Origin: Neptuniibacter caesariensis
GTDB lineage: Bacteria > Pseudomonadota > Gammaproteobacteria > Pseudomonadales > Balneatricaceae
Reading direction: 5' to 3'
Assembly: GCF_000153345.1 (NCBI RefSeq)
Contig: NZ_CH724126.1
Span: 216,774 to 280,773 of the forward strand
Length of the DNA: 64,000 bases
Shown here: one piece after another, positions 1 to 64,000 of the stretch
Position numbering within the stretch: position 1 is the first letter of the stretch
Layout: each line of letters starts with the position of its first letter
Position numbers and translations under genes: made by a program
The notes under the pieces: generated by a model
Told to the model about the DNA's origin: nothing
Database searches by the model: none
The model's input: only the letters and a program-made list of their open reading frames with translations

Positions 1-2
1 AG

Positions 3-962
3 ACGATTCAAATCAATAGCCATATGCTACAAATCTCTGCCAGTATTGGTGTAGCAATCAGCCCAGATAATAGTAATGATGCCGATGCTCTCCTTAGCTT
101 TTCCGACTCGGCTATGTATGAAGCCAAAGAAGCCGGTCGCAATACCTATAAGTTTTATACTGCGGAAATGACCCAACAGGCCCTTGAACATAGCTTTGTA
201 CAAAGTGCTTTGAGGGATGCCCTAGAACAATCCCAGTTTTTCGTGACTTATCAGCCCCAATTAAGGATCAAAGACTATTCAATGGTAGGGGTCGAAGCGT
301 TAGTACGCTGGCAGCATCCAGAGCGGGGCCTTATTCCACCCGATTCATTTATTCCCATCGCAGAAAATAGCGGCTTAATCAGAGAATTAGGAGCCTGGAT
401 TTTAAGAACGGCCTGCGAGCAAGGCGTTCAGTGGCTAAACGAACAAGTAAATTTTGGGCGGATATACGTTAATGTTTCTGCAACTCAACTACATGATGAG
501 TCCTTCACTGAAGCTGTCATTATGTGCCTTAAAGAGACCGGGTTCCCCGCTGAAAAATTGGGCTTGGAGGTAACCGAAAGCTTTATCATGAAAGACCCAC
601 AGCACGCTATTAATGTTCTGAGTAGCTTTAAAGAGATAGGTATTGAGCTGGCTATTGACGACTTTGGTACCGGCTATTCTTCACTATCTTACCTAAAACA
701 ATTACCAATCGATAAACTGAAAATCGACCAGTCTTTTATTAGAGATATACCTGATGACCCAAATGATATGGCCATTGCTGAAGCGGTTATTGCCATGGGT
801 AAAGCATTAAACCTAGAAGTGATCGCGGAAGGTGTCGAAAGCCAGATACAGGCAGATTTTTTATTAGATAAGGAATGTACTGAAGTTCAAGGGTACCTAT
901 ATGCCCATCCCCTGACAGCCGATGCTTTTTCGGAATGGGAAAAACAACGCGATATTAAATAG
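3..962 (+). CDS. GGDEF-EAL protein (c-di-GMP phosphodiesterase), 3' part only
   Basis: The reading frame is open to the left edge, so the start lies outside the window. About 319 residues are visible. The first 50 or so are the end of a GGDEF domain (SIGVAISPD, then YEAKEAGRN). An EAL domain fills the rest. It keeps the catalytic set of active phosphodiesterases: VEALVRWQHP near residue 100, VNVSATQL, LEVTES, DDFGTGYSSL, KIDQSFI, VIAEGVES and EVQGY. The EAL half therefore probably hydrolyses cyclic di-GMP to pGpG. Whether the GGDEF half is active, and what sensor or membrane part precedes it, cannot be seen. The next gene, on the opposite strand, is a LapG-like protease, a family controlled by a c-di-GMP receptor (LapD). 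However, LapD has degenerate motifs and this EAL domain is intact, so I do not call it LapD. Confidence 0.9.
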   Translation, partial: TIQINSHMLQISASIGVAISPDNSNDADALLSFSDSAMYEAKEAGRNTYKFYTAEMTQQALEHSFVQSALRDALEQSQFFVTYQPQLRIKDYSMVGVEALVRWQHPERGLIPPDSFIPIAENSGLIRELGAWILRTACEQGVQWLNEQVNFGRIYVNVSATQLHDESFTEAVIMCLKETGFPAEKLGLEVTESFIMKDPQHAINVLSSFKEIGIELAIDDFGTGYSSLSYLKQLPIDKLKIDQSFIRDIPDDPNDMAIAEAVIAMGKALNLEVIAEGVESQIQADFLLDKECTEVQGYLYAHPLTADAFSEWEKQRDIK

Positions 963-1084
963 GGCATGTCAACGAACTGACTTATTTGCATTAACCGGCC
1001 TTTACTTAGGTTTTTCTTGATCTACATCTCACCCTTTCTAAAGCTCTATCAGTTATGAGTAGATATGAAATTGTGATATTTATT

Positions 1085-1762
1085 CTAGGTGTTTTGCTCT
1101 AAGTTAATACGCTTCATCATTTCAGCCCACTGTTTAATTTCAGTGGCTGAATCCAAGAGCTTTTCTGATTCACCTTTTTTCCATACCCCCTGGCTGTTGA
1201 AATGAAACATTGGATCTAAGTCGTTTCGTTCCGAGCCCCGGCGAATTTCTTTATGAATATTATCAAGAATCAGAGGGTCCGAGTTTTCTTCAGCATAGTA
1301 AGCAAGGACCATATGGGCCTGGTTATCTTCAATCAGCTTGACGTAAGAAACTTTTAAATTCTCTACGGGGATACCTAATTCGAGAAGGGTGAAATACTTG
1401 GCAATTGAAAAGTCCTCACAATCCCCAGCATTTTTAATCAGGCTTTCTATGGGAGTAGCCCAATAGTCTTTACTCTCCCAAAGTTGCTTATCTTCAGCCC
1501 ACTTCATCTGGTTGAAGAAATTGTTTACCAGTTCGAGTTTCTCAATATCACTTTTGTCATGGCTGCTCTTTAACAGCTGATTCCACGCATCGAAGCGTTC
1601 CGCTGTCTCGCGATCATAGTGACGGTATATTTTTTTAACTTGTGACTGGGGGAGGATTTTTTGTAGATGGCCTGCATGAACAGGGCTTGCAGCATATATA
1701 GATGCCAGCACGGAGAAATGGATAAATTTAACGTTAAATAAACGAGCTGTTTTTCTTAACAT
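1085..1762 (-). CDS. LapG-like periplasmic transglutaminase-like cysteine protease
   Basis: 225 residues with a signal peptide at about 1-30 (positive start, hydrophobic stretch, then PVHA). The body matches the bacterial transglutaminase-like cysteine proteinase family (BTLCP, DUF920), whose known member LapG clips the N terminus of large surface adhesins when c-di-GMP is low. The likely triad is Cys115 in the DCED motif, His150 in AHMVLAYY and Asp167 in LILDN. The spacing resembles that of LapG, and the acidic residues around the Cys are part of the calcium site in that family. The start is supported by AGGAGGGG just upstream of the ATG. No LapD-like receptor with degenerate motifs and no large adhesin is visible in the window, so the partner and substrate are unknown. 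Confidence 0.83.
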   Translation of the reverse strand: MLRKTARLFNVKFIHFSVLASIYAASPVHAGHLQKILPQSQVKKIYRHYDRETAERFDAWNQLLKSSHDKSDIEKLELVNNFFNQMKWAEDKQLWESKDYWATPIESLIKNAGDCEDFSIAKYFTLLELGIPVENLKVSYVKLIEDNQAHMVLAYYAEENSDPLILDNIHKEIRRGSERNDLDPMFHFNSQGVWKKGESEKLLDSATEIKQWAEMMKRINLEQNT

Positions 1763-1849
1763 AAATGCCCCTCCTAATAGCCCCTCTAAAAATTAGCCCG
1801 CATACCTATAAATTTCAAAGCCTCAATCAAAAGTCTGAACCAAGATTAT

Positions 1850-1879
1850 TCCCCCCTCATGCTATCGCAAAAGGGGGGA
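1850..1879 (-). terminator. Possible weak hairpin terminator after the small exported protein gene
   Basis: A run of C at 1851-1856 pairs with a run of G at 1873-1878 (7 bp with the flanking T:A), enclosing a 16-base loop. It lies between the small exported protein gene and the LapG-like gene, both on minus. No good T tract follows, so termination is only a guess. Confidence 0.35.
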
Positions 1880-1896
1880 GCATTAACGCGTATACG

Positions 1897-2145
1897 TTAT
1901 AGTGATCCTACATTAATAACAATTGGGAAGTCAGTGTAATCTGCACGAGCTCCCGCTGCGGTAGGTTCCTGTTCTATCGTTTTATTTACGTCCATTGCTA
2001 CATCAGAGTGAGCTCTGCTCTCCTCTAGATAAGCACCGGAATAAATGTCATACAACCAATCACCAGGTTTAAAATCTTCAGTCGCCATCGCTACAGCAGG
2101 TGTGAACAGAAGAGCAAAAGTTACCGCTTTAAATTGAGTTTTCAT
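1897..2145 (-). CDS. Small exported protein of unknown function
   Basis: 82 residues. Residues 1-21 form a clear signal peptide (MKTQFKAVTFALL, ending AVAMA before TEDF), which leaves about 61 mature residues that are acidic and contain no cysteine. I do not recognise a domain. The mature part holds a DWLYDIYSG stretch and ends in a hydrophobic IVINVGSL. The gene precedes the LapG-like gene on the same strand but is separated from it by 134 bases and a possible hairpin. A shared transcript is possible but not shown. Confidence 0.6.
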   Translation of the reverse strand: MKTQFKAVTFALLFTPAVAMATEDFKPGDWLYDIYSGAYLEESRAHSDVAMDVNKTIEQEPTAAGARADYTDFPIVINVGSL

Positions 2146-2476
2146 GATATCTACCTTTATTAATTGCTTCTTTTGTACTGCATGTAGAAGCTATGACATG
2201 AATATTTCCAAAGCGTTCCCGAATGAACACTCAATTTCTGAATAAAATTTAATCAGCCGCCTATATTCATCACATTTCTTGAACTAAATCATGAACTTAA
2301 AAATTTATAAAAAAATTCATTTAGCCAACTCATAAGCCAAGATTAGTGCGGAAAGAGCCACAGAGCGATACAGCAGCCTGAACAGGCTTATTAAAGAGAA
2401 GAGAAGAAGTAACTTAAAAGAATGAAGCTGGCCTTGGACAACTGCTGAGGATACCAAGGCCGGCTTTAATACAGAT
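2146..2476. other. Non-coding stretch between the small exported protein gene and glmS
   Basis: 331 bases without a credible gene. The left half is AT-rich and must hold the promoter of the small exported protein gene. The right end holds the glmS terminator hairpin. A short GCCTG-AA-CAGGC inverted repeat lies near 2376-2387. Nothing else is recognisable. Confidence 0.5.
2425..2466 (-). terminator. Hairpin downstream of glmS
   Basis: Arms 2425-2437 and 2454-2466 pair over 13 positions with one G:T or mismatch position, around a 16-base loop. The hairpin lies 10 bases past the glmS stop on the minus strand and is followed on that strand by CATTCTTTT. The long loop makes it imperfect, but its position fits the end of the glmU-glmS transcript. 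Confidence 0.6.
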
Positions 2477-4300
2477 TTATTCGACTGTTACTGACTTAGC
2501 CAGATTTCGCGGCTGATCGACATCGGTCCCTTTCAGGATGGCAACATGGTAAGAGAGTAGCTGCAACGGAATGGTATACAGTACAGGCTGCATAATTTCC
2601 TCACACTCCGGCATGTTAAGCACATAGATCCCCTCTTCTGACTGAACCTTATCTGAGCCAGCAAAGACAAACAGTTCGCCGCCACGTGCACGCACTTCCT
2701 GAAGGTTAGCCTTTAGCTTATCCAGCATATCGTTCTGCGGTGCTACCGCAACGACCGGCATCTCTTTATCTACCAGGGCCAGAGGGCCATGCTTCAATTC
2801 ACCTGCAGGGTAAGACTCTGCATGAATATAAGAGATCTCTTTAAGCTTCAGAGCACCTTCCTTAGCAACGGGATACAAAGTACCACGACCCAGGAACAGC
2901 GAATGCTGTTTTTCAGCAAAGGACTGCGCCATTTTCTCGATATCACTATCCATCTCCAGTGCATGAAGAACCTGCTGAGGAAGCTTTTTCAGCGCTGCGA
3001 TAATCGCTGACTCACGTTCAGCCGTCAGGCCATTGCGACGGCCCAGAGCCAGGGTCGTCAGCATCAAAGCGACCAGTTGAGTCGTGAAGGCTTTAGTGGA
3101 TGCCACACCGATTTCGGGACCCGCATTAGTCATCAACGCCAGATCGGACTCACGTACTAAGGTACTCCCCGGTACATTGCAGATCACCAGTGATGCCAAC
3201 ACACGTGACTGAACTTCACGAAGTGCTGCAAGCGTATCAGCTGTTTCGCCTGACTGAGAGATGGTCAGAAACAGTGTGCCTTCGGGGATAACGACTGGAC
3301 GGTAACGGTACTCACTTGCCACTTCCACCATACAAGGAATGCCCACCAGGTCTTCGATCCAGTATTTAGCGATCAGACCTGCGTGAAAACTAGTACCACA
3401 AGCAATAATCTGTACTTGCTTAACCTGATCAAAGATCTCACCAGCTTTTACACCGAAGCACTGCTCAAGCAGCTTATCATCACTCACACGCCCTTCGAGA
3501 CAGGCTTTAATGACCTCTGGCTGTTCATAGGTTTCTTTAAGCATATAGTGCTTAAATTCACCCTTATCAGCCGAACTTACACCATGTTCAAACTGGGAGA
3601 TTTCGCGCTGAGCTTTATTGCCGGAAATATCGGTCACCGTAATATCGCTGGCCGTCAGAGTAGCAACATCGCCATCCTCCAGGAACATAAAACGGTCGGT
3701 AACCTGCAAAAGTGCCAACTGGTCTGAGGCGATAAAGTTTTCACCAATACCCACCCCAATCACCAAAGGGCTGCCTTTACGGGCTGTCACCAACTGGCTT
3801 GGATCAGTCTTTTCGATCACACCCAACGCATAGGCGCCTTCAAGTTTACCGATAATATTGGCAACCGCTGTGTGCAGCGAACTCGTTGTATTTAGCTCCC
3901 TAGCAAGTAAGTGTGCAATTACTTCGGTATCAGTATCAGAGCTAAAAACATAACCGTCGTTCTGCAACTGATCTTTTAACTCTTCAAAATTCTCGATGAT
4001 GCCGTTGTGTACCACCGCTAACTGATCAGCAGACATATGAGGATGAGCATTGGCCTCATTAGGCACGCCATGGGTCGCCCAACGAGTATGGGCAATACCT
4101 GTTGTGCCCATCAGAGGCTCGGCTTGTAACGCATCAGACAACGCCTGTACTTTGCCGGTACGACGACAGCGCTGGATCCCTGCGTCTGTTTGTAGGGCTA
4201 CACCTGCAGAGTCATAGCCGCGATACTCAAGACGACGCAAACCTTCCAACAGAATTTCCTGAACCGGGCGCGCCGCTACTGCTCCAACTATTCCGCACAT
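2477..4300 (-). CDS. glmS: Glutamine-fructose-6-phosphate aminotransferase (isomerizing)
   Basis: 607 residues, the usual length. It makes glucosamine-6-phosphate from fructose-6-phosphate and glutamine, the first step to UDP-GlcNAc for peptidoglycan and LPS. The protein starts MCGIVGAV, so removal of Met exposes the catalytic Cys. The glutaminase half has EYRGYDSAG and HTRWATHG. Two SIS sugar-phosphate domains follow (CGTSFHAG, SQSGETADT, ESYPAGELKHGPLALVD), and the C terminus is NLAKSVTVE. The start codon is 2 bases from the glmU stop, so the two genes are translated from one message. I see no riboswitch-ribozyme, which belongs to the Gram-positive form of this gene. Confidence 0.98.
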   Translation of the reverse strand: MCGIVGAVAARPVQEILLEGLRRLEYRGYDSAGVALQTDAGIQRCRRTGKVQALSDALQAEPLMGTTGIAHTRWATHGVPNEANAHPHMSADQLAVVHNGIIENFEELKDQLQNDGYVFSSDTDTEVIAHLLARELNTTSSLHTAVANIIGKLEGAYALGVIEKTDPSQLVTARKGSPLVIGVGIGENFIASDQLALLQVTDRFMFLEDGDVATLTASDITVTDISGNKAQREISQFEHGVSSADKGEFKHYMLKETYEQPEVIKACLEGRVSDDKLLEQCFGVKAGEIFDQVKQVQIIACGTSFHAGLIAKYWIEDLVGIPCMVEVASEYRYRPVVIPEGTLFLTISQSGETADTLAALREVQSRVLASLVICNVPGSTLVRESDLALMTNAGPEIGVASTKAFTTQLVALMLTTLALGRRNGLTAERESAIIAALKKLPQQVLHALEMDSDIEKMAQSFAEKQHSLFLGRGTLYPVAKEGALKLKEISYIHAESYPAGELKHGPLALVDKEMPVVAVAPQNDMLDKLKANLQEVRARGGELFVFAGSDKVQSEEGIYVLNMPECEEIMQPVLYTIPLQLLSYHVAILKGTDVDQPRNLAKSVTVE

Positions 4301-4302
4301 AA

Positions 4303-5670
4303 TTAGTTTCCTTTCTTCTGTGGACGTGGCCAGTTCTTAACTTCAGCCTGCTTAGCCCGGGTAACCGCAAGAGCATCATCTGAAACACTCTTACTGATGG
4401 TTGAACCCGCACCTACAGTAGCCATTTTGCCCACCTTGACTGGTGCAACCAACGCAGTGTTAGAACCAATGAATGCGTTATCGTCGATCTCCGTCAGGGA
4501 CTTATTAACGCCATCGTAGTTACAGGTGATCGTACCGGCACCGACATTAACGTCTTTACCTAAGATTGCATCACCAACGTAAGACAGATGATTGATCTTA
4601 CTACCCTCGCCCACAATCGCCTTTTTCGTTTCAACAAAGTTGCCAACTTTAGCTTTGGCTGCCAGTTGAGTACCTGGACGTAAGCGGGCAAACGGACCAA
4701 TATCACAAGCTTCAGCAACGGTTGCATCTTCAATAACGGTATTCGCTTTAATCCGTGTGCCTGCAGCAATCGTACAGTTTTTTAGGTAACAGTTAGGTTC
4801 AATAACAACGTTGTCACCCAGCTCAATTTCACCTTCAAGGACAACGTTCACATCGATCAACAGATCTTGACCAATTTTTACATTGCCTCGTACATCTATA
4901 CGTTTTGGATCAGCAAGGGTCGCTCCGTTTACCATCAACCACTCAGCCTGTTGAGCCTGATACCAACGTTCAAGTTCTGCCAGTTGTACCCGGTTATTTA
5001 CACCCTGTACCTCTTCTTCAGCTTCAGGCTGTATCGCACTAATAGTCAGCCCCTGATCAGCCGCCATCGCAATAATATCGGTCAGGTAGTACTCACCCTG
5101 GGCATTTTCAGATGACAGCTTTGGCAACCATTCATTCAGATGACTACTTTTAACTGCCAGAATCCCGGTATTTACTTCGTTGATCTTGTGCTGTTCAGCA
5201 GTGGCATCTTTGTGTTCGACAATCGCCACAACACGGCTCTGTTCATTACGAACAATGCGGCCATAACCCGTCGGGTCTTTAAGATTAACCGTCAATAGCG
5301 CCAGATCACCTGTGGCTGCGATCTCAACCATCTGCTGCATCGTTTCAGCTTTGGTTAGTGGTACGTCTCCGTAGAGGACCAATACCACACTATCTTCAGC
5401 AACCGAAGGCATTGCCTGTGCAACTGCATGGCCTGTGCCTTTCTGTTCCGCCTGCAAAGCAAAATTTAAAGTTTGGCCGGCGAGTTCATCACGTAATTTG
5501 TCAGCTCCATGACCAATCACCACATGGGTATTCACCCCATTCAGCTCTGATGCTGTATCGATAACATGCTGGACCATCGGCTTACCACCGACTTTATGCA
5601 GCACTTTAGGCAGGTTTGATTTCATACGGCTGCCCTGTCCGGCAGCCAGGATGACAACGTCTACAGACAT
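4303..5670 (-). CDS. glmU: Bifunctional UDP-GlcNAc pyrophosphorylase / glucosamine-1-phosphate acetyltransferase
   Basis: 455 residues. The N-terminal uridylyltransferase half opens with the nucleotide-binding LAAGQGSRMKS near residues 8-18 and KVLHKVGGKPM. The C-terminal half is a left-handed beta helix of hexapeptide repeats that carries the acetyltransferase, with RLRPGT, VGNFVE and GVNKSLTEI. It turns glucosamine-1-phosphate into UDP-GlcNAc in two steps. The start is backed by AAGGAAAGG upstream. It is the first gene of the glmU-glmS pair. The phosphoglucosamine mutase between the two steps (glmM) is not in the window. Confidence 0.98.
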   Translation of the reverse strand: MSVDVVILAAGQGSRMKSNLPKVLHKVGGKPMVQHVIDTASELNGVNTHVVIGHGADKLRDELAGQTLNFALQAEQKGTGHAVAQAMPSVAEDSVVLVLYGDVPLTKAETMQQMVEIAATGDLALLTVNLKDPTGYGRIVRNEQSRVVAIVEHKDATAEQHKINEVNTGILAVKSSHLNEWLPKLSSENAQGEYYLTDIIAMAADQGLTISAIQPEAEEEVQGVNNRVQLAELERWYQAQQAEWLMVNGATLADPKRIDVRGNVKIGQDLLIDVNVVLEGEIELGDNVVIEPNCYLKNCTIAAGTRIKANTVIEDATVAEACDIGPFARLRPGTQLAAKAKVGNFVETKKAIVGEGSKINHLSYVGDAILGKDVNVGAGTITCNYDGVNKSLTEIDDNAFIGSNTALVAPVKVGKMATVGAGSTISKSVSDDALAVTRAKQAEVKNWPRPQKKGN

Positions 5671-5760
5671 GGCCTTTCCTTCCTTGTGAAGTTTACGCTT
5701 TATTTTGTCAGCACTTTAAAGTAAAAAAGAATTCACACAATCCCTTTTGTCACAAATTTT

Positions 5761-6510
5761 ATGACAATTATGAATACTGAGATATTTAACCTATTAGGCT
5801 TAAGCCCACGAGAAATAGAGATCTATAAAGCACTACTTTTTTTAGGGGCTAGTTCTATACGAACAATTGCTGACAAATCAGGTGTTAATCGTGGCAGCAC
5901 ATACGAAAGCCTCAAAGAGATGCAGCAAAAAGGTATTGTTACCTACCAGCCAAAGGGTAAACGGCGTCTGTTTGCTCCGGTAGATCCGGATATCCTGTTA
6001 CAGCTAGCCGAAGAACGTCGTCAGGGATTGGACCGGGCAATGGAAGAGCTCAAACAGAGTATCATTCCAGAACTACAACATCTGAAACCTGACTTTAATG
6101 CAGCCAATGTTAGCTTCTATGAGGGCGATGACGGGATCGAGCACGTTCTTAAAGACATCCTGATTACCGTTGCTAACTCCGACGCTGACAGCTACTCAGT
6201 GTTCTCCTCCAAGCCGATCAGGAAGCACCTCTACAGACCCTTCCCTAACTTCACAAACCAGCGCATACAGCGTGGTATAACCGTTCGCGCAATCGCGATT
6301 GGTGACGGCGGTGAAGACGCTCTGCTTTCTGAACGTAAGTGGATCAAAACCGAAGGGAAAGTGGATGCAGCCTATATCGCTATATACCCGCCTAAATGCG
6401 CAATCATCTCACTGGCATCAGAGAACTACCCTACCGCAGTAGTCATTGATTCAGCGGAGGTTGCAGGCGCGCAAAAAATTATTTTTGATACCTTATGGCG
6501 GCTACTTTAG
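5761..6510 (+). CDS. TrmB-family transcriptional regulator
   Basis: 249 residues. The N-terminal part (about 8-75) is a winged helix: LGLSPREIEIYKALL, then RTIADKSGVNRGSTYESLKEM as the helix-turn-helix. A linker helix follows (LLQLAEERRQGLDRAMEELK). The C-terminal 150 residues fit the effector part of TrmB-like regulators, which in characterised members binds sugars. It is transcribed divergently from glmU-glmS across a 90-base gap, so it may control amino-sugar synthesis; this is an inference from position only. The start is uncertain: ATG at 5761 or 5770, neither with a clear ribosome-binding site. Confidence 0.8.
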   Translation: MTIMNTEIFNLLGLSPREIEIYKALLFLGASSIRTIADKSGVNRGSTYESLKEMQQKGIVTYQPKGKRRLFAPVDPDILLQLAEERRQGLDRAMEELKQSIIPELQHLKPDFNAANVSFYEGDDGIEHVLKDILITVANSDADSYSVFSSKPIRKHLYRPFPNFTNQRIQRGITVRAIAIGDGGEDALLSERKWIKTEGKVDAAYIAIYPPKCAIISLASENYPTAVVIDSAEVAGAQKIIFDTLWRLL

Positions 6511-6704
6511 TCAGTTTTTAACATGACATAGCAACCGATTTGAAATTAAACTGTTGTATAAGGGCTTTCTTACAGGCACTTAGCAATATCATATTTTTAG
6601 ATTAATAACTGCTAAGTCTGTTGGAATCTTGCAGACATCAGCACAGATTCAGGCGGTTACCAGGTTGGCTTAAACCGCGTAAATACCAGCGAGAGTGAGT
6701 AGCA

Positions 6705-7091
6705 ATGAAATATTTTGGCTTACTAGGTGGCATAGCGCTTTTAGCAGGATGTGCAGCTCAGGATATTAAATACCTTCCAGGAGACCATTATCTGGTTGAT
6801 CTGGATAATGGAGTTATGTGTCGCAGTTCCGACTGCTTGCAACTCAGCCTTATCATTCCATCTTATTATGAGCATGAAATTGCCCATGCGTATGGCCTTC
6901 AGAAAGGCCAGACCTATAACTGGAACACACAACAGTTTGCCAATCTGCTCATCTCTCCACCAAACAAGCTGTATGTCGTAGAAAAGATTTCAGATTCTGA
7001 ATTTAGACTGCCTATGAATCAGGCCACAGCGAAGGCATTCGCTACACTGCAATACGAATACGACCTTCTGTATAGCAATTTCAAATTATGA
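6705..7091 (+). CDS. Small lipoprotein of unknown function
   Basis: 128 residues. A short lipoprotein signal with lipobox LLAGC puts the lipidated Cys at residue 16. The residue after it is Ala, so export to the outer membrane is likely rather than retention in the inner membrane. The mature part has two more Cys close together (MCRSSDC), which could form a disulfide, and no family I recognise. It stands alone between the TrmB-type regulator (same strand, 194 bases upstream) and the convergent atp operon. Confidence 0.65.
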   Translation: MKYFGLLGGIALLAGCAAQDIKYLPGDHYLVDLDNGVMCRSSDCLQLSLIIPSYYEHEIAHAYGLQKGQTYNWNTQQFANLLISPPNKLYVVEKISDSEFRLPMNQATAKAFATLQYEYDLLYSNFKL

Positions 7092-7271
7092 ATGAAATCG
7101 ATAGTTACTCGAATCTTAGCGGTAGCTCTTATCCCATACCTTTGATTGGGAGCTAGCTAGCCCTACTTGCTTTCGGCTTTTCAGCCTTCCTCAAGAAGCC
7201 CGGCTTTGTCCTTATAGTGAAGCCGCCTCTAACCGTTCTACCGCGTCCATTTCTTTCTTCCCAAGCAGAAA

Positions 7272-7300
7272 CAAAAAAGGCAACCCGAAGGTTGCCTTTT
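7272..7300 (-). terminator. Intrinsic terminator of the atp operon
   Basis: Perfect 11-bp stem (7275-7285 with 7290-7300) around a CGAA loop. On the minus strand it ends in a run of six T. It lies 27 bases past the atpC stop. The symmetric A and T flanks may let it also stop plus-strand transcripts from the small lipoprotein gene. Confidence 0.9.
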
Positions 7301-7326
7301 GATATGTGGATTGTAAGGACAGAGTC

Positions 7327-7752
7327 TTAACGACCCAGTTTCTTACGAATCTGCTGTAGGGTACGAATCTGCGCTGCAGCTTCGGCCAGCTGGGAGGCTG
7401 CTTTCGAGTATTCGAACTCGGCAGTTTTATCAGCCATCGCCTGCTCAGCATGTTTCTGTGCTTCCTGAGCAGCTGCTTCATCAAGGTCTGCTGCGTGCAG
7501 AGCAGTGTCTGCAAGAACAGTTACCTTGTGAGGCTGTACTTCCAAGAAGCCACCGGATACGTAAAAGATATCCTGTTCGCCACCCTGTTTGCGTAGCTCG
7601 ACAGGGCCTGGTTTCAGTTCCGTCAGAAGCGGAGCGTGACCTGGATATACACCCAGATCACCCAGGCTACCTGTTACGGATACGAATTCGATCAAGCCAG
7701 AGAAGATCTCTTCTTCAGCACTTACGATGTCGCAATGAACAGTCATAGCCAT
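7327..7752 (-). CDS. atpC: ATP synthase F1 epsilon subunit
   Basis: 141 residues. The N-terminal beta sandwich is typical ([15 protein letters not shown], then [19 protein letters not shown], then [18 protein letters not shown]), followed by two C-terminal helices rich in Ala and Glu that inhibit the enzyme in known epsilon subunits. It is the last gene of the atp operon, 32 bases after atpD and just before the operon terminator. Translation may start at this ATG or at the ATG two codons later. Confidence 0.97.
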
Positions 7753-7784
7753 ATTTATACCTCGTAAAGGTTAGCTAAAGGCAA

Positions 7785-9176
<1,392 letters not shown>

Positions 9177-9197
9177 TTATTTAACCTGTGACCTGTA

Positions 9198-10061
9198 TTA
9201 AACAGCTGCAGCACCACCAACGATCTCAGAAATTTCCTGAGTAATCGCGGCCTGACGAGCTTTGTTGTAAATCATTTCCAGCTCATCAATCATATCACCA
9301 GCGTTGTCTGTTGCGTTCTTCATCGCTAGCATACGTGCTGCCTGCTCACAGGCATTGTTCTCAACCACGGCCTGATAGACCAGGGACTCTACATAACGAA
9401 CCAGTAAGCTGTTTAGCAGCTCTTTTGCGTCCGGCTCATACAGGTAATCCCAGTGATGATTGAGCTTGTCATCGTCTTCTTCTGCCTTCAGTGGAAGCAC
9501 CTGAGATACAGCAGGCTGCTGTGTCATTGTGTTAACGAAATCGTTAGACACGATGAACAGTTTATCCAGCTTGCCTTCATCATAAGCATCCAGCATGACC
9601 TTAACTGACCCGATCAGATCCGCCACTTCCGGCGCATCACCCAGGTGAGTTTTCGCTGCAACTACATTACCGCCATAGCTCTTAAAGAACGAACCGGCTT
9701 TGCTGCCCAGCGCACAGATGTCAATTTCGACACCCTGGTCATGGAACTCTTTCATGCTTTTAACAGCTGCTTTGAACGCGTTAACGTTCAAACCACCACA
9801 CAGGCCACGGTCGGTTGCTACAATTACAAAACCAACGCGCTTAGTCTCACGCTCCTGCATGTACAAGTGTCTGTACTCAGGATTGGACTTGGCCAGGTGC
9901 TGAATTACACCACGGATACTCCGGGCGTACGGGCGAGAAGACTCCATGCGATCCTGTGCTTTACGCATCTTAGAAGCAGCAACCATTTCCATAGCGCTGG
10001 TAATCTTCCTCGTGCTCTGCACACTCGCAATTTTTGTCTTAATCTCTTTTCCGACTGCCAT
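9198..10061 (-). CDS. atpG: ATP synthase F1 gamma subunit
   Basis: 287 residues. This is the central rotor shaft of F1. Both ends carry the coiled-coil helices of the family: [20 protein letters not shown] with [16 protein letters not shown] at the N terminus, and [20 protein letters not shown] with [21 protein letters not shown]-like sequence at the C terminus. The middle has the conserved DRGLCGGLN. It lies between atpA (70 bases upstream) and atpD (36 bases downstream) in the usual order. Confidence 0.98.
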
Positions 10062-10131
10062 AGTTCCGCCTATTTAGTTTGGTGTTAGATCTGCATGCCA
10101 GGCATGCAGATCGATCACTCTAAACGAGTTC

Positions 10132-11676
10132 TTACCAAGCTTGCGTAGACTTGAACTTTTCAATACCAGCTTTGAACTGTGCAGCAATCTCATCAGAGTA
10201 GTTGCCAGTTGCGTTGATATCGTTCATCAGATCAGCGTATTCGCTGTTGAAGAACGCGATCAGAGCCGCTTCAAAGTCCAGTACTTTGTTCAGATCTACA
10301 CCTTTCAGGTAACCTTCGTTAGCAGCGTACAGGCTCAGACCCATGTCAGCGATAGACATTGGGGAGTACTGTTTCTGCTTCATCAGCTCGGTTACGGACT
10401 GACCGTGTTCCAACTGGTCACGAGTCGCGTCATCAAGGTCAGAAGCGAACTGTGCGAATGCTGCCAGCTCACGATACTGAGCCAGAGCCAGACGTACACC
10501 GCCACCAAGTTTCTTGATGATCTTAGTCTGAGCTGCACCACCTACACGGGATACGGACAGACCAGCGTTGATCGCTGGACGTACACCGGAGTTGAACAGG
10601 TCAGTTTCAAGGAAGATCTGACCGTCGGTGATGGAGATTACGTTTGTTGGTACGAATGCGGATACGTCACCACCCTGAGTTTCGATTACAGGCAGAGATG
10701 TCAGGGAACCAGTCTGGCCCTTAACTTCACCGTCAGTAAACTTCTCAACATAGTCAGCGTTTACACGCGCAGCACGCTCTAGCAGACGAGAGTGCAAGTA
10801 GAATACGTCACCTGGGTATGCTTCACGACCTGGCGGACGGCGTAGCAGCAGGGAAATCTGACGATATGCCCAAGCCTGCTTAGTCAGATCATCATAGATG
10901 ATCAGCGCGTCTTCACCGCGGTCACGGTAGTATTCACCCATAGTACAACCAGCGTATGGCGCCAGGAACTGCATCGCTGCAGGATCAGATGCACCAGCAG
11001 CAACAACGATAGTGTGATCCATCGCGCCGTGCTCTTCCAGCTTACGTACAACGTTAGCGATAGTAGACTGTTTCTGGCCTACTGCAACGTAGATACATTT
11101 TACGCCGGTATCTTTCTGGTTGATGATAGCGTCGATCGCGATCGCAGATTTACCAATCTGACGGTCACCGATGATCAGCTCACGCTGACCACGACCGATT
11201 GGAACCATGGAGTCGATCGCTTTAAGACCAGTCTGTACAGGCTGATCTACGCCCTGACGCTCGATTACACCAGGTGCAACCTTCTCTACAGCGTCAGTCA
11301 ATTTAGTTTCAACAGGGCCTTTACCATCGATCGGGTTACCCAGAGCGTCTACTACACGACCCTGCAGTTCCGGACCAATTGGTACTTCCAGGATACGGCC
11401 AGTACAACGTGCAGTCGCACCTTCTACCAGGTCCTGGTAATCACCCAGTACTACAGCACCAACGGAGTCACGCTCAAGGTTAAGCGCCATACCGTAGATA
11501 CCGCCAGGGAATTCAATCATTTCCCCGTACATAACGTCAGCAAGTCCGTGGATCGTAATGATACCATCGGAAACGCTCACTACAGTGCCCTCATTACGGG
11601 CTTCTGAAGTCACATCAAGAGTTTCGATGCGCTTCTTGAGAATCTCACTGATCTCAGAAGGATTCAGTTGCTGCAT
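10132..11676 (-). CDS. atpA: ATP synthase F1 alpha subunit
   Basis: 514 residues, full length. This is the regulatory nucleotide-binding partner of beta. It has the P-loop [13 protein letters not shown] near residue 170 and the signature [17 protein letters not shown]. The N terminus [17 protein letters not shown] is the usual alpha start that contacts the delta subunit. The 70-base gap to atpG is the longest within the F1 part of the operon and contains a short inverted repeat (ATCTGCATGCC / GGCATGCAGAT at about 10088-10111). This might tune downstream expression or message stability; that is an inference. Confidence 0.99.
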
Positions 11677-11688
11677 GCTTTTATTCCC

Positions 11689-12222
11689 CTAGGAATTCAT
11701 CGCTTCGGCCAACTTCGCGAGTCGCGCGCGAACGGAGCCGTCGATCACTAAATCGTCTGTACGAATTACCGCACCACCCAGAATAGACTTATCTACCTGT
11801 GAGGACAGAATTACTTCACGACCTAGTTTAGTTTTCAGTGCCTGAGCAAGTTTTTCCTGCTGCTCATCCTGCAGTTCAAAGGCAGTCGTCACTTCGATAT
11901 CCAGTGACTTCTCCTGATCTGCTTTCAGTTTTGCAAACTGAGTATTGATCTCTGGCAAAATTGCCAGACGCTTATTCTCAGCCAGCAAACGCAGGAAGTT
12001 CTTACCCGCTTCATCAGCTTCTTCACATAGGCCAATCATCAGATCAGCTTTCTGTGCATCTGTCAGTGCAGGGTTACCCAGTACACGCACTACGTTTTCA
12101 TCTTCTGCTGCAGCAGCAGCCAGAGTCAGCGTAGCGGACCACTGATCGAGGTTACCCTTATCCATCGCATACTCAAAAGCAGCTTTGGTATAAGGCCGAG
12201 CGACAGTGTTGACTTCAGCCAT
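11689..12222 (-). CDS. atpH: ATP synthase F1 delta subunit
   Basis: 177 residues. This is the stalk protein linking the top of F1 to the b subunits. Family features are the N-terminal ARPYTKAAFEYAMDKGNLDQW and the C-terminal half with ILGGAVIRTDDLVIDGSVRARL, the most conserved stretch of delta/OSCP proteins. It lies 14 bases after atpF and 12 bases before atpA, so these cistrons are tightly coupled. Confidence 0.97.
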   Translation of the reverse strand: MAEVNTVARPYTKAAFEYAMDKGNLDQWSATLTLAAAAAEDENVVRVLGNPALTDAQKADLMIGLCEEADEAGKNFLRLLAENKRLAILPEINTQFAKLKADQEKSLDIEVTTAFELQDEQQEKLAQALKTKLGREVILSSQVDKSILGGAVIRTDDLVIDGSVRARLAKLAEAMNS

Positions 12223-12236
12223 CTTTAAACCTCGCT

Positions 12237-12707
12237 TTAAAGCTCAGCGGCCAGTTTTTCAACAAGCTGCGCGTGTGCCTTCTCATCGATAGAAGCTTCC
12301 AGTACTTTTTCAGCACCAGCTAATGCCAGAGTAGCTACCTGAGCGCGCAGTGCTTCGCGTGCCTGGTTAACTTCCTGCTCAAGTTCAGCTTCTTTAGCCG
12401 CTTTAACACGGTTAGCTTCTTCTAGAGCTTTCTCTTTAGCTTCATCAATAATCTGGTTAGCCCGCTTGTTGGCCTGTTCAATGATGGCAGCTGCTTCTTC
12501 TTTGCCTTTACGCATGTTTTCAGTGGCTTTTTCTTGAGCCAGCTGTAGATCACGCTCAGCACGGTCAGCAGCGTCCAGACCTTCAGCAATCTTCTTCTTA
12601 CGCTCTGCAAGTGCTGCCGTAATTGGCGGCCACACATATTTCATGCAGAAAACAACGAAAATAAAGAATGCGATTGCCTGGCCAATAATGGTGATATTAA
12701 TATTCAC
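12237..12707 (-). CDS. atpF: ATP synthase Fo subunit b
   Basis: 156 residues. One N-terminal membrane helix (about 5-27, [20 protein letters not shown]) runs into [21 protein letters not shown] and then a long charged, alanine-rich helix that forms the peripheral stalk dimer. Length and layout match the gammaproteobacterial b subunit. It lies between atpE and atpH. Confidence 0.97.
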
Positions 12708-12771
12708 GCCATTACCTCTCGCGGTTGTTAATTAAGTAGGACTCGAGTGTCATTAAGTTACGAGTGGCTAC

Positions 12772-13062
<291 letters not shown>

Positions 13063-13097
13063 CGTTTTCAATATGTACTTCAGTTCATGAACCACTC

Positions 13098-14379
<1,282 letters not shown>

Positions 14380-14570
14380 TGCAACACAACCTTAAATCTA
14401 AACCGTTCTGAAACTGTGCCCCAGTAAAGCGCACGCACCCTAAAATGCGTGCCGATTATATGAGCTTAGGGCCGCCGAAACAACAGGCAGTTTACCCATT
14501 TGCACTAATGTCGTATCAAGCATTGCCCTCGGTCACACTCTCTGCAGTGCCAAAGTAGTAACTACTCGAG

Positions 14571-15449
14571 CTATTTGAGCAGCTGTAAAATGCCGTCGAG
14601 CATCTCAGCATCATCGTAGTTGATCGTGATTTTACCTTTACCTTTGGCATTTTCACTAATCGATACTTTTGCCGAAAAGCGCTGTGATAACTCACCGGAG
14701 AGTACGTTTAAGCGCTCATTTGGTGCAGGCTTAGCCTTTTCTTCAGCCGGTTTATCACCCTGCTGAATTTTCTTAACCAGTGCTTCGGTCTGACGCACCG
14801 ATAAGCCCTGACCCGCAATCTCCTGCGCCGCTTCAATTTGTTTGTCGTCTTCCAGTGAAAGCAGTGCCCGGGCATGGCCCATCTCCAGGTCACCGTACTC
14901 AAGCATTTTTTTCACTTCATCTGTTAAGTTCATCAGACGTAGCAGATTTGTTACAGCAGAGCGGGATTTACCCACGGCATCAGCGACTTCTTGCTGAGTC
15001 AGTTCAAACTCATCCTGCAGACGTTGCAAAGAGATCGCTTCTTCGATCGGATTAAGGTTTTCACGCTGGATATTCTCGATCAACGCCATGGCGATCGCAG
15101 CTTCGTCCGGTACATCCTTAACGATGGCCGGAATTTCCAGCAGATCCGCCATCTGAGTAGCACGCCAACGGCGCTCACCGGCAATAATTTCGTATCGATC
15201 CGAATCGATTGGGCGAACCACAATCGGTTGCATCACCCCCTGAGCACGAATCGAGTTGGATAACTCTTCCAGGGCCTGAGGCTCAATGTCACGACGCGGC
15301 TGGTAGCGGCCACGCTGGATCACATCGACAGGAAGCAACCGGTACCCATCCAGGGTCTCGGCCTCTTGCGTTGAAACTTTTTCTTCTACATCGCTAACGC
15401 TGGACAGCAGTGCATCCAGCCCTTTGCCTAAGCCACGCTTTTTAGCCAT
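14571..15449 (-). CDS. parB: Chromosome-partitioning protein ParB
   Basis: 292 residues. The N-terminal KKRGLGKGLDALLS end binds ParA in known systems. The CTP-binding ParB/Srx domain has QPRRDIEPQALEELSNSI, the GERRWRA motif at 91-97 and ENIQRENLNPIEEA. The helix-turn-helix near 150-172 (TQQEVADAVGKSRSAV) reads parS. The C terminus is the dimerisation helix. It starts 3 bases after the parA stop. Three matching parS sites lie at 41.88, 41.92 and 42.54 kb, so both parts of the system are in this window. Confidence 0.98.
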   Translation of the reverse strand: MAKKRGLGKGLDALLSSVSDVEEKVSTQEAETLDGYRLLPVDVIQRGRYQPRRDIEPQALEELSNSIRAQGVMQPIVVRPIDSDRYEIIAGERRWRATQMADLLEIPAIVKDVPDEAAIAMALIENIQRENLNPIEEAISLQRLQDEFELTQQEVADAVGKSRSAVTNLLRLMNLTDEVKKMLEYGDLEMGHARALLSLEDDKQIEAAQEIAGQGLSVRQTEALVKKIQQGDKPAEEKAKPAPNERLNVLSGELSQRFSAKVSISENAKGKGKITINYDDAEMLDGILQLLK

Positions 15450-15452
15450 CGA

Positions 15453-16247
15453 TTATGCTTCCTGTGAGGTCTCTTTTTCTTCTAATTTGGTACGACGAAT
15501 CAGTTCACCGGCCAGGGCCAGATAGGCCACAGCACCGCGTGAATTTTTATCGTACAGCAGTGCTGGCAAACCATGGCTTGGAGCCTCTGCCAGACGCACA
15601 TTACGCGGGATAACCGTGCGATATACCTTATCGCCAAAGTATTCGACCAGATGGGTTGAAACATCTTTGGTCAAACTCATCCGGGGATCGAACATGGTAC
15701 GCAGAATACCTTCGATCTTCAGATTAGGATTCAGTCGTTTATTGATCTTTTCGATTGTTCCGATCAGTGCGGAGATACCTTCAAGAGCATAATACTCGCA
15801 CTGCATAGGAATAATAACGCCCGCGGAGGATGCCAGCGCATTGACCGTTAACAGGTTCAGTGATGGCGGGTTATCGATCAGGACATAATCATATTCATCA
15901 TCGACTTCCATCAGCGCCATTTTCAGTCTGAATTCACGACGGGGAATTTGCAGAAGCTCAACTTCCGCTGCGGTCAGATCACCGTTAGAGCCGATAATAT
16001 CGTAACCGGCCGGGGTATCTTTGAGGATCGCCTCATGGATCTTAACTTTATCCGTCAGGACCTCATATACCGTATTTTCCAGGGTGTGCTTGTCTACACC
16101 GCTACCCATGCTGGCATTACCCTGTGGATCCAGATCCACCAGCAATACCCGTTTCTTTGTAGCGGCCAGTGAAGCAGCCAGATTGACGCAAGTAGTCGTT
16201 TTACCTACGCCTCCTTTCTGGTTTGTGATCGTCAGGATCTTTGCCAC
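15453..16247 (-). CDS. parA: Chromosome-partitioning ATPase ParA
   Basis: 264 residues. This deviant Walker ATPase is of the Soj type, without the N-terminal helix-turn-helix of plasmid P1 ParA. The P-loop is QKGGVGKTTT at 10-19, with the signature Lys present. It also has LLVDLDPQGNAS and YDYVLIDNPPSL. It moves ParB-parS complexes, and so the origins, across the nucleoid. It lies in the run mnmG-rsmG-parA-parB with gaps of 2-3 bases or overlaps, the usual order in pseudomonads and their relatives. Confidence 0.98.
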   Translation of the reverse strand: MAKILTITNQKGGVGKTTTCVNLAASLAATKKRVLLVDLDPQGNASMGSGVDKHTLENTVYEVLTDKVKIHEAILKDTPAGYDIIGSNGDLTAAEVELLQIPRREFRLKMALMEVDDEYDYVLIDNPPSLNLLTVNALASSAGVIIPMQCEYYALEGISALIGTIEKINKRLNPNLKIEGILRTMFDPRMSLTKDVSTHLVEYFGDKVYRTVIPRNVRLAEAPSHGLPALLYDKNSRGAVAYLALAGELIRRTKLEEKETSQEA

Positions 16248-16249
16248 GC

Positions 16250-16888
16250 CTAGCGTCTCCCTAAAACTAGCAGGTGCCTTTCCCCTTCTGTCCCGGGAAT
16301 ATTCAACCGATGACAGATTTTAAGTTCATAACCATCAGGCAGTGCTGATAGTTCCTCTTCAGGATACAGCCCTTTCATTGCAAGAAAAACACCCTCTTGA
16401 TGACAAAGCTGTTGCGTCCAGTTGATCATATCTTCCAAAGAGGCGAAAGCACGGGAGATCACCTGATCAAATGGCTCAAAATTACAGTTTTCAACACGCT
16501 CATTAACCACAGTCAGATTATTCAGACCTAATTCGCCTTTAACCTGAAGCTGGAAACGCGTTTTTTTACCGTTGCTATCCAGTGTCGTCACTGGTAGTTC
16601 CGGATAACAGATTGCAAGAGGTATACCAGGCAAACCCGGGCCACTTCCCACATCGATGATTCGCTTACCTTCGATGAAGGGCACTACGCTGAGGCTATCG
16701 ATCAGATGGCGGTCTATCATCTCCATCGGGTTACGTACCGCAGTCAGGTTATAGGCTTTGTTCCATTTGATCAGCAGATTCAAATAACGGATTAACTGAT
16801 CAATCTGGTGCTCAGATAGTGCCAAACCTAACTGAGAAATGCCCTGTTTGAGTGCAGCTTCCAACTGCTGCTCTGATACCTGCTGCAT
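16250..16888 (-). CDS. rsmG: 16S rRNA (guanine527-N7)-methyltransferase
   Basis: 212 residues from the ATG chosen here. It methylates G527 of 16S rRNA. The SAM-binding strand is [17 protein letters not shown], with [20 protein letters not shown] and [14 protein letters not shown] as further family motifs. The ATG overlaps the mnmG stop in a TGATG arrangement, which points to translational coupling. A TTG one codon upstream is a possible but less likely start. It is 2 bases before parA. Confidence 0.97.
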
Positions 16889-18783
16889 CAACTAGCCGCC
16901 TTATCCTGTTTTTTAGTGAGTTGCTGTTTTTTTAGATAGACCAACAGCAAAGAGATCGCCGCTGGGGTAATACCCTGTATTCGCGAAGCCTGAGCAATTG
17001 TAGCCGGGCGCACTTCCTGAAGTTTTGCTTTCAGTTCGTTAGATAAGCCACCGACCTTTTCATAATCGAAGTCTTCCGGTAACGGTGTATTTTCCTGACG
17101 GCGCATCTGTTCGATCTCATCTTTCTGACGGCTGATATAACCCTCATACTTGTTCTGGATCTCAACCTGCTCCGCTACCTGTTCATCACTGACACCTTCA
17201 CCTTTGAGGTGTGCCAGATCGCTGTAAACCAGCTCCGGACGCTTCAACAAATCAGCAAGATTATATTCGCGGGTCAGTGGTGTTTTCAGTTTGGGTGCCA
17301 GCTCATCAGCTTCCGGTGTTTTTGGCAAAATCCAGGTGGATTTAAGGCGCTGCTGTTCCTGCTCGATCGCTTCGCGCTTATTACAGAAGGCCTGCCAGCG
17401 CTCTTCACCGACAAGCCCAAGCTCACGGCCCTTTTCAGTCAAACGCAGATCAGCGTTATCTTCACGAAGAATCAGACGATACTCTGCACGGCTGGTAAAC
17501 ATTCGGTACGGTTCCGATGTACCCAGTGTAATCAAGTCATCAACCAATACACCAATATAGGCTTCATCACGACGAGGGTACCACTGTGCTTTTTCCAGAG
17601 ATCTAAGCGCGGCATTCGCACCCGCTAACAAGCCCTGTGCACCGGCTTCTTCATAACCTGTTGTGCCATTGATCTGGCCAGCAAAGAAGAGACCATTCAT
17701 GTACTTGGTTTCTAGGGTATGTTTCAGATCCTGCGGATTGAAGAAATCATATTCAATCGCATAGCCTGGACGAACAATATGCGCATTCTCAAAACCACGA
17801 ATCGACTGCACCGCAGCGAGCTGAATATCAAATGGCAAACTCGTCGATATACCATTCGGATAGAGCTCATGTGTTGTCAGACCTTCCGGTTCAACAAAGA
17901 CCTGATGTTGGTCTTTGTCAGCAAAACGCATGATCTTATCTTCAATCGATGGACAGTAACGTGGGCCAACCCCTTCGATCACTCCGGTATACATAGGTGA
18001 GCGATCTAAGCCACTGCGAAGAATTTCATGTGTCCGTTCATTGGTATGGGTGATGTAACAGCTGATCTGTTGTGGATGATCAGTCAATTTACCCATATAC
18101 GACATAACCGGTGTCGGGGTATCTCCTGGCTGTTCCTGCATGACACTGAAATCAACACTACGTGCATCAATCCGTGGAGGTGTACCGGTTTTAAGACGGT
18201 CGACACGGAAAGGCAGTTCTCTTAAACGATCTGCCAATGCAATAGAGGGCGGATCACCTGCCCTACCACCCGAGTGGTTTTCTAAACCAATATGGATAAC
18301 ACCACCGAGGAATGTACCTGCGGTTAGAACAACAGAATTAGCATGGAAACGAATGCCGGTTTGAGTAACCACACCTCTAACTGCTTCCCCTTCAGTAATC
18401 AGATCATCTGCTGACTGCTGGAATATATCCAGATTATCCTGGTTTTCCAGAATATGCCGAATAGCCGCTTTATAGAGGATTCGGTCTGCTTGCGCACGAG
18501 TTGCACGTACCGCAGGACCTTTTCTTGAATTAAGTGTTCTGAACTGAATACCACCTTTATCGGTAGCACGGGCCATTGCACCATCCAGTGCATCAATCTC
18601 TTTAACCAGATGGCTTTTTCCAATACCGCCAATGGCAGGGTTACAGGACATCTGTCCTAAGGTTTCAATGTTATGGGTTAACAATAACGTTTTAGCACCA
18701 ATACGTGCAGAAGCTAAAGCTGCTTCTGTACCGGCATGGCCACCACCGATAACAATGACATCATAGCGGGTTGGAAAATCCAC
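16888..18783 (-). CDS. mnmG: tRNA uridine-5-carboxymethylaminomethyl modification enzyme, FAD subunit
   Basis: 631 residues. The FAD-binding [17 protein letters not shown] is at the N terminus, then [37 protein letters not shown] and the long C-terminal helical domain that binds MnmE. With MnmE it modifies the wobble uridine of several tRNAs. It is the first gene after the oriC-like region and is transcribed away from it, as in E. coli, where transcription of this gene influences initiation. Confidence 0.98.
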
Positions 18784-18819
18784 CGTTGTTCTACCTCTAA
18801 ATGAATCTTGTCTGATGAC

Positions 18820-19355
18820 AATGAAGATCTGATCTGAAAAGGGCGCTGATTATACCTTTACCTGATCAACTTAGAAATGATCATTTTTTATACAGATCTG
18901 TTTTCTTTCTTTATATAAAGAATAAATAAGATAAAGAATATATATGTTTTTTTATTTTAATGATTATATATGGTCAGCCAGTTTTCTGGTGATAACCATT
19001 TTTTTTTATTTAAAAACATGATGTTAGATGAATGATAACCCTTGGTTTATGGTGCATATAATGTATGCAAAACAGGCCTGTAACTTGTGCATAAACTGCC
19101 TGTTTATCAACAGCGCAAAGTACACACAAAGTTGTCCCAAGGATAACTAAGCTTACCTATACAGTTTATTCACAAGGCATGTGAGTAAATGGGATAGCTC
19201 TGAATTTAGTGAAGCAAGAAAGTTAATAGCACAAGTGGATGCACTATCTTTAACTTATTGATAATATTGATATACTTTGGCTTTTAAATAGATAATAAAC
19301 ATGATTTCCACAGATTGTTAATATAAACAAGTTAACAGAATTTTGTGGATAAGCT
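18820..19355. other. oriC: Candidate chromosomal replication origin (oriC), E. coli-like layout
   Basis: AT-rich stretch upstream of mnmG. Next to mnmG there are five GATC sites within 73 bases (18826, 18831, 18864, 18879, 18895), where fewer than one is expected by chance. Sequence from 18895 (GATCTGTTTTCTT) fits the E. coli unwinding 13-mer GATCTNTTNTTTT at all but one fixed base, and 18879 fits at all but two. A strongly AT-rich block follows to about 18970. Further out are DnaA boxes: 19086-19094 (minus, TTATGCACA), 19166-19174 (plus, TTATTCACA) and 19344-19352 (minus, TTATCCACA), all fitting TTATNCACA, and 19104-19112 (TTATCAACA, one change). The order mnmG, 13-mers, DnaA boxes is that of E. 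coli. Function is inferred. Confidence 0.75.
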
Positions 19356-19486
19356 GATAATAAGTTTTGGTTTACTTGTTAGGAAAGTGAGATTTTTCTT
19401 TTCGATCAGTGGCTTGCATAGAAGGGCTGGTTTTCGAATGTGAAGTTAGTTCGAAGGCTAGACTGTACCTGCAGCTTATCGATTAT
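19356..19486. other. Remainder of the mnmG-side intergenic region
   Basis: 131 bases between the last strong DnaA box and the small exported protein gene. It holds one more GATC (19404) but no gene, clear promoter or hairpin that I can support. Confidence 0.35.
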
Positions 19487-19777
19487 CTAACTGTGCTTGA
19501 TATCCAGGCTATTTAAGGTTTTATCGATATGTTTGATCCACTCTTCCGCTGAGTTTTTATCGCAGGTATGTTCATGTGCTTCAACTTGCTCTGGCTCTGA
19601 GCTATTAGCTATTGAATCAGCACCAGGAAGATCTTTAGAAATAATAGAAGGGGGAGCCGAACGGTCAGATAGAATGCCCGCTTCTTCGGGGGTGAGTGTG
19701 TGGTTACAGGCACCAGCGGCTACAGGCAAGATAAATAGAGGTACAGATATCAACAGGATGCGGTGTTTAGAAAGCAT
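19487..19777 (-). CDS. Small exported protein or lipoprotein of unknown function
   Basis: 96 residues from the ATG at 19777, chosen because AAGG lies about 7 bases upstream; a TTG two codons earlier is the alternative. The N terminus is a signal peptide (KHRILLISVPLFILPVAAGAC). AGAC could be a weak lipobox, or the region may be cleaved by ordinary signal peptidase. The mature part is acidic, has one more Cys (HTCDKN) and no domain I recognise. It lies between mnmE and the oriC-like region. Confidence 0.5.
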   Translation of the reverse strand: MLSKHRILLISVPLFILPVAAGACNHTLTPEEAGILSDRSAPPSIISKDLPGADSIANSSEPEQVEAHEHTCDKNSAEEWIKHIDKTLNSLDIKHS

Positions 19778-19893
19778 TAACAAACCTTAAACAATCGCTT
19801 CCTTGCGGAATATACAGTGTCGTAACTCTACGACTCTGTACACAATACCATAAGATCGTTACCGGTTTATTGATTAGCCTTACTACTTTGGGG

Positions 19894-21261
19894 CTATTTC
19901 CCGATACAGAACGAGCTGAAGATACGGCCCAGCAGATCATCCGGGGTGAATTCGCCGGTAATCTCATTCAGTGAATTCTGAGCCTGGCGGAGGTCTTCAG
20001 CTAAAAGTTCACCTGCACCATTATATTCCAGCTGATCAAGACCGGTTTGCAGAAGTTCATGGGCTCTTTCCAGAGCGTCCAGGTGACGGCGGCGGGCCAT
20101 AAAGCCCCCTTCAGTTGTTGAGCTAAAGCCCATGGTCTCTTTCAGATGGTTACGAAGTAGATCTACCCCACTCTGTTCTTTTGCAGAAAGCGTTATGGTT
20201 GTGTGATCGTGGGCTTCGCGCTGGCCTATTGTTTCACCGCTCAGATCTGCTTTATTACGAATAACCGTTATTCGGCTGGATTCCGGAAGCTGATGGACAA
20301 ACTCTGGCCATATCTGCTCTGGGTCATCGGTTTGTGTACTCTGACTATCAACCATCAAGAGAACACGATCTGCTTTGCGAATCTCTTCCCAGGCCCGATT
20401 AATACCGATTCGTTCTACTTCATCCGGCGCATCGCGCAAACCTGCCGTATCGATAATATGCAGCGGCATACCATCGATGTGAATATGTTCACGTAACACG
20501 TCACGTGTGGTGCCAGCGATATCGGTGACAATAGCTGTTTCACGACCGGCTAGCGCATTTAACAAGCTGGATTTACCCGCATTGGGGCGACCGGCAATAA
20601 CCACGCTCATACCTTCACGAAGCAGACTGCCTTGTTTGGCTTCAGCCTGCACGGCTTCAACTTTCCCTAAGACGGATTTCAGGTCGCTAAGCACTTTCCC
20701 ATCAGCGAGAAAGTCGATCTCCTCTTCAGGGAAATCGATAGCCGCTTCAACATAGATGCGCAGGTTAATCAGGGCTTCAACCAGTTCATGAATCCGTTTG
20801 GAGAATTCACCCTGCAGAGAACGAATGGCACAGCGGGCAGCCTGTTCAGATGAACTATCAATTAGATCTGCGATCGCCTCTGCCTGAGCAAGATCCAGCT
20901 TGTCATTTAGAAAGGCTCTTTCTGAAAACTCTCCTGGATTTGCCAGACGAGCGCCGAGTTCTTTGACCCTGTTCAGGATGAGGTCAACGATAACCGGACC
21001 ACCGTGTCCCTGAAGTTCCAGAACATCTTCACCCGTAAAAGAGTTGGGCCCTGGAAAATACAGCGCAATTCCCTGATCTATTTCCTGATCATTGCTATCA
21101 AAGAATGGACCATAATAGGCATAGCGGGGTTTTAGTTCAGTTTTCAGAACCTGTGTTGAAATCGCTTTTGCCAGTGGGCCCGACACACGAACGATACCCA
21201 CGCCACCTCGGCCGGGAGGTGTTGCTTGCGCAGTAATGGTGTCATTGTTGGTTAGTGTCAT
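19894..21261 (-). CDS. mnmE: tRNA modification GTPase MnmE
   Basis: 455 residues. The N-terminal domain binds tetrahydrofolate derivatives ([16 protein letters not shown]). The G domain is inserted in a helical domain: G1 GRPNAGKSS at 224-232, G2 [10 protein letters not shown]3 DTAG, G4 NKAD. The C terminus is the conserved CIGK, whose Cys is needed for modification. It works with MnmG, encoded about 1.1 kb away. A terminator lies between yidC and this gene, so it should have its own promoter within 21262-21320. Confidence 0.98.
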
Positions 21262-21324
21262 GGGCTTAGTTCCACTCGGCTTAAAAACGCTTCAAATTTT
21301 AACAGGTTCAACACAAACAGGCAC

Positions 21325-21356
21325 AAAAAAGCCGCTATATAGATAGCGGCTTTTTT
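21325..21356 (-). terminator. Intrinsic terminator after yidC
   Basis: Eight-bp GC-rich stem (21331-21338 with 21343-21350) around a four-base loop, flanked by A6 and T6, so strong in both directions. It closes the rpmH-rnpA-yidC transcript on the minus strand, before mnmE. Confidence 0.9.
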
Positions 21357-21385
21357 ATTCCGATATTCCTTCTAAGCAGGAATGA

Positions 21386-23023
21386 TCAGGAGTTCTCGAT
21401 CTGTTTATTGATCACGTACTGCTGAGCGATCGACAGGATGTTGTTCACAACCCAGTACAGAGTCAGACCTGCAGGGAACCATAGGAAGAAGAATGTGAAC
21501 ATGATCGGCAGCATCTTCATGATTTTTGCCTGCATTGGGTCCGGAGGAGTCGGGTTCAGCATCTGCTGAATAAACATACTCACACCCATAATGATCGGCA
21601 GAATGAAGTACGGATCTTTAACCGAAAGGTCTGCCAGGTAGAGGAATTCCGCATGACGCAGATCTACTGATTCCATCAGTACCCAGTACAGAGCGATGAA
21701 GATCGGCATCTGAGCCAGAATAGGCAGACAGCCACCCAGCGGGTTGATCTTCTCTTTCTGGTAAAGCTTCATCATCTCCTGAGACATCTTCTGACGGTCA
21801 TCACCGTACAGCTCTTTCAGGCGAGTCATCTCAGGACCAAATTTACGCATCTTCGCCATCGACTTAAATGCTTTCGCATTCAGGTGGAATAGCGCAGCTT
21901 TTACGACAATCGTAATACCGATGATGGCCAGACCCCAGTTACCTACCAGGCCATAGATCCACTTAAGCAGCATGTATAGTGGTGAAGCAATCCACCATAA
22001 CCAGCCGTAGTCTACTGTTAGCGGCAAGTTTTCCTGTGCCAGCTCCATGATCTCCTGATCTTTAGGGCCTACGTAGAAGGTAGCGCTAACTTTTTTGTCT
22101 TCACCGGCATTAACCAGGAAGTCAGGAGAAAGGAAACCAACAATGTAGTTACCGTTCAGTTTACGAGACTGGTAGCTGTACTCAGCACCCGGCGCTGGAA
22201 TCCATGCACTCAGGAAGTAATGCTGAGACATAGCAACATAACCGTCAGGGCTGGACTTCTTGAACTGACCATCGTCCATATCGTCGAAGTCGATTTTTTC
22301 GTATGGGTCTTCTGCAGTGGAGAATACACCACCCAGATAAGACTGCATGCCCATATCTGTAGACTGAGTTGGGTCATCACTACGGTCACGCTTGATCTGA
22401 CCGAACAGATTACCTGCCCACTGTTGCTCAGACTGGTTATTTACGATGAATTCAAGATTGATCTCGTAAGAACCTTTAGTGAATGTATAGCGCTTAGTGA
22501 TCTGAACACCCTGCTTATCAGTGAAAGTCAGATCAACAGCCAGTGTATCCTGATCACCCAGTAGGTATTCATTCTTTGTAACAGCATAAGTTGGACGACC
22601 TTCCGGGCTAGCATCCGGACCATTCTTACCAACCAGGCCACTTTGCGAAACATAAGTGCGGTTAGTGTTCTGCTTTAGCAGAACGAATGGCAGCTCAGAT
22701 CCCAGAGCCGCTTTATACTGAGGCAGAGCGGCCTGGATAATATCACCACCTTTAGTGTCAATAATGATATCCAGAACATCTGTCTTAACAGTAATCAGCT
22801 GAGCCTGTTGAGCTTGCTCTGCAGTGCCTGGCACATCGCCAGTCTGAGCAGTATCTTCGGCTTTAGGGAGATCTGTTGCTACAGGTTGAGTGTCGTAGGC
22901 AGAAACCGAAGTTGTTGCCTGCTGAGCTTCAGGTTGCTGACCGTAGTCTTGGTTCCATTGCAGCACCAGCATGTAGCTGATTAAACATAGTGCCCCAATG
23001 AGAATAATACGCTGTACATCCAT
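21386..23023 (-). CDS. yidC: Membrane protein insertase YidC
   Basis: 545 residues. An N-terminal membrane anchor (IILIGALCLISYMLVLQW) is followed by a Gln- and Thr-rich linker, a large periplasmic beta domain (about 60-340), and five C-terminal helices with GWLWWIASPLYMLLKWIY, GLAIIGITIVVKAALF, GCLPILAQMPIFIALYWVL and FPAGLTLYWVVNN. The positively charged groove residue fits VVKAALFHL. It inserts inner-membrane proteins, alone or with SecYEG. It starts only 14 bases after the rnpA stop, so there is no room for yidD, which usually lies between them. Confidence 0.98.
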   Translation of the reverse strand: MDVQRIILIGALCLISYMLVLQWNQDYGQQPEAQQATTSVSAYDTQPVATDLPKAEDTAQTGDVPGTAEQAQQAQLITVKTDVLDIIIDTKGGDIIQAALPQYKAALGSELPFVLLKQNTNRTYVSQSGLVGKNGPDASPEGRPTYAVTKNEYLLGDQDTLAVDLTFTDKQGVQITKRYTFTKGSYEINLEFIVNNQSEQQWAGNLFGQIKRDRSDDPTQSTDMGMQSYLGGVFSTAEDPYEKIDFDDMDDGQFKKSSPDGYVAMSQHYFLSAWIPAPGAEYSYQSRKLNGNYIVGFLSPDFLVNAGEDKKVSATFYVGPKDQEIMELAQENLPLTVDYGWLWWIASPLYMLLKWIYGLVGNWGLAIIGITIVVKAALFHLNAKAFKSMAKMRKFGPEMTRLKELYGDDRQKMSQEMMKLYQKEKINPLGGCLPILAQMPIFIALYWVLMESVDLRHAEFLYLADLSVKDPYFILPIIMGVSMFIQQMLNPTPPDPMQAKIMKMLPIMFTFFFLWFPAGLTLYWVVNNILSIAQQYVINKQIENS

Positions 23024-23037
23024 AGGTTAAGGACCAA

Positions 23038-23409
23038 TCAGGTTTGCTTTAACTTTTTTGATTTGTTTTTCAGCCGGGACCAACTTTTCTTCATCAGCTT
23101 GTGAATCGCTTCGTTTTCCATCTCCCCGATCCCTTTACGGGCGAGTATGATGATATCCACTGATGGTAGAGAATGTTGATTCAGACGAAAGGATTCGCGA
23201 ATGATACGACGAACGCGATTACGTTTCACCGCCTGACGAACATTTTTTTTAGAAATTACAAATCCAAGCCGGGGTTGGCCAAGATTATTTGGACGAGCAA
23301 GTATGAGGAGAGGCTGGTCTGGTACTTTCAGCTGAGCGTCATCAAAGACAAACTGAAAGTCCCTACCGGTTAACAGTCGTAACCGGCGGGGGAATCTGAA
23401 TTCGGTCAT
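23038..23409 (-). CDS. rnpA: Ribonuclease P protein component
   Basis: 123 residues, strongly basic. The RNA-binding motif is RQAVKRNRVRRIIRESFR at about 58-75, with RPNNLGQPRLGFVISKKNV before it. It helps the RNase P RNA process tRNA precursors. It lies 29 bases after rpmH and 14 bases before yidC in one transcript. Confidence 0.97.
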   Translation of the reverse strand: MTEFRFPRRLRLLTGRDFQFVFDDAQLKVPDQPLLILARPNNLGQPRLGFVISKKNVRQAVKRNRVRRIIRESFRLNQHSLPSVDIIILARKGIGEMENEAIHKLMKKSWSRLKNKSKKLKQT

Positions 23410-23438
23410 TCAAATAAACCAGACCGTCTTGCCAGTCA

Positions 23439-23573
23439 TTAAGCAGACAGGCGCTTACGGCCTTTAGCGCGACGACGGTTAATTACCTGACGGCCAGCTT
23501 TAGTAGCCATGCGGGCACGGAAGCCGTGTGTGCGCTTACGCTTAAGTACGCTTGGTTGAAATGTTCTTTTCAT
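23439..23573 (-). CDS. rpmH: 50S ribosomal protein L34
   Basis: 44 residues, read directly from the minus strand: [18 protein letters not shown], then [17 protein letters not shown], ending KGRKRLSA. This is the standard length and sequence of L34. It is the first gene of the rpmH-rnpA-yidC run and is divergent from dnaA, as in most bacteria. Confidence 0.98.
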
Positions 23574-24258
23574 CGGTCAATCCTGCCAACGCGTTTGTTG
23601 ATTAAACGTAGCTAATTAGCCACGCGGGAAAAAATAGAGGGCGAATTCTATTGAATTTGCTGGCCCTGTTCAATCTCTTTTTAAGATTAATTGCGCTTTT
23701 TTCGTATATTTATTGCGCTTTCTGCTAAATCTCTCGTAATAACCGCTGAAATCTCCCCTGTTGATGTTAGCTGTCCTTATAGATGTACCTATATATAAGT
23801 TGCAGCGACCGACATTGCGCCGAGAAAAAAGTTTGAATTCTTTATGACAAAAGCAGACCGTTTATGAGGGCTAAAAAATCCGTTTTTAAGGTTAATTTTT
23901 TAACCAGTCTGAAGGAATTTGTTATTAACTTGGTGAATTCTGTGGATAACTGTGCTTGTCCCACGAAATACGCTGTATTAAAGATTGTATAACTATATGG
24001 ATAAAAAGTGGGTTAGTTGTGTCTTTCATGCAAAAAAGCTCTGAGTAAATTGCGTACAAGCCGCACCACTTCTGCACTTTCTCACTGTCATTATTTACCT
24101 TGATGTTTGAAAAAAAGCGCTTTGAGTTGTGGATAACTGATGTGGAAGACGTTAGAATTCTACAAATACTCTGAACCATTTCTTACGGCCCTCCTGCCGT
24201 TAGTTCGGGGCATGGAACCTATAACAATAACTGCAGGATAGAGAAGGGCTTCACCCCT
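23574..24258. promoter_or_regulatory. rpmH-dnaA intergenic region with DnaA boxes
   Basis: 685 bases with no credible gene. It must carry the divergent rpmH and dnaA promoters. Two perfect TTATCCACA boxes lie on the minus strand at 23941-23949 and 24128-24136, and a near match at 23996-24004. A TAGAAT at 24153-24158 could be a dnaA -10 box; the second DnaA box would then cover the -35 area, which would suit DnaA autoregulation. In pseudomonads oriC lies in this gap. I find no GATC sites in it and fewer boxes than near mnmG, so a control region or secondary origin seems more likely. Confidence 0.6.
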
Positions 24259-25890
24259 ATGTCGACGGAACTTTGGGCGCGTTGTTTACACAGCCTTCAG
24301 GATGAGTTTCCGGCTCAGCAATACAATACCTGGATCAGACCCCTACAGGTGTCTCCGGATAGTGCTGACCAATTGGTGTTGGTTGCGCCGAACCGCTTTG
24401 TCCGTGATTGGGTGAACGATAAATTTCTATCGCGTATTCGTCAGGTTGTTTGTGATGTAACCGGTGATATCTCAACCGAGGTGGCACTTGAGGTAGCAAA
24501 TAACCGTGGCATGGCGCCCCGCCCTCGTCCGGCGGCTGCAAGTTATGCGCGTCGCCCTGCGCCTGCTCCGGTCAGTCAACCTGCTTTTGCTCCGGCCCCT
24601 GCAGTTGAGCCTGTTCCGGTTAATGAACCTGCTTCGGTTGCCGCCGCGGCACCTGCGCAAACGATCATTACCCCGGAAACGCTCCGCGAAGAGAGCTATC
24701 AGCAACCGGTAGCGCAACAGATCGTCACTCCGACTCAGGAGAGTATTCCTTCTCAGATTCAGATGCCGATGCATATGCCGCCATCGGATATTATCCCTAC
24801 GCCTCCTCCAGCACCGATGCCGGAACCGATTGAGCGTACGGTTAATGTGGAAGGTAGTCTGCGAACACACCAATCCAACCTGAACCAGTCATTTACCTTC
24901 GAAAGTTTCGTCCAGGGTAAGTCCAATCAGCTAGCACTGGCAGCTGCGCGTCAGGTTGGTGATAACCCAGGTGTTTCCTACAACCCACTCTTTATATACG
25001 GTGGGGTTGGCTTGGGTAAAACCCACTTGATGCATGCGGTGGGTAACGAGATGTTGAAGCGTAATCCGAATGCCAAAATTGTTTATCTGCATTCCGAACG
25101 TTTCGTAGCTGACATGGTTAAGGCCCTGCAGCTTAACGCAATCAATGATTTTAAGCGTTACTACCGCTCCGTTGATGCGCTATTAATTGATGATATCCAG
25201 TTTTTCGCCGGTAAAGAACGTTCCCAGGAAGAGTTCTTCCACACCTTTAATGCGTTGCTTGAAGGTGGTCAGCAGATGATTCTGACCAGTGACCGTTATC
25301 CAAAAGAGATCAATGGTGTTGAAGAGCGCCTTAAATCCCGCTTTGGTTGGGGACTAACGGTCGCGATTGAGCCGCCTGAACTGGAAACCCGTGTCGCTAT
25401 TTTGATGAAGAAAGCGGATGAGGCGCGTGTACGCTTGCCTGATGATGCTGCTTTCTTCCTGGCACAAAAAATTCGCTCCAATGTTCGTGAGCTGGAAGGC
25501 GCATTAAAACGCGTTATTGCTAACGCTCACTTCACGGGTAGCGCGATTACAACTCCATTTATTAAAGAATCTCTTAAAGACCTGCTGGCTTTGCAGGATA
25601 AACAGGTTAGTATTGATAATATTCAAAGAGTTGTAGCTGATTACTATAAGATTAAGGTTTCTGATCTGCTGTCAAAACGACGCAGTCGTTCCGTTGCCAG
25701 ACCGCGCCAGGTTGCGATGAGTTTGTCTAAGGAACTGACCAACCACAGCTTGCCGGAAATTGGCAATGCATTTGGTGGTCGAGATCACACAACCGTGCTC
25801 CACGCTTGCCGTAAGATTAAGGAGCTACGTGAAAGTGATACGGATATCAGAGAAGATTATCAGAATTTACTACGCCATCTGACGGCGTAA
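24259..25890 (+). CDS. dnaA: Chromosomal replication initiator DnaA
   Basis: 543 residues. Domain I (about 1-80) is the DnaB/DiaA-binding end. Domain II (about 85-205) is a long linker very rich in Pro, Ala and Gln, which makes this protein about 75 residues longer than that of E. coli. Domain III is the AAA+ module with Walker [10 protein letters not shown] at 248-256 and Walker [10 protein letters not shown]. Domain IV reads DnaA boxes through a helix-turn-helix and the signature [15 protein letters not shown] near the C terminus. It is the first gene of the plus-strand dnaA-dnaN-recF-gyrB block. Confidence 0.99.
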
Positions 25891-25940
25891 TCAATCCGGC
25901 CATTACTGGACCGGCCATTTAAAAGGTAGGTGGGGAAACG

Positions 25941-27044
25941 ATGAAATTTGTCATCTCACGTGAAGCGTTGATCAAACCGTTGCAGTTGGTTGCCGGTGTG
26001 GTTGAGCGCCGCCAGACATTGCCAGTGCTATCCAACATTTTGTTGGTCGCTGAAGGGGATCAACTGTCGATGACCGGTACAGACCTTGAGGTCGAATTGG
26101 TCGGGCGTGTGACACTGGATGAGCCAGCTGAAGCCGGTTCTGTAACAGTGCCAGCACGTAAGTTGATGGATATCTGTAAATCGCTGCCGGATTCAGCCCG
26201 TATCGAGCTGACGTTAACTGGCCAGAAGATGGTGATTAAAGCGGGTCGAAGCCGTTTTACTCTGTCTACTCTGCCTGCAGCCGAGTTCCCGAACGTGGAA
26301 GACAGCCCAGAGACACTGGAACTGTCCATGGTTCAGCACCAGTTGCGTAACCTGATCGATAAAACCGGTTTCTCGATGGCGCAGCAGGATGTTCGTTACT
26401 ATCTGAACGGTATGTTGCTTGAGATTGCTAACGGGCAGCTTCGCTCTGTTTCGACAGATGGCCACCGTCTGGCAACCAGCGTAACGGATGTTGAAGCTGA
26501 AGACGGTATGCAGCATCAGATCATCGTACCGCGTAAAGGTATCCTTGAGCTGGCGCGCCTTCTACAGAATGGTGAAGAGGAACTGCGCCTGGTTATCGGT
26601 GCCAGCCATATTCGTGCTCATGTAGGTGACTTTACTTTCACCTCTAAGCTGGTTGATGGCAAGTTCCCGGATTATGAGCGTGTTATTCCGAAAAATGGCG
26701 ACAAGATTCTCCTGAGTGATCGTATGGAATTGCGCCAGGTTCTGAGTCGTATCGCGATTCTGTCGAACGAAAAATACCGTGGCGTTCGCTTGTCCCTGTC
26801 TAGCGGATACCTTCAGGTAATGGCAAACAACCCGGAACAGGAAGAAGCGGAAGAGACACTGGCAGTGGATTACGAAGGTGAAACGCTGGAAGTTGGCTTT
26901 AACGTTAATTATCTGCTGGATTGCTTGTCGATCCTGAACTCCGACGTGGTTCGCCTGACCCTGTCTGACTCTAACTCCAGTGCGCTGGTAGAAGGGTTCG
27001 ATGAAGAAGGTAGCGTTTACGTTGTCATGCCAATGCGTATGTAA
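25941..27044 (+). CDS. dnaN: DNA polymerase III beta clamp
   Basis: 367 residues, the standard length. It is made of three similar clamp domains, starting MKFVISREALIKPLQLV and ending YVVMPMRM, with NGMLLEI and STDGHRLA in the middle. As a ring-shaped dimer it holds polymerases on DNA. It has a clear AGGTAGG upstream of the start and follows dnaA by 50 bases. A strong terminator lies just behind it. Confidence 0.99.
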   Translation: MKFVISREALIKPLQLVAGVVERRQTLPVLSNILLVAEGDQLSMTGTDLEVELVGRVTLDEPAEAGSVTVPARKLMDICKSLPDSARIELTLTGQKMVIKAGRSRFTLSTLPAAEFPNVEDSPETLELSMVQHQLRNLIDKTGFSMAQQDVRYYLNGMLLEIANGQLRSVSTDGHRLATSVTDVEAEDGMQHQIIVPRKGILELARLLQNGEEELRLVIGASHIRAHVGDFTFTSKLVDGKFPDYERVIPKNGDKILLSDRMELRQVLSRIAILSNEKYRGVRLSLSSGYLQVMANNPEQEEAEETLAVDYEGETLEVGFNVNYLLDCLSILNSDVVRLTLSDSNSSALVEGFDEEGSVYVVMPMRM

Positions 27045-27060
27045 TCGAAAGGTATTTCGG

Positions 27061-27093
27061 AAACAGGGGGCTTACTGAGCCCCCTGTTTTGTA
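27061..27093 (+). terminator. Intrinsic terminator between dnaN and recF
   Basis: Perfect 12-bp stem (27061-27072 with 27078-27089) with five consecutive G:C pairs, a five-base loop and a short T run. It begins 16 bases after the dnaN stop and ends about 20 bases before the recF start, so recF must rely on read-through or on a promoter within dnaN. Confidence 0.85.
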
Positions 27094-27112
27094 TATAGGC
27101 CAAGGGCCCTGA

Positions 27113-28204
27113 ATGTCGATCTCCAATCTCCAGATTAAAAACCTCCGCAATATCAGCTCAATCAGTTTTGCGCCCTCCTCTGCTATCAACATTATCTGCG
27201 GTGAAAACGGCAGTGGTAAAACCAGTATCCTTGAAGCGATCAACGTATTAGGTCTGACCCGCTCGTTTCGTACCAATAAAGCCCGTCACCTGGTCCAGAC
27301 TGAACAAGCTTCAACCGTCGTGTTTGCCTCAATTGACCCTATGGCTCAGGGGTTCAAACAATCCCTCGGCGTAGAACGCCCTGTCGAGGGCGAAGCACGG
27401 ATCCGTTTTGAAGGCGGAGATATTGATCTGTCGACCCTGGCAGAGCTGATTCCACTGCAGGTTATTAACTCAGATACCTTCATGTTATTGGAGGGATCCC
27501 CCGCCGTTCGACGCCAATTTCTCGACTGGGGCGTGTTTCATGCGGATAAAGCGTTTATTCAGCTCTGGAGAGGCTTCAGAAGAGTATTAAAACAGCGTAA
27601 TACCCTGCTGAAATGTGGTAAGATTGACAATCAGTTACGTCAGGTTTGGGATCGTGAGTTTATCGCTTTTTCAGACCAGCTAACCCGTCTGCGAATTGAG
27701 TATCTTAAGCTGCTGAAACCGGAGTTTGATAAGGTGGTTTCGCAACTGCTTGGGGATATGGATGTACAGTTGGGTTTTAGCTATGGCTGGGATAAAAAAC
27801 GCCAGCTTGATGAAGTGCTTGCCAGCAATTTTGAGCGCGACCTTCGTCAGGGCTTTACCGGCAGTGGTCCACAACGAGCGGATATAAAACTCAAAGTGGA
27901 TGGCCACAATGCGGCAGAACGTTTATCCCGCGGCCAGAAGAAATTAGTTGTTAGTGCGTTGAAGCTGGCTCAGGGAGCTCTGTTTCAGCGTATGAACGGT
28001 CGACCTTGTATCTATCTGATCGATGACCTCCCTTCGGAGCTCGACAGTGCGCACGGCGAGTTGTTCTGTAAAGTGTTAGAGCAAAGCTCTAACCAGTGTT
28101 TTATAACTTGTGTGGATGACAGTTCGCTTAACGCGTTTTGGCATTCGCAAACGGATATAGCCACTTTTCGTATCGCAGACGGTGACATTGCAGCACCCAT
28201 GTAA
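27113..28204 (+). CDS. recF: DNA replication and repair protein RecF
   Basis: 363 residues. This SMC-like ATPase has Walker A CGENGSGKTSILEAI at about 29-43, the signature motif LSRGQKKLV and Walker B CIYLIDDLPSELD. It loads RecA at gapped DNA with RecO and RecR. The start has no clear ribosome-binding site and follows the dnaN terminator closely, so expression is probably low. gyrB begins 21 bases further on. Confidence 0.97.
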   Translation: MSISNLQIKNLRNISSISFAPSSAINIICGENGSGKTSILEAINVLGLTRSFRTNKARHLVQTEQASTVVFASIDPMAQGFKQSLGVERPVEGEARIRFEGGDIDLSTLAELIPLQVINSDTFMLLEGSPAVRRQFLDWGVFHADKAFIQLWRGFRRVLKQRNTLLKCGKIDNQLRQVWDREFIAFSDQLTRLRIEYLKLLKPEFDKVVSQLLGDMDVQLGFSYGWDKKRQLDEVLASNFERDLRQGFTGSGPQRADIKLKVDGHNAAERLSRGQKKLVVSALKLAQGALFQRMNGRPCIYLIDDLPSELDSAHGELFCKVLEQSSNQCFITCVDDSSLNAFWHSQTDIATFRIADGDIAAPM

Positions 28205-28216
28205 CGAAAAAGTTAG

Positions 28217-30652
<2,436 letters not shown>

Positions 30653-30676
30653 TTTCTTTTAGAATCAAAAGCATAC

Positions 30677-30703
30677 AAAAAGCAGCCTTAGGGCTGCTTT
30701 TTT
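30677..30703 (+). terminator. Intrinsic terminator after gyrB
   Basis: Seven-bp stem AGCAGCC / GGCTGCT (30681-30687 with 30692-30698) with a four-base loop and a T run, 29 bases past the gyrB stop. The A run on the other side may also let it stop the convergent small gene. Confidence 0.9.
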
Positions 30704-30705
30704 AG

Positions 30706-30978
30706 TTATGGGCGATTTAAATTTCGTCTTGGGCTGTAGAGTTTATGATCGACAACGTAAAAGCCGTTGTTTAACCACTTGGTTACTTGCTGCCTAACCA
30801 CGCCATTGGCTTTGGCAAATTCGCTTCGATTACCGCCATAATAAACAGCGATATATAAGCCCAGTGGATAACTGGATGCCTGTTCAGAACCATATTCAGC
30901 CATTAGCCTGTCTACCGTTTTACCCGCTTCTCCTAATAGAGTGAGTAACTTACCCCTATCTGAGATTGACTTTACCAT
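30706..30978 (-). CDS. Small helix-turn-helix protein of unknown function
   Basis: 90 residues. The second half reads as a Cro/YdaS-like helix-turn-helix: RSEFAKANGVVRQQVTKWLN, followed by a short beta-like end with VVDHKLYSPRR. The first half is helical (LLTLLGEAGKTVDRLMAEYG). Such small one-domain proteins are often phage or toxin-antitoxin regulators, but no phage gene or partner is next to it. It is a single gene convergent with gyrB, at the left end of the variable region. I do not assign a function. Confidence 0.6.
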   Translation of the reverse strand: MVKSISDRGKLLTLLGEAGKTVDRLMAEYGSEQASSYPLGLYIAVYYGGNRSEFAKANGVVRQQVTKWLNNGFYVVDHKLYSPRRNLNRP

Positions 30979-31047
30979 GGCTGTTTACGAGCGAATATTC
31001 ACAAAATTTTATCAGCGGTGGTTAAATTTTCAGTCGTTCTTTTGTCC

Positions 31048-32076
31048 TTAAGCGGCCAGTTCGTTTCGCACAATCTCTGCCCCTGCACGTAGTGCATTGA
31101 GCTTGCCTCTGGCAACATCACGGGAAAGTGGTGCCATGCCGCAATTGGTGCATGGGTAAAGTTTGTCTGCATCAACATACTTCAGCGCACCACGCAGTGT
31201 TTCAGCGACCTCTTCGGGTGTCTCGATGGTCTCAGCGGTGACATCAATCGCGCCGACCATCACTTTTTTGCCGCGAATTAGCTCTAGAACTTCCAGCGGT
31301 ACGCGGCCGTTATGACACTCTAAGGAGATGATATCGATATTAGATTTTTGCAGCGATGGGAATGTCTCTTCGTATTGTCGCCATTCCGAGCCAAGGGTCT
31401 TTTTCCAATCGGTATTGGCTTTGATGCCGTAGCCATAGCAAATATGCACAGCGGTTTCGCATTTAAGCCCTTCGATGGCTCTCTCTAAACAGGCGATACC
31501 CCACTCATTGACCTCTTCAAAAAAGACGTTAAAGGCGGGCTCATCAAACTGGATAATATCCATGCCCGCCGCTTCAAGCTCTTTGGCCTCTTCGTTGAGC
31601 GCTATAGCAAATTCCCAGGCCAGATCTTTTCGGCTTTTGTAGTGATCATCGTAAAGGGTATCGACCATGGTCATCGGCCCTGGCAGTGCCCATTTAATCG
31701 GTTGATCCGTCTGTTGGCGTAAGAATTTAGCATCTTCAACAAACACGGCTTTTTTTCGACTAACGGGACCCACCACGGTCGGTACGTTGGCATCGTAACG
31801 GTTACGGATTCTAACCGTTTTGCATTTTTCAAAATCCACACCGCTGAGGTTTTCAATAAATGTGGTTACAAAGTGCTGACGGGTTTGTTCGCCGTCACTG
31901 ACGATATCAATCCCGGCGTTGCCTTGCTCCTGGAGTGTTACGAGCAGAGCATCTTGTTTGCCTGAGGTTAGTTCGGCACCTTCCAATTTCCAGGGTGACC
32001 AAAGTTTCTCAGGTTCTGCTAGCCAGGACGGTTTAGGCAAGCTGCCGGCTGTGGAAGTAGGTAATAACTTTTTCAT
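31048..32076 (-). CDS. mesD: Core methionine synthase, MesD type (MetE C-terminal-domain-like)
   Basis: 342 residues, under half of a normal MetE (about 750), corresponding to the catalytic barrel only. The zinc and homocysteine ligands of MetE have counterparts: His211 and Cys213 in AVHICYGYG, Glu253 in SLECHNG, and Cys309 or Cys312 in YPCTNCGMAPL. The folate-binding N-terminal half is missing. Directly upstream, 30 bases away, is a DUF1852 (MesX) gene. That pairing defines the MesD family of aerobic bacteria, shown by genetics to make methionine without methyl-folate or cobalamin but needing DUF1852 and oxygen. The methyl donor is not settled to my knowledge. The nearby MetR fits this role. 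Confidence 0.88.
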   Translation of the reverse strand: MKKLLPTSTAGSLPKPSWLAEPEKLWSPWKLEGAELTSGKQDALLVTLQEQGNAGIDIVSDGEQTRQHFVTTFIENLSGVDFEKCKTVRIRNRYDANVPTVVGPVSRKKAVFVEDAKFLRQQTDQPIKWALPGPMTMVDTLYDDHYKSRKDLAWEFAIALNEEAKELEAAGMDIIQFDEPAFNVFFEEVNEWGIACLERAIEGLKCETAVHICYGYGIKANTDWKKTLGSEWRQYEETFPSLQKSNIDIISLECHNGRVPLEVLELIRGKKVMVGAIDVTAETIETPEEVAETLRGALKYVDADKLYPCTNCGMAPLSRDVARGKLNALRAGAEIVRNELAA

Positions 32077-32106
32077 AACGTCTTCTGTTTCTATACTGGC
32101 TTAAGA

Positions 32107-33081
32107 TTAGGCGTAGCTGGATGACCACTTTTTGAGTAGTTCGCCGTAGGGCTTAATGAAATGCTCTTCTGCCCATTTGCCCTGCTCTACCGCTAAACGG
32201 CTGCGCTCTTCCCGGTCGTATACAACCTGTGTCAAAGAGTAATCTTGGTGTCTAAGGCTCGGTTTGAAGACCTCGCCTGCAAACGCATTGGCGTTATAAA
32301 TTTCAGGACGATAGATCTTTTGGAAGGTTTCCATCGTGCTTAGCGTACTGATGAGCTCAAGATTGGTGTAATCATTCAGTAGGTCGCCATAAAAGTAGAA
32401 GGCATAAGGCGCAACACTGTTTGGCGGCATAAAGTAACGCACCTCCATACCCATCTTTTTAAAGTACTGTTCGGTCAGCGAAGGCTCATTGGGTTCGTAT
32501 TCAGTGCCTAAAACCGGATGAGTGTTCGCAGTACGATAATAGGTTTTGTTATCCGAAACGCTTAGGCAGATAACAGGTAGTTTATTGAAGTTTTGTTGGT
32601 AAGCGTCCGAACTCACAAAATCCTTAAACATATTACCGTGCAGTTCACCGTAGTTTTCCGGTACGCTGAATTGATCTTTACCTTTGTTATGGTTCAGGAG
32701 CAGAACACTGAAATCATAATCACGAACGTAGGAAGAGAAGTTGTTGCCGACGATACCTTCAATACGTTGGTTGGTTTTGTGATCGACAATATATGTTTTC
32801 AGAATCTCAATGGTGGGAAAGTTATCCCCAGTGCCTTCCACATCGATATCAACATGCACGATTTCCAGCTCAACCGAGTAGCGATCATTATTTGGGTTAT
32901 CCCAGGTTGCCAAGGTGTTAAAGCTGTTATCGATCATCTTAATAGCTTTTCTGAGGTTTTCCCGGCGCTGTTCGCCACGTGCCAGGTTGGCAAAGTTAGT
33001 GGTAAGACGGGTATTGTTTGATGGCTCATAGTTTTCATCGAAACGAATACGCTTAACTGTGTATGCAAATCCTTTACTCAT
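32107..33081 (-). CDS. mesX: DUF1852 protein, MesX (partner of MesD)
   Basis: 324 residues, soluble, no signal peptide or membrane segment. It opens with FAYTVKRIRFDENY and TRLTTNFANLARG, which I recognise as the DUF1852 family. The middle has GDNFPTIEILKTYIVDHKT and the C-terminal part is rich in Tyr and charged residues. Its biochemical function is unknown. In Acinetobacter and related aerobes it is required for MesD to work, perhaps by producing or delivering a methyl group in an oxygen-dependent reaction. It lies in one operon with mesD, which follows after 30 bases. Confidence 0.88.
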   Translation of the reverse strand: MSKGFAYTVKRIRFDENYEPSNNTRLTTNFANLARGEQRRENLRKAIKMIDNSFNTLATWDNPNNDRYSVELEIVHVDIDVEGTGDNFPTIEILKTYIVDHKTNQRIEGIVGNNFSSYVRDYDFSVLLLNHNKGKDQFSVPENYGELHGNMFKDFVSSDAYQQNFNKLPVICLSVSDNKTYYRTANTHPVLGTEYEPNEPSLTEQYFKKMGMEVRYFMPPNSVAPYAFYFYGDLLNDYTNLELISTLSTMETFQKIYRPEIYNANAFAGEVFKPSLRHQDYSLTQVVYDREERSRLAVEQGKWAEEHFIKPYGELLKKWSSSYA

Positions 33082-33435
33082 GAGACCGATATCCTAAAAA
33101 GTCAGAGTGTTAATTACCGAGTTAACGTTTTAAGACTGTGCTGAGATCGACCATTGGGTTCAGCTCTCATTGCTTCCTATCTATAACGTTAAGCATTGCA
33201 TGCAGTTATACGCCGCTATTCATATGAAAAAAAATGATACCTTTTCATTGTTCAATTATATTTATTCATGGGTGTGGGGTTATTCAGGAAAGAGATGCCA
33301 AAAAGAGCTGAACAGGCTGCAGTGGAAGTGAGATTATCGGTGCTGATTTAGCCGTGAATTTGATACTGCAGGAAAGCCAGCAGGGATTACGCTGTTTGCT
33401 TGCTGGTACCGTAGATGACTTCGATGCGTGAAAGA
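33082..33435. promoter_or_regulatory. metR-mesX intergenic region
   Basis: 354 bases with no credible gene. It should hold the mesX-mesD promoter. It contains the palindrome TTCATATGAA at 33219-33228, and several TGAA or TTCA half-sites of the kind MetR binds lie between 33219 and 33290. I could not find a full TGAA-N5-TTCA site or firm promoter boxes. No known riboswitch fold is recognisable by eye. Confidence 0.4.
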
Positions 33436-33453
33436 TTAGGAAAAATCTTTCAC
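33428..33453. repeat. Inverted repeat overlapping the metR stop codon
   Basis: Perfect 10-bp arms (33428-33437 with 33444-33453) around six bases. Each outer end is a TGAA or TTCA. It covers the last codons of metR. On the minus strand no T run follows, so it may be a structure at the message end or a protein-binding site rather than a standard terminator. Confidence 0.5.
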
Positions 33454-34344
33454 TTTAGGCTGCTGGTAAGTGCGTGCCATCTCCATAAAGGCGTTGAGAT
33501 ATTCGATATCGGTGTCACCATTACGGGTGCCTAAGAAGATCTGTTTGTTGATACCCTTCTCTCCCAGGCGTACCACAGCTAAAGGTAGTTTTGCGCAGTA
33601 CTCTTCTGACAGCCAGCGGGGTAATGCCGCTACACCACGCCCGCAGGCCACCATTTGCAGTAATATCTCGGTTGTTTCAAAGACTTTATGTGATTTGGGC
33701 ACAACCCCACCCGGGTTGAGAAACTGAGCGTAAATATCCAGGCGGCTTGTTTCTACCGGGTAGGTCAGCAATACCTGGTCGCGGAGGTCTTCAGGCCGGA
33801 TAAATTCACACGAGGCTAAGGGGTGGCTCTTCGCCACGACCAGAACCTGTTCATAATCAAAAACTGGCTGGAAGGTTAAACCGCTTTTATAAAATGGGTC
33901 GGGCGTGACTAGCAGGTCAATCTCATAATCAAGCATCGCCCCTACGCCACCAAACTTGAATTTCTGTTTCACGTCGACATCGACATCGGGCCAGGCCTCT
34001 AAAAAAGGTGCGACGATGTTCAGTAACCATTGATAGCAAGGGTGGCACTCCATACCGACCCGTAAGGTTCCTCGCTCACCTTTTGAGATCTGTTTCAGCT
34101 TGCCTTCTGCATGATCAAGCAAGGGTAAAACGCGGTTCGCAATATTCAGAAGATACCGTCCAGCTTCGGTTAGTCGTAAGCTTCGACCTTCACGGAGCCA
34201 TATTTCGGTTCCAAGATTATCTTCGAGTTTACGGATGGTATGACTCAGTGCAGATTGTGTGACGCAAAGTTCTTTGGCTGCGGCAGTGAGCGATCCGTAT
34301 TCTTCTACGGCATGAACAACTCTGAGATGAATACGTTCAATCAT
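33436..34344 (-). CDS. metR: LysR-type regulator MetR
   Basis: 302 residues from the ATG at 34344, which gives the MIERIHLR start seen in MetR; an upstream in-frame TTG is less likely. The N-terminal winged helix has GSLTAAAKELCVTQSALSHT. The effector domain carries stretches I recognise from E. coli MetR: MECHPCYQWL, SGLTFQPVFDYE, LTYPVETSRLD and QMVACGRGVAALP. MetR senses homocysteine and activates methionine synthase genes. Here it lies upstream of mesX-mesD on the same strand, so these are its likely targets. It also supports the methionine role of that pair. Confidence 0.88.
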   Translation of the reverse strand: MIERIHLRVVHAVEEYGSLTAAAKELCVTQSALSHTIRKLEDNLGTEIWLREGRSLRLTEAGRYLLNIANRVLPLLDHAEGKLKQISKGERGTLRVGMECHPCYQWLLNIVAPFLEAWPDVDVDVKQKFKFGGVGAMLDYEIDLLVTPDPFYKSGLTFQPVFDYEQVLVVAKSHPLASCEFIRPEDLRDQVLLTYPVETSRLDIYAQFLNPGGVVPKSHKVFETTEILLQMVACGRGVAALPRWLSEEYCAKLPLAVVRLGEKGINKQIFLGTRNGDTDIEYLNAFMEMARTYQQPKVKDFS

Positions 34345-34528
34345 AAGATTCTTGAGCAAGACTAGGTGATTCGTGAAGATATACCAACCGAACTTGATGT
34401 CACAAGGATATTTAGCTTTTCCCGCTTAATCTTATGATCTTATCCGTAAGGAATAGTTGGCCTGATGTAAGTACTTACTTCCGTTCTGGATAAGTCAGTA
34501 GGAGGTGTCAGCTTTCGCACTTGAGGTG

Positions 34529-34885
34529 CTATTCATAAATACAGAGTTTATTGCCATCCAGATCGCGAAAATAAGCAGAATATCGGCCTGATCTTACTTT
34601 GGGCTCTCCCTCGCTGACACCGCCCAGATCCAGTGCCCTCTTATGAATCTCATCCACCTCGCTTGCTGACTTGAGGTTGATTCCCAGCATTGTGCCATTA
34701 CCTACACTGGCTGGCTCACCATCGAAGGGTTCAGCAAGTGCAAACATAAACCCCTCGCCTACCCATAAGGTCATTCGTCCTTGGTCATGCACTTTATTCA
34801 ACCCCTGATCGATAAAGAGCTGATCGTAGAAGGTCACCGCTTTCTGCATATCATTGGTACCAAAAACAAAGTAATTCATCTTCAT
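34529..34885 (-). CDS. VOC (glyoxalase / bleomycin-resistance fold) family protein
   Basis: 118 residues, one vicinal oxygen chelate domain: MNYFVFGTNDMQKAVTFYDQ at the start, a central glycine-rich turn, and the end YSAYFRDLDGNKLCIYE, where the last Glu is the usual metal ligand. Members range from lyases and dioxygenases to drug-binding proteins, so the substrate cannot be told. It is the last of a loose minus-strand run with an acetyltransferase and a methyltransferase. Confidence 0.8.
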   Translation of the reverse strand: MKMNYFVFGTNDMQKAVTFYDQLFIDQGLNKVHDQGRMTLWVGEGFMFALAEPFDGEPASVGNGTMLGINLKSASEVDEIHKRALDLGGVSEGEPKVRSGRYSAYFRDLDGNKLCIYE

Positions 34886-34924
34886 ATTGCTGTCCCTGTC
34901 TTTTTCTGAAGAGGTTCTTCAGAG

Positions 34925-35398
34925 TTATTTGTGCTCACTGATCCACTTCTCCATGGTAAAGTTACAAAGGATGACACCGTTGCGCTCTATCTGGTTTTCT
35001 TTGATCAGCGTGAACCCTTGTTTTTCAAAGAATGGCTTTGCTACGAGCGAGGCTTCAACATAGAGATGGTTCATTCCCCTGCTCTTTGCCACGGTTTCAA
35101 GATGTGCATACAAGGCCGTGGCTACTCCCCTGTGCTGATATTCAGGGTGGGTATAGCAGCAATCAATATGTCCATCCGGATCCAGTTCTATAAACCCCGC
35201 AAGTCGTTCGTTGATTAATGCTATAAACGGCTGTTTTTTCTCGAGGCGTTTTGTCCAGGCGATGTAGTCGATTGGCTCTGGAGCCCAGACCTGCCTCTGC
35301 GCCGGGTTATACATTGAGTTATCAATGTTATGTACTGATGCAAAGAATAGTTCTGCAATTTGCTCAGCAAAATCTGCGCTGTAGTTTTGGATCTTCAT
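34925..35398 (-). CDS. GNAT-family N-acetyltransferase
   Basis: 157 residues. The acetyl-CoA pyrophosphate loop is visible as HPEYQHRGVATALY, preceded by the beta-bulge strands FIELDPDGHIDCCYTH and followed by VEASLVAKPFFEKQGF. It resembles the YafP group of GNAT enzymes. The substrate is unknown. It follows the methyltransferase gene by 15 bases, so they are probably co-transcribed. Confidence 0.85.
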   Translation of the reverse strand: MKIQNYSADFAEQIAELFFASVHNIDNSMYNPAQRQVWAPEPIDYIAWTKRLEKKQPFIALINERLAGFIELDPDGHIDCCYTHPEYQHRGVATALYAHLETVAKSRGMNHLYVEASLVAKPFFEKQGFTLIKENQIERNGVILCNFTMEKWISEHK

Positions 35399-35413
35399 TT
35401 TGTCACTGCTAGT

Positions 35414-36043
35414 TCAGCTGATCTTCCGGGCAATGATGAATACATCTACATCATCCATCCCATGATGCCATTGATGTTCTATTTCAAAGCCGGCTGCTTT
35501 GATTTCTACGGCGAGTTCAGCTTCTGAGATAATAAATATATCGGGCATTAAACCGAGGCGTTTTCCAAGTGGGACTAAGAGTTTAATAAAGCGCAGATAG
35601 GAATTTCCAAGGCAACCGGTGCTACTGACAAAGATTCCCCCCGGTTTGAGAATTCTCGCGACCTCTTTAAGTACGCTCTGCCGATCGGGGATCAGATGGA
35701 TTACATTCAGGCCTAATACGGCATCCTGACTTTCTGAAGCTGCGGAGAAATCTTCCAGAGTACCCAGGCTAAACGTTATGTTCTTCACACAAGACTGTTC
35801 CGCTCTGCTCCTGGCTATTGAGAGCATCTGCTCCGATATGTCGATAGCATCAATATGTTTGACGTGTGGAGCATGCTGGACCGCTGTGGATCCTGTTCCA
35901 CAACCAAACTCCAGTATCTGCATTTCAGGGCTGAGGTACTGTTGCGTTTCTTTGAGCTTCCTTTCGTAGGTGGCTTGGTCAGATACCGGGCTTTTAGCGT
36001 ATCCTTCTGCTTTACTGTCCCAGAACTTGTCAGATTGACTCAT
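35414..36043 (-). CDS. Class I SAM-dependent methyltransferase
   Basis: 209 residues with one Rossmann-like domain. The SAM motif is MQILEFGCGTGSTAVQHA near residues 37-54, then IDAIDISEQMLSIARSRA, the catalytic-side strand DAVLGLNVIHLI and the loop LKPGGIFVSSTGCLGN. The type fits small-molecule methyltransferases of the UbiE/Methyltransf_11 group. The substrate is unknown. It is followed closely by the acetyltransferase gene. Confidence 0.85.
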   Translation of the reverse strand: MSQSDKFWDSKAEGYAKSPVSDQATYERKLKETQQYLSPEMQILEFGCGTGSTAVQHAPHVKHIDAIDISEQMLSIARSRAEQSCVKNITFSLGTLEDFSAASESQDAVLGLNVIHLIPDRQSVLKEVARILKPGGIFVSSTGCLGNSYLRFIKLLVPLGKRLGLMPDIFIISEAELAVEIKAAGFEIEHQWHHGMDDVDVFIIARKIS

Positions 36044-36084
36044 GATCAGATATTCCCTTACCTCTAGCCTTTAATGTGCAAATG

Positions 36085-36714
36085 CTAATTTTTGCTTGCG
36101 GTTGAGAGTAAAGCACCAGCGCTCACAAATACCCCACCGGTTAATCTGTTAAACAGTTTCGCTCGCCCCTCTGCTAATAGCCATCGTGACGATTTAGCGC
36201 CCAGGTAGGTGTAAAACATCAGCCAGGACAGTTCCATAACCACAAAAGTACTGGCAAAAACTAAGTACTGGTTGAACAGGTTTGCGGATGGATCGATAAA
36301 CTGGGGAAACAGTGCGGTAAAGAATACGATGGCTTTTGGATTGCTCGCTCCAACAATGAATCCGTTCAGGTAGTGAGAGCTCCATGTGGGCCCTTGATGG
36401 ATATCAGCCCTGCTCGCCTCGTATGTTTCTTGTTTTGATGTGAATGATTTAATACCTAAATAGATAAGGTACCCAGCGCCCAACCACTTAATCAGTGTAA
36501 ATATAAGTTCCGATGAGGCAATAATCACACCCAAACCGGTAAACGAAAGCGAGAGAATAATTGTGATTGCGGACAAGCTACCCAGTGCAGTGTACAGCCC
36601 TTTCTGCATGCCAAAGCGTACACCCTTGGTCATACACAGCAGTGAGCTGGGCCCCGGCGATGCGGTTAAGATCAGTACAGCAATTACGTAATAGAACCAG
36701 ATTTCTACTGTCAT
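36085..36714 (-). CDS. LysE/RhtB-family amino acid exporter
   Basis: 209 residues with about six membrane helices. The family mark is TASPGPSSLLCMTKGVRFG near residues 17-35, followed by helices with YTALGSLSAITIILSLSF and KWLGAGYLIYLGIKSF. Such transporters export amino acids or small derivatives, for example homoserine lactone, threonine or lysine. It lies 41 bases from the methyltransferase gene on the same strand and may head that run. Confidence 0.88.
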   Translation of the reverse strand: MTVEIWFYYVIAVLILTASPGPSSLLCMTKGVRFGMQKGLYTALGSLSAITIILSLSFTGLGVIIASSELIFTLIKWLGAGYLIYLGIKSFTSKQETYEASRADIHQGPTWSSHYLNGFIVGASNPKAIVFFTALFPQFIDPSANLFNQYLVFASTFVVMELSWLMFYTYLGAKSSRWLLAEGRAKLFNRLTGGVFVSAGALLSTASKN

Positions 36715-36953
36715 CGTTTTATTCTCTGTTACGGCTTTCGACTGAAGTGCTCATTACCGCCTTTGAGGCTTTCTAAGCTGGACGCACTTCTTGGATGAAT
36801 AGCTATAGCTTGGTGATTCAACTTCCTGAGCACTATAGCTTAGTTGTGAATGTAATAGCTAATAACGCCCTTTTAGCTATTGCCTCTCAGACAGCGGGAT
36901 CTTAGGTTTGGGATGATGTATTTGAGGGTAAGTGTTAACTCACTCTGTTAGGT

Positions 36954-37643
36954 TTAGATAGGTAGAGTAAATAGCCAGTAGCTCAAACCTGCTGCGGGTA
37001 TTGCACTGAGTAACAGTTTTATCCAGCTGGTGGCTTCACGGTTATTGTCTGAAGCTACCCCGTTTGATTCATTTAAGGACTCAGTGTGTTTCGTCTTTTT
37101 ACCATGAAGCATGGCCGGCACCAGTGCTTCTTTAAACTTTACCTTGTACAGAATGATGGCTAGTACATGTAGTCCCACTAATATTTGTAGAAGCCCCTGA
37201 ACCGTTTCATGGATCTCACCGGCAAGCTCAGCAGTGCTTTCACTGACAGAGTTATAAAAGGGACCGTTCCAGATAATATCGTCGGTAGATAGCATTCCGG
37301 TAATCAGCTGTAGGGTGAGTAGCCCGATCAAAAGAATGATCATGACACTCCCCGGTGGTGTATGGCCGTAATAGGGTTTATGTTCTGCTTTAAGTAACCC
37401 TAATGTGTATCTGATAACGGTAGCCGGGCCTAGATTAAATTCACTAAAACGAGCATAGCGTGTGCCAAGGAAACCCCAAATTAACCTAAAACTGATGAGT
37501 CCTGTTAACAGGTAGCCCGCATAAAAGTGCCACTCCATTAAGTCATCACTTTCACCACTGACAATCATAAAGATAAACAAAATAACCAGTGACCAGTGGA
37601 ACAGACGGGTTGGGATATCCCAGACTTTAATCATTGTGTTCAT
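36954..37643 (-). CDS. Cytochrome b561-type di-heme membrane protein
   Basis: 229 residues. It opens MIKVWDIPTRLFHWSLVILF, the typical start of prokaryotic b-type cytochromes of the Ni/Fe-hydrogenase and CybB group. Four membrane helices carry histidines that could bind two hemes: in LFHWSL, EWHFYAGYL, GEIHETVQG and GLHVLAIIL. A basic linker (LHGKKTKHTESL) precedes a fifth C-terminal helix. It follows the cytochrome c' gene on the same strand, past a hairpin, so the pair probably exchanges electrons: the b protein with the quinone pool, the c protein in the periplasm. The start could also be three codons later. Confidence 0.87.
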   Translation of the reverse strand: MNTMIKVWDIPTRLFHWSLVILFIFMIVSGESDDLMEWHFYAGYLLTGLISFRLIWGFLGTRYARFSEFNLGPATVIRYTLGLLKAEHKPYYGHTPPGSVMIILLIGLLTLQLITGMLSTDDIIWNGPFYNSVSESTAELAGEIHETVQGLLQILVGLHVLAIILYKVKFKEALVPAMLHGKKTKHTESLNESNGVASDNNREATSWIKLLLSAIPAAGLSYWLFTLPI

Positions 37644-37667
37644 GAGGCTATGACTCTTATGCGCAAA

Positions 37668-37692
37668 TAAAAGGCCTCAAATGAGGCCTTAG
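37668..37692 (-). terminator. Hairpin between the cytochrome c' and cytochrome b genes
   Basis: Perfect 8-bp stem AAGGCCTC / GAGGCCTT (37671-37678 with 37683-37690) with a four-base loop and, on the minus strand, TTATTT after it. It may partly stop transcription after the cytochrome c' gene so that more c than b protein is made. Confidence 0.7.
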
Positions 37693-37710
37693 TCGTTCTG
37701 TCAGAATTGC

Positions 37711-38169
37711 TTATTTCGCTTTGTATTCATCATGACAGGACTTACAGGATTTACCGACTGGGCCGAAACTTTTCTTCAGTGAGCTTAGACCATTGCCAGC
37801 CTCACCTGCCAGTGTCTTGACCGCCTTTTGCCAGTTACCATGTTTCTGCTTAACATCGTCAAAGTTTTCCCAGATGCCCGGCTTAGCTTTTGTGGTATCG
37901 AGTTGGCTGTTATCTGAACCTTTAGGCCAGAGCATCCCATTATTCAGTTTACTCAGATTGTAGATGTTGTTTGCTGCTGTTGTTGCAGTGTCTGCATCAT
38001 AATCTTTTTTGCCTTTAACCATGGCACCAAGAACGCCAAAGTTATATTTAATGACCTGGTAGTATCCCTGTCGGGCTTTGATCTCATCTTTAAATGCTTC
38101 TGCCATCGTCGGCGCAGAGGCTGTTGCCAGCACTGCAGAACAGATTGCGATCTTCGCTAGTTGCTTCAT
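37711..38169 (-). CDS. Cytochrome c' / c556 family protein
   Basis: 152 residues. The signal peptide ends near SAPTMAEA. The mature part is a four-helix bundle (RQGYYQVIKYNFGVLGAMVKG as first helix) with the heme-binding CKSCH eight residues from the C-terminal end, at about 142-146, as in class II cytochromes c. The Cys-x-x-Cys-His at the extreme C terminus is diagnostic. Members carry electrons or bind nitric oxide; which applies here cannot be told. The neighbouring b-type cytochrome is its probable redox partner. Confidence 0.92.
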   Translation of the reverse strand: MKQLAKIAICSAVLATASAPTMAEAFKDEIKARQGYYQVIKYNFGVLGAMVKGKKDYDADTATTAANNIYNLSKLNNGMLWPKGSDNSQLDTTKAKPGIWENFDDVKQKHGNWQKAVKTLAGEAGNGLSSLKKSFGPVGKSCKSCHDEYKAK

Positions 38170-38319
38170 TGCTCACTTCCCTCACTGAGTTATTTCAGCA
38201 TTTGACTTCACCTTAACGCATCATAGCATCGCCTTATATTGATAACAGCTAATGTTGTAAGTTCGAGACGTAAAGTTTTGTAAATGGAATCTCTGATTTG
38301 ACTGCAGGGAATATAGGGT

Positions 38320-38892
38320 TTAGCAGTGGCGCTGGCAGTGTTTAGTTTTTGGCTCGTAGTCGATCACGTTTCCATAACGATCAAACTCAAGATGACAGCA
38401 AGATTCAAAGAGCAGTCGTAATGCCTTTCTCCCCCTCTGCACTCGGGATTTAAGCCCGGAGTAACTGATCGACAGTTCCGCTGCCAGTTCCTTTTGAGAG
38501 CGTCCTTCAATATCGACCGATTTGATGAGGTAAGCTGTGCTTTTAGGGAGCTGTTCAACAAAGGGAAGCACACAGGCACTCATAGTAAGTTCTGTTTGTT
38601 GATTCTGTTGGTCACCCTGCTCCGAATACCAGAGGTCTTCTTCTCTAGGGTGTTCTGATTGCTTCGCTTTTTTTCGGTAGTGATCGATCAGAGTATGTTG
38701 GGTAATTTTGTATAACCAGGGTAGTAACTTTTCATTAGTCTCCAGCGTATTGATCTGCTTATGAGTTTTTATCAGGATCTCCTGGAGCAGGTCATCAACA
38801 TCCGCTTTGTTATACAGCCGGGCATCCAGATATTGTTTAAGGTTGTCACTGTAAGCCTGCCATATTTTTTCTATTTTCATTGGGTTTTCCAT
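38320..38892 (-). CDS. sigZ: ECF RNA polymerase sigma factor, SigZ-like
   Basis: 190 residues from the ATG chosen here; an upstream TTG and an ATG four codons later are alternatives. Region 2 has NKADVDDLLQEILIKTHKQ and the -10-reading WLYKITQHTLIDHYRKK. Region 4 has SQKELAAELSISYSGLKSRV. The tail after region 4 is unusual: SCCHLEFDRYGNVIDYE, then KHCQRHC, with four Cys and three His. I associate this tail with the SigZ group. No anti-sigma gene is adjacent, so the tail may itself sense metal or redox state; that is an inference. A glutathione transferase gene with its own Cys-rich tail lies just upstream. Confidence 0.83.
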   Translation of the reverse strand: MENPMKIEKIWQAYSDNLKQYLDARLYNKADVDDLLQEILIKTHKQINTLETNEKLLPWLYKITQHTLIDHYRKKAKQSEHPREEDLWYSEQGDQQNQQTELTMSACVLPFVEQLPKSTAYLIKSVDIEGRSQKELAAELSISYSGLKSRVQRGRKALRLLFESCCHLEFDRYGNVIDYEPKTKHCQRHC

Positions 38893-38989
38893 TGAGGAAC
38901 CTGCGAACAAGTCCTGAACGACTCAGGCTTATTAACAGGTTCCTTAAGGGCGTGCCTTACCTGTGCACCCTTATTTATTAATTAGCTTA

Positions 38990-39700
38990 TTAGCAGCAAT
39001 TTCCTTTTGCGCAGTGAGTATCTAGTTTGCTGTTGGCTGAACTATCACAACAACCGTTACCCAAATAGGTATCTTTTGATAGATAGAATTCTGTGAATTT
39101 ATCTTCAAAGTTGTCCGCTACTGATCTATTGGTTAATCCTGATGCAATAAGGTTCTGTTGCCATTGTCTTAGTTTAGGAAATTCCTTCAGGAAGTCATAA
39201 CCACTGTACTGCTTAATGATGCCCGCTCTGTGCAAGAGGGGTAGCCAAGCGACATCTACCCAGCCAGGCTCTTCGCTATTGAAAAAAGGCAGATCGCCTT
39301 TAGCTCTTTCGATAGCTGAAAAGGCTTTGTTCAGTTTGGCCTGACGGCTTATCAAAGTGTCATAGTCTCCACTTCTCTGTGCGCTGCATTGCGTCAGATA
39401 GTGTTTAGCTGCCAGGTAACCCCATGCCCTCTCCTTTGCTCTTTCTTCTGCTGAGAGCGCTTCTGATTCGTTTGGATAGAGCTCTGCAATATATTCAACG
39501 ATCGCTTCTGATTCGAATATGGCGGTACCTTTTTCTGTGACGAGAACAGGCACCTGACCATGCGGTGATAGTTCTAAAAACCATTCCGGCTTATCTTTAA
39601 GGCTGATGTATTTAACCTGATAGGGAATCTGTTTGGCTTCAAGTAGCGCCGTTACTCTTTGAACAAATGGGCAGATGGTAAAGCTGATAACCTGCAGCAT
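38990..39700 (-). CDS. Glutathione S-transferase-like protein with a cysteine-rich tail
   Basis: 236 residues from the ATG at 39700, which has AAGGAG just upstream; the longer frame reaching 39733 lacks one. The N-terminal thioredoxin fold has a catalytic-type Cys in TICPFVQRVTALLEAK, then SPHGQVPVLV and FESEAIVEYI (glutathione site), as in the omega-like or dehydroascorbate reductase group. The helical C-terminal domain follows. After the normal end there are about 23 extra residues with five Cys (GCCD, THCAKGNCC). This looks like a metal- or thiol-binding add-on. It is upstream of the SigZ-like gene, which is 97 bases away on the same strand. Confidence 0.85.
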   Translation of the reverse strand: MLQVISFTICPFVQRVTALLEAKQIPYQVKYISLKDKPEWFLELSPHGQVPVLVTEKGTAIFESEAIVEYIAELYPNESEALSAEERAKERAWGYLAAKHYLTQCSAQRSGDYDTLISRQAKLNKAFSAIERAKGDLPFFNSEEPGWVDVAWLPLLHRAGIIKQYSGYDFLKEFPKLRQWQQNLIASGLTNRSVADNFEDKFTEFYLSKDTYLGNGCCDSSANSKLDTHCAKGNCC

Positions 39701-39888
39701 GTTATCTCCTTTATAGGTTGATATTGATTTCAAGTTCTACCTATAAAGACGTTGTCGCTTTTTAAAAGACGCACATTTCTCTAAGCTTTTTTAATTATTA
39801 TTGATATTCATTGAACCCGTTTCCTTTGTTCAGGTCCTACCTTGGTTCCAATGCGGCCATGAAACACGATACTTTAGATCTCATATTA

Positions 39889-39917
39889 TTGATCAGTGAT
39901 TGATCACCGATTATGAT
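39889..39917 (+). promoter_or_regulatory. Promoter with tandem 11-base repeat before the His-rich gene
   Basis: TTGATC at 39889-39894 and TATGAT at 39912-39917 are separated by exactly 17 bases, a good sigma-70 type promoter. It is overlapped by two 11-base direct repeats, 39889-39899 and 39900-39910, which share TTGATCA and match at 9 of 11 positions. A repeat spaced by one helical turn inside the promoter spacer is a plausible repressor site. It also implies that translation starts at 39964, not at the upstream ATG at 39913. Confidence 0.5.
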
Positions 39918-39963
39918 GGCAGCGATTTATGATTTGTTTCTTATTAAACTTACACTGATATCA

Positions 39964-40341
39964 ATGACTGCAACGACTAAACAACGCTTATGCTTGACGC
40001 TTCTGCTGGTGATGTTTTTCACACAGTTGGGTCACTTGTCGTCTGTGTCGTTTGCTGTTTATGAATCAAATCATCCCGTTGCTAATCAGCACGAGCATGA
40101 CCATGGCGATGGACATAGCCACGACTTAAGAGATAACGCTCAGAGTTTTCACCAATTTGCAGGTATCTACCATGAGCACCTCAGCCAGATGCCTGACCAT
40201 GTTCACGATACTCCCCAGGGAGCTGTTATCTTCTCTCCGGTGATTGAGCCTTTACCCTCCTCGAGTATCGACCTTTATCATTTTTCTCCGTTAACTTCTC
40301 CGCTTTACCGCATCGAACGCCCGCCTCGCTTTAACGCCTAG
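39964..40341 (+). CDS. Small exported histidine-rich protein
   Basis: 125 residues from the ATG at 39964. This start leaves a normal signal peptide (TTKQRLCLTLLLVMFFTQLG, cleavage near SVSFA) and fits the promoter at 39889-39917. The frame is open from 39913. The mature protein is rich in histidine: HEHDHGDGHSHD, then FHQFAGIYHEHLSQMPDHVHD, which suggests binding of zinc, nickel, cobalt or copper in the periplasm. I know no domain name for it. It is followed by a HupE/UreJ-like permease 44 bases on and a membrane-anchored protein, so it is probably the metal-binding part of a transport system. Confidence 0.7.
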   Translation: MTATTKQRLCLTLLLVMFFTQLGHLSSVSFAVYESNHPVANQHEHDHGDGHSHDLRDNAQSFHQFAGIYHEHLSQMPDHVHDTPQGAVIFSPVIEPLPSSSIDLYHFSPLTSPLYRIERPPRFNA

Positions 40342-40385
40342 ATTCAATTTCTTTGTATTTAAATTGTTAAAAAGAGCTATTAATA

Positions 40386-41117
40386 ATGACTAGTTTATTA
40401 GTTGGCATGACGAATCGTGCTCGTCTGTCACGAATAGGTTTATTAATGCTTGCTGTTGTACTGCTTTACTTAGTAGGCTTGGAGCAGGTATTCGCACACG
40501 GTGTTGCTCAAGGGGATAAAGGATATATCCAGGAGAGCAGCGGTGTTTTATTTATCCCTTTTATCTACCTCGGGGCTAAACACATGGTCACTGGATACGA
40601 TCATCTGTTGTTCTTATTCGGGGTTATATTCTTTCTCTACCGGCTTAAAGATGTTGGACTGTATGTGACGCTCTTCGCTGTCGGCCACTCTGTAACTTTG
40701 TTATATGGTGTGCTGAATGGTGTGAGTGTTAGTGCCTATATCGTTGATGCCATTATTGGTTTCTCTGTGGTTTATAAAGCATTAGATAACCTTGGTGCTT
40801 TCCAGCGTTGGTTTAATTATCAGCCCGATACTCGCTTAGCGACTTTGTTGTTTGGTCTCATTCATGGTTTTGGATTGGCGACAAAGATTCAGGATTTTGA
40901 AATATCTGAAGATGGACTACTTACTAATCTGGTGGCCTTTAACATCGGGGTAGAGCTTGGGCAGCTTTTAGCACTTAGCTTCATTCTCATTCTGATGGGG
41001 TTCTGGCGTTGCTCTGGTGCGTTCTATCGTCATGCTTATAGTGCCAACGTAATAATGATGTTCTGCGGCTTCTTGCTAATGGGGCTTCAAATTACCGGTT
41101 ATGTGGTTTCAGTGTAA
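40386..41117 (+). CDS. HupE/UreJ-family membrane protein (candidate metal permease)
   Basis: 243 residues. After an N-terminal hydrophobic segment that ends in AHG, it shows the HupE/UreJ_2 pattern: GAKHMVTGYDHLLFLFGVIFF, FAVGHSVTLLYG, then LIHGFGLATKI and NIGVELGQLLALSFILILM. About six membrane helices carry these His and Glu residues, which would suit metal passage. HupE and UreJ proteins are linked to nickel or cobalt uptake, but no hydrogenase or urease is in the window, so the metal is open. It lies in an operon with the His-rich protein before it and the anchored protein after it (12 bases). Confidence 0.85.
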   Translation: MTSLLVGMTNRARLSRIGLLMLAVVLLYLVGLEQVFAHGVAQGDKGYIQESSGVLFIPFIYLGAKHMVTGYDHLLFLFGVIFFLYRLKDVGLYVTLFAVGHSVTLLYGVLNGVSVSAYIVDAIIGFSVVYKALDNLGAFQRWFNYQPDTRLATLLFGLIHGFGLATKIQDFEISEDGLLTNLVAFNIGVELGQLLALSFILILMGFWRCSGAFYRHAYSANVIMMFCGFLLMGLQITGYVVSV

Positions 41118-41129
41118 AAGGTTTCAATT

Positions 41130-41837
41130 ATGTACAACTCTAATATTTCAGATACACAAACATTACCATCCAGTGGTCAACTTATTCGTTCAACCATCAT
41201 CGCTCTGATTGCATCTCTGGTGATTCTCGTTACGGTTGTGATGCCAGCGGAGTATGCTATCGATCCCATCGGTATAGGTCGTGTCCTCGGTCTAACAGAG
41301 ATGGGTGAGATTAAGGAGCAATTAGCTGAAGAGGCGTTGGCTGATGCTAAGTTAGATGCTGAAGCTAACAATACCCCTTTATCTGTCGCCCCGGCTAAGC
41401 CATCAGAGTCGGCGCCTGTTGCTCAACTGCATGCTGCGCAGAACAACCCTGTAGTTGTGGTAGAAGCCCCTCAAGCGCCTTCAGCTCAGCCTCAGGTGGC
41501 AGCTGAGCCTCTTCCATCTCATACAGTGAGCTTTAGGCTTAAACCTGGCCAGCCGGCTGAAATTAAGCTTGAGATGCTAAAGGATGCTGAAGTTAAATTT
41601 AGCTGGACTGCTAATGGCGGTAAGGTTAATTTCGACACACATGGTGATCCATTTAACGCTCCGAAAGGCTTTTATCACGGCTATGGTAAAGGTCGTTTTC
41701 AACCATCGGATCAAGGTGTTCTTAAGGCAGCTTTTGATGGTAAGCACGGTTGGTTCTGGAGAAATCGGACCAAGGAAGAAGTTAAAATTACGCTTAATGT
41801 CGAAGGTGATTATGCTTTCTTAGAGCGAGTGCTTTAG
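41130..41837 (+). CDS. Membrane-anchored protein associated with the HupE-like permease
   Basis: 235 residues. One membrane helix near residues 19-41 (IRSTIIALIASLVILVTVVM) is followed by an acidic, Ala-rich helix (EIKEQLAEEALADAKLD), a flexible Pro-Ala-Gln linker (about 85-130) and a compact C-terminal domain of about 100 residues with NFDTHGDPF, FYHGYGKG and KHGWFWRNRT. That domain looks all-beta and could be a periplasmic sensor or chaperone; I have no functional name for it. It is the last gene of the three-gene operon, before a strong terminator. Confidence 0.75.
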   Translation: MYNSNISDTQTLPSSGQLIRSTIIALIASLVILVTVVMPAEYAIDPIGIGRVLGLTEMGEIKEQLAEEALADAKLDAEANNTPLSVAPAKPSESAPVAQLHAAQNNPVVVVEAPQAPSAQPQVAAEPLPSHTVSFRLKPGQPAEIKLEMLKDAEVKFSWTANGGKVNFDTHGDPFNAPKGFYHGYGKGRFQPSDQGVLKAAFDGKHGWFWRNRTKEEVKITLNVEGDYAFLERVL

Positions 41838-41849
41838 CTTACAGCCACA

Positions 41850-41878
41850 GAAAAGCCCGCTTTCATGCGGGCTTTTTT
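41850..41878 (+). terminator. Intrinsic terminator after the HupE-like operon
   Basis: Seven-bp stem AGCCCGC / GCGGGCT (41854-41860 with 41867-41873), six-base loop, then a T run to 41878. A parS site begins at the end of this T run. Confidence 0.92.
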
Positions 41879-41893
41879 GTTTCACGTGAAACC
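41878..41893. other. parS: parS site 1 (ParB-binding)
   Basis: TGTTTCACGTGAAACC matches the bacterial parS consensus TGTTNCACGTGAAACA at all but the last base, and the 14-base palindromic core is perfect. It abuts the terminator of the HupE-like operon. ParB is encoded at 14.6-15.4 kb. Confidence 0.92.
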
Positions 41894-41914
41894 TTTTTTG
41901 TCACGACCTATCTA

Positions 41915-41930
41915 TGTTTCATGTGAAACG
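41915..41930. other. parS: parS site 2, degenerate
   Basis: TGTTTCATGTGAAACG differs from the consensus at two positions, one of them in the central CG. It is 22 bases past site 1, so ParB may load at both, with this one weaker. Confidence 0.7.
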
Positions 41931-41945
41931 TGTTTGGTTTATTTG

Positions 41946-42512
41946 CTAGACCATAGCGCTAACAAATTCACTTAGGTCGTTATAAATAGCTGTGCCCTCA
42001 GGAAGCTGTTTGCCGCTCTGGATGGTTCGCACCCCTTTTCCCGTCTTTACTAGTACGGTTGAACAATTCAGTTGTTTGCCTGCTTGGAGATCGCGAAGAC
42101 TGTCCCCTACGGTATAAACGCCAGTGAGGTCGGCTAGATTAAATTTGTCGGCGATGGATTTGAACATGCCTGGAAGTGGCTTTCTGCACTCGCAATTGTC
42201 ATCTGGGCCATGCGGGCAAAATTCTATTGAGTGGATTCTGCCGCCTGCTGCTTCTACAAGTCCGTTAAGTTTGGCGTGCATTGCGTCGAGAGTGCTTGTG
42301 CTGAAGTAGCCTCTGGCGAGTCCTGATTGATTTGTTGCAATACAGATCGTGTACCCGTTTTTGTAAAGCTTTGCGATCGCTTCAATGCTACCTGGAATTG
42401 GAATCCATTCCTCGGCTGACTTAACGTAATCGTCAGAGTCCTGGTTGATCACGCCATCCCTGTCCAAGATGATAAGTTTTTTTGGGTCGATTTTCGCAGG
42501 CATTATATTCAC
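41946..42512 (-). CDS. gmhB: D-glycero-beta-D-manno-heptose-1,7-bisphosphate 7-phosphatase
   Basis: 188 residues from the upstream ATG; the ATG four codons later (MPAKIDP) is equally likely. It has the HAD-type phosphatase fold with the nucleophile motif IILDRDGVIN, then ATNQSGLARG, the zinc-binding FCPHGPDDNCECRKP and YTVGDSLRDLQAG. It removes the 7-phosphate in ADP-heptose synthesis for the LPS inner core. It stands alone between parS sites 2 and 3 and is transcribed on minus, downstream of glyS but separated from it by a terminator. Confidence 0.95.
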   Translation of the reverse strand: MNIMPAKIDPKKLIILDRDGVINQDSDDYVKSAEEWIPIPGSIEAIAKLYKNGYTICIATNQSGLARGYFSTSTLDAMHAKLNGLVEAAGGRIHSIEFCPHGPDDNCECRKPLPGMFKSIADKFNLADLTGVYTVGDSLRDLQAGKQLNCSTVLVKTGKGVRTIQSGKQLPEGTAIYNDLSEFVSAMV

Positions 42513-42537
42513 AGTTCTGGGCTATATGAATTCAAAG

Positions 42538-42553
42538 TGTTTCACGTGAAACA
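42538..42553. other. parS: parS site 3, perfect
   Basis: TGTTTCACGTGAAACA equals the full 16-base parS consensus. It lies between gmhB and glyS and touches the glyS terminator. Together with sites 1 and 2 it marks a parS cluster of 676 bases, about 23 kb from the oriC-like region. Confidence 0.95.
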
Positions 42554-42579
42554 AAAAAAGCCGGCTATGAAGCCGGCTT
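42552..42579 (-). terminator. Intrinsic terminator after glyS
   Basis: Nine-bp stem (42558-42566 with 42571-42579) around a four-base loop, with a T7 run on the minus strand that runs into parS site 3. It closes the glyQ-glyS transcript. Confidence 0.92.
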
Positions 42580-42602
42580 GTATTGTATCGGATCGGATGA
42601 GT

Positions 42603-44651
42603 TTAGCCGAGTACTGAAATGTCAGCGACACCCAGGAACAATGCGCGAAGCTGACTGAGCAGGGCCAGGCGGTTGTTCTTAACGGCTTCATCTTCTGCCA
42701 TGACCATGACGTCTTCGAAGAAGGCGTCAGTCGATGCGCGAAGACCTGCAAGTGACTCAAGCGCTTCTTGATATTTGCCTTCAGCAAATAGTGGCGCTAG
42801 CGCAGCTTTCTGAGCTTCGATGTCGGCAGCAAGTGCTTTCTCAGCAGCTTCAGTTAGCAGTTCGTTATTCACATCGGTCGTGCCTGTTACGCCCTGCTTG
42901 CTTAGGATGTTAGATACACGCTTGTTAGCAGCAGCGAGTGCTTCGGCTTCGGCTAGAGAGCGGAAGTGGTTCACCGCTTTGACGCGACGATCGAAGTCCA
43001 GTGGGCGACTTGGCTTAAGCGCCAGAACAGATAAGAATACTTCAGCATTGATATCTGCATCTTCGTACCACGCGCGGAAACGCTCTAGCATGAAGTCCAA
43101 GACCTTATCTTCAAGGCCTTCACGTGCAGGAAGATCGTTATGGTTGTTAGCAGCGATCGTTAGCAGTTCACGCAGATCCAGATCCAGTTCGCGCTCAACG
43201 ATAATACGAAGTACGCCTAGCGCTGCACGACGTAGTGCGAACGGGTCTTTGGAGCCTGTAGGTGGCTGATTGATACCGAACAGACCTGTCAGGGTATCCA
43301 GGCGGTCAGCAATAGCTACAGCGACACCAGGGGCTGTCTGAGGCAGTTCATCACCGGCAAAGCGCGGCATGTACTGCTCGTTTTGAGCAAGAGCTACATC
43401 CTGATCTTCGCCGTCATTCAGCGCATAGTGGTAACCCATCAAACCTTGTAGGTCTGTGAATTCGTAAACCATGTCTGTAAGAAGGTCTGTTTTACAAAGT
43501 AGGCCAGCACGTTCGGCTTTCGCTTGATCCTGATTTAGGGTCGCAGCGATCTTGCCTGATAGTGCGCTAATGCGAGCAGCTTTGTCGTAAACCGTGCCAA
43601 GGTCTTTCTGGAAGACAATGGTTTTTAGTTTTTCGACACGAGATTCCAGGGTGGTCTTTTTGTCAGTTTCGAAGAAGAACGCCGCATCAGATAGGCGTGG
43701 ACGAATCACTTTTTCGTTGCCTTCAATTACCTGCTGTGGATCTTTAGAAACAATGTTGCAGATCGTAGTGAAGTTAGGCAGTAGGTTGCCATTAGCATCC
43801 AGGTGGTGGAAGTACTTCTGATGCTCTTTCATTGAAGAGATGAGCGCTTGTGCTGGTACTTCTAGGAAGCGTTCTTCGAAGCGGCCTGTGAGTGCAACTG
43901 GCCATTCGTTAAGTGCTGTCACTTCATCAAGCAGGTCTTCGTCGATCTGCGCAACGGCATTCAGCTTATCGCCTTCTGCTTTAACTTGCTCGTTGATCAT
44001 CGCCTTACGGATGTCGTAATCAGCGATTACCATACCCGGGTTCTCTAGACGATCAGCGTACTCAGATGGCGCGATCAGTTCGATCTCTTGGTTGTAGTGG
44101 AAACGGTGACCGCGAGTCTTACGACCTGAAGTCAAACCAAGGATTTCACAATCTACAACTTCGTCACCGAAGAGCATGACCAGCCAGTGAACCGGGCGAA
44201 CGAACTCAACACGAGATGCACCCCACCGCATGCGCTTAGGGATCGGTAATTTGTTCAGAGATGTTTCTACAAGTTCAGGTAGCAAAGAAGATGTCGCTTT
44301 GCCCTCTTCCGTGTTCTTGAAGTTGTAGTACTCACCTTTGTTGGTATCGATCTTTTCGAGTTGATCGATAGTCACGCCGCAAGAACGAGCAAAGCCTTCT
44401 ACCGCTTTTTCTGGCGCTTTTACAGAAGGGCCGCGTTTTTCGATTTCGCGGTCAGCCTGTTTGTCGTCCAGCGCGCTGATCAAAACAGCCAGGCGGCGTG
44501 GAGATGCGTAGCTTTTTACATCGCCAAAGTTTACGCCTGCTTCTTTCAAACCTGCAGTAATGCCAGATGTGAAAGCATCAGAAAGGGTCTTAAGCGCTTT
44601 TGGTGGTAACTCTTCGGTACCTAGCTCAACGAGAAAATCATGTTGTGCCAT
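42603..44651 (-). CDS. glyS: Glycine-tRNA ligase beta subunit
   Basis: 682 residues, normal for the bacterial beta chain. It starts AQHDFLVELGTEELPPKAL, the standard N terminus, with ASPRRLAV and KRMRWG further on, an HD-like middle domain and a C-terminal anticodon-binding DALR-type domain (RVSNIL, AEGKYQEALESLAGLR). It forms an alpha2beta2 enzyme with GlyQ. Its ATG overlaps the glyQ stop in a TAATG arrangement, so the two chains are translationally coupled. Confidence 0.98.
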   Translation of the reverse strand: MAQHDFLVELGTEELPPKALKTLSDAFTSGITAGLKEAGVNFGDVKSYASPRRLAVLISALDDKQADREIEKRGPSVKAPEKAVEGFARSCGVTIDQLEKIDTNKGEYYNFKNTEEGKATSSLLPELVETSLNKLPIPKRMRWGASRVEFVRPVHWLVMLFGDEVVDCEILGLTSGRKTRGHRFHYNQEIELIAPSEYADRLENPGMVIADYDIRKAMINEQVKAEGDKLNAVAQIDEDLLDEVTALNEWPVALTGRFEERFLEVPAQALISSMKEHQKYFHHLDANGNLLPNFTTICNIVSKDPQQVIEGNEKVIRPRLSDAAFFFETDKKTTLESRVEKLKTIVFQKDLGTVYDKAARISALSGKIAATLNQDQAKAERAGLLCKTDLLTDMVYEFTDLQGLMGYHYALNDGEDQDVALAQNEQYMPRFAGDELPQTAPGVAVAIADRLDTLTGLFGINQPPTGSKDPFALRRAALGVLRIIVERELDLDLRELLTIAANNHNDLPAREGLEDKVLDFMLERFRAWYEDADINAEVFLSVLALKPSRPLDFDRRVKAVNHFRSLAEAEALAAANKRVSNILSKQGVTGTTDVNNELLTEAAEKALAADIEAQKAALAPLFAEGKYQEALESLAGLRASTDAFFEDVMVMAEDEAVKNNRLALLSQLRALFLGVADISVLG

Positions 44652-45610
44652 TATTTGCTCTCCTCGCAGTTAGCCAGAACTTCTTGGCGTAGGGCTTCAG
44701 GTGCCAGTGGGAAACCTAGTTCTTTACGGGCATTAAAGTATGCGTGTGCGACTTCACGGGCTAGTGTACGAACACGAAGGATAAAGCGCTGACGCTCTGT
44801 TACAGAGATCGCATGACGCGCATCTAAAAGGTTGAACGTGTGAGACGCTTTGAGTACCTGCTCGTATGCTGGAAGCGGTAGCGGAGTTTCCAGGCTTAGT
44901 AGCTTGTTGCACTCAGCTTCGCAGTTGTCGAAGGTTTTGAATAGTTCTTCAACGTTTGCGTGCTCAAAGTTGAACGTGGATTGCTCGACTTCGTTCTGGT
45001 GGAATACGTCACCGTAAGTCACTTTAGAACCGTCTGGGTTAACCGCCCATGTGAGATCGTAAACGCTGTCTACGCCCTGAAGGTACATCGCAATACGCTC
45101 AAGACCGTAAGTGATCTCACCTGTCACTGGGTAACACTCAAGGCCACCGGCTTGCTGGAAGTAGGTAAACTGAGTTACTTCCATGCCGTTTAGCCATACT
45201 TCCCAGCCCAGACCCCAGGCACCTAGTGTTGGAGACTCCCAGTTGTCTTCTACGAAGCGGACGTCGTGAATACCAAGATCGATACCCATGCGCTCTAGAG
45301 AGCCGAGGTATAGCTCCTGAATGTTGTCAGGAGATGGCTTAAGTACAACCTGGAACTGGTAGTAGTGCTGCAGACGGTTAGGGTTTTCACCGTAACGGCC
45401 ATCCGTTGGACGACGGCTAGGCTGCACGTATGCAGAGCGCCATGTCTCAGGTCCAATTGCGCGTAGGAAAGTCGCAGGATGGAAGGTGCCAGCACCTACC
45501 TCCATGTCCAGTGGTTGTACGATTACACAGCCCTGCTCTGCCCAGTATTCCTGTAGAGCAAGGATCAGCCCCTGAAATGTGCTTACGTCTGGGGTCGCCT
45601 TGTCAGTCAC
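44651..45610 (-). CDS. glyQ: Glycine-tRNA ligase alpha subunit
   Basis: 319 residues, normal length. It has the class II synthetase core in [55 protein letters not shown], and motif 3 region [12 protein letters not shown]. It carries the glycine-activating site. It is first in the glyQ-glyS operon. The 214 bases upstream, to ytoQ, must hold the promoter. I see no T-box leader, which would be expected only in Gram-positives. Confidence 0.98.
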
Positions 45611-45824
45611 AGCGTTTCACCTTTTACAAATGTGCTGCTTGGTTATTCAGCGGAATCGCTAATGAGCAGCACTGTATTAGCCCGAAAAATTAGCCGGCAA
45701 TTATACAACAAAAAATGACCAGCCGGTGTCTGGAACGGGGGTGAAAGTACGATTAAATGGGATTTTTTATAGAAATCGTGGGCAGAAAGAGTATCTGCCC
45801 ACCGTAGAAGCTGGAAAAAGCAGT

Positions 45825-46271
45825 TTAGTAATCCAGACAGAGGTATTTCAGGGTCTCGATGACTTGCTCTGTATTCTCAGCAACAGCATGTGCGCAAGCA
45901 TCGATCTCTTTAAGAGGGTGGGTGAGCTCAGGTGCGTGCTCAACAATTAGCGACTTGCCGTTCGCGATAGCGAAGCCTGCATCAAAAGCCGCATTCCATT
46001 GACGATATTTGTCGCCAAAGCGGACGATCACAATATCAGCGCGCTTTATGGCGGTCATGTGACGCATGGTATTCATCTTCGCTGATTTATGGTCAGTCCA
46101 GAAGTTCTTCTCTTCAGGGCCAAGGATCTCGGTTGCGCAGCCGTCACTGGAATCGTGATCGGTATTAGGGGTTAAAACATCAATGGGCAGGCCATTTTGG
46201 TTGATGGCTTTTTTGATTTTGTCGCGCCAGTCGGTGTGAATTTCACCTGATAGATAAACAGTGTATCGCAT
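45825..46271 (-). CDS. YtoQ-family protein
   Basis: 148 residues. It begins RYTVYLSGEIHTDWRDKI and contains HKSAKMNTMRHMTAIKRAD, followed by VIVRFGDKYRQWNAAFDAG and LIVEHAPELTHPLKEID. I recognise the YtoQ family, distantly similar to nucleoside 2-deoxyribosyltransferases (conserved SGEI-type start and the W-N-A-A-F-D-A-G turn). Its reaction is not known. It lies on minus between trkH and glyQ without an obvious functional link. Confidence 0.85.
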   Translation of the reverse strand: MRYTVYLSGEIHTDWRDKIKKAINQNGLPIDVLTPNTDHDSSDGCATEILGPEEKNFWTDHKSAKMNTMRHMTAIKRADIVIVRFGDKYRQWNAAFDAGFAIANGKSLIVEHAPELTHPLKEIDACAHAVAENTEQVIETLKYLCLDY

Positions 46272-46316
46272 GATTAGGCTCTCAAATTTGTTGTGTATGC
46301 AGGTCTGCAGCCTGCT

Positions 46317-47765
46317 TTATCGTTTCCAGAAAATTGGCGTAAACAGTACCAGTAGGGTAAATACCTCAAGGCGCCCTAGCAGCATGGCAAAACACAGAAC
46401 CCACTTGGCGGGTTCATTGAGGTCGCCATAATGTGCGGATACATCTCCCAGCCCTGGGCCAAGGTTGTTTAGTGTCGCCCCGACTGCTGACCATGCCGTG
46501 ACCTGATCCAGGCCTGTTGCCAGGAGAATGATCAGCATGGTTACGAATACGATCATGTAAACCGAGAAGAAACCCCAAACGGCTTCTAGCACTTTGTCTG
46601 AAATGGGCTTCTTGCCTAGTTTGACCGGGATGATGGCATTGGGGTGAACCAAGCGCTGAATCTCACGGTAGCCTTGCTTAAGGATCAGCAGAACTCGAAT
46701 CACTTTCATACCACCACCGGTTGAACCCGCGCAGCCGCCGGCAAAGGCTGCTACGAAAAGCAGGAATGGCAACATTACTGGCCAGTGTGCAAAGTCAGCT
46801 GTTGCAAAGCCGGTGGTTGTTGCAATGGAAACCACCATGAAGGCTGCCTTTCGCAACGACTCATCAGGGCTGTAGGTATTAGTAATCACCAGGGCAAACA
46901 GTGCGATGATGGTAATTCCGCCTAGTGTTAGCAGGTAAAAACGGAATTCGGGGTCCATCAGGTAGTGCTTAAGCGAGCGTTGGCGCCAGGCAAAAAAGTG
47001 CAAACCAAAGTTCACCGCTGAAATGGTCATGAAGAAGATACAGATCAGCTCGATTGCCACCGAATCAAAGTAGCCAATACTAGCGTCATGCGTAGAGAAA
47101 CCACCGATGGCAACGGTAGAAAAGCTATGGCTAATCGCATCAAACAGACTCATGCCTGCGAGCCAGTAACCGGCAGCACAGGCGATAGTAAGTGACAGAT
47201 AGATATACCACAGTGCTTTGGCCGTTTCGGTAATACGCGGGGTGAGTTTAGAGTCTTTCACCGGCCCAGGCGTCTCAGCGCGATACAGCTGCATGCCCCC
47301 GATGCCCAGCATAGGCAGAATGGCGACGGCTAATACAATGATTCCCATGCCGCCCAGCCATTGCAGTTCCTGACGGTAGAAGAGAATCGATTTGGGCAGA
47401 TGGTCAATGCCGGTTATTACCGTAGCTCCGGTCGTTGTTAGCCCGGATAGCGACTCGAACACAGCATCAACAAAGGTGAGATGGGGCTGGTCGGTTAGCA
47501 TGAACGGAAAGGCCCCGAAAAGCCCCAGTACAGTCCAGAACAAAACGGTGATCAGGAACCCGTCACGCGTTCGTAGATCCTGTCGAACCCGATATACCGG
47601 AATCCAGATAAAGAAGCCGGTCATCAGTGTGATCAGGAATCCGGCAATAAAGGCCAGCTCTGCCCCGTCATCATAAAAGAAAGAGATAGCTAACGGTGGC
47701 AGCATGGATATGCTGAAGATCATCAGCAATATGCCAAGAATGCGTAAAATAACTTTATAGTGCAT
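46317..47765 (-). CDS. trkH: Trk potassium uptake channel subunit
   Basis: 482 residues. It has the repeated membrane-pore-membrane layout of Trk/Ktr proteins with four selectivity loops, among them SGLTTTGATVITG, SFSTVAIGGFSTHD, TTTGFATADF and the last TLNNLGPGLG. The conserved GGCAGSTGGGMKVIR follows helix 7. It imports K+ together with the NAD-binding TrkA, whose gene is directly upstream (15 bases), so the two form an operon. Confidence 0.97.
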   Translation of the reverse strand: MHYKVILRILGILLMIFSISMLPPLAISFFYDDGAELAFIAGFLITLMTGFFIWIPVYRVRQDLRTRDGFLITVLFWTVLGLFGAFPFMLTDQPHLTFVDAVFESLSGLTTTGATVITGIDHLPKSILFYRQELQWLGGMGIIVLAVAILPMLGIGGMQLYRAETPGPVKDSKLTPRITETAKALWYIYLSLTIACAAGYWLAGMSLFDAISHSFSTVAIGGFSTHDASIGYFDSVAIELICIFFMTISAVNFGLHFFAWRQRSLKHYLMDPEFRFYLLTLGGITIIALFALVITNTYSPDESLRKAAFMVVSIATTTGFATADFAHWPVMLPFLLFVAAFAGGCAGSTGGGMKVIRVLLILKQGYREIQRLVHPNAIIPVKLGKKPISDKVLEAVWGFFSVYMIVFVTMLIILLATGLDQVTAWSAVGATLNNLGPGLGDVSAHYGDLNEPAKWVLCFAMLLGRLEVFTLLVLFTPIFWKR

Positions 47766-47780
47766 CTGCTGTGTCCGTTA

Positions 47781-49157
47781 TCAGAAGAAAGTCAGGCCAA
47801 CCTGGAACAGGCGCTCAACGTCATTAATTCTTCGTTTGTCGACCAGGAACAGAATGACGTGGTCCCCGCTTTCAACAACCACATCATCATGGGCAATCAA
47901 TACCTCGTCGTTACGTACGATAGCACCGATAGTGGTACCTGGAGGCAGGTTGATCTCCTCAATGGTTTTACCGACCACCTTAGACGAAGACTTATCTCCG
48001 TGAGCAACCGCCTCTAACGCTTCTGCAGCGCCCCTGCGCAATGAGTGAACGGCGACGACGTCACCACGTCGTACGTGGGTTAACAATGCGCCTATGGTGG
48101 TTTGCTGGGGTGAAATAGCAATATCAATTGCCCCGCCCTGCACGAGATCGACGTAGGCAGGGTTGTTGATCAGGGTCATCACTGTGCGAGCCCCCTGACG
48201 TTTAGCGAGCATTGAGGCCATGATGTTTGCTTCATCGTCATTGGTCAGGGCGCAGAAAACATCGGTATCCTCGATGTTTTCTTCAATCAGCAGTTCACGG
48301 TCAGAAGCACTGCCTTGCAGAACAATGGTGTTGTCCAGGTTGCGTGCCAGGTGGTTGCAACGTTTGATATTCCGTTCGATGATTTTGACCTGAAAGTCAT
48401 CTTCAATCGATTCAGCAAGTCGCGCACCGATATTACCGCCGCCAGCGATCAGAATACGCTTGTAGGGATTATCGAGACGGCGAAGTTCACTCATTACCGC
48501 ACGAATATCTTTACGTGCAGCGATAAAGAAGACTTCGTCATCGGCTTCTATGACGGTATCACCCTGCGGAATGATCGGGCTGCCACTACGGAAAATTGCC
48601 GCAACACGGGTGTCGACATTAGGCATATGGGCGCGTAGGTAGGAGATTTCGCGTCCTACAAGCGGGCCCCCATAATAAGCTTTGACCGCGACAAGCTGAG
48701 CTTTACCATCGGCAAAGTCGAGAACCTGAAGCGCACCCGGGTGCTGAATCAGGCGCTTGATATGCTTAGTTACCAATAATTCCGGGCTGATTCTTACATC
48801 AATCGGGATGCCTTTTTCGCCGAAGATCTTCTGGTTTTTATTAAGGTAGTCATGCTCGCGGACACGGGCAATCTTGGTCGGGGTGTTGAACAGCGTCTGG
48901 CCTATCTGGCAGGCGATCATGTTAACTTCATCGGAATTGGTTACCGCGATGAGCATGTCGGCGTCTTGGGCGCCCGCTTGATCAAGAACGGATGGGTAGG
49001 ATGCTTTACCCTCAATCGTACGGATATCGAGTCGGTCCTGAAGTTCACGTAAACGACCGGAATCGGTGTCTACAACTGTAATATCGTTATCTTCACTGGC
49101 CAGGTTTTCTGCCAGTGTGCCGCCAACCTGACCGGCACCTAAAATAATGATCTTCAT
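47781..49157 (-). CDS. trkA: Trk potassium uptake regulatory subunit
   Basis: 458 residues in two repeats, each a nucleotide-binding Rossmann domain ([13 protein letters not shown] near residue 7 and [13 protein letters not shown] near 240) and a TrkA_C domain. It sits on the cytoplasmic face of TrkH and gates it in response to NAD(H) and ATP. The gene lies between rsmB and trkH; this fmt-rsmB-trkA-trkH order is common in gammaproteobacteria. Confidence 0.98.
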
Positions 49158-49210
49158 GATCAGCCTTTTACTGCTGCTGGATAACTTAAGTTGATCCCTT
49201 TACAGGGAGC

Positions 49211-50509
49211 TTACTCTGTTTTTTCCAACAGTGCATAGTAGAAACCATCATGGCCGCCTTTTTCTGGGAATAGCTGACGACCAAACTCTCTTTCGATACC
49301 CCAGCTGGCATCGATAGCCAGATGTTTTGCATCGCTGTTGTTGCTGATAAAGCGCTTAATCTGACGCTCATTTTCCTGCGGGAATATGGAACAAGTGGCA
49401 TACAGCAGTTTGCCGCCCGGTTTTAGCATGGCCCAGCAGTTCGCTAAAATATCCGACTGAATTTGTGCCAATTCATGGATATCTTCGCCTTTGCGGAGGA
49501 ATTTAATATCCGGGTTTCGACGGATTACGCCGGTTGCAGAACACGGAGCATCAAGCAGGATGCGATCATAAAGGTCTCCATCCCACCAGGACTGCTCAGA
49601 GGCATCGCCGATGTGCAGAGTTGCTTTTAGGCGTAAACGCTTAAGGTTTTCTTCTATGCGCTCTGCCCGCTTGGCTTCAAGTTCTACCGCTTCGACTGAT
49701 GCAAGCTTAGGTTCTGATTCCAGAATGTGACACAACTTGCCTCCAGGTGCAGCACAGGCGTCGAGCACCCTCTGCTGCGGTTTAAGGTCAAGAAGATCAG
49801 CAGAGAGCTGAGCGGCCTCATCCTGAACGCTAAACGCGCCGACTTGATAACCGGGCAGCGATTCAACATTGACTGATTCTGCCAGGCGCAGTCCCTGATC
49901 ACTGAAGACCGTTGGATCAGAGTCAATCACGGGGTTAAGTTGCTGCTGGAACTCTTCACGGCTGATTGAGCGACGATTGACCCTCAGGGTCAGCGGGGCT
50001 TGTTCATTGTTTGCTTCGAGGATCGCCTGCCAATGATCTGGCCAGTTGTTCTTTAGCTTGGCGATCATCCACTCGGAGTGGTTGTATAGGTAGCTATCCT
50101 CACCCTTAAGTTCGCTGGTGATATCGTCCTGTTCGCGCTGGAAGCGTCTCAGGATCGCATTGAGCAGTTTTGCCGCTCCTGGTTTATTAAGTTCTTTGCA
50201 AGCCTCTACGGTTTCGTGAATGGCTGCGTGGGCGGGAATCCGTGTGTGCTGTATCTGATACAGGCCCACCAATGCCAAAGCGCGAACATCAATATCCTTA
50301 TACTTAAAAGGCCGGTTTTGCAGGAGCTGAAGGACTCTGTTCAATTGGGGGTAGTAGCGCAATGTGCCGTAGCAGAGCTCGCGAAGCAGGCCGCGGTCTT
50401 TATCGGCGCAACGGCGCTCAATTGCGGGATACTTTGTGTTCAAAGAGCCTTTGTTTTGCAATAAAGGCGTCAGTGCTTGAGCGGCCAGAGTACGGATATT
50501 TTTCGTCAT
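49211..50509 (-). CDS. rsmB: 16S rRNA (cytosine967-C5)-methyltransferase
   Basis: 432 residues. The N-terminal NusB-like RNA-binding domain (about 1-140) has ERRCADKDRGLLRELCYGTLR. The catalytic domain has SAM-binding LDACAAPGGKLCHILE, the motif IV Cys in DAPCSATGVIRRNPD, and the motif VI Cys in ATCSIFPQENERQI. It forms m5C967 in 16S rRNA. It starts 4 bases after the fmt stop. Confidence 0.97.
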   Translation of the reverse strand: MTKNIRTLAAQALTPLLQNKGSLNTKYPAIERRCADKDRGLLRELCYGTLRYYPQLNRVLQLLQNRPFKYKDIDVRALALVGLYQIQHTRIPAHAAIHETVEACKELNKPGAAKLLNAILRRFQREQDDITSELKGEDSYLYNHSEWMIAKLKNNWPDHWQAILEANNEQAPLTLRVNRRSISREEFQQQLNPVIDSDPTVFSDQGLRLAESVNVESLPGYQVGAFSVQDEAAQLSADLLDLKPQQRVLDACAAPGGKLCHILESEPKLASVEAVELEAKRAERIEENLKRLRLKATLHIGDASEQSWWDGDLYDRILLDAPCSATGVIRRNPDIKFLRKGEDIHELAQIQSDILANCWAMLKPGGKLLYATCSIFPQENERQIKRFISNNSDAKHLAIDASWGIEREFGRQLFPEKGGHDGFYYALLEKTE

Positions 50510-50513
50510 AGCG

Positions 50514-51458
50514 TTAACCTAAGCTGACACCGGGGCTGAATTGCTCTCTTTTAGAGTTGAGCACGGCTGCAGCATCCATCGCTTTCTTACCTGGAAGTTG
50601 CAACTGAGTGATTTTGATTGCCCCTTCACCGCAGGCCACAACGATGCTCTTCTTATCAGAGGGCAGGATCTCGCCAGGTTGACCGGATTGATCTACTGGT
50701 TCGCAGCTTAAGAGTTTGACTGCCTCATCACCCAATTTAAACGTTACTGCAACACGAGGGCTCAGGGTCCGGATCTGCAGATCTATACGTGATGCAGGCT
50801 CTTGCCAGTTAATCTGGCCCTCTTCTTTACGCAATTTAGCAGCATAAGTGGCCAGTGAATCGTCTTGTTTCTCAGGCTGAGCCGTACCGTTTTGTAGTTG
50901 GGTTAACGTCTCTACCAACGCTTCAGATCCAATCACTGCCAGACGTTCAAACAGGCTGGCGGCGGTGTCAGCCTGAGAGATGGGTGTGAATACTTTATGT
51001 AGCATATCACCCGTATCCAGACCTTCATCCATCTGCATAATGGTAACCCCTGTTTCCTGGTCCCCTTCGAGCATTGAGCGCTCAACCGGAGCTGCACCGC
51101 GCCAGCGTGGCAGAATAGACCCGTGGACGTTGATGCACCCCAGGCGAGGGGTATCAAGTATGGCTTTGGGTAATAGCATACCGTAAGCAACAACAACCAT
51201 TATATCGGCTTTCAGGTTTGTAAGTGCTAACTGCTCATCTTCATCTTTGAGGCTATGAGGCTGAAAAACCGGAATGTTGTTTTCTACGGCCAGGTCTTTT
51301 ACCGGGCGTGGTGCCATCTGATTCTTACGTTTGCCCTTTTTATCCGGCTGAGTGTAAACCGCGATCACTTCATGCTCTGTGTTCAGCAGTGCACGCAAGC
51401 TTTCTGCAGCAAAATCGGGGGTGCCGGCGAAGATAATACGCAGGGGTTTTGTGGACAT
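50514..51458 (-). CDS. fmt: Methionyl-tRNA formyltransferase
   Basis: 314 residues from the ATG at 51458, which has GGAGAG about 8 bases upstream; the TTG that would extend the frame is inside that site. It formylates initiator Met-tRNA. Family motifs are RIIFAGTPDFAAESL at the N terminus, VVVAYGMLLPK, and the catalytic stretch NVHGSILPRWRGAAPVE. A terminator separates it from def, which lies upstream on the same strand. Confidence 0.97.
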   Translation of the reverse strand: MSTKPLRIIFAGTPDFAAESLRALLNTEHEVIAVYTQPDKKGKRKNQMAPRPVKDLAVENNIPVFQPHSLKDEDEQLALTNLKADIMVVVAYGMLLPKAILDTPRLGCINVHGSILPRWRGAAPVERSMLEGDQETGVTIMQMDEGLDTGDMLHKVFTPISQADTAASLFERLAVIGSEALVETLTQLQNGTAQPEKQDDSLATYAAKLRKEEGQINWQEPASRIDLQIRTLSPRVAVTFKLGDEAVKLLSCEPVDQSGQPGEILPSDKKSIVVACGEGAIKITQLQLPGKKAMDAAAVLNSKREQFSPGVSLG

Positions 51459-51470
51459 GGTGGGTCTCTC

Positions 51471-51510
51471 CAAAACAAAACAGGCTTGCGGGTAAACCTC
51501 GCAAGCCTGT
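51471..51510 (-). terminator. Intrinsic terminator between def and fmt
   Basis: Perfect 11-bp stem (51480-51490 with 51500-51510) around a nine-base loop; the minus strand continues TTTTGTTTTGG. It lies 18 bases past the def stop and 22 bases before the fmt start, so fmt and the genes after it probably get only part of the def transcripts or use another promoter. Confidence 0.8.
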
Positions 51511-51528
51511 GTACGAAATCAGATGGAA

Positions 51529-52044
51529 TTAAGCGTGCTTTTCCTGCTGCTTATGAATTTTCTCTAGTTTGCCTTTGATTCGATTGCGCTTGAGCATCGA
51601 AAGGTAATCGACAAACAGCTTGCCATTAAGATGATCAAGCTCGTGCTGAATACATACGGCAAGCAGGCCTTCAGCTTCAAGTTCATAAGCTTCGCCATTG
51701 TAATCAAGCGCTTTCAACTTGATCTTCTGTGGACGTTTCACATCTTCGTAGAAGCCCGGTACGGAGAGGCAGCCTTCCTGATATTTGTGCAGCTCTTCGT
51801 CGATGACTTCAAACTCAGGGTTAATCAGAACAAGCGGTTCATTCTGATCGTCAGAGATATCCATTGTTACAATGCGCTTATGAATATTGACCTGAGTAGC
51901 AGCCAGACCAATGCCGGGTGCTGCGTACATTGTTTCGAACATATCATCGATTTGAGCACGGATCTCATCGGTCACTTCAGAAACAGGTTCAGCAATGGTT
52001 CTGAGTCGCGGATCGGGATATTCAAGAATGGTCAGTTTGGCCAT
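51529..52044 (-). CDS. def: Peptide deformylase
   Basis: 171 residues. All three family motifs are present: GIGLAATQV near 46-54, EGCLSVPG with the metal-binding Cys, and QHELDHLNG with the two metal-binding His and catalytic Glu. It removes the formyl group from new proteins, the counterpart of fmt, which lies next to it. It is divergent from the LysM gene across 252 bases that hold both promoters. Confidence 0.98.
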
Positions 52045-52296
52045 GATTTACATCTATTTAAGTTGTTTCAGGAAGCTATTGCCTGTGAATAATTAACTCA
52101 CACGTGCTAAGTTAGGCTTTATAAAGCAGATACCTACAATATTAGCTCGATTTTTCAGGCCGTTAGCCGAAACATAAATTCGAGAACAATAGCGAAAAAT
52201 TTTAATCTGCCTATTATACTGATTAGAACGCTCAATGCATTGTCGTTGCTTCAACTCATATAAAAAATCTGAGAGAAGCAAGTAAGGGAACTGGAC

Positions 52297-53322
52297 ATGA
52301 AAAAATTGTTAAGCGGTTTGTTCATTCTGATGGCGGTCCTTGCTACCTCGGTTTCAGCTGAAACCCGAAAGGATACGCTGCTGCTTCGTGATGATCACCC
52401 ACAGGAATATGTCGTCGTAAAAGGTGACACACTTTGGCACATTTCAGGGCGCTTTTTAAAAAGCCCATGGAAATGGCCAGAGGTATGGGGGGTGAATCCT
52501 CAGGTTGATAACCCTCACCTTATCTATCCTGGCGACGTGATCTACCTGACATGGGTAAATGGTAAGCCTCGTCTGGGTCTGAAGAAAGACGGAATCTACC
52601 CCCGAGCGAGAACCTCTCCGCTTGAGCAGCCGATTCCGGCGATTCCTCTACGCGATATCATCAGTTTCCTGAATGATAACCGAGTGTTGTCTGAAGACCT
52701 GTTAAAAGAAGCTCCTTATGTACTAGGGGGAGAGCGCGAGCGTATTATCGCTGGTGCAGGCGACCGTATTTATGCTCGTGGAACCTTATTAGAAGAGCAG
52801 CGCCGTCAAGGTATCTACCGTGCGGCCAATGAATACGTAGACCCAGATACCGAAGAGTTCTTAGGCTACGAGTTGCTAAAAATAGCCGATGCTGATGTGA
52901 GTGCTCAGGGTGCTGACGTTATTACACTGGATATTCGCAAATCCAATAAAGAAACCAGAGTTCTGGATCGCGTCGTTCCTACAGAAGAGATTCGAATTCA
53001 ATCGATTTTCTATCCTAAGCCTTCTCCGGAAGGGGTTGAGGGTAAAATACTCTCGGTCCTAGGCGGTGTGCGTGATGGCGGGCAGTTCAACGTAGTAGCT
53101 CTTAACCGCGGTGCGCGTGAAGGCATTGAATCCGGTCATGTTTTTTCGATCTATCGTCGTGGTGAACTGATCAAGGATCCGGTTACGAAAGAGATGCTTC
53201 GGTTGCCTCAGGAGCGCTCAGGTGAATTGATGGTTTTCAAAGTTTTTGAAAAAGTCAGTTACGGCCTGATTATGCAGAGCTCCGATGTTGTATCGATTGG
53301 TGATGAAATCAGAGAACCTTAA
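52297..53322 (+). CDS. Exported LysM-domain protein
   Basis: 341 residues. The signal peptide (KKLLSGLFILMAVLATSVSA) is followed by one LysM domain at about 37-86: YVVVKGDTLWHISGRFLK, WKWPEVWGVNP and HLIYPGDVIYL. The rest (about 100-341) is a conserved region of unknown fold with RIYARG and NRGAREGIESGHVFSIYRRG. LysM binds peptidoglycan, so it acts in the periplasm at the cell wall. In many gammaproteobacteria this gene lies between def and dprA, as here. dprA begins 17 bases later. Confidence 0.92.
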   Translation: MKKLLSGLFILMAVLATSVSAETRKDTLLLRDDHPQEYVVVKGDTLWHISGRFLKSPWKWPEVWGVNPQVDNPHLIYPGDVIYLTWVNGKPRLGLKKDGIYPRARTSPLEQPIPAIPLRDIISFLNDNRVLSEDLLKEAPYVLGGERERIIAGAGDRIYARGTLLEEQRRQGIYRAANEYVDPDTEEFLGYELLKIADADVSAQGADVITLDIRKSNKETRVLDRVVPTEEIRIQSIFYPKPSPEGVEGKILSVLGGVRDGGQFNVVALNRGAREGIESGHVFSIYRRGELIKDPVTKEMLRLPQERSGELMVFKVFEKVSYGLIMQSSDVVSIGDEIREP

Positions 53323-53339
53323 GTAAGGAAACAAACAAT

Positions 53340-54461
53340 ATGGGCGATCCAAGGGACTGGATCGCCGTTGCTGCTCTCCCCGATCTGGGGCCTGCGTCGA
53401 TTAAGCGTTTATGGGATCATGGATGGACTCCCGAAAAGCTCTTCAATTCGTCGTTATCCGACTGGCAACGGTTAGGTCTTAAAAAATCTACACTTAACGC
53501 ACTCAATAACTATCAATGCGGTTCTCGTAATTGCCTGGTTTCTGAACGTGTTGAACTTGCCTTAAATTGGCGTGGCGCGGCTGATGATCATAGCATCCTT
53601 GCGATTACTGACCCTGCTTACCCTACCCTACTCAGAGAGCTTACCGATCCTCCCCCAGTACTTTTTGTTAAAGGAGAAGTATCTTGCCTTAACCTTCCTC
53701 AAATCGGTGTTGTAGGCAGCCGCAGCGCTTCTGTGACAGGCTTGGGGCAAGCGGCGACTATGGCCGAGTATCTGTCTGAAAGTGGTTTTGTCATTAACTC
53801 GGGGCTGGCCTTGGGGGTTGATGCAGCTGCACATATGGCTGCTGTGAAGTCTAAACGACCAACGATTGCTGTGCTGGGGACGGGGGTTGATCGGATTTAT
53901 CCTAGCCGGAATCAGTCGCTAGCTGAGAGTATCCTCTCTAATAAAGGGGCCTGGGTGAGTGAATTCTTTCCTGGTACAGCCCCTTTGGCGTCACACTTTC
54001 CGCGCAGGAATCGGATTATTAGCGGTATGAGCCTGGGGATTCTCGTTGTGGAAGCGGCTTTAAGAAGTGGATCGTTGATAACCGCCAGGATGGCTATGGA
54101 ACAGAATAGAGAAGTATTTGCTATCCCGGGCCCATTGAATAATCCGCTTAGCAAAGGTTGTCATCAGTTAATCAGAGAAGGGGCTGTGCTGGTGGAATCA
54201 GGCGCTGATATTGTCAGAGAACTGGGCAGTTTATTGGGTGCTATTGCGCCTGCAAAGGATGAAGATAGCGCTAGCGAGCCTGAATATCAGGTAGATTCGG
54301 AGCTGGGTTCGCTCTTGCAATGCATGGGGTTCGAGATCTGCAGTGTTGATCAAATAAGTCAGCGCTCTGGCTTGAGCGTTGCCAAACTGAGTTCAATGCT
54401 CGTCGAATTGGAGTTGAAAGGCATGATTAGCCAAACTTCGTCAGGTTATGTCCGGTCTTGA
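53340..54461 (+). CDS. dprA: DNA-processing protein DprA
   Basis: 373 residues. An N-terminal SAM-like helical part is followed by the Rossmann-fold core with IGVVGSRSASVTGLGQA, NSGLALGVDAAAHMAA, GTGVDRIYP, FPRRNRIISGMS and VVEAALRSGSLITAR. A C-terminal winged helix (about 320-370) is present. DprA loads RecA on incoming single-stranded DNA in natural transformation. Most bacteria keep it whether or not they are known to be competent. No other competence gene is visible here. Confidence 0.97.
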   Translation: MGDPRDWIAVAALPDLGPASIKRLWDHGWTPEKLFNSSLSDWQRLGLKKSTLNALNNYQCGSRNCLVSERVELALNWRGAADDHSILAITDPAYPTLLRELTDPPPVLFVKGEVSCLNLPQIGVVGSRSASVTGLGQAATMAEYLSESGFVINSGLALGVDAAAHMAAVKSKRPTIAVLGTGVDRIYPSRNQSLAESILSNKGAWVSEFFPGTAPLASHFPRRNRIISGMSLGILVVEAALRSGSLITARMAMEQNREVFAIPGPLNNPLSKGCHQLIREGAVLVESGADIVRELGSLLGAIAPAKDEDSASEPEYQVDSELGSLLQCMGFEICSVDQISQRSGLSVAKLSSMLVELELKGMISQTSSGYVRS

Positions 54462-54670
54462 AGCCGATTTTAAGACTATTGAGTTCTAATTTGCCTGAAT
54501 TCTGGGACTTTACGGTAGTTGAAATATAGCGATTGAACATTTAGTGTTCTGACCTCTTAAACTATAAACATCAGAGCACTGTCAAAGGTATTGTTCGTTT
54601 AGGTCAGGTTTCCGTTTTAGCTTAATATGTCTGACCTACACAACGTGCTCCATCACAAAGTTAAATTATC

Positions 54671-55246
54671 ATGAGCTCAATTAATAATGCTGACTGGTGG
54701 CATATTCATCAGTCTGTTCGTGCTATCCGACAGGGTGGTGTTATCGCCTACCCAACTGAAGCTGTATGGGGGTTAGGTTGCGACCCTTATAATGAAGATG
54801 CTGTTTTAAAGTTATTAGATATTAAGCGTCGCCCAATGCATAAAGGGCTGGTTTTAGTGGCTGCAAATCTGTCTCAGATCGACTTTTTGCTTGAGGATTT
54901 GAGCCAGGACGAATATGACAAAGTAACCGCTAACTGGCCTGGCCCATTTACCTGGATTTTGCCTGATAAAAAGAATCGTATTCCGGCTTGGATTAAGGGA
55001 GATTATTCTGCTGTTGCTGTGAGGGTGAGTGCTCACTCTAGTGTTAGAAATCTCACCGAAGCGTATGGTTCATTTATTGTATCAACTTCAGCCAACCCTG
55101 CTGCGCATGAACCAGCAAGGGATTCGCTGAGAGTGAAGACTTACTTCGGTGAAAAAATAGATTATCTTCTTCATGGAGAGTTAGGAGATTCAGCACAGCC
55201 AACTCAAATCCGTGATCTTAAATCCGACAGATTAGTTCGTGCCTGA
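54671..55246 (+). CDS. tsaC: Threonylcarbamoyl-AMP synthase (Sua5/YciO/YrdC family)
   Basis: 191 residues, the short TsaC form without the Sua5 tail. It starts near the Arg- and Lys-lined pocket with GGVIAYPTEAVWGLGCDP, KRRPMHKGLVLVA, ANWPGPFTWILP and FIVSTSANPA. It makes the threonylcarbamoyl adenylate used to modify A37 of tRNAs that read ANN codons. It lies 209 bases after dprA and 21 bases before hemF, as often in this group. Confidence 0.96.
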   Translation: MSSINNADWWHIHQSVRAIRQGGVIAYPTEAVWGLGCDPYNEDAVLKLLDIKRRPMHKGLVLVAANLSQIDFLLEDLSQDEYDKVTANWPGPFTWILPDKKNRIPAWIKGDYSAVAVRVSAHSSVRNLTEAYGSFIVSTSANPAAHEPARDSLRVKTYFGEKIDYLLHGELGDSAQPTQIRDLKSDRLVRA

Positions 55247-55258
55247 ATTTATATGTGA

Positions 55259-56182
<924 letters not shown>

Positions 56183-56215
56183 CATTTTAAAGGCAATGTA
56201 AAGGATGTATCTGAA

Positions 56216-57043
56216 ATGACTGATCGTTATGCGGTGTTTGGCAACCCCATTAAGCATTCAAAATCACCGCAGATCCATGCTGCGTTTGCTGAAAGTACAG
56301 CTCAGGATCTGACCTATGAAGCGATCTGTGTTGCTGAAAATGAATTTGCCGAAAACGTCGAGCGCTTTCTATCTGACAATGGTCGTGGTCTGAATATCAC
56401 CATACCTTTTAAGCAGGAGGCCTGGGAGTTAGCTGAAGTACTCAGCCCAAGGGCAAAGCTTGCTGGCGCAGTCAATACGCTATACAGGGATGATCAGGAG
56501 CGTATCTGTGGGGATAACACCGATGGTATAGGTATGGTTCGCGATATCGTACGTAACAATGGCGGTGAGATCGCAGGTAAACGTGTGTTGATTCTAGGCG
56601 CAGGCGGTGCAGTACGTGGGGTTTTGCAACCAGTACTCGAGCAAAAACCTGCCAGGTTAGTGATTGCCAATCGAACCGCATCTAAAGCTGAAGAGCTAGC
56701 AACTTTAGCAGCAGATCTGGGTGAGGTAACCGGTACGGGGTACGATACATTGGAGGGTCAATGTTTTGACCTTATCATTAATGGTACGGCAGCAAGCCTT
56801 CAGGGCGAAGTACCTCCATTGCCTGAAGGAATTTTGGCGAAAGGCGGCTGGTGCTACGACATGATGTACAGTGCTGAGCCTACTGCTTTTTGCCTTTGGG
56901 CGCAGGATAATTGTGCAGAAAAAGCGATTGACGGACTAGGTATGCTGGTTGAACAAGCCGCACAGTCTTTCCTTATCTGGCGCGGTGTTGAGCCTGACTC
57001 GCAAGCGGTTATCAAGCAGATCAGAGAAGCATTAACTGCTTGA
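56216..57043 (+). CDS. aroE: Shikimate dehydrogenase (NADP+)
   Basis: 275 residues. The shikimate-binding half has YAVFGNPIKHSKSPQIHAAF and the catalytic Lys in NITIPFKQEAWEL. The NADP-binding half has LILGAGGAVRGVLQPVL and ANRTASKAEEL, whose Arg suits NADP. It reduces 3-dehydroshikimate in aromatic amino acid synthesis. It follows hemF and is the last gene of this plus-strand run. Confidence 0.98.
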   Translation: MTDRYAVFGNPIKHSKSPQIHAAFAESTAQDLTYEAICVAENEFAENVERFLSDNGRGLNITIPFKQEAWELAEVLSPRAKLAGAVNTLYRDDQERICGDNTDGIGMVRDIVRNNGGEIAGKRVLILGAGGAVRGVLQPVLEQKPARLVIANRTASKAEELATLAADLGEVTGTGYDTLEGQCFDLIINGTAASLQGEVPPLPEGILAKGGWCYDMMYSAEPTAFCLWAQDNCAEKAIDGLGMLVEQAAQSFLIWRGVEPDSQAVIKQIREALTA

Positions 57044-57169
57044 TTTTAAAACAACTGTAACCTTAAGTTCATTTCATAAAGTCGGCTTGCATCCACTCTC
57101 GCTGCGGCGTATAACTGGAAAAAACACAATCTAGGTTGTGCCCTTTTCTGTCAGCAGCGGGAGTACCAC

Positions 57170-59551
57170 ATGGTAACGGAAACCCGACTATCGCAAGAGC
57201 AGCTATACCGTAGCTGTGACCCTGAATTACTTCCTTTTAAGACAACTGCAACCCTTGAGCCGTTTTCCGGATTTTTTGGTCAGGAGCGAGCCATTGAGGC
57301 GATGGACTTCGGTATTGGCATGCGCCGACCGGGGTATAACTTGTTTGTGATGGGCAATCCCCACACGGGGCGGTTCTCGTTTGCTATGGAGAACCTTAAA
57401 GGTGTAGCAAAAAAAGAGAAGAAACCCGGGGACTGGGTCTATCTGAATAATCTCAAAGATAACCGCAATCCGCTTGCTATCCCCTTCCCTGCCGGAAAGG
57501 CACTGCAGTTCAAACGTGATATCAAAAATATTATTGAATCTGCGCTAACAGAGATGCCTGCCGCTTTTGAAAGCCCTGCCTATCAGCGAAAGAAGGGCAA
57601 GATTGAGCGCGATCTTAACCGTTATTATGATCAGGCCATTGAAGGGGTAGAGCGAGAAGCGCGTGAGCATAGCATCGCGGTCTATCGTGATGCGGGCAGC
57701 ATAGGCTTCACGCCAGTGGCGGAAGGTCAGGCAATGGATGAGGCCGTCTTTTCTCAGTTACCAGAAGATGTCAGGGATGCATTTACTAAAGCAATTTCTG
57801 ATCTTGAAGAGAAGCTGAATGAAGCGCTGACCGAACTTCCTCTTTGGCGTCGGGAAGCGGCAGAAAAGTTGAAGAATCTGGATCGCGATACTGCCAGACA
57901 GGCTATCTCGCCCCTCTTCCAGCCGATTAAGGATAAGTACGCCAATATTTCAGCTGCGGCAGATTATTTGACTGAGATGGAAACATCATTGGTGAAGAAC
58001 TGCGGTGAAATCGTTGGTGAAGAAAAGTTACTTGAGCCTGTCACTGATGCCACCCGGCGTAGCTATATGGAGAGCAACTACGGGGTCAACCTTTTGGTTA
58101 ATAACGAGAAAGTTAAAGGTGCTCCGGTTGTCTATGAGGCTCACCCCAGTTATGAGAACCTGTTCGGCCGGGTTGAATATACCTCTGAAATGGGTGCCCT
58201 TTCGACCTCTTATAAGCTCATTAGGCCGGGGGCTCTGCATCGTGCTAACGGGGGCTATCTGGTCCTTGAGGCGGAAAAATTACTCGAACAGCCATTTGTC
58301 TATGGTGCTCTGAAGCGTGCCCTAAAATCCCATGAGATCCGGATAGAAAGCCCTGCCAGTGAATACACCGGAATTAGTACGATTACCCTGACACCTCAAG
58401 CGGTTCCGCTTTCGGTGAAGGTTGTGCTGATTGGTGCGAGGAATATCTATTATCTGTTGCAAGAGCTGGATCACGACTTTGAAAAGATGTTCCGCGTCGT
58501 GGTCGATTTTGATGAAGATGTGCGGCGTACGCCGCAGGCGATACGCAGTTATGCTCGGTTGATGAAGACCCTGGCAGAGGAAGAAGGTTTGGCGCCTTTA
58601 ACTCGCCGTGCAGTTGCGCGCCTGGTTGAGCATAGCTCCCGCCAGGCGGAAGATCAGGAGCTGCTCTCTGCGCACATTGGTGAGTTGGTAGATCTCCTCT
58701 GTGAGGCCGATTTTAAGCGCATAAAAGAGGAAGATGAGTTAATCAACGCTGACCATGTTGAAATGGCACTGAACGCCAAGGAGCGCCGCACAGCGCGAAT
58801 GTCAGAGAAGATTGCCGAAGGTATTCTGAATGAAACGGTACTGATCGATACCGATGGCGAAGCGGTGGGCAAATCTAATGGCCTGACCGTGCTTCAGGTG
58901 GGTGATGTGGCTTTTGGTACACCTGCGCGTATTACCGCGACGGTACATCCGGGCAATCGGGGTATTGTTGATATCGAACGTGAAGTCACTTTGGGGCAAC
59001 CTATTCACTCTAAGGGGGTTTTAATCCTCAGCGGCTTCCTGGGGCATCAGTATGCTCAGGACTTCCCCCTAGCCCTGTCTGCCAGCATTGCCCTAGAGCA
59101 GTCCTATGGTTATGTCGATGGGGACAGCGCCTCTTTAGCAGAAGTATGCACGTTGCTATCTGCGCTAACACATATCCCGATTAGCCAGAACTATGCGACA
59201 ACCGGCTCGATCAACCAGTATGGCGAAGTCCAGGCGATTGGCGGAGTGAATGAGAAGATCGAAGGCTTCTTTAATCTCTGTAAGACAAGAGGGCTAAATG
59301 GTTCGCAAGGGGTGATTATTCCGAAAGCCAATGTGCGTAACCTCATGCTCAAAGATGAGGTTGTAGATGCGGTTAAACAGGGGATGTTTTCAGTATATGC
59401 GGTTGCCCATGTGGATGAGTGTCTGGAGATTCTGATGCAGCGCAAAGCAGGACGCCGTAAGGAGGATGGTACATTTACCCAGCGAAGCATTAACGCTCAG
59501 GTGGTGAAGCGTTTACGTGAGATATCTCAAGCAAAAGCAGATGACGCTTAA
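57170..59551 (+). CDS. Lon-family ATP-dependent protease (AAA_32 / LonB-like, YcbZ-type)
   Basis: 793 residues. An N-terminal AAA-like module has a changed P-loop (MGNPHTGRFSF) and a Walker B-like GGYLVLEAEKLL, as is usual for the AAA_32 group. A long charged helical insertion (about 130-290) comes next. The C-terminal Lon protease domain has the catalytic Ser653 in GDSAS and Lys696 in GGVNEKIEGF, 43 residues apart as in classical Lon. The N-terminal substrate domain of classical Lon is missing. The YcbZ-type members are soluble; this one shows no membrane helix. The substrate is unknown. It is a single gene with an upstream gap of 126 bases. Confidence 0.93.
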   Translation: MVTETRLSQEQLYRSCDPELLPFKTTATLEPFSGFFGQERAIEAMDFGIGMRRPGYNLFVMGNPHTGRFSFAMENLKGVAKKEKKPGDWVYLNNLKDNRNPLAIPFPAGKALQFKRDIKNIIESALTEMPAAFESPAYQRKKGKIERDLNRYYDQAIEGVEREAREHSIAVYRDAGSIGFTPVAEGQAMDEAVFSQLPEDVRDAFTKAISDLEEKLNEALTELPLWRREAAEKLKNLDRDTARQAISPLFQPIKDKYANISAAADYLTEMETSLVKNCGEIVGEEKLLEPVTDATRRSYMESNYGVNLLVNNEKVKGAPVVYEAHPSYENLFGRVEYTSEMGALSTSYKLIRPGALHRANGGYLVLEAEKLLEQPFVYGALKRALKSHEIRIESPASEYTGISTITLTPQAVPLSVKVVLIGARNIYYLLQELDHDFEKMFRVVVDFDEDVRRTPQAIRSYARLMKTLAEEEGLAPLTRRAVARLVEHSSRQAEDQELLSAHIGELVDLLCEADFKRIKEEDELINADHVEMALNAKERRTARMSEKIAEGILNETVLIDTDGEAVGKSNGLTVLQVGDVAFGTPARITATVHPGNRGIVDIEREVTLGQPIHSKGVLILSGFLGHQYAQDFPLALSASIALEQSYGYVDGDSASLAEVCTLLSALTHIPISQNYATTGSINQYGEVQAIGGVNEKIEGFFNLCKTRGLNGSQGVIIPKANVRNLMLKDEVVDAVKQGMFSVYAVAHVDECLEILMQRKAGRRKEDGTFTQRSINAQVVKRLREISQAKADDA

Positions 59552-59657
59552 TGCCTTTTTAAACTTTAGGTAAGAGTTTTCAGAGGAAGGCTTTAAGGCT
59601 AATATGCAAACTAATTAAGCACGATTTGTAATGATATTGTGCGTACCGGATTGTGGC

Positions 59658-59697
59658 GATCGGCTCTGAGTTAATGAAGGGGAATTCAGAGCCGATC
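59658..59697. terminator. Bidirectional hairpin between the Lon-like gene and the porin gene
   Basis: Perfect 12-bp inverted repeat (59658-59669 with 59686-59697) around a 16-base loop, in the gap between two convergent genes. T runs are short, so it is a likely but not classical terminator for both. Confidence 0.65.
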
Positions 59698-59724
59698 TGT
59701 CACACTTTTACTAGTGCACGGGTC

Positions 59725-60762
59725 TTAGAACTCAGTTACTAGGACCAGATTCAGAGTATCAGTATCCGCGCCAGTGTTGTCTTCGTCACGAACGATCTCG
59801 GCAACTACTGCAGCGTTATCACCGAATGCGCGTTCGATACCAACCACAGTTCGCTCAGCATCAGCGTTGGAGTCGTCGACTTCACTCCAACCCAGGTACA
59901 GAGTTGCATCTTCACCCATCAGGCTAGTGTTATAAGAAGCGTTCAGCGCCAGGAAGCTTGGGTCTGTAGTAGAGCCATCAACTTCAAGGTATTCTGCAGT
60001 AAATGCAAGAGCGCCAGTTTCTAGCATGGCATTCAGACGCCATGCATCTTCAGAAGATGCAACCAGGGTATTAAGGTCGTTTGTCGTATCGTTTAGGTCG
60101 TTGATGTAGCCTGCACCCAGAGTAACGCCTTCAGCAGGTGTTAGTGCAACGTTAAGGCCAACCGTATTGATTGAATCACCTTCGCCGTTATTGTGTGTGT
60201 ATACATCTGCAGCAACCATATCGCCACCGAAGGAAACCATTGCCATACCTTCAGTGATATCGAAGAAATCATCTGTTAGAGGAGATGTCCAGCCTGCGTC
60301 ATTGATAGCTGCGACAGGGATGGCAGTTTTACCGGCTGTTAATGTCGCAAAAGTATCATCGTTACCGATGACTGCGTAAGCTTCATCAAGCTGAATATCC
60401 TGATCAGCATCATCATATTTCAGTACAGACGCTACGGACACCATTTCGTTAATGTCTGCTTCGATATTCAGTTTGAAGGTATCTACAACGATGTCGCTAG
60501 TAGAGTTTCCGCCATCCTGCTCAACGTGGTTAGCCAGTAGTTCAAGTTCACCGGATACAGTAACATTTTCCGCAAAGCCGCCCATTGAAGAGGAACCAGA
60601 AGACTGTTCCTGCTTAGCAATCGTTGCCTGCTGTTCAGCCAGCTGAGATTCCAGCTGTGCAATGCGCTGTTTCATTGCAGCCAGTTCTTCGGCTACGCCA
60701 GCAAATGCAGGTGTTGCAGCCATGGATGCGGCAACTAAAGTTGCGATCGCTGTTTTTTTCAT
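59725..60762 (-). CDS. Porin-like outer membrane protein
   Basis: 345 residues from the ATG at 60762, chosen for AAGAAGGG upstream and a proper signal peptide (KKTAIATLVAASMAATPAFA). The next 35 residues form a coiled coil (ELAAMKQRIAQLESQLAEQQ), as in trimeric porins that are tied to the cell wall. The remainder is a beta barrel rich in Gly, Asp and alternating hydrophobics, ending in LNLVLVTEF, whose final Phe is the usual outer-membrane assembly signal. The mature barrel is acidic. The transported substrate cannot be told. Confidence 0.87.
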   Translation of the reverse strand: MKKTAIATLVAASMAATPAFAGVAEELAAMKQRIAQLESQLAEQQATIAKQEQSSGSSSMGGFAENVTVSGELELLANHVEQDGGNSTSDIVVDTFKLNIEADINEMVSVASVLKYDDADQDIQLDEAYAVIGNDDTFATLTAGKTAIPVAAINDAGWTSPLTDDFFDITEGMAMVSFGGDMVAADVYTHNNGEGDSINTVGLNVALTPAEGVTLGAGYINDLNDTTNDLNTLVASSEDAWRLNAMLETGALAFTAEYLEVDGSTTDPSFLALNASYNTSLMGEDATLYLGWSEVDDSNADAERTVVGIERAFGDNAAVVAEIVRDEDNTGADTDTLNLVLVTEF

Positions 60763-60869
60763 TTTTTTACCCTTCTTAGTTTTGTTAACTAATTGTTGCT
60801 TTTGCAACGTTATAATATTGCTGTAAAGAGCCTCTTCCTCAGTCCATTGTCGGGGAAGGTTAGGCTGAG

Positions 60870-61973
60870 TTAATAAAAGCTGTTGAGGTGATTATCCCAG
60901 GCGACTGAAGAGCTTAGTTGAAGTGGTACTTTCTGCTTCTTCTGGGTGTGGAGGTTAAAGCGATAACAGTGACCACGTCCGCTACTGATTAGGAATTCAC
61001 CTGGTCGATCCGTCTTGGCAACACCGCATCCATCGCGGCTGGTTACTTTGCTAAGGTAGGCCCCTTTATCCTGGCGCCAGAAGGTAATTAGATTGCCCCT
61101 GGGAGATGAGATGGCGACAACTTCTCCGCTGCTATCAAAGCGCACGCTGCCACAATACTGCTTCATGGCACTATTAACGGGCTCGGGAGCGCGAACTAAT
61201 TCTAATGCTTTACCTTGGCTGTGGAATGCAACCAGTGGAGGATTTTCGTAGGGTTCCCCTTGATACTGAAGTGCTATAGCTACACGGCCAGTTCCATTGA
61301 TATCAATGTGCCTGATACTGAGTTGATGCAGCTCTTCAGGCATATAGACCTGCTCAACGATCTCCCCTGATCTCGCATTGATATAGGCTAGAGAGGGTTT
61401 CATTGTATCGAGGTTAAGTTTCTTCCGACCTTGTGCCGGATGAGTCTGAATCCCGCCATTTGCAACAACGAGGGTTTCACCGTCGGGCATGGATTTAAGT
61501 TCATGGGGGCCAATTCCACCGGATGGGTGCTCTGCAACCACGGAATAATTTTGTTGCTTATCACGGATAACAATAAGCCCTGTACCCTCTTCTACCGCAT
61601 TTTCTGTGCTAATGAGATAACGGCCATCAGGGCTAAATATGGCATGCCCATAAAAATGTCGCCCATTCTGACTCAGAATTCGTGTGTGCAGCGACTTGTG
61701 TTGATAGTCAACAATGTCGATGAAGGTTTCCGGGCGACGCCCTACAACGGCTAGCAGTGGCTCCGTCGGGTGCTGTTCAACGTGATGTGCCCTGGCTGTC
61801 AGTGGATGGCGCCAATATTCATTGCCGCCACTATCGACTATCGTTAGTTCGTACTGACCTGAGCTGTTTTTAGCTGCAGAAGCAATCAGAGGGCTGCCCT
61901 GCTTTGCCAGAAGCTTAGGTGCAATCAGGCTGCCAGCTAACAGCAGACTGAATTGACGACGATTAATCCCCAT
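60870..61973 (-). CDS. DUF1513 beta-propeller protein, Tat-exported
   Basis: 367 residues. The N terminus GINRRQFSLLLAGSLIAPKL is a twin-arginine signal, so the protein is folded before export. The rest reads as a WD-like propeller of repeated strands with FSPDGRYLISTENAVEEGTG, SGGIGPHELKSMPDG and FDSSGEVVAISSPRG. I recognise the DUF1513 family, whose function is unknown. It overlaps the imelysin gene by 11 bases, and such genes typically follow imelysin and DUF1111 genes in iron-related clusters. Confidence 0.87.
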   Translation of the reverse strand: MGINRRQFSLLLAGSLIAPKLLAKQGSPLIASAAKNSSGQYELTIVDSGGNEYWRHPLTARAHHVEQHPTEPLLAVVGRRPETFIDIVDYQHKSLHTRILSQNGRHFYGHAIFSPDGRYLISTENAVEEGTGLIVIRDKQQNYSVVAEHPSGGIGPHELKSMPDGETLVVANGGIQTHPAQGRKKLNLDTMKPSLAYINARSGEIVEQVYMPEELHQLSIRHIDINGTGRVAIALQYQGEPYENPPLVAFHSQGKALELVRAPEPVNSAMKQYCGSVRFDSSGEVVAISSPRGNLITFWRQDKGAYLSKVTSRDGCGVAKTDRPGEFLISSGRGHCYRFNLHTQKKQKVPLQLSSSVAWDNHLNSFY

Positions 61974-63048
61974 CGCGGCTGTTGAACCCTAGCTGGACGT
62001 CTAATAATTTCATGGCCTGAGCAAAGCTCTTACCCAGAAGTTCGATCCCCTCTGACACCAGTAAGAGTTTCTCGCGCACGGATACATCCTTAATGTGCTG
62101 GTGGAGTGGTGTTGGGATGTCATTGAGAATTTTTTCTAAACCAACAAATTGCTCCTCGATACCCTGGGCCAGGTCAATAGCTCCCTGCTCTTCCAGTAGG
62201 GCTTTGAGATTGGCTCCAGCCACGCCGCTATACATATGATGCAAAGATTGGATATTTAGCTGCATATTCTGCAGCGAGTGGTTGCTACGCCAGCTTTCTA
62301 ATCTTCTGGGTTTGGCTGTGCTTTTTGCCAGAGGGCGCAGTATTTTCAGATCGCGGATGACCTCTAAAGGCTCAATCTGTGCTTTCATCAGATCAATGCT
62401 CGCTTCCTGCGCAGTCTCATAGAGGCCCTCTTCTGACTCCAGGTGGGCAAACTCGTCCTTGAAAGCGTTCCACTCGTTGTAGGTATTACGGGATTGCAAT
62501 TTTACGTAATCACTAACGGCATGGAGAAACTGGCAACGGAAAGGATTTGTCTGGATCAACTCCAGGGCGTTTTCCGCGAACAGAATACGTTCCATCGCGG
62601 GGAGGCCTTTGACCGCGATACTGGCGGTTTGGAAAGCTTTTTCACTGAGACTGCCGGGATCTTCAGCCTGGAGTATTTTGTTCAGCTGTTTAGAGGTAAG
62701 GTTTTTCTTATCGGGCCAGAACTGGATGCTGTAACTGCGCATTAAAAGTTCAATTGGGCCGAAGGTAATATGCTGCGCGCCCTGCCAGGCGGACAGTGTA
62801 GCCCTGAACTGTGTTTTCGCTGCATCAAGGGTTGCTGTTTGAGGGTCCTTACATAGTGATAAGGTGTTTTCCTCTAATGCTGTACTACTTTCAGAAAGTG
62901 CCTGGTACGCAGGTAATATGTGGCCATTAACGATACTCATGTTAAGGTCACGCCACTGCTCCTGACTGACAGTGCCATGGGCTTGGATTGAGATTGCAGC
63001 GCTCGCTAAGCCAATTATCAGTGTTTTGCTATTTGTCAGCAGACTCAT
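61963..63048 (-). CDS. Imelysin-family periplasmic protein
   Basis: 361 residues with a signal peptide (SLLTNSKTLIIGLASAAISI, cleavage near QAHG). The helical body has WQGAQHITFGPIELL and PAMERILFAE, features of the imelysin (peptidase M75) family. Related proteins include the iron-uptake protein EfeO and IrpA; most are now thought to bind iron rather than cleave proteins. Its start overlaps the stop of the preceding DUF1111 gene (TAATG), and its end overlaps the DUF1513 gene, so all three are one translation unit. Confidence 0.88.
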   Translation of the reverse strand: MSLLTNSKTLIIGLASAAISIQAHGTVSQEQWRDLNMSIVNGHILPAYQALSESSTALEENTLSLCKDPQTATLDAAKTQFRATLSAWQGAQHITFGPIELLMRSYSIQFWPDKKNLTSKQLNKILQAEDPGSLSEKAFQTASIAVKGLPAMERILFAENALELIQTNPFRCQFLHAVSDYVKLQSRNTYNEWNAFKDEFAHLESEEGLYETAQEASIDLMKAQIEPLEVIRDLKILRPLAKSTAKPRRLESWRSNHSLQNMQLNIQSLHHMYSGVAGANLKALLEEQGAIDLAQGIEEQFVGLEKILNDIPTPLHQHIKDVSVREKLLLVSEGIELLGKSFAQAMKLLDVQLGFNSRDGD

Positions 63049-64000
63049 TATAGAGACTCCAAAAATTTAATCAGATTATCCCGATCTTGCACGGGCATCG
63101 TCTTAACTGCTCGCATCGCCGTTTCTGCTTCGCCACCATGCCAGAGAATGGCTTCCAGTAGGGTGCGTGCTCTGCCATCATGAAGATAACTGGCTTGCTT
63201 AGAAACCGTTCTCATCAAGCCTATTCCCCACAGAGGCGCTGTACGCCATTCACGGCCATTGGCACTAAATTCAGGTCGATGATCAGCAAGCCCTTCTCCC
63301 ATGTCGTGCAGAAGCATGTCTGTATATGGCCAGATCAGTTGATTACTCAACTGAGGGAGTTCAGGGTTATTCGCTGTTCTGAATTTAGGCTGGTGGCAGT
63401 GCTGACAGCCTGTTTCATAAAATACTTTTTTTCCTGCCAGCACTTCAGGTTTATCGGCCTGACGCCTTGCTGGTACGGCGATATGGCGGGTGTAAAACAG
63501 CAAGACATCATTCATCTTACTGGATGCTTCTACCCCTTCCTGTAACTCGGTATTGCCATTGGCCATCTTCAGGCAAGCGCTTTGCTGTTCAGTACAATCT
63601 CCGTATGGATCCGGCGAATAGGGGGTCGAAATGCCAATATCGCCATTAAACGCAGAGTTGTTCTGTTGATTCAGGCTGGGGTGCCCTGCTTTCCAGCCAA
63701 AGCGGCCGATTCTGAGCTTTTGCACGCTACTATCCCAGACCCAGTTAGGTTTTCCTGAGATTCCGTTACGGTCTCTGTCTGTTGGATCGCTGAGCGCTTT
63801 AATATCTGTTTCTGCAATATTTTCCAGAAGGCCTAAGCCGATCATTGCCGGGGCAATTCTCGGAGAAATCATTAAATCCGGATGGGTTGCTCCGTACTGC
63901 AGGTCGGTAATTTTGTATGCTGGGCGGCGTAATGTAACGCGCTGGCCGCCGCTTAGTTCAACATCAAATTCGCTGTAGCTAATGTTCATGCGGCCTTCGG
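63048..64000 (-). CDS. DUF1111 di-heme oxidoreductase-like protein, 5' end cut by the window
   Basis: The frame stays open to the right edge, so the start lies outside; an internal ATG at 63989 is not the true start. About 317 residues are visible. It has TDRDRNGISGKPNWVWD, RIGRFGWKAGHPSL and a heme site GCQHCHQPKF, then APLWGIGLMRT, YLHDGRARTLLEAILWHGGEA, typical of the DUF1111 (di-heme, formerly thiol oxidoreductase) family. Other heme sites may be in the missing part. It is the upstream partner of the imelysin and DUF1513 genes. Confidence 0.9.
   Translation of the reverse strand, partial: EGRMNISYSEFDVELSGGQRVTLRRPAYKITDLQYGATHPDLMISPRIAPAMIGLGLLENIAETDIKALSDPTDRDRNGISGKPNWVWDSSVQKLRIGRFGWKAGHPSLNQQNNSAFNGDIGISTPYSPDPYGDCTEQQSACLKMANGNTELQEGVEASSKMNDVLLFYTRHIAVPARRQADKPEVLAGKKVFYETGCQHCHQPKFRTANNPELPQLSNQLIWPYTDMLLHDMGEGLADHRPEFSANGREWRTAPLWGIGLMRTVSKQASYLHDGRARTLLEAILWHGGEAETAMRAVKTMPVQDRDNLIKFLESL

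Follow-up and report, generated by a model that had tools for sequence, protein, structure and literature searches.

A MesX-MesD methionine synthase locus in the marine bacterium Neptuniibacter caesariensis and its putative MetR-type box

How does a methionine synthase without the folate domain of MetE obtain its methyl group, and what switches it on? A locus of Neptuniibacter caesariensis (genome of 3.92 Mb in 6 contigs, 98.14% complete) raises both questions. We analyzed it within a 64,000-nucleotide stretch of contig NZ_CH724126.1 (the window) and compared it with loci from other genomes; loci are numbered with an L. Price 2021 (PMC7857596) and Leyn 2014 (PMC4239095) are cited for the parts of their text that were available.

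The mesXD genes of Sphingomonas koreensis rescue metE and metF mutants of E. coli, provided that air and both genes are present (PMC7857596). These MesD and MesX proteins function in E. coli on minimal glucose in cobalamin-free medium, and the MesD family has been found only in aerobes (PMC7857596). The rescue agrees with the initial annotation of the locus, which had MesD depending on DUF1852 and oxygen. That annotation also considered the methyl donor and the chemistry of DUF1852 to be unresolved, and we found no solution in the available parts of the literature on DUF1852, PF08908, and MesD.

The window encodes MesX and MesD

The open reading frames for mesX, mesD, and the LysR-family regulator lie where the initial annotation had placed them (Table 1). 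Just 30 nt separate the stop of mesX from the start of mesD, and the two genes form an operon. Farther upstream, across 354 nt that contain the box, comes the LysR gene, which shares their strand, so the operon that had been proposed holds for the DUF1852 gene and mesD but does not extend to the regulator. In 80 of 80 loci from related genomes, mesD is directly behind mesX, and in 78 of these it is a single ORF; the exceptions are L063, which reaches the end of its contig, and L034, where mesD is split into two frames.

Table 1. Features of the mesXD locus (window positions)
Feature	Position	Strand	Evidence or remark
mesD, core methionine synthase, 342 aa	31048..32076	-	NF006589, PF01717, PDB 3rpd
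mesX, DUF1852, "putative oxygenase", 324 aa	32107..33081	-	PF08908, 590.6 bits
Putative MetR-type box, ATGAAAAGGTATCAT	33234..33248	-	One mismatch to ATGAA-N5-TTCAT; 167 nt upstream of the mesX start
LysR-family regulator, MetR paralogue	33436..34344	-	PF00126, PF03466; TTG start at 34359 possible

MesD had been described as a core MetE of 342 residues that lacks the folate domain. Indeed, the catalytic domain PF01717 (Meth_synt_2) is the only Pfam domain that it matches (128.1 bits), and the folate-side domain PF08267 is unmatched genome-wide. MesD also matches the NCBIfam model NF006589 (672.5 bits; cut-off 392) and, over residues 3-342, PDB entry 3rpd (657.1 bits). This entry is titled "Methionine synthase (B12-independent)" and is a MesD protein with bound selenomethionine (PMC7857596); we found no sequence-level difference between it and the window's MesD. 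The copy from Acinetobacter baumannii (L054) is 83% identical. MesD resembles the catalytic domain of E. coli MetE (b3829), whose S433, E484, D599, H641, C643, E665, and C726 all have equivalents in MesD, but it lacks the N-terminal folate domain of MetE. The zinc/homocysteine residues of MesD (S12, E63, D178, H211, C213, E253, and C312) are kept in 119 of 119 aligned sequences, which represent 119 of 121 loci (L034, with its split mesD, and L063, which runs off the contig end, were omitted).

For the product of 32107-33081, a search for DUF1852 had been named beforehand as the test that could refute its identity. We found that residues 1-321 cover positions 1-323 of the 323-position PF08908 model, scoring 590.6 bits where the cut-off is 25. 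His188, Glu194, and Cys172 are invariant in both of our MesX alignments (A1, 81 rows; A2, 39 rows), while His148 is fully conserved in A2 and reaches at least 90% in A1. PMC7857596 predicts that MesX is a flavin-dependent oxygenase. Our searches, which included sequence searches of the PDB and fold comparison, detected neither a flavin-binding family nor a known fold in MesX: its sequence had no match in the PDB up to E = 1, and its AlphaFold2 model (pLDDT 85.1) had no significant PDB match.

The window locus shares with the MesD/MesX system of Price 2021 (PMC7857596) both proteins, the adjacency of mesX and mesD, the active-site residues, and a MetH encoded elsewhere in the genome, and we found no difference at the protein level. 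By these comparisons, the identity of the window pair as MesX-MesD is supported. Two differences concern the surroundings: the window locus has no adjoining flavin reductase gene, and it has a linked MetR-like LysR gene, of a kind that we did not find discussed in the available text of PMC7857596. This marine bacterium carries an ordinary representative of the published MesX-MesD family.

A conserved MetR-type box and a paralogue of MetR

We searched for the published 15-bp motif of MetR, ATGAA-N5-TTCAT. The window alone contains 2 matches, compared to 3.0 expected, which is no more than chance. Across loci, a box with at most one mismatch precedes mesX in 93 of 121 cases, where 2.6 would be expected, and the box at 33234-33248 is credible because of its position and this conservation. 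Within the genus to which the window belongs, 7 genomes carry MesX: 5 have the box (L090, L091, L092, L095, and L096), and the other two (L094 and L097) have it with two mismatches. The distance from the box to mesX varies widely between loci, from about 74 to 248 nt. In 89 kb of the N. caesariensis genome, which included two regions outside the window that were chosen for their methionine genes, we examined 55 ORFs (at least 200 aa, spurious overlapping ORFs included). With one mismatch allowed, the only ones to have a box within 250 nt were mesX, metH, and a gene similar to methylenetetrahydrofolate reductase (MTHFR). Riboswitch control was considered separately and rejected, as neither the window nor L131 or L132 matched any Rfam family at the gathering cut-offs.

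Control of mesXD by MetR is not new, because Leyn 2014 (PMC4239095) already counts PF08908-metE2 among the well-conserved targets of MetR. As in the regulon described there, the box precedes the PF08908-metE2 operon and another is found at metH; in contrast to that regulon, the regulator beside the operon is here a paralogue that falls outside the two MetRs of our tree. This LysR protein is 41% identical to E. coli MetR, but it scores 225.2 bits against the NCBIfam model for MetR, below the cut-off of 382, and another gene of the genome, C3:314062-314991, matches E. coli MetR better (293.5 bits, versus 213.2 for the window LysR). In our tree, the LysRs linked to mes genes group in a separate clade next to the two MetRs (support 0.986). 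Judged by its scores and its place in the tree, the window LysR is a MetR paralogue and not MetR itself. The internal ATG at 34344 lines up with the first residue of E. coli MetR and is therefore the better start. The regulatory link that had been drawn from a neighboring "MetR" thus survives in the conserved box, but the neighbor is a paralogue and the better MetR is elsewhere. Regulation of mesXD by a MetR-type protein, via the putative box, is supported.

Other methionine and B12 genes in the genome

The genome-wide search for metE and metH that the initial annotation had proposed found MetH but not MetE. PF01717 has a single match, at mesD, and PF08267 has none in a profile search of the 3.92 Mb, although the same search had matches in 10 of 14 control genomes. 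N. caesariensis also carries a CobJ/CbiH gene of the B12 pathway (291.1 bits; cut-off 246.35) and probably makes B12. Given MetH and likely B12 synthesis, mesXD may be a minor route to methionine in this organism, and "B12-independent" describes the enzyme pair rather than its host.

The genome has no full-length match to MetF. We did observe a diverged gene of MTHFR type, which has a MetR-type box of its own, and the MTHFR-like protein (L132:7201-8166) appears to replace MetF across the host's bacterial family. Judging by titles, no publication that we found on missing or alternative MetF clearly concerns this protein.

TauE/SafE and flavin reductase genes near mesXD

A gene for a TauE/SafE exporter, from either of two distant subfamilies, is near mesXD in 45 of the 80 related loci. 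A phylum-wide sample has it close to mesX in only 10 of 43 loci, with L184, L186, L187, L197, and L202 counted as misses after the ORF filter lost their mesX. There is none beside the window's mesXD, which rules out TauE as an obligatory partner. The query TauE has a single match in the N. caesariensis genome, adjoining an ORF that by eye looks like lgt, and this match has no box at up to two mismatches. With one mismatch allowed, the 250 nt upstream of tauE contain no box in any of the 12 codirectional cases, as expected if tauE is read through from mesX. Among convergent tauE genes with a box, 4 of 6 (L020, L031, L039, and L071) share the region with a divergent LysR gene, so the box may serve that gene instead. 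TauE is not mentioned in the main text of PMC7857596 or PMC4239095, and of the publications found on TauE together with methionine synthase and homocysteine, none concerns MesX by its title.

PMC7857596 remarks that a flavin reductase gene is often near mesXD. We found Fre-like genes at 8 of the 80 loci and PF01613-type genes at 4, or 12 together; these are lower bounds, as proteins were clustered at 35% identity. In the phylum-wide sample the linkage was seen in 2 of 43 loci, and the window locus has no such neighbor.

A proposed mechanism and its alternatives

We propose that MesD, whose domain content and active-site residues are described above, binds homocysteine as a zinc thiolate in the manner of MetE's catalytic half and then methylates it. 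Since MesD is missing the folate half, its methyl group must be supplied by way of MesX. The need for MesX and O2, and the independence from MetF and B12, are taken from the literature. We infer that MesX is most likely an O2-using oxidase or oxygenase that would receive reduced flavin from a flavin reductase of the host and would cleave a small, common metabolite; the donor must be common because E. coli grows on minimal glucose by means of mesXD (PMC7857596). The methyl unit would reach MesD on MesX itself or on a small carrier. Build-up of homocysteine, the MetR effector according to the literature, would turn on the mesXD operon through the conserved MetR-type box, with either MetR or the adjacent paralogue as the presumed binder. 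We give this explanation as a whole (zinc-thiolate MesD, a methyl group supplied by MesX, and a MetR-type switch) a probability of roughly 0.8. The flavin reductases that recur near mesXD speak for it. Points against it are that no flavin-binding family or known fold turned up in MesX, that only a minority of loci have a linked flavin reductase, that the box lies at such variable distances from mesX, and that the pair may be a minor route beside MetH.

MesX might instead be an O2-requiring metalloprotein or a methyl carrier that loads MesD from a methylated compound such as a sulfonium or a methylated amine. His148, His188, Glu194, and Cys172 could conceivably form a metal or thiol site, and the absence of a significant fold match fits as well, but we think it rather unlikely: growth of E. 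coli with mesXD on minimal glucose calls for a common donor (PMC7857596), and flavin reductases recur in 12 of 80 loci. It is very improbable that MesD relies on methylcobalamin or on a corrinoid protein, as is thought for MesA-MesC, with MesX as an accessory. The CobJ/CbiH gene would be consistent with this, but the S. koreensis proteins are active in E. coli in cobalamin-free medium and the family has been found only in aerobes (PMC7857596). Furthermore, annotation of the recurrent neighbor families, which covered a minority of the rarer neighbors, gave a transporter, reductases, and LysRs.

As for the switch, the adjacent LysR might control targets other than mesXD, with the box bound only by the unlinked MetR. 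The better MetR match at C3:314062-314991 points this way, as does the box being in 93 of 121 loci while a LysR of the mes-linked clade is near mesXD in just 18 of 80; yet these 18 cases involve one clade in several arrangements, and we consider the idea possible but somewhat doubtful. A more specific version of our preferred reading, in which MesX is an oxygenase, is speculative and on balance unlikely to be right in full. MesX would have a fold new to the PDB and would make or consume a small anion moved by TauE/SafE, for which sulfite, a sulfonate, and a short carboxylate are plausible candidates; different subfamilies of the exporter would have been recruited to mesXD at least twice for this purpose, and the anion would be a clue to the methyl donor.

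Implications

With MesXD, bacteria have an aerobic way of making methionine. The N. caesariensis locus itself adds little to what was known of it, and the handles come from comparison across loci. The linkage to TauE/SafE narrows the search for the reaction of MesX, and the conservation of His148, His188, Glu194, and Cys172 suggests which of its residues to change. The MTHFR-like gene bears on an uncertain point in the MetF argument of PMC7857596, namely the MetF-like protein ACIAD1783.

The mesX-mesD locus

The initial annotation described a MetR-MesX-MesD locus at 31048..34344, encoding a folate- and B12-independent methionine synthase. Our analysis confirms mesX and mesD: the open reading frames and their coordinates hold, and the naming was correct in the main. 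On the minus strand, a LysR-family gene precedes mesX, and mesD follows mesX after a gap of 30 nt. In a domain profile search, the mesX product matched PF08908 (DUF1852, "Putative oxygenase MesX"), as annotated, over residues 1-321, and PF01717, the MetE catalytic domain, was the sole domain in MesD. MesD also scored above the cut-off of the NCBIfam model NF006589 (392 bits) and matched PDB entry 3rpd (657.1 bits in a PDB sequence comparison). When aligned to E. coli MetE, MesD retains S433, E484, D599, H641, C643, E665, and C726, whose roles are taken from excerpts of PMC7857596; all seven are kept in 119/119 aligned MesD sequences (of 121 loci, L034 and L063 were left out).

Features of the mesX-mesD locus and the MTHFR-like gene
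Feature	Coordinates	Strand	Details
LysR-family gene	33436-34344, or 34359 by TTG start	-	
Putative MetR-type box ATGAAAAGGTATCAT	33234-33248		167 nt upstream of mesX
mesX	32107-33081	-	PF08908, 590.6 bits
mesD	31048-32076	-	PF01717; NF006589, 672.5 bits
MTHFR-like gene	L132:7201-8166 = G000:C3:439200-440165	-	Outside the window; 321 aa

Upstream of the LysR gene, 34529-34885(-) encodes a small glyoxalase-fold protein that weakly resembles FosB/FosM models (21.2 bits versus a cut-off of 171, and 19.9 versus 255). At a Bowmanella yangjiangensis locus (L034:6007-6982), mesD lies in two frames beside an intact mesX, reflecting either a frameshift or a sequencing error.

MesX-MesD is already known as a system, to which this locus adds one member. 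According to excerpts of Price et al. 2021, MesD requires MesX and oxygen but not MetF or B12, and MesX was predicted to use flavin and to take methyl groups from central metabolism (PMC7857596). Excerpts of two 2026 papers state that the DUF1852 gene is down with B12 in two Acinetobacter baumannii strains (log2 8.33 and 8.07; PMC12892962) and that MesD homologues appear to spare two rhizosphere strains nitrous oxide toxicity (PMC13059711). The literature that we searched on DUF1852, PF08908, or MesD, with most subscription journals outside its scope, showed no solution for the methyl donor.

The genome search for metE and metH proposed by the initial annotation gave zero matches to the MetE folate domain across the genome (3.92 Mb, 6 contigs, 98.14% complete) and one copy of MetH. 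The window's MesD is the only MetE-type catalytic domain, so MesX-MesD is the sole B12-independent methionine synthase that we found, beside a B12-dependent one. CobJ/CbiH of the B12 pathway was also found (291.1 bits, cut-off 246.35). MesX is present in 11 of 38 genomes (this one and 37 relatives), all 11 of which encode MetH, and in 44 of the 398 genomes of a phylum sample that includes this one. One same-genus relative (G005) matches Neptuniibacter marinus ATR 1.1 (L082) without a difference over 3,963 nt, which assigns the window to Neptuniibacter. Besides its full-length copy, one genome contains a second MesX-like stretch that is fragmented and has a stop (G119:C1:2175963-2176446).

Proposed regulation by a MetR-type activator

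Excerpts of Leyn et al. 2014 list PF08908-metE2 among the well-conserved targets of MetR and give ATGAA-N5-TTCAT as the motif (PMC4239095). In the window alone, two matches to this box with at most one mismatch were found versus 3.0 expected, so the box by itself is within chance. Of the regions upstream of mesX at 121 loci, 19 carry an exact box within 250 nt and 74 a one-mismatch box, versus 0 and 2.6 expected from mononucleotide-shuffled controls. (These regions comprise 80 from genome_contigs, 11 from this genome and its relatives, and 30 from the phylum sample; they include near-duplicates, such as L082 and L092 from one genome, and five mesX starts that do not fall on a start codon.) The distance from box to mesX ranges from about 74 to 248 nt, and 5 of the 7 MesX-bearing genomes of the genus have the box with at most one mismatch. 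We also scanned 55 ORFs of at least 200 aa in the window and in two other regions of this genome with methionine genes (L131 and L132). Only three of them, mesX, the MTHFR-like gene, and metH, are preceded by such a box; the lysR gene in the window is not.

The adjacent gene had been annotated as MetR, a name that did not hold up. The top match to E. coli MetR in this genome is C3:314062-314991 (293.5 bits, 45% identity), followed by the window's LysR (213.2 bits, 41%) and a far lower third (78.6 bits). In a FastTree phylogeny with two outgroups and just two MetRs (this genome's and E. coli's), the window's LysR and 19 mes-linked LysRs form one clade (support 0.986) apart from both MetRs. Given the better match elsewhere and the separate clade, the adjacent LysR is most simply a MetR paralogue. 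C3:314062-314991 (L154) lies on another contig than mesXD and adjoins an ORF that, judged by eye, resembles ornithine or aspartate carbamoyltransferase.

In the most likely mechanism, a build-up of homocysteine would lead a MetR-type activator to switch on mesX-mesD. MesX would use O2, probably together with reduced flavin, to release a methyl unit from a common metabolite, which MesD would pass to zinc-bound homocysteine. Our data show the domain content, the conserved residues, the operon, and the box. We infer the donor, the use of flavin, and the hand-over to MesD; the requirements for O2 and MesX were published for another species' genes (excerpts of PMC7857596).

Linkage of mesXD to TauE/SafE transporters

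We surveyed the flanks of 80 mesX loci (L004-L083), up to 5 kb per side, clustering neighbors at 35% identity, so the counts are lower bounds. After mesD, the commonest partner is a TauE/SafE transporter (PF01925; 165.8 bits in L006), in at least 45 loci. LysRs of the MetR-like clade are nearby in at least 18 loci, Fre-like flavin reductases in at least 8, and PF01613 flavin reductases in at least 4. The complete cluster, fre / lysR-mesX-mesD-tauE, occurs in L007, L008, L009, L013, L022, and L075. The phylum sample, which is less biased, places TauE close to mesX at 10 of its 43 loci and a flavin reductase at 2 (5 of the 43 lost mesX in the ORF filter and were scored as misses).

The transporter gene lies upstream in divergent orientation in 25 cases; the downstream cases comprise 12 codirectional and 8 convergent ones. 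For divergent tauE, a box with no more than one mismatch lies in the intergenic region shared with mesX in 23/25 cases. Convergent tauE has such a box within 250 nt upstream in 6/8 cases (0.1 expected); in 4 of the 6, that stretch is also the upstream region of a divergent LysR gene. The mes-linked transporters fall into two groups (26 and 18 loci) that are about 35% identical to each other, plus an odd member (L036); more than one origin of the linkage is therefore probable. Among the relatives, TauE is near mesX in 3/10, including one of the same genus (G009), where it directly follows mesD. The window's mesXD has neither a TauE nor a flavin reductase partner, and mesXD alone rescues E. coli (excerpts of PMC7857596), so neither partner is essential everywhere.

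A probable MTHFR-like stand-in for MetF

No full-length MetF was found in this genome. Its sole PF02219 hit is weak (27.4 bits, cut-off 24; model positions 154-236 of 287) and lies in the MTHFR-like protein, which is related to PDB entry 3ijd (227 bits). That entry is titled "uncharacterized protein", and we take it to be a clostridial protein with bound methyl-tetrahydrofolate.

We compared canonical MetF (E <= 1e-30; the matches counted in G021 and G032 reach just about 114 bits) and the diverged protein (E <= 1e-50) across the 38 genomes. The MTHFR-like protein is present in 21, all with MetH and 20 without canonical MetF. The 33 MetH-bearing genomes divide into 20 with the MTHFR-like protein only, 12 with canonical MetF only, 1 with both, and 0 with neither; the 5 genomes without MetH have 0 MTHFR-like proteins, 3 with canonical MetF and 2 with neither. 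Kinship explains part of this pattern; an uneven swap persists inside the window's family (Fisher p = 0.007 for 25 genomes, uncorrected for kinship). Counting against a working MetF stand-in, the gene has one in-frame stop in G020 and is in two pieces in G013. Upstream, within 200 nt, a box with at most one mismatch is found at 16/21 loci (0.4 expected), 14 of the 16 at 41-54 nt; 11 of the 21 loci are from one genus, and the gene start of L148 is extrapolated.

Leyn's "metF-II" may be this gene, and ACIAD1783 and PP_4638, which were doubtful in Price 2021, may be relatives of its product. The MTHFR-like protein is probably the working, unrecognised MTHFR of this bacterial family. This probable replacement and the TauE/SafE linkage are the results most worth passing on, and the MTHFR-like finding bears on the "folate-independent" label of MesX-MesD.
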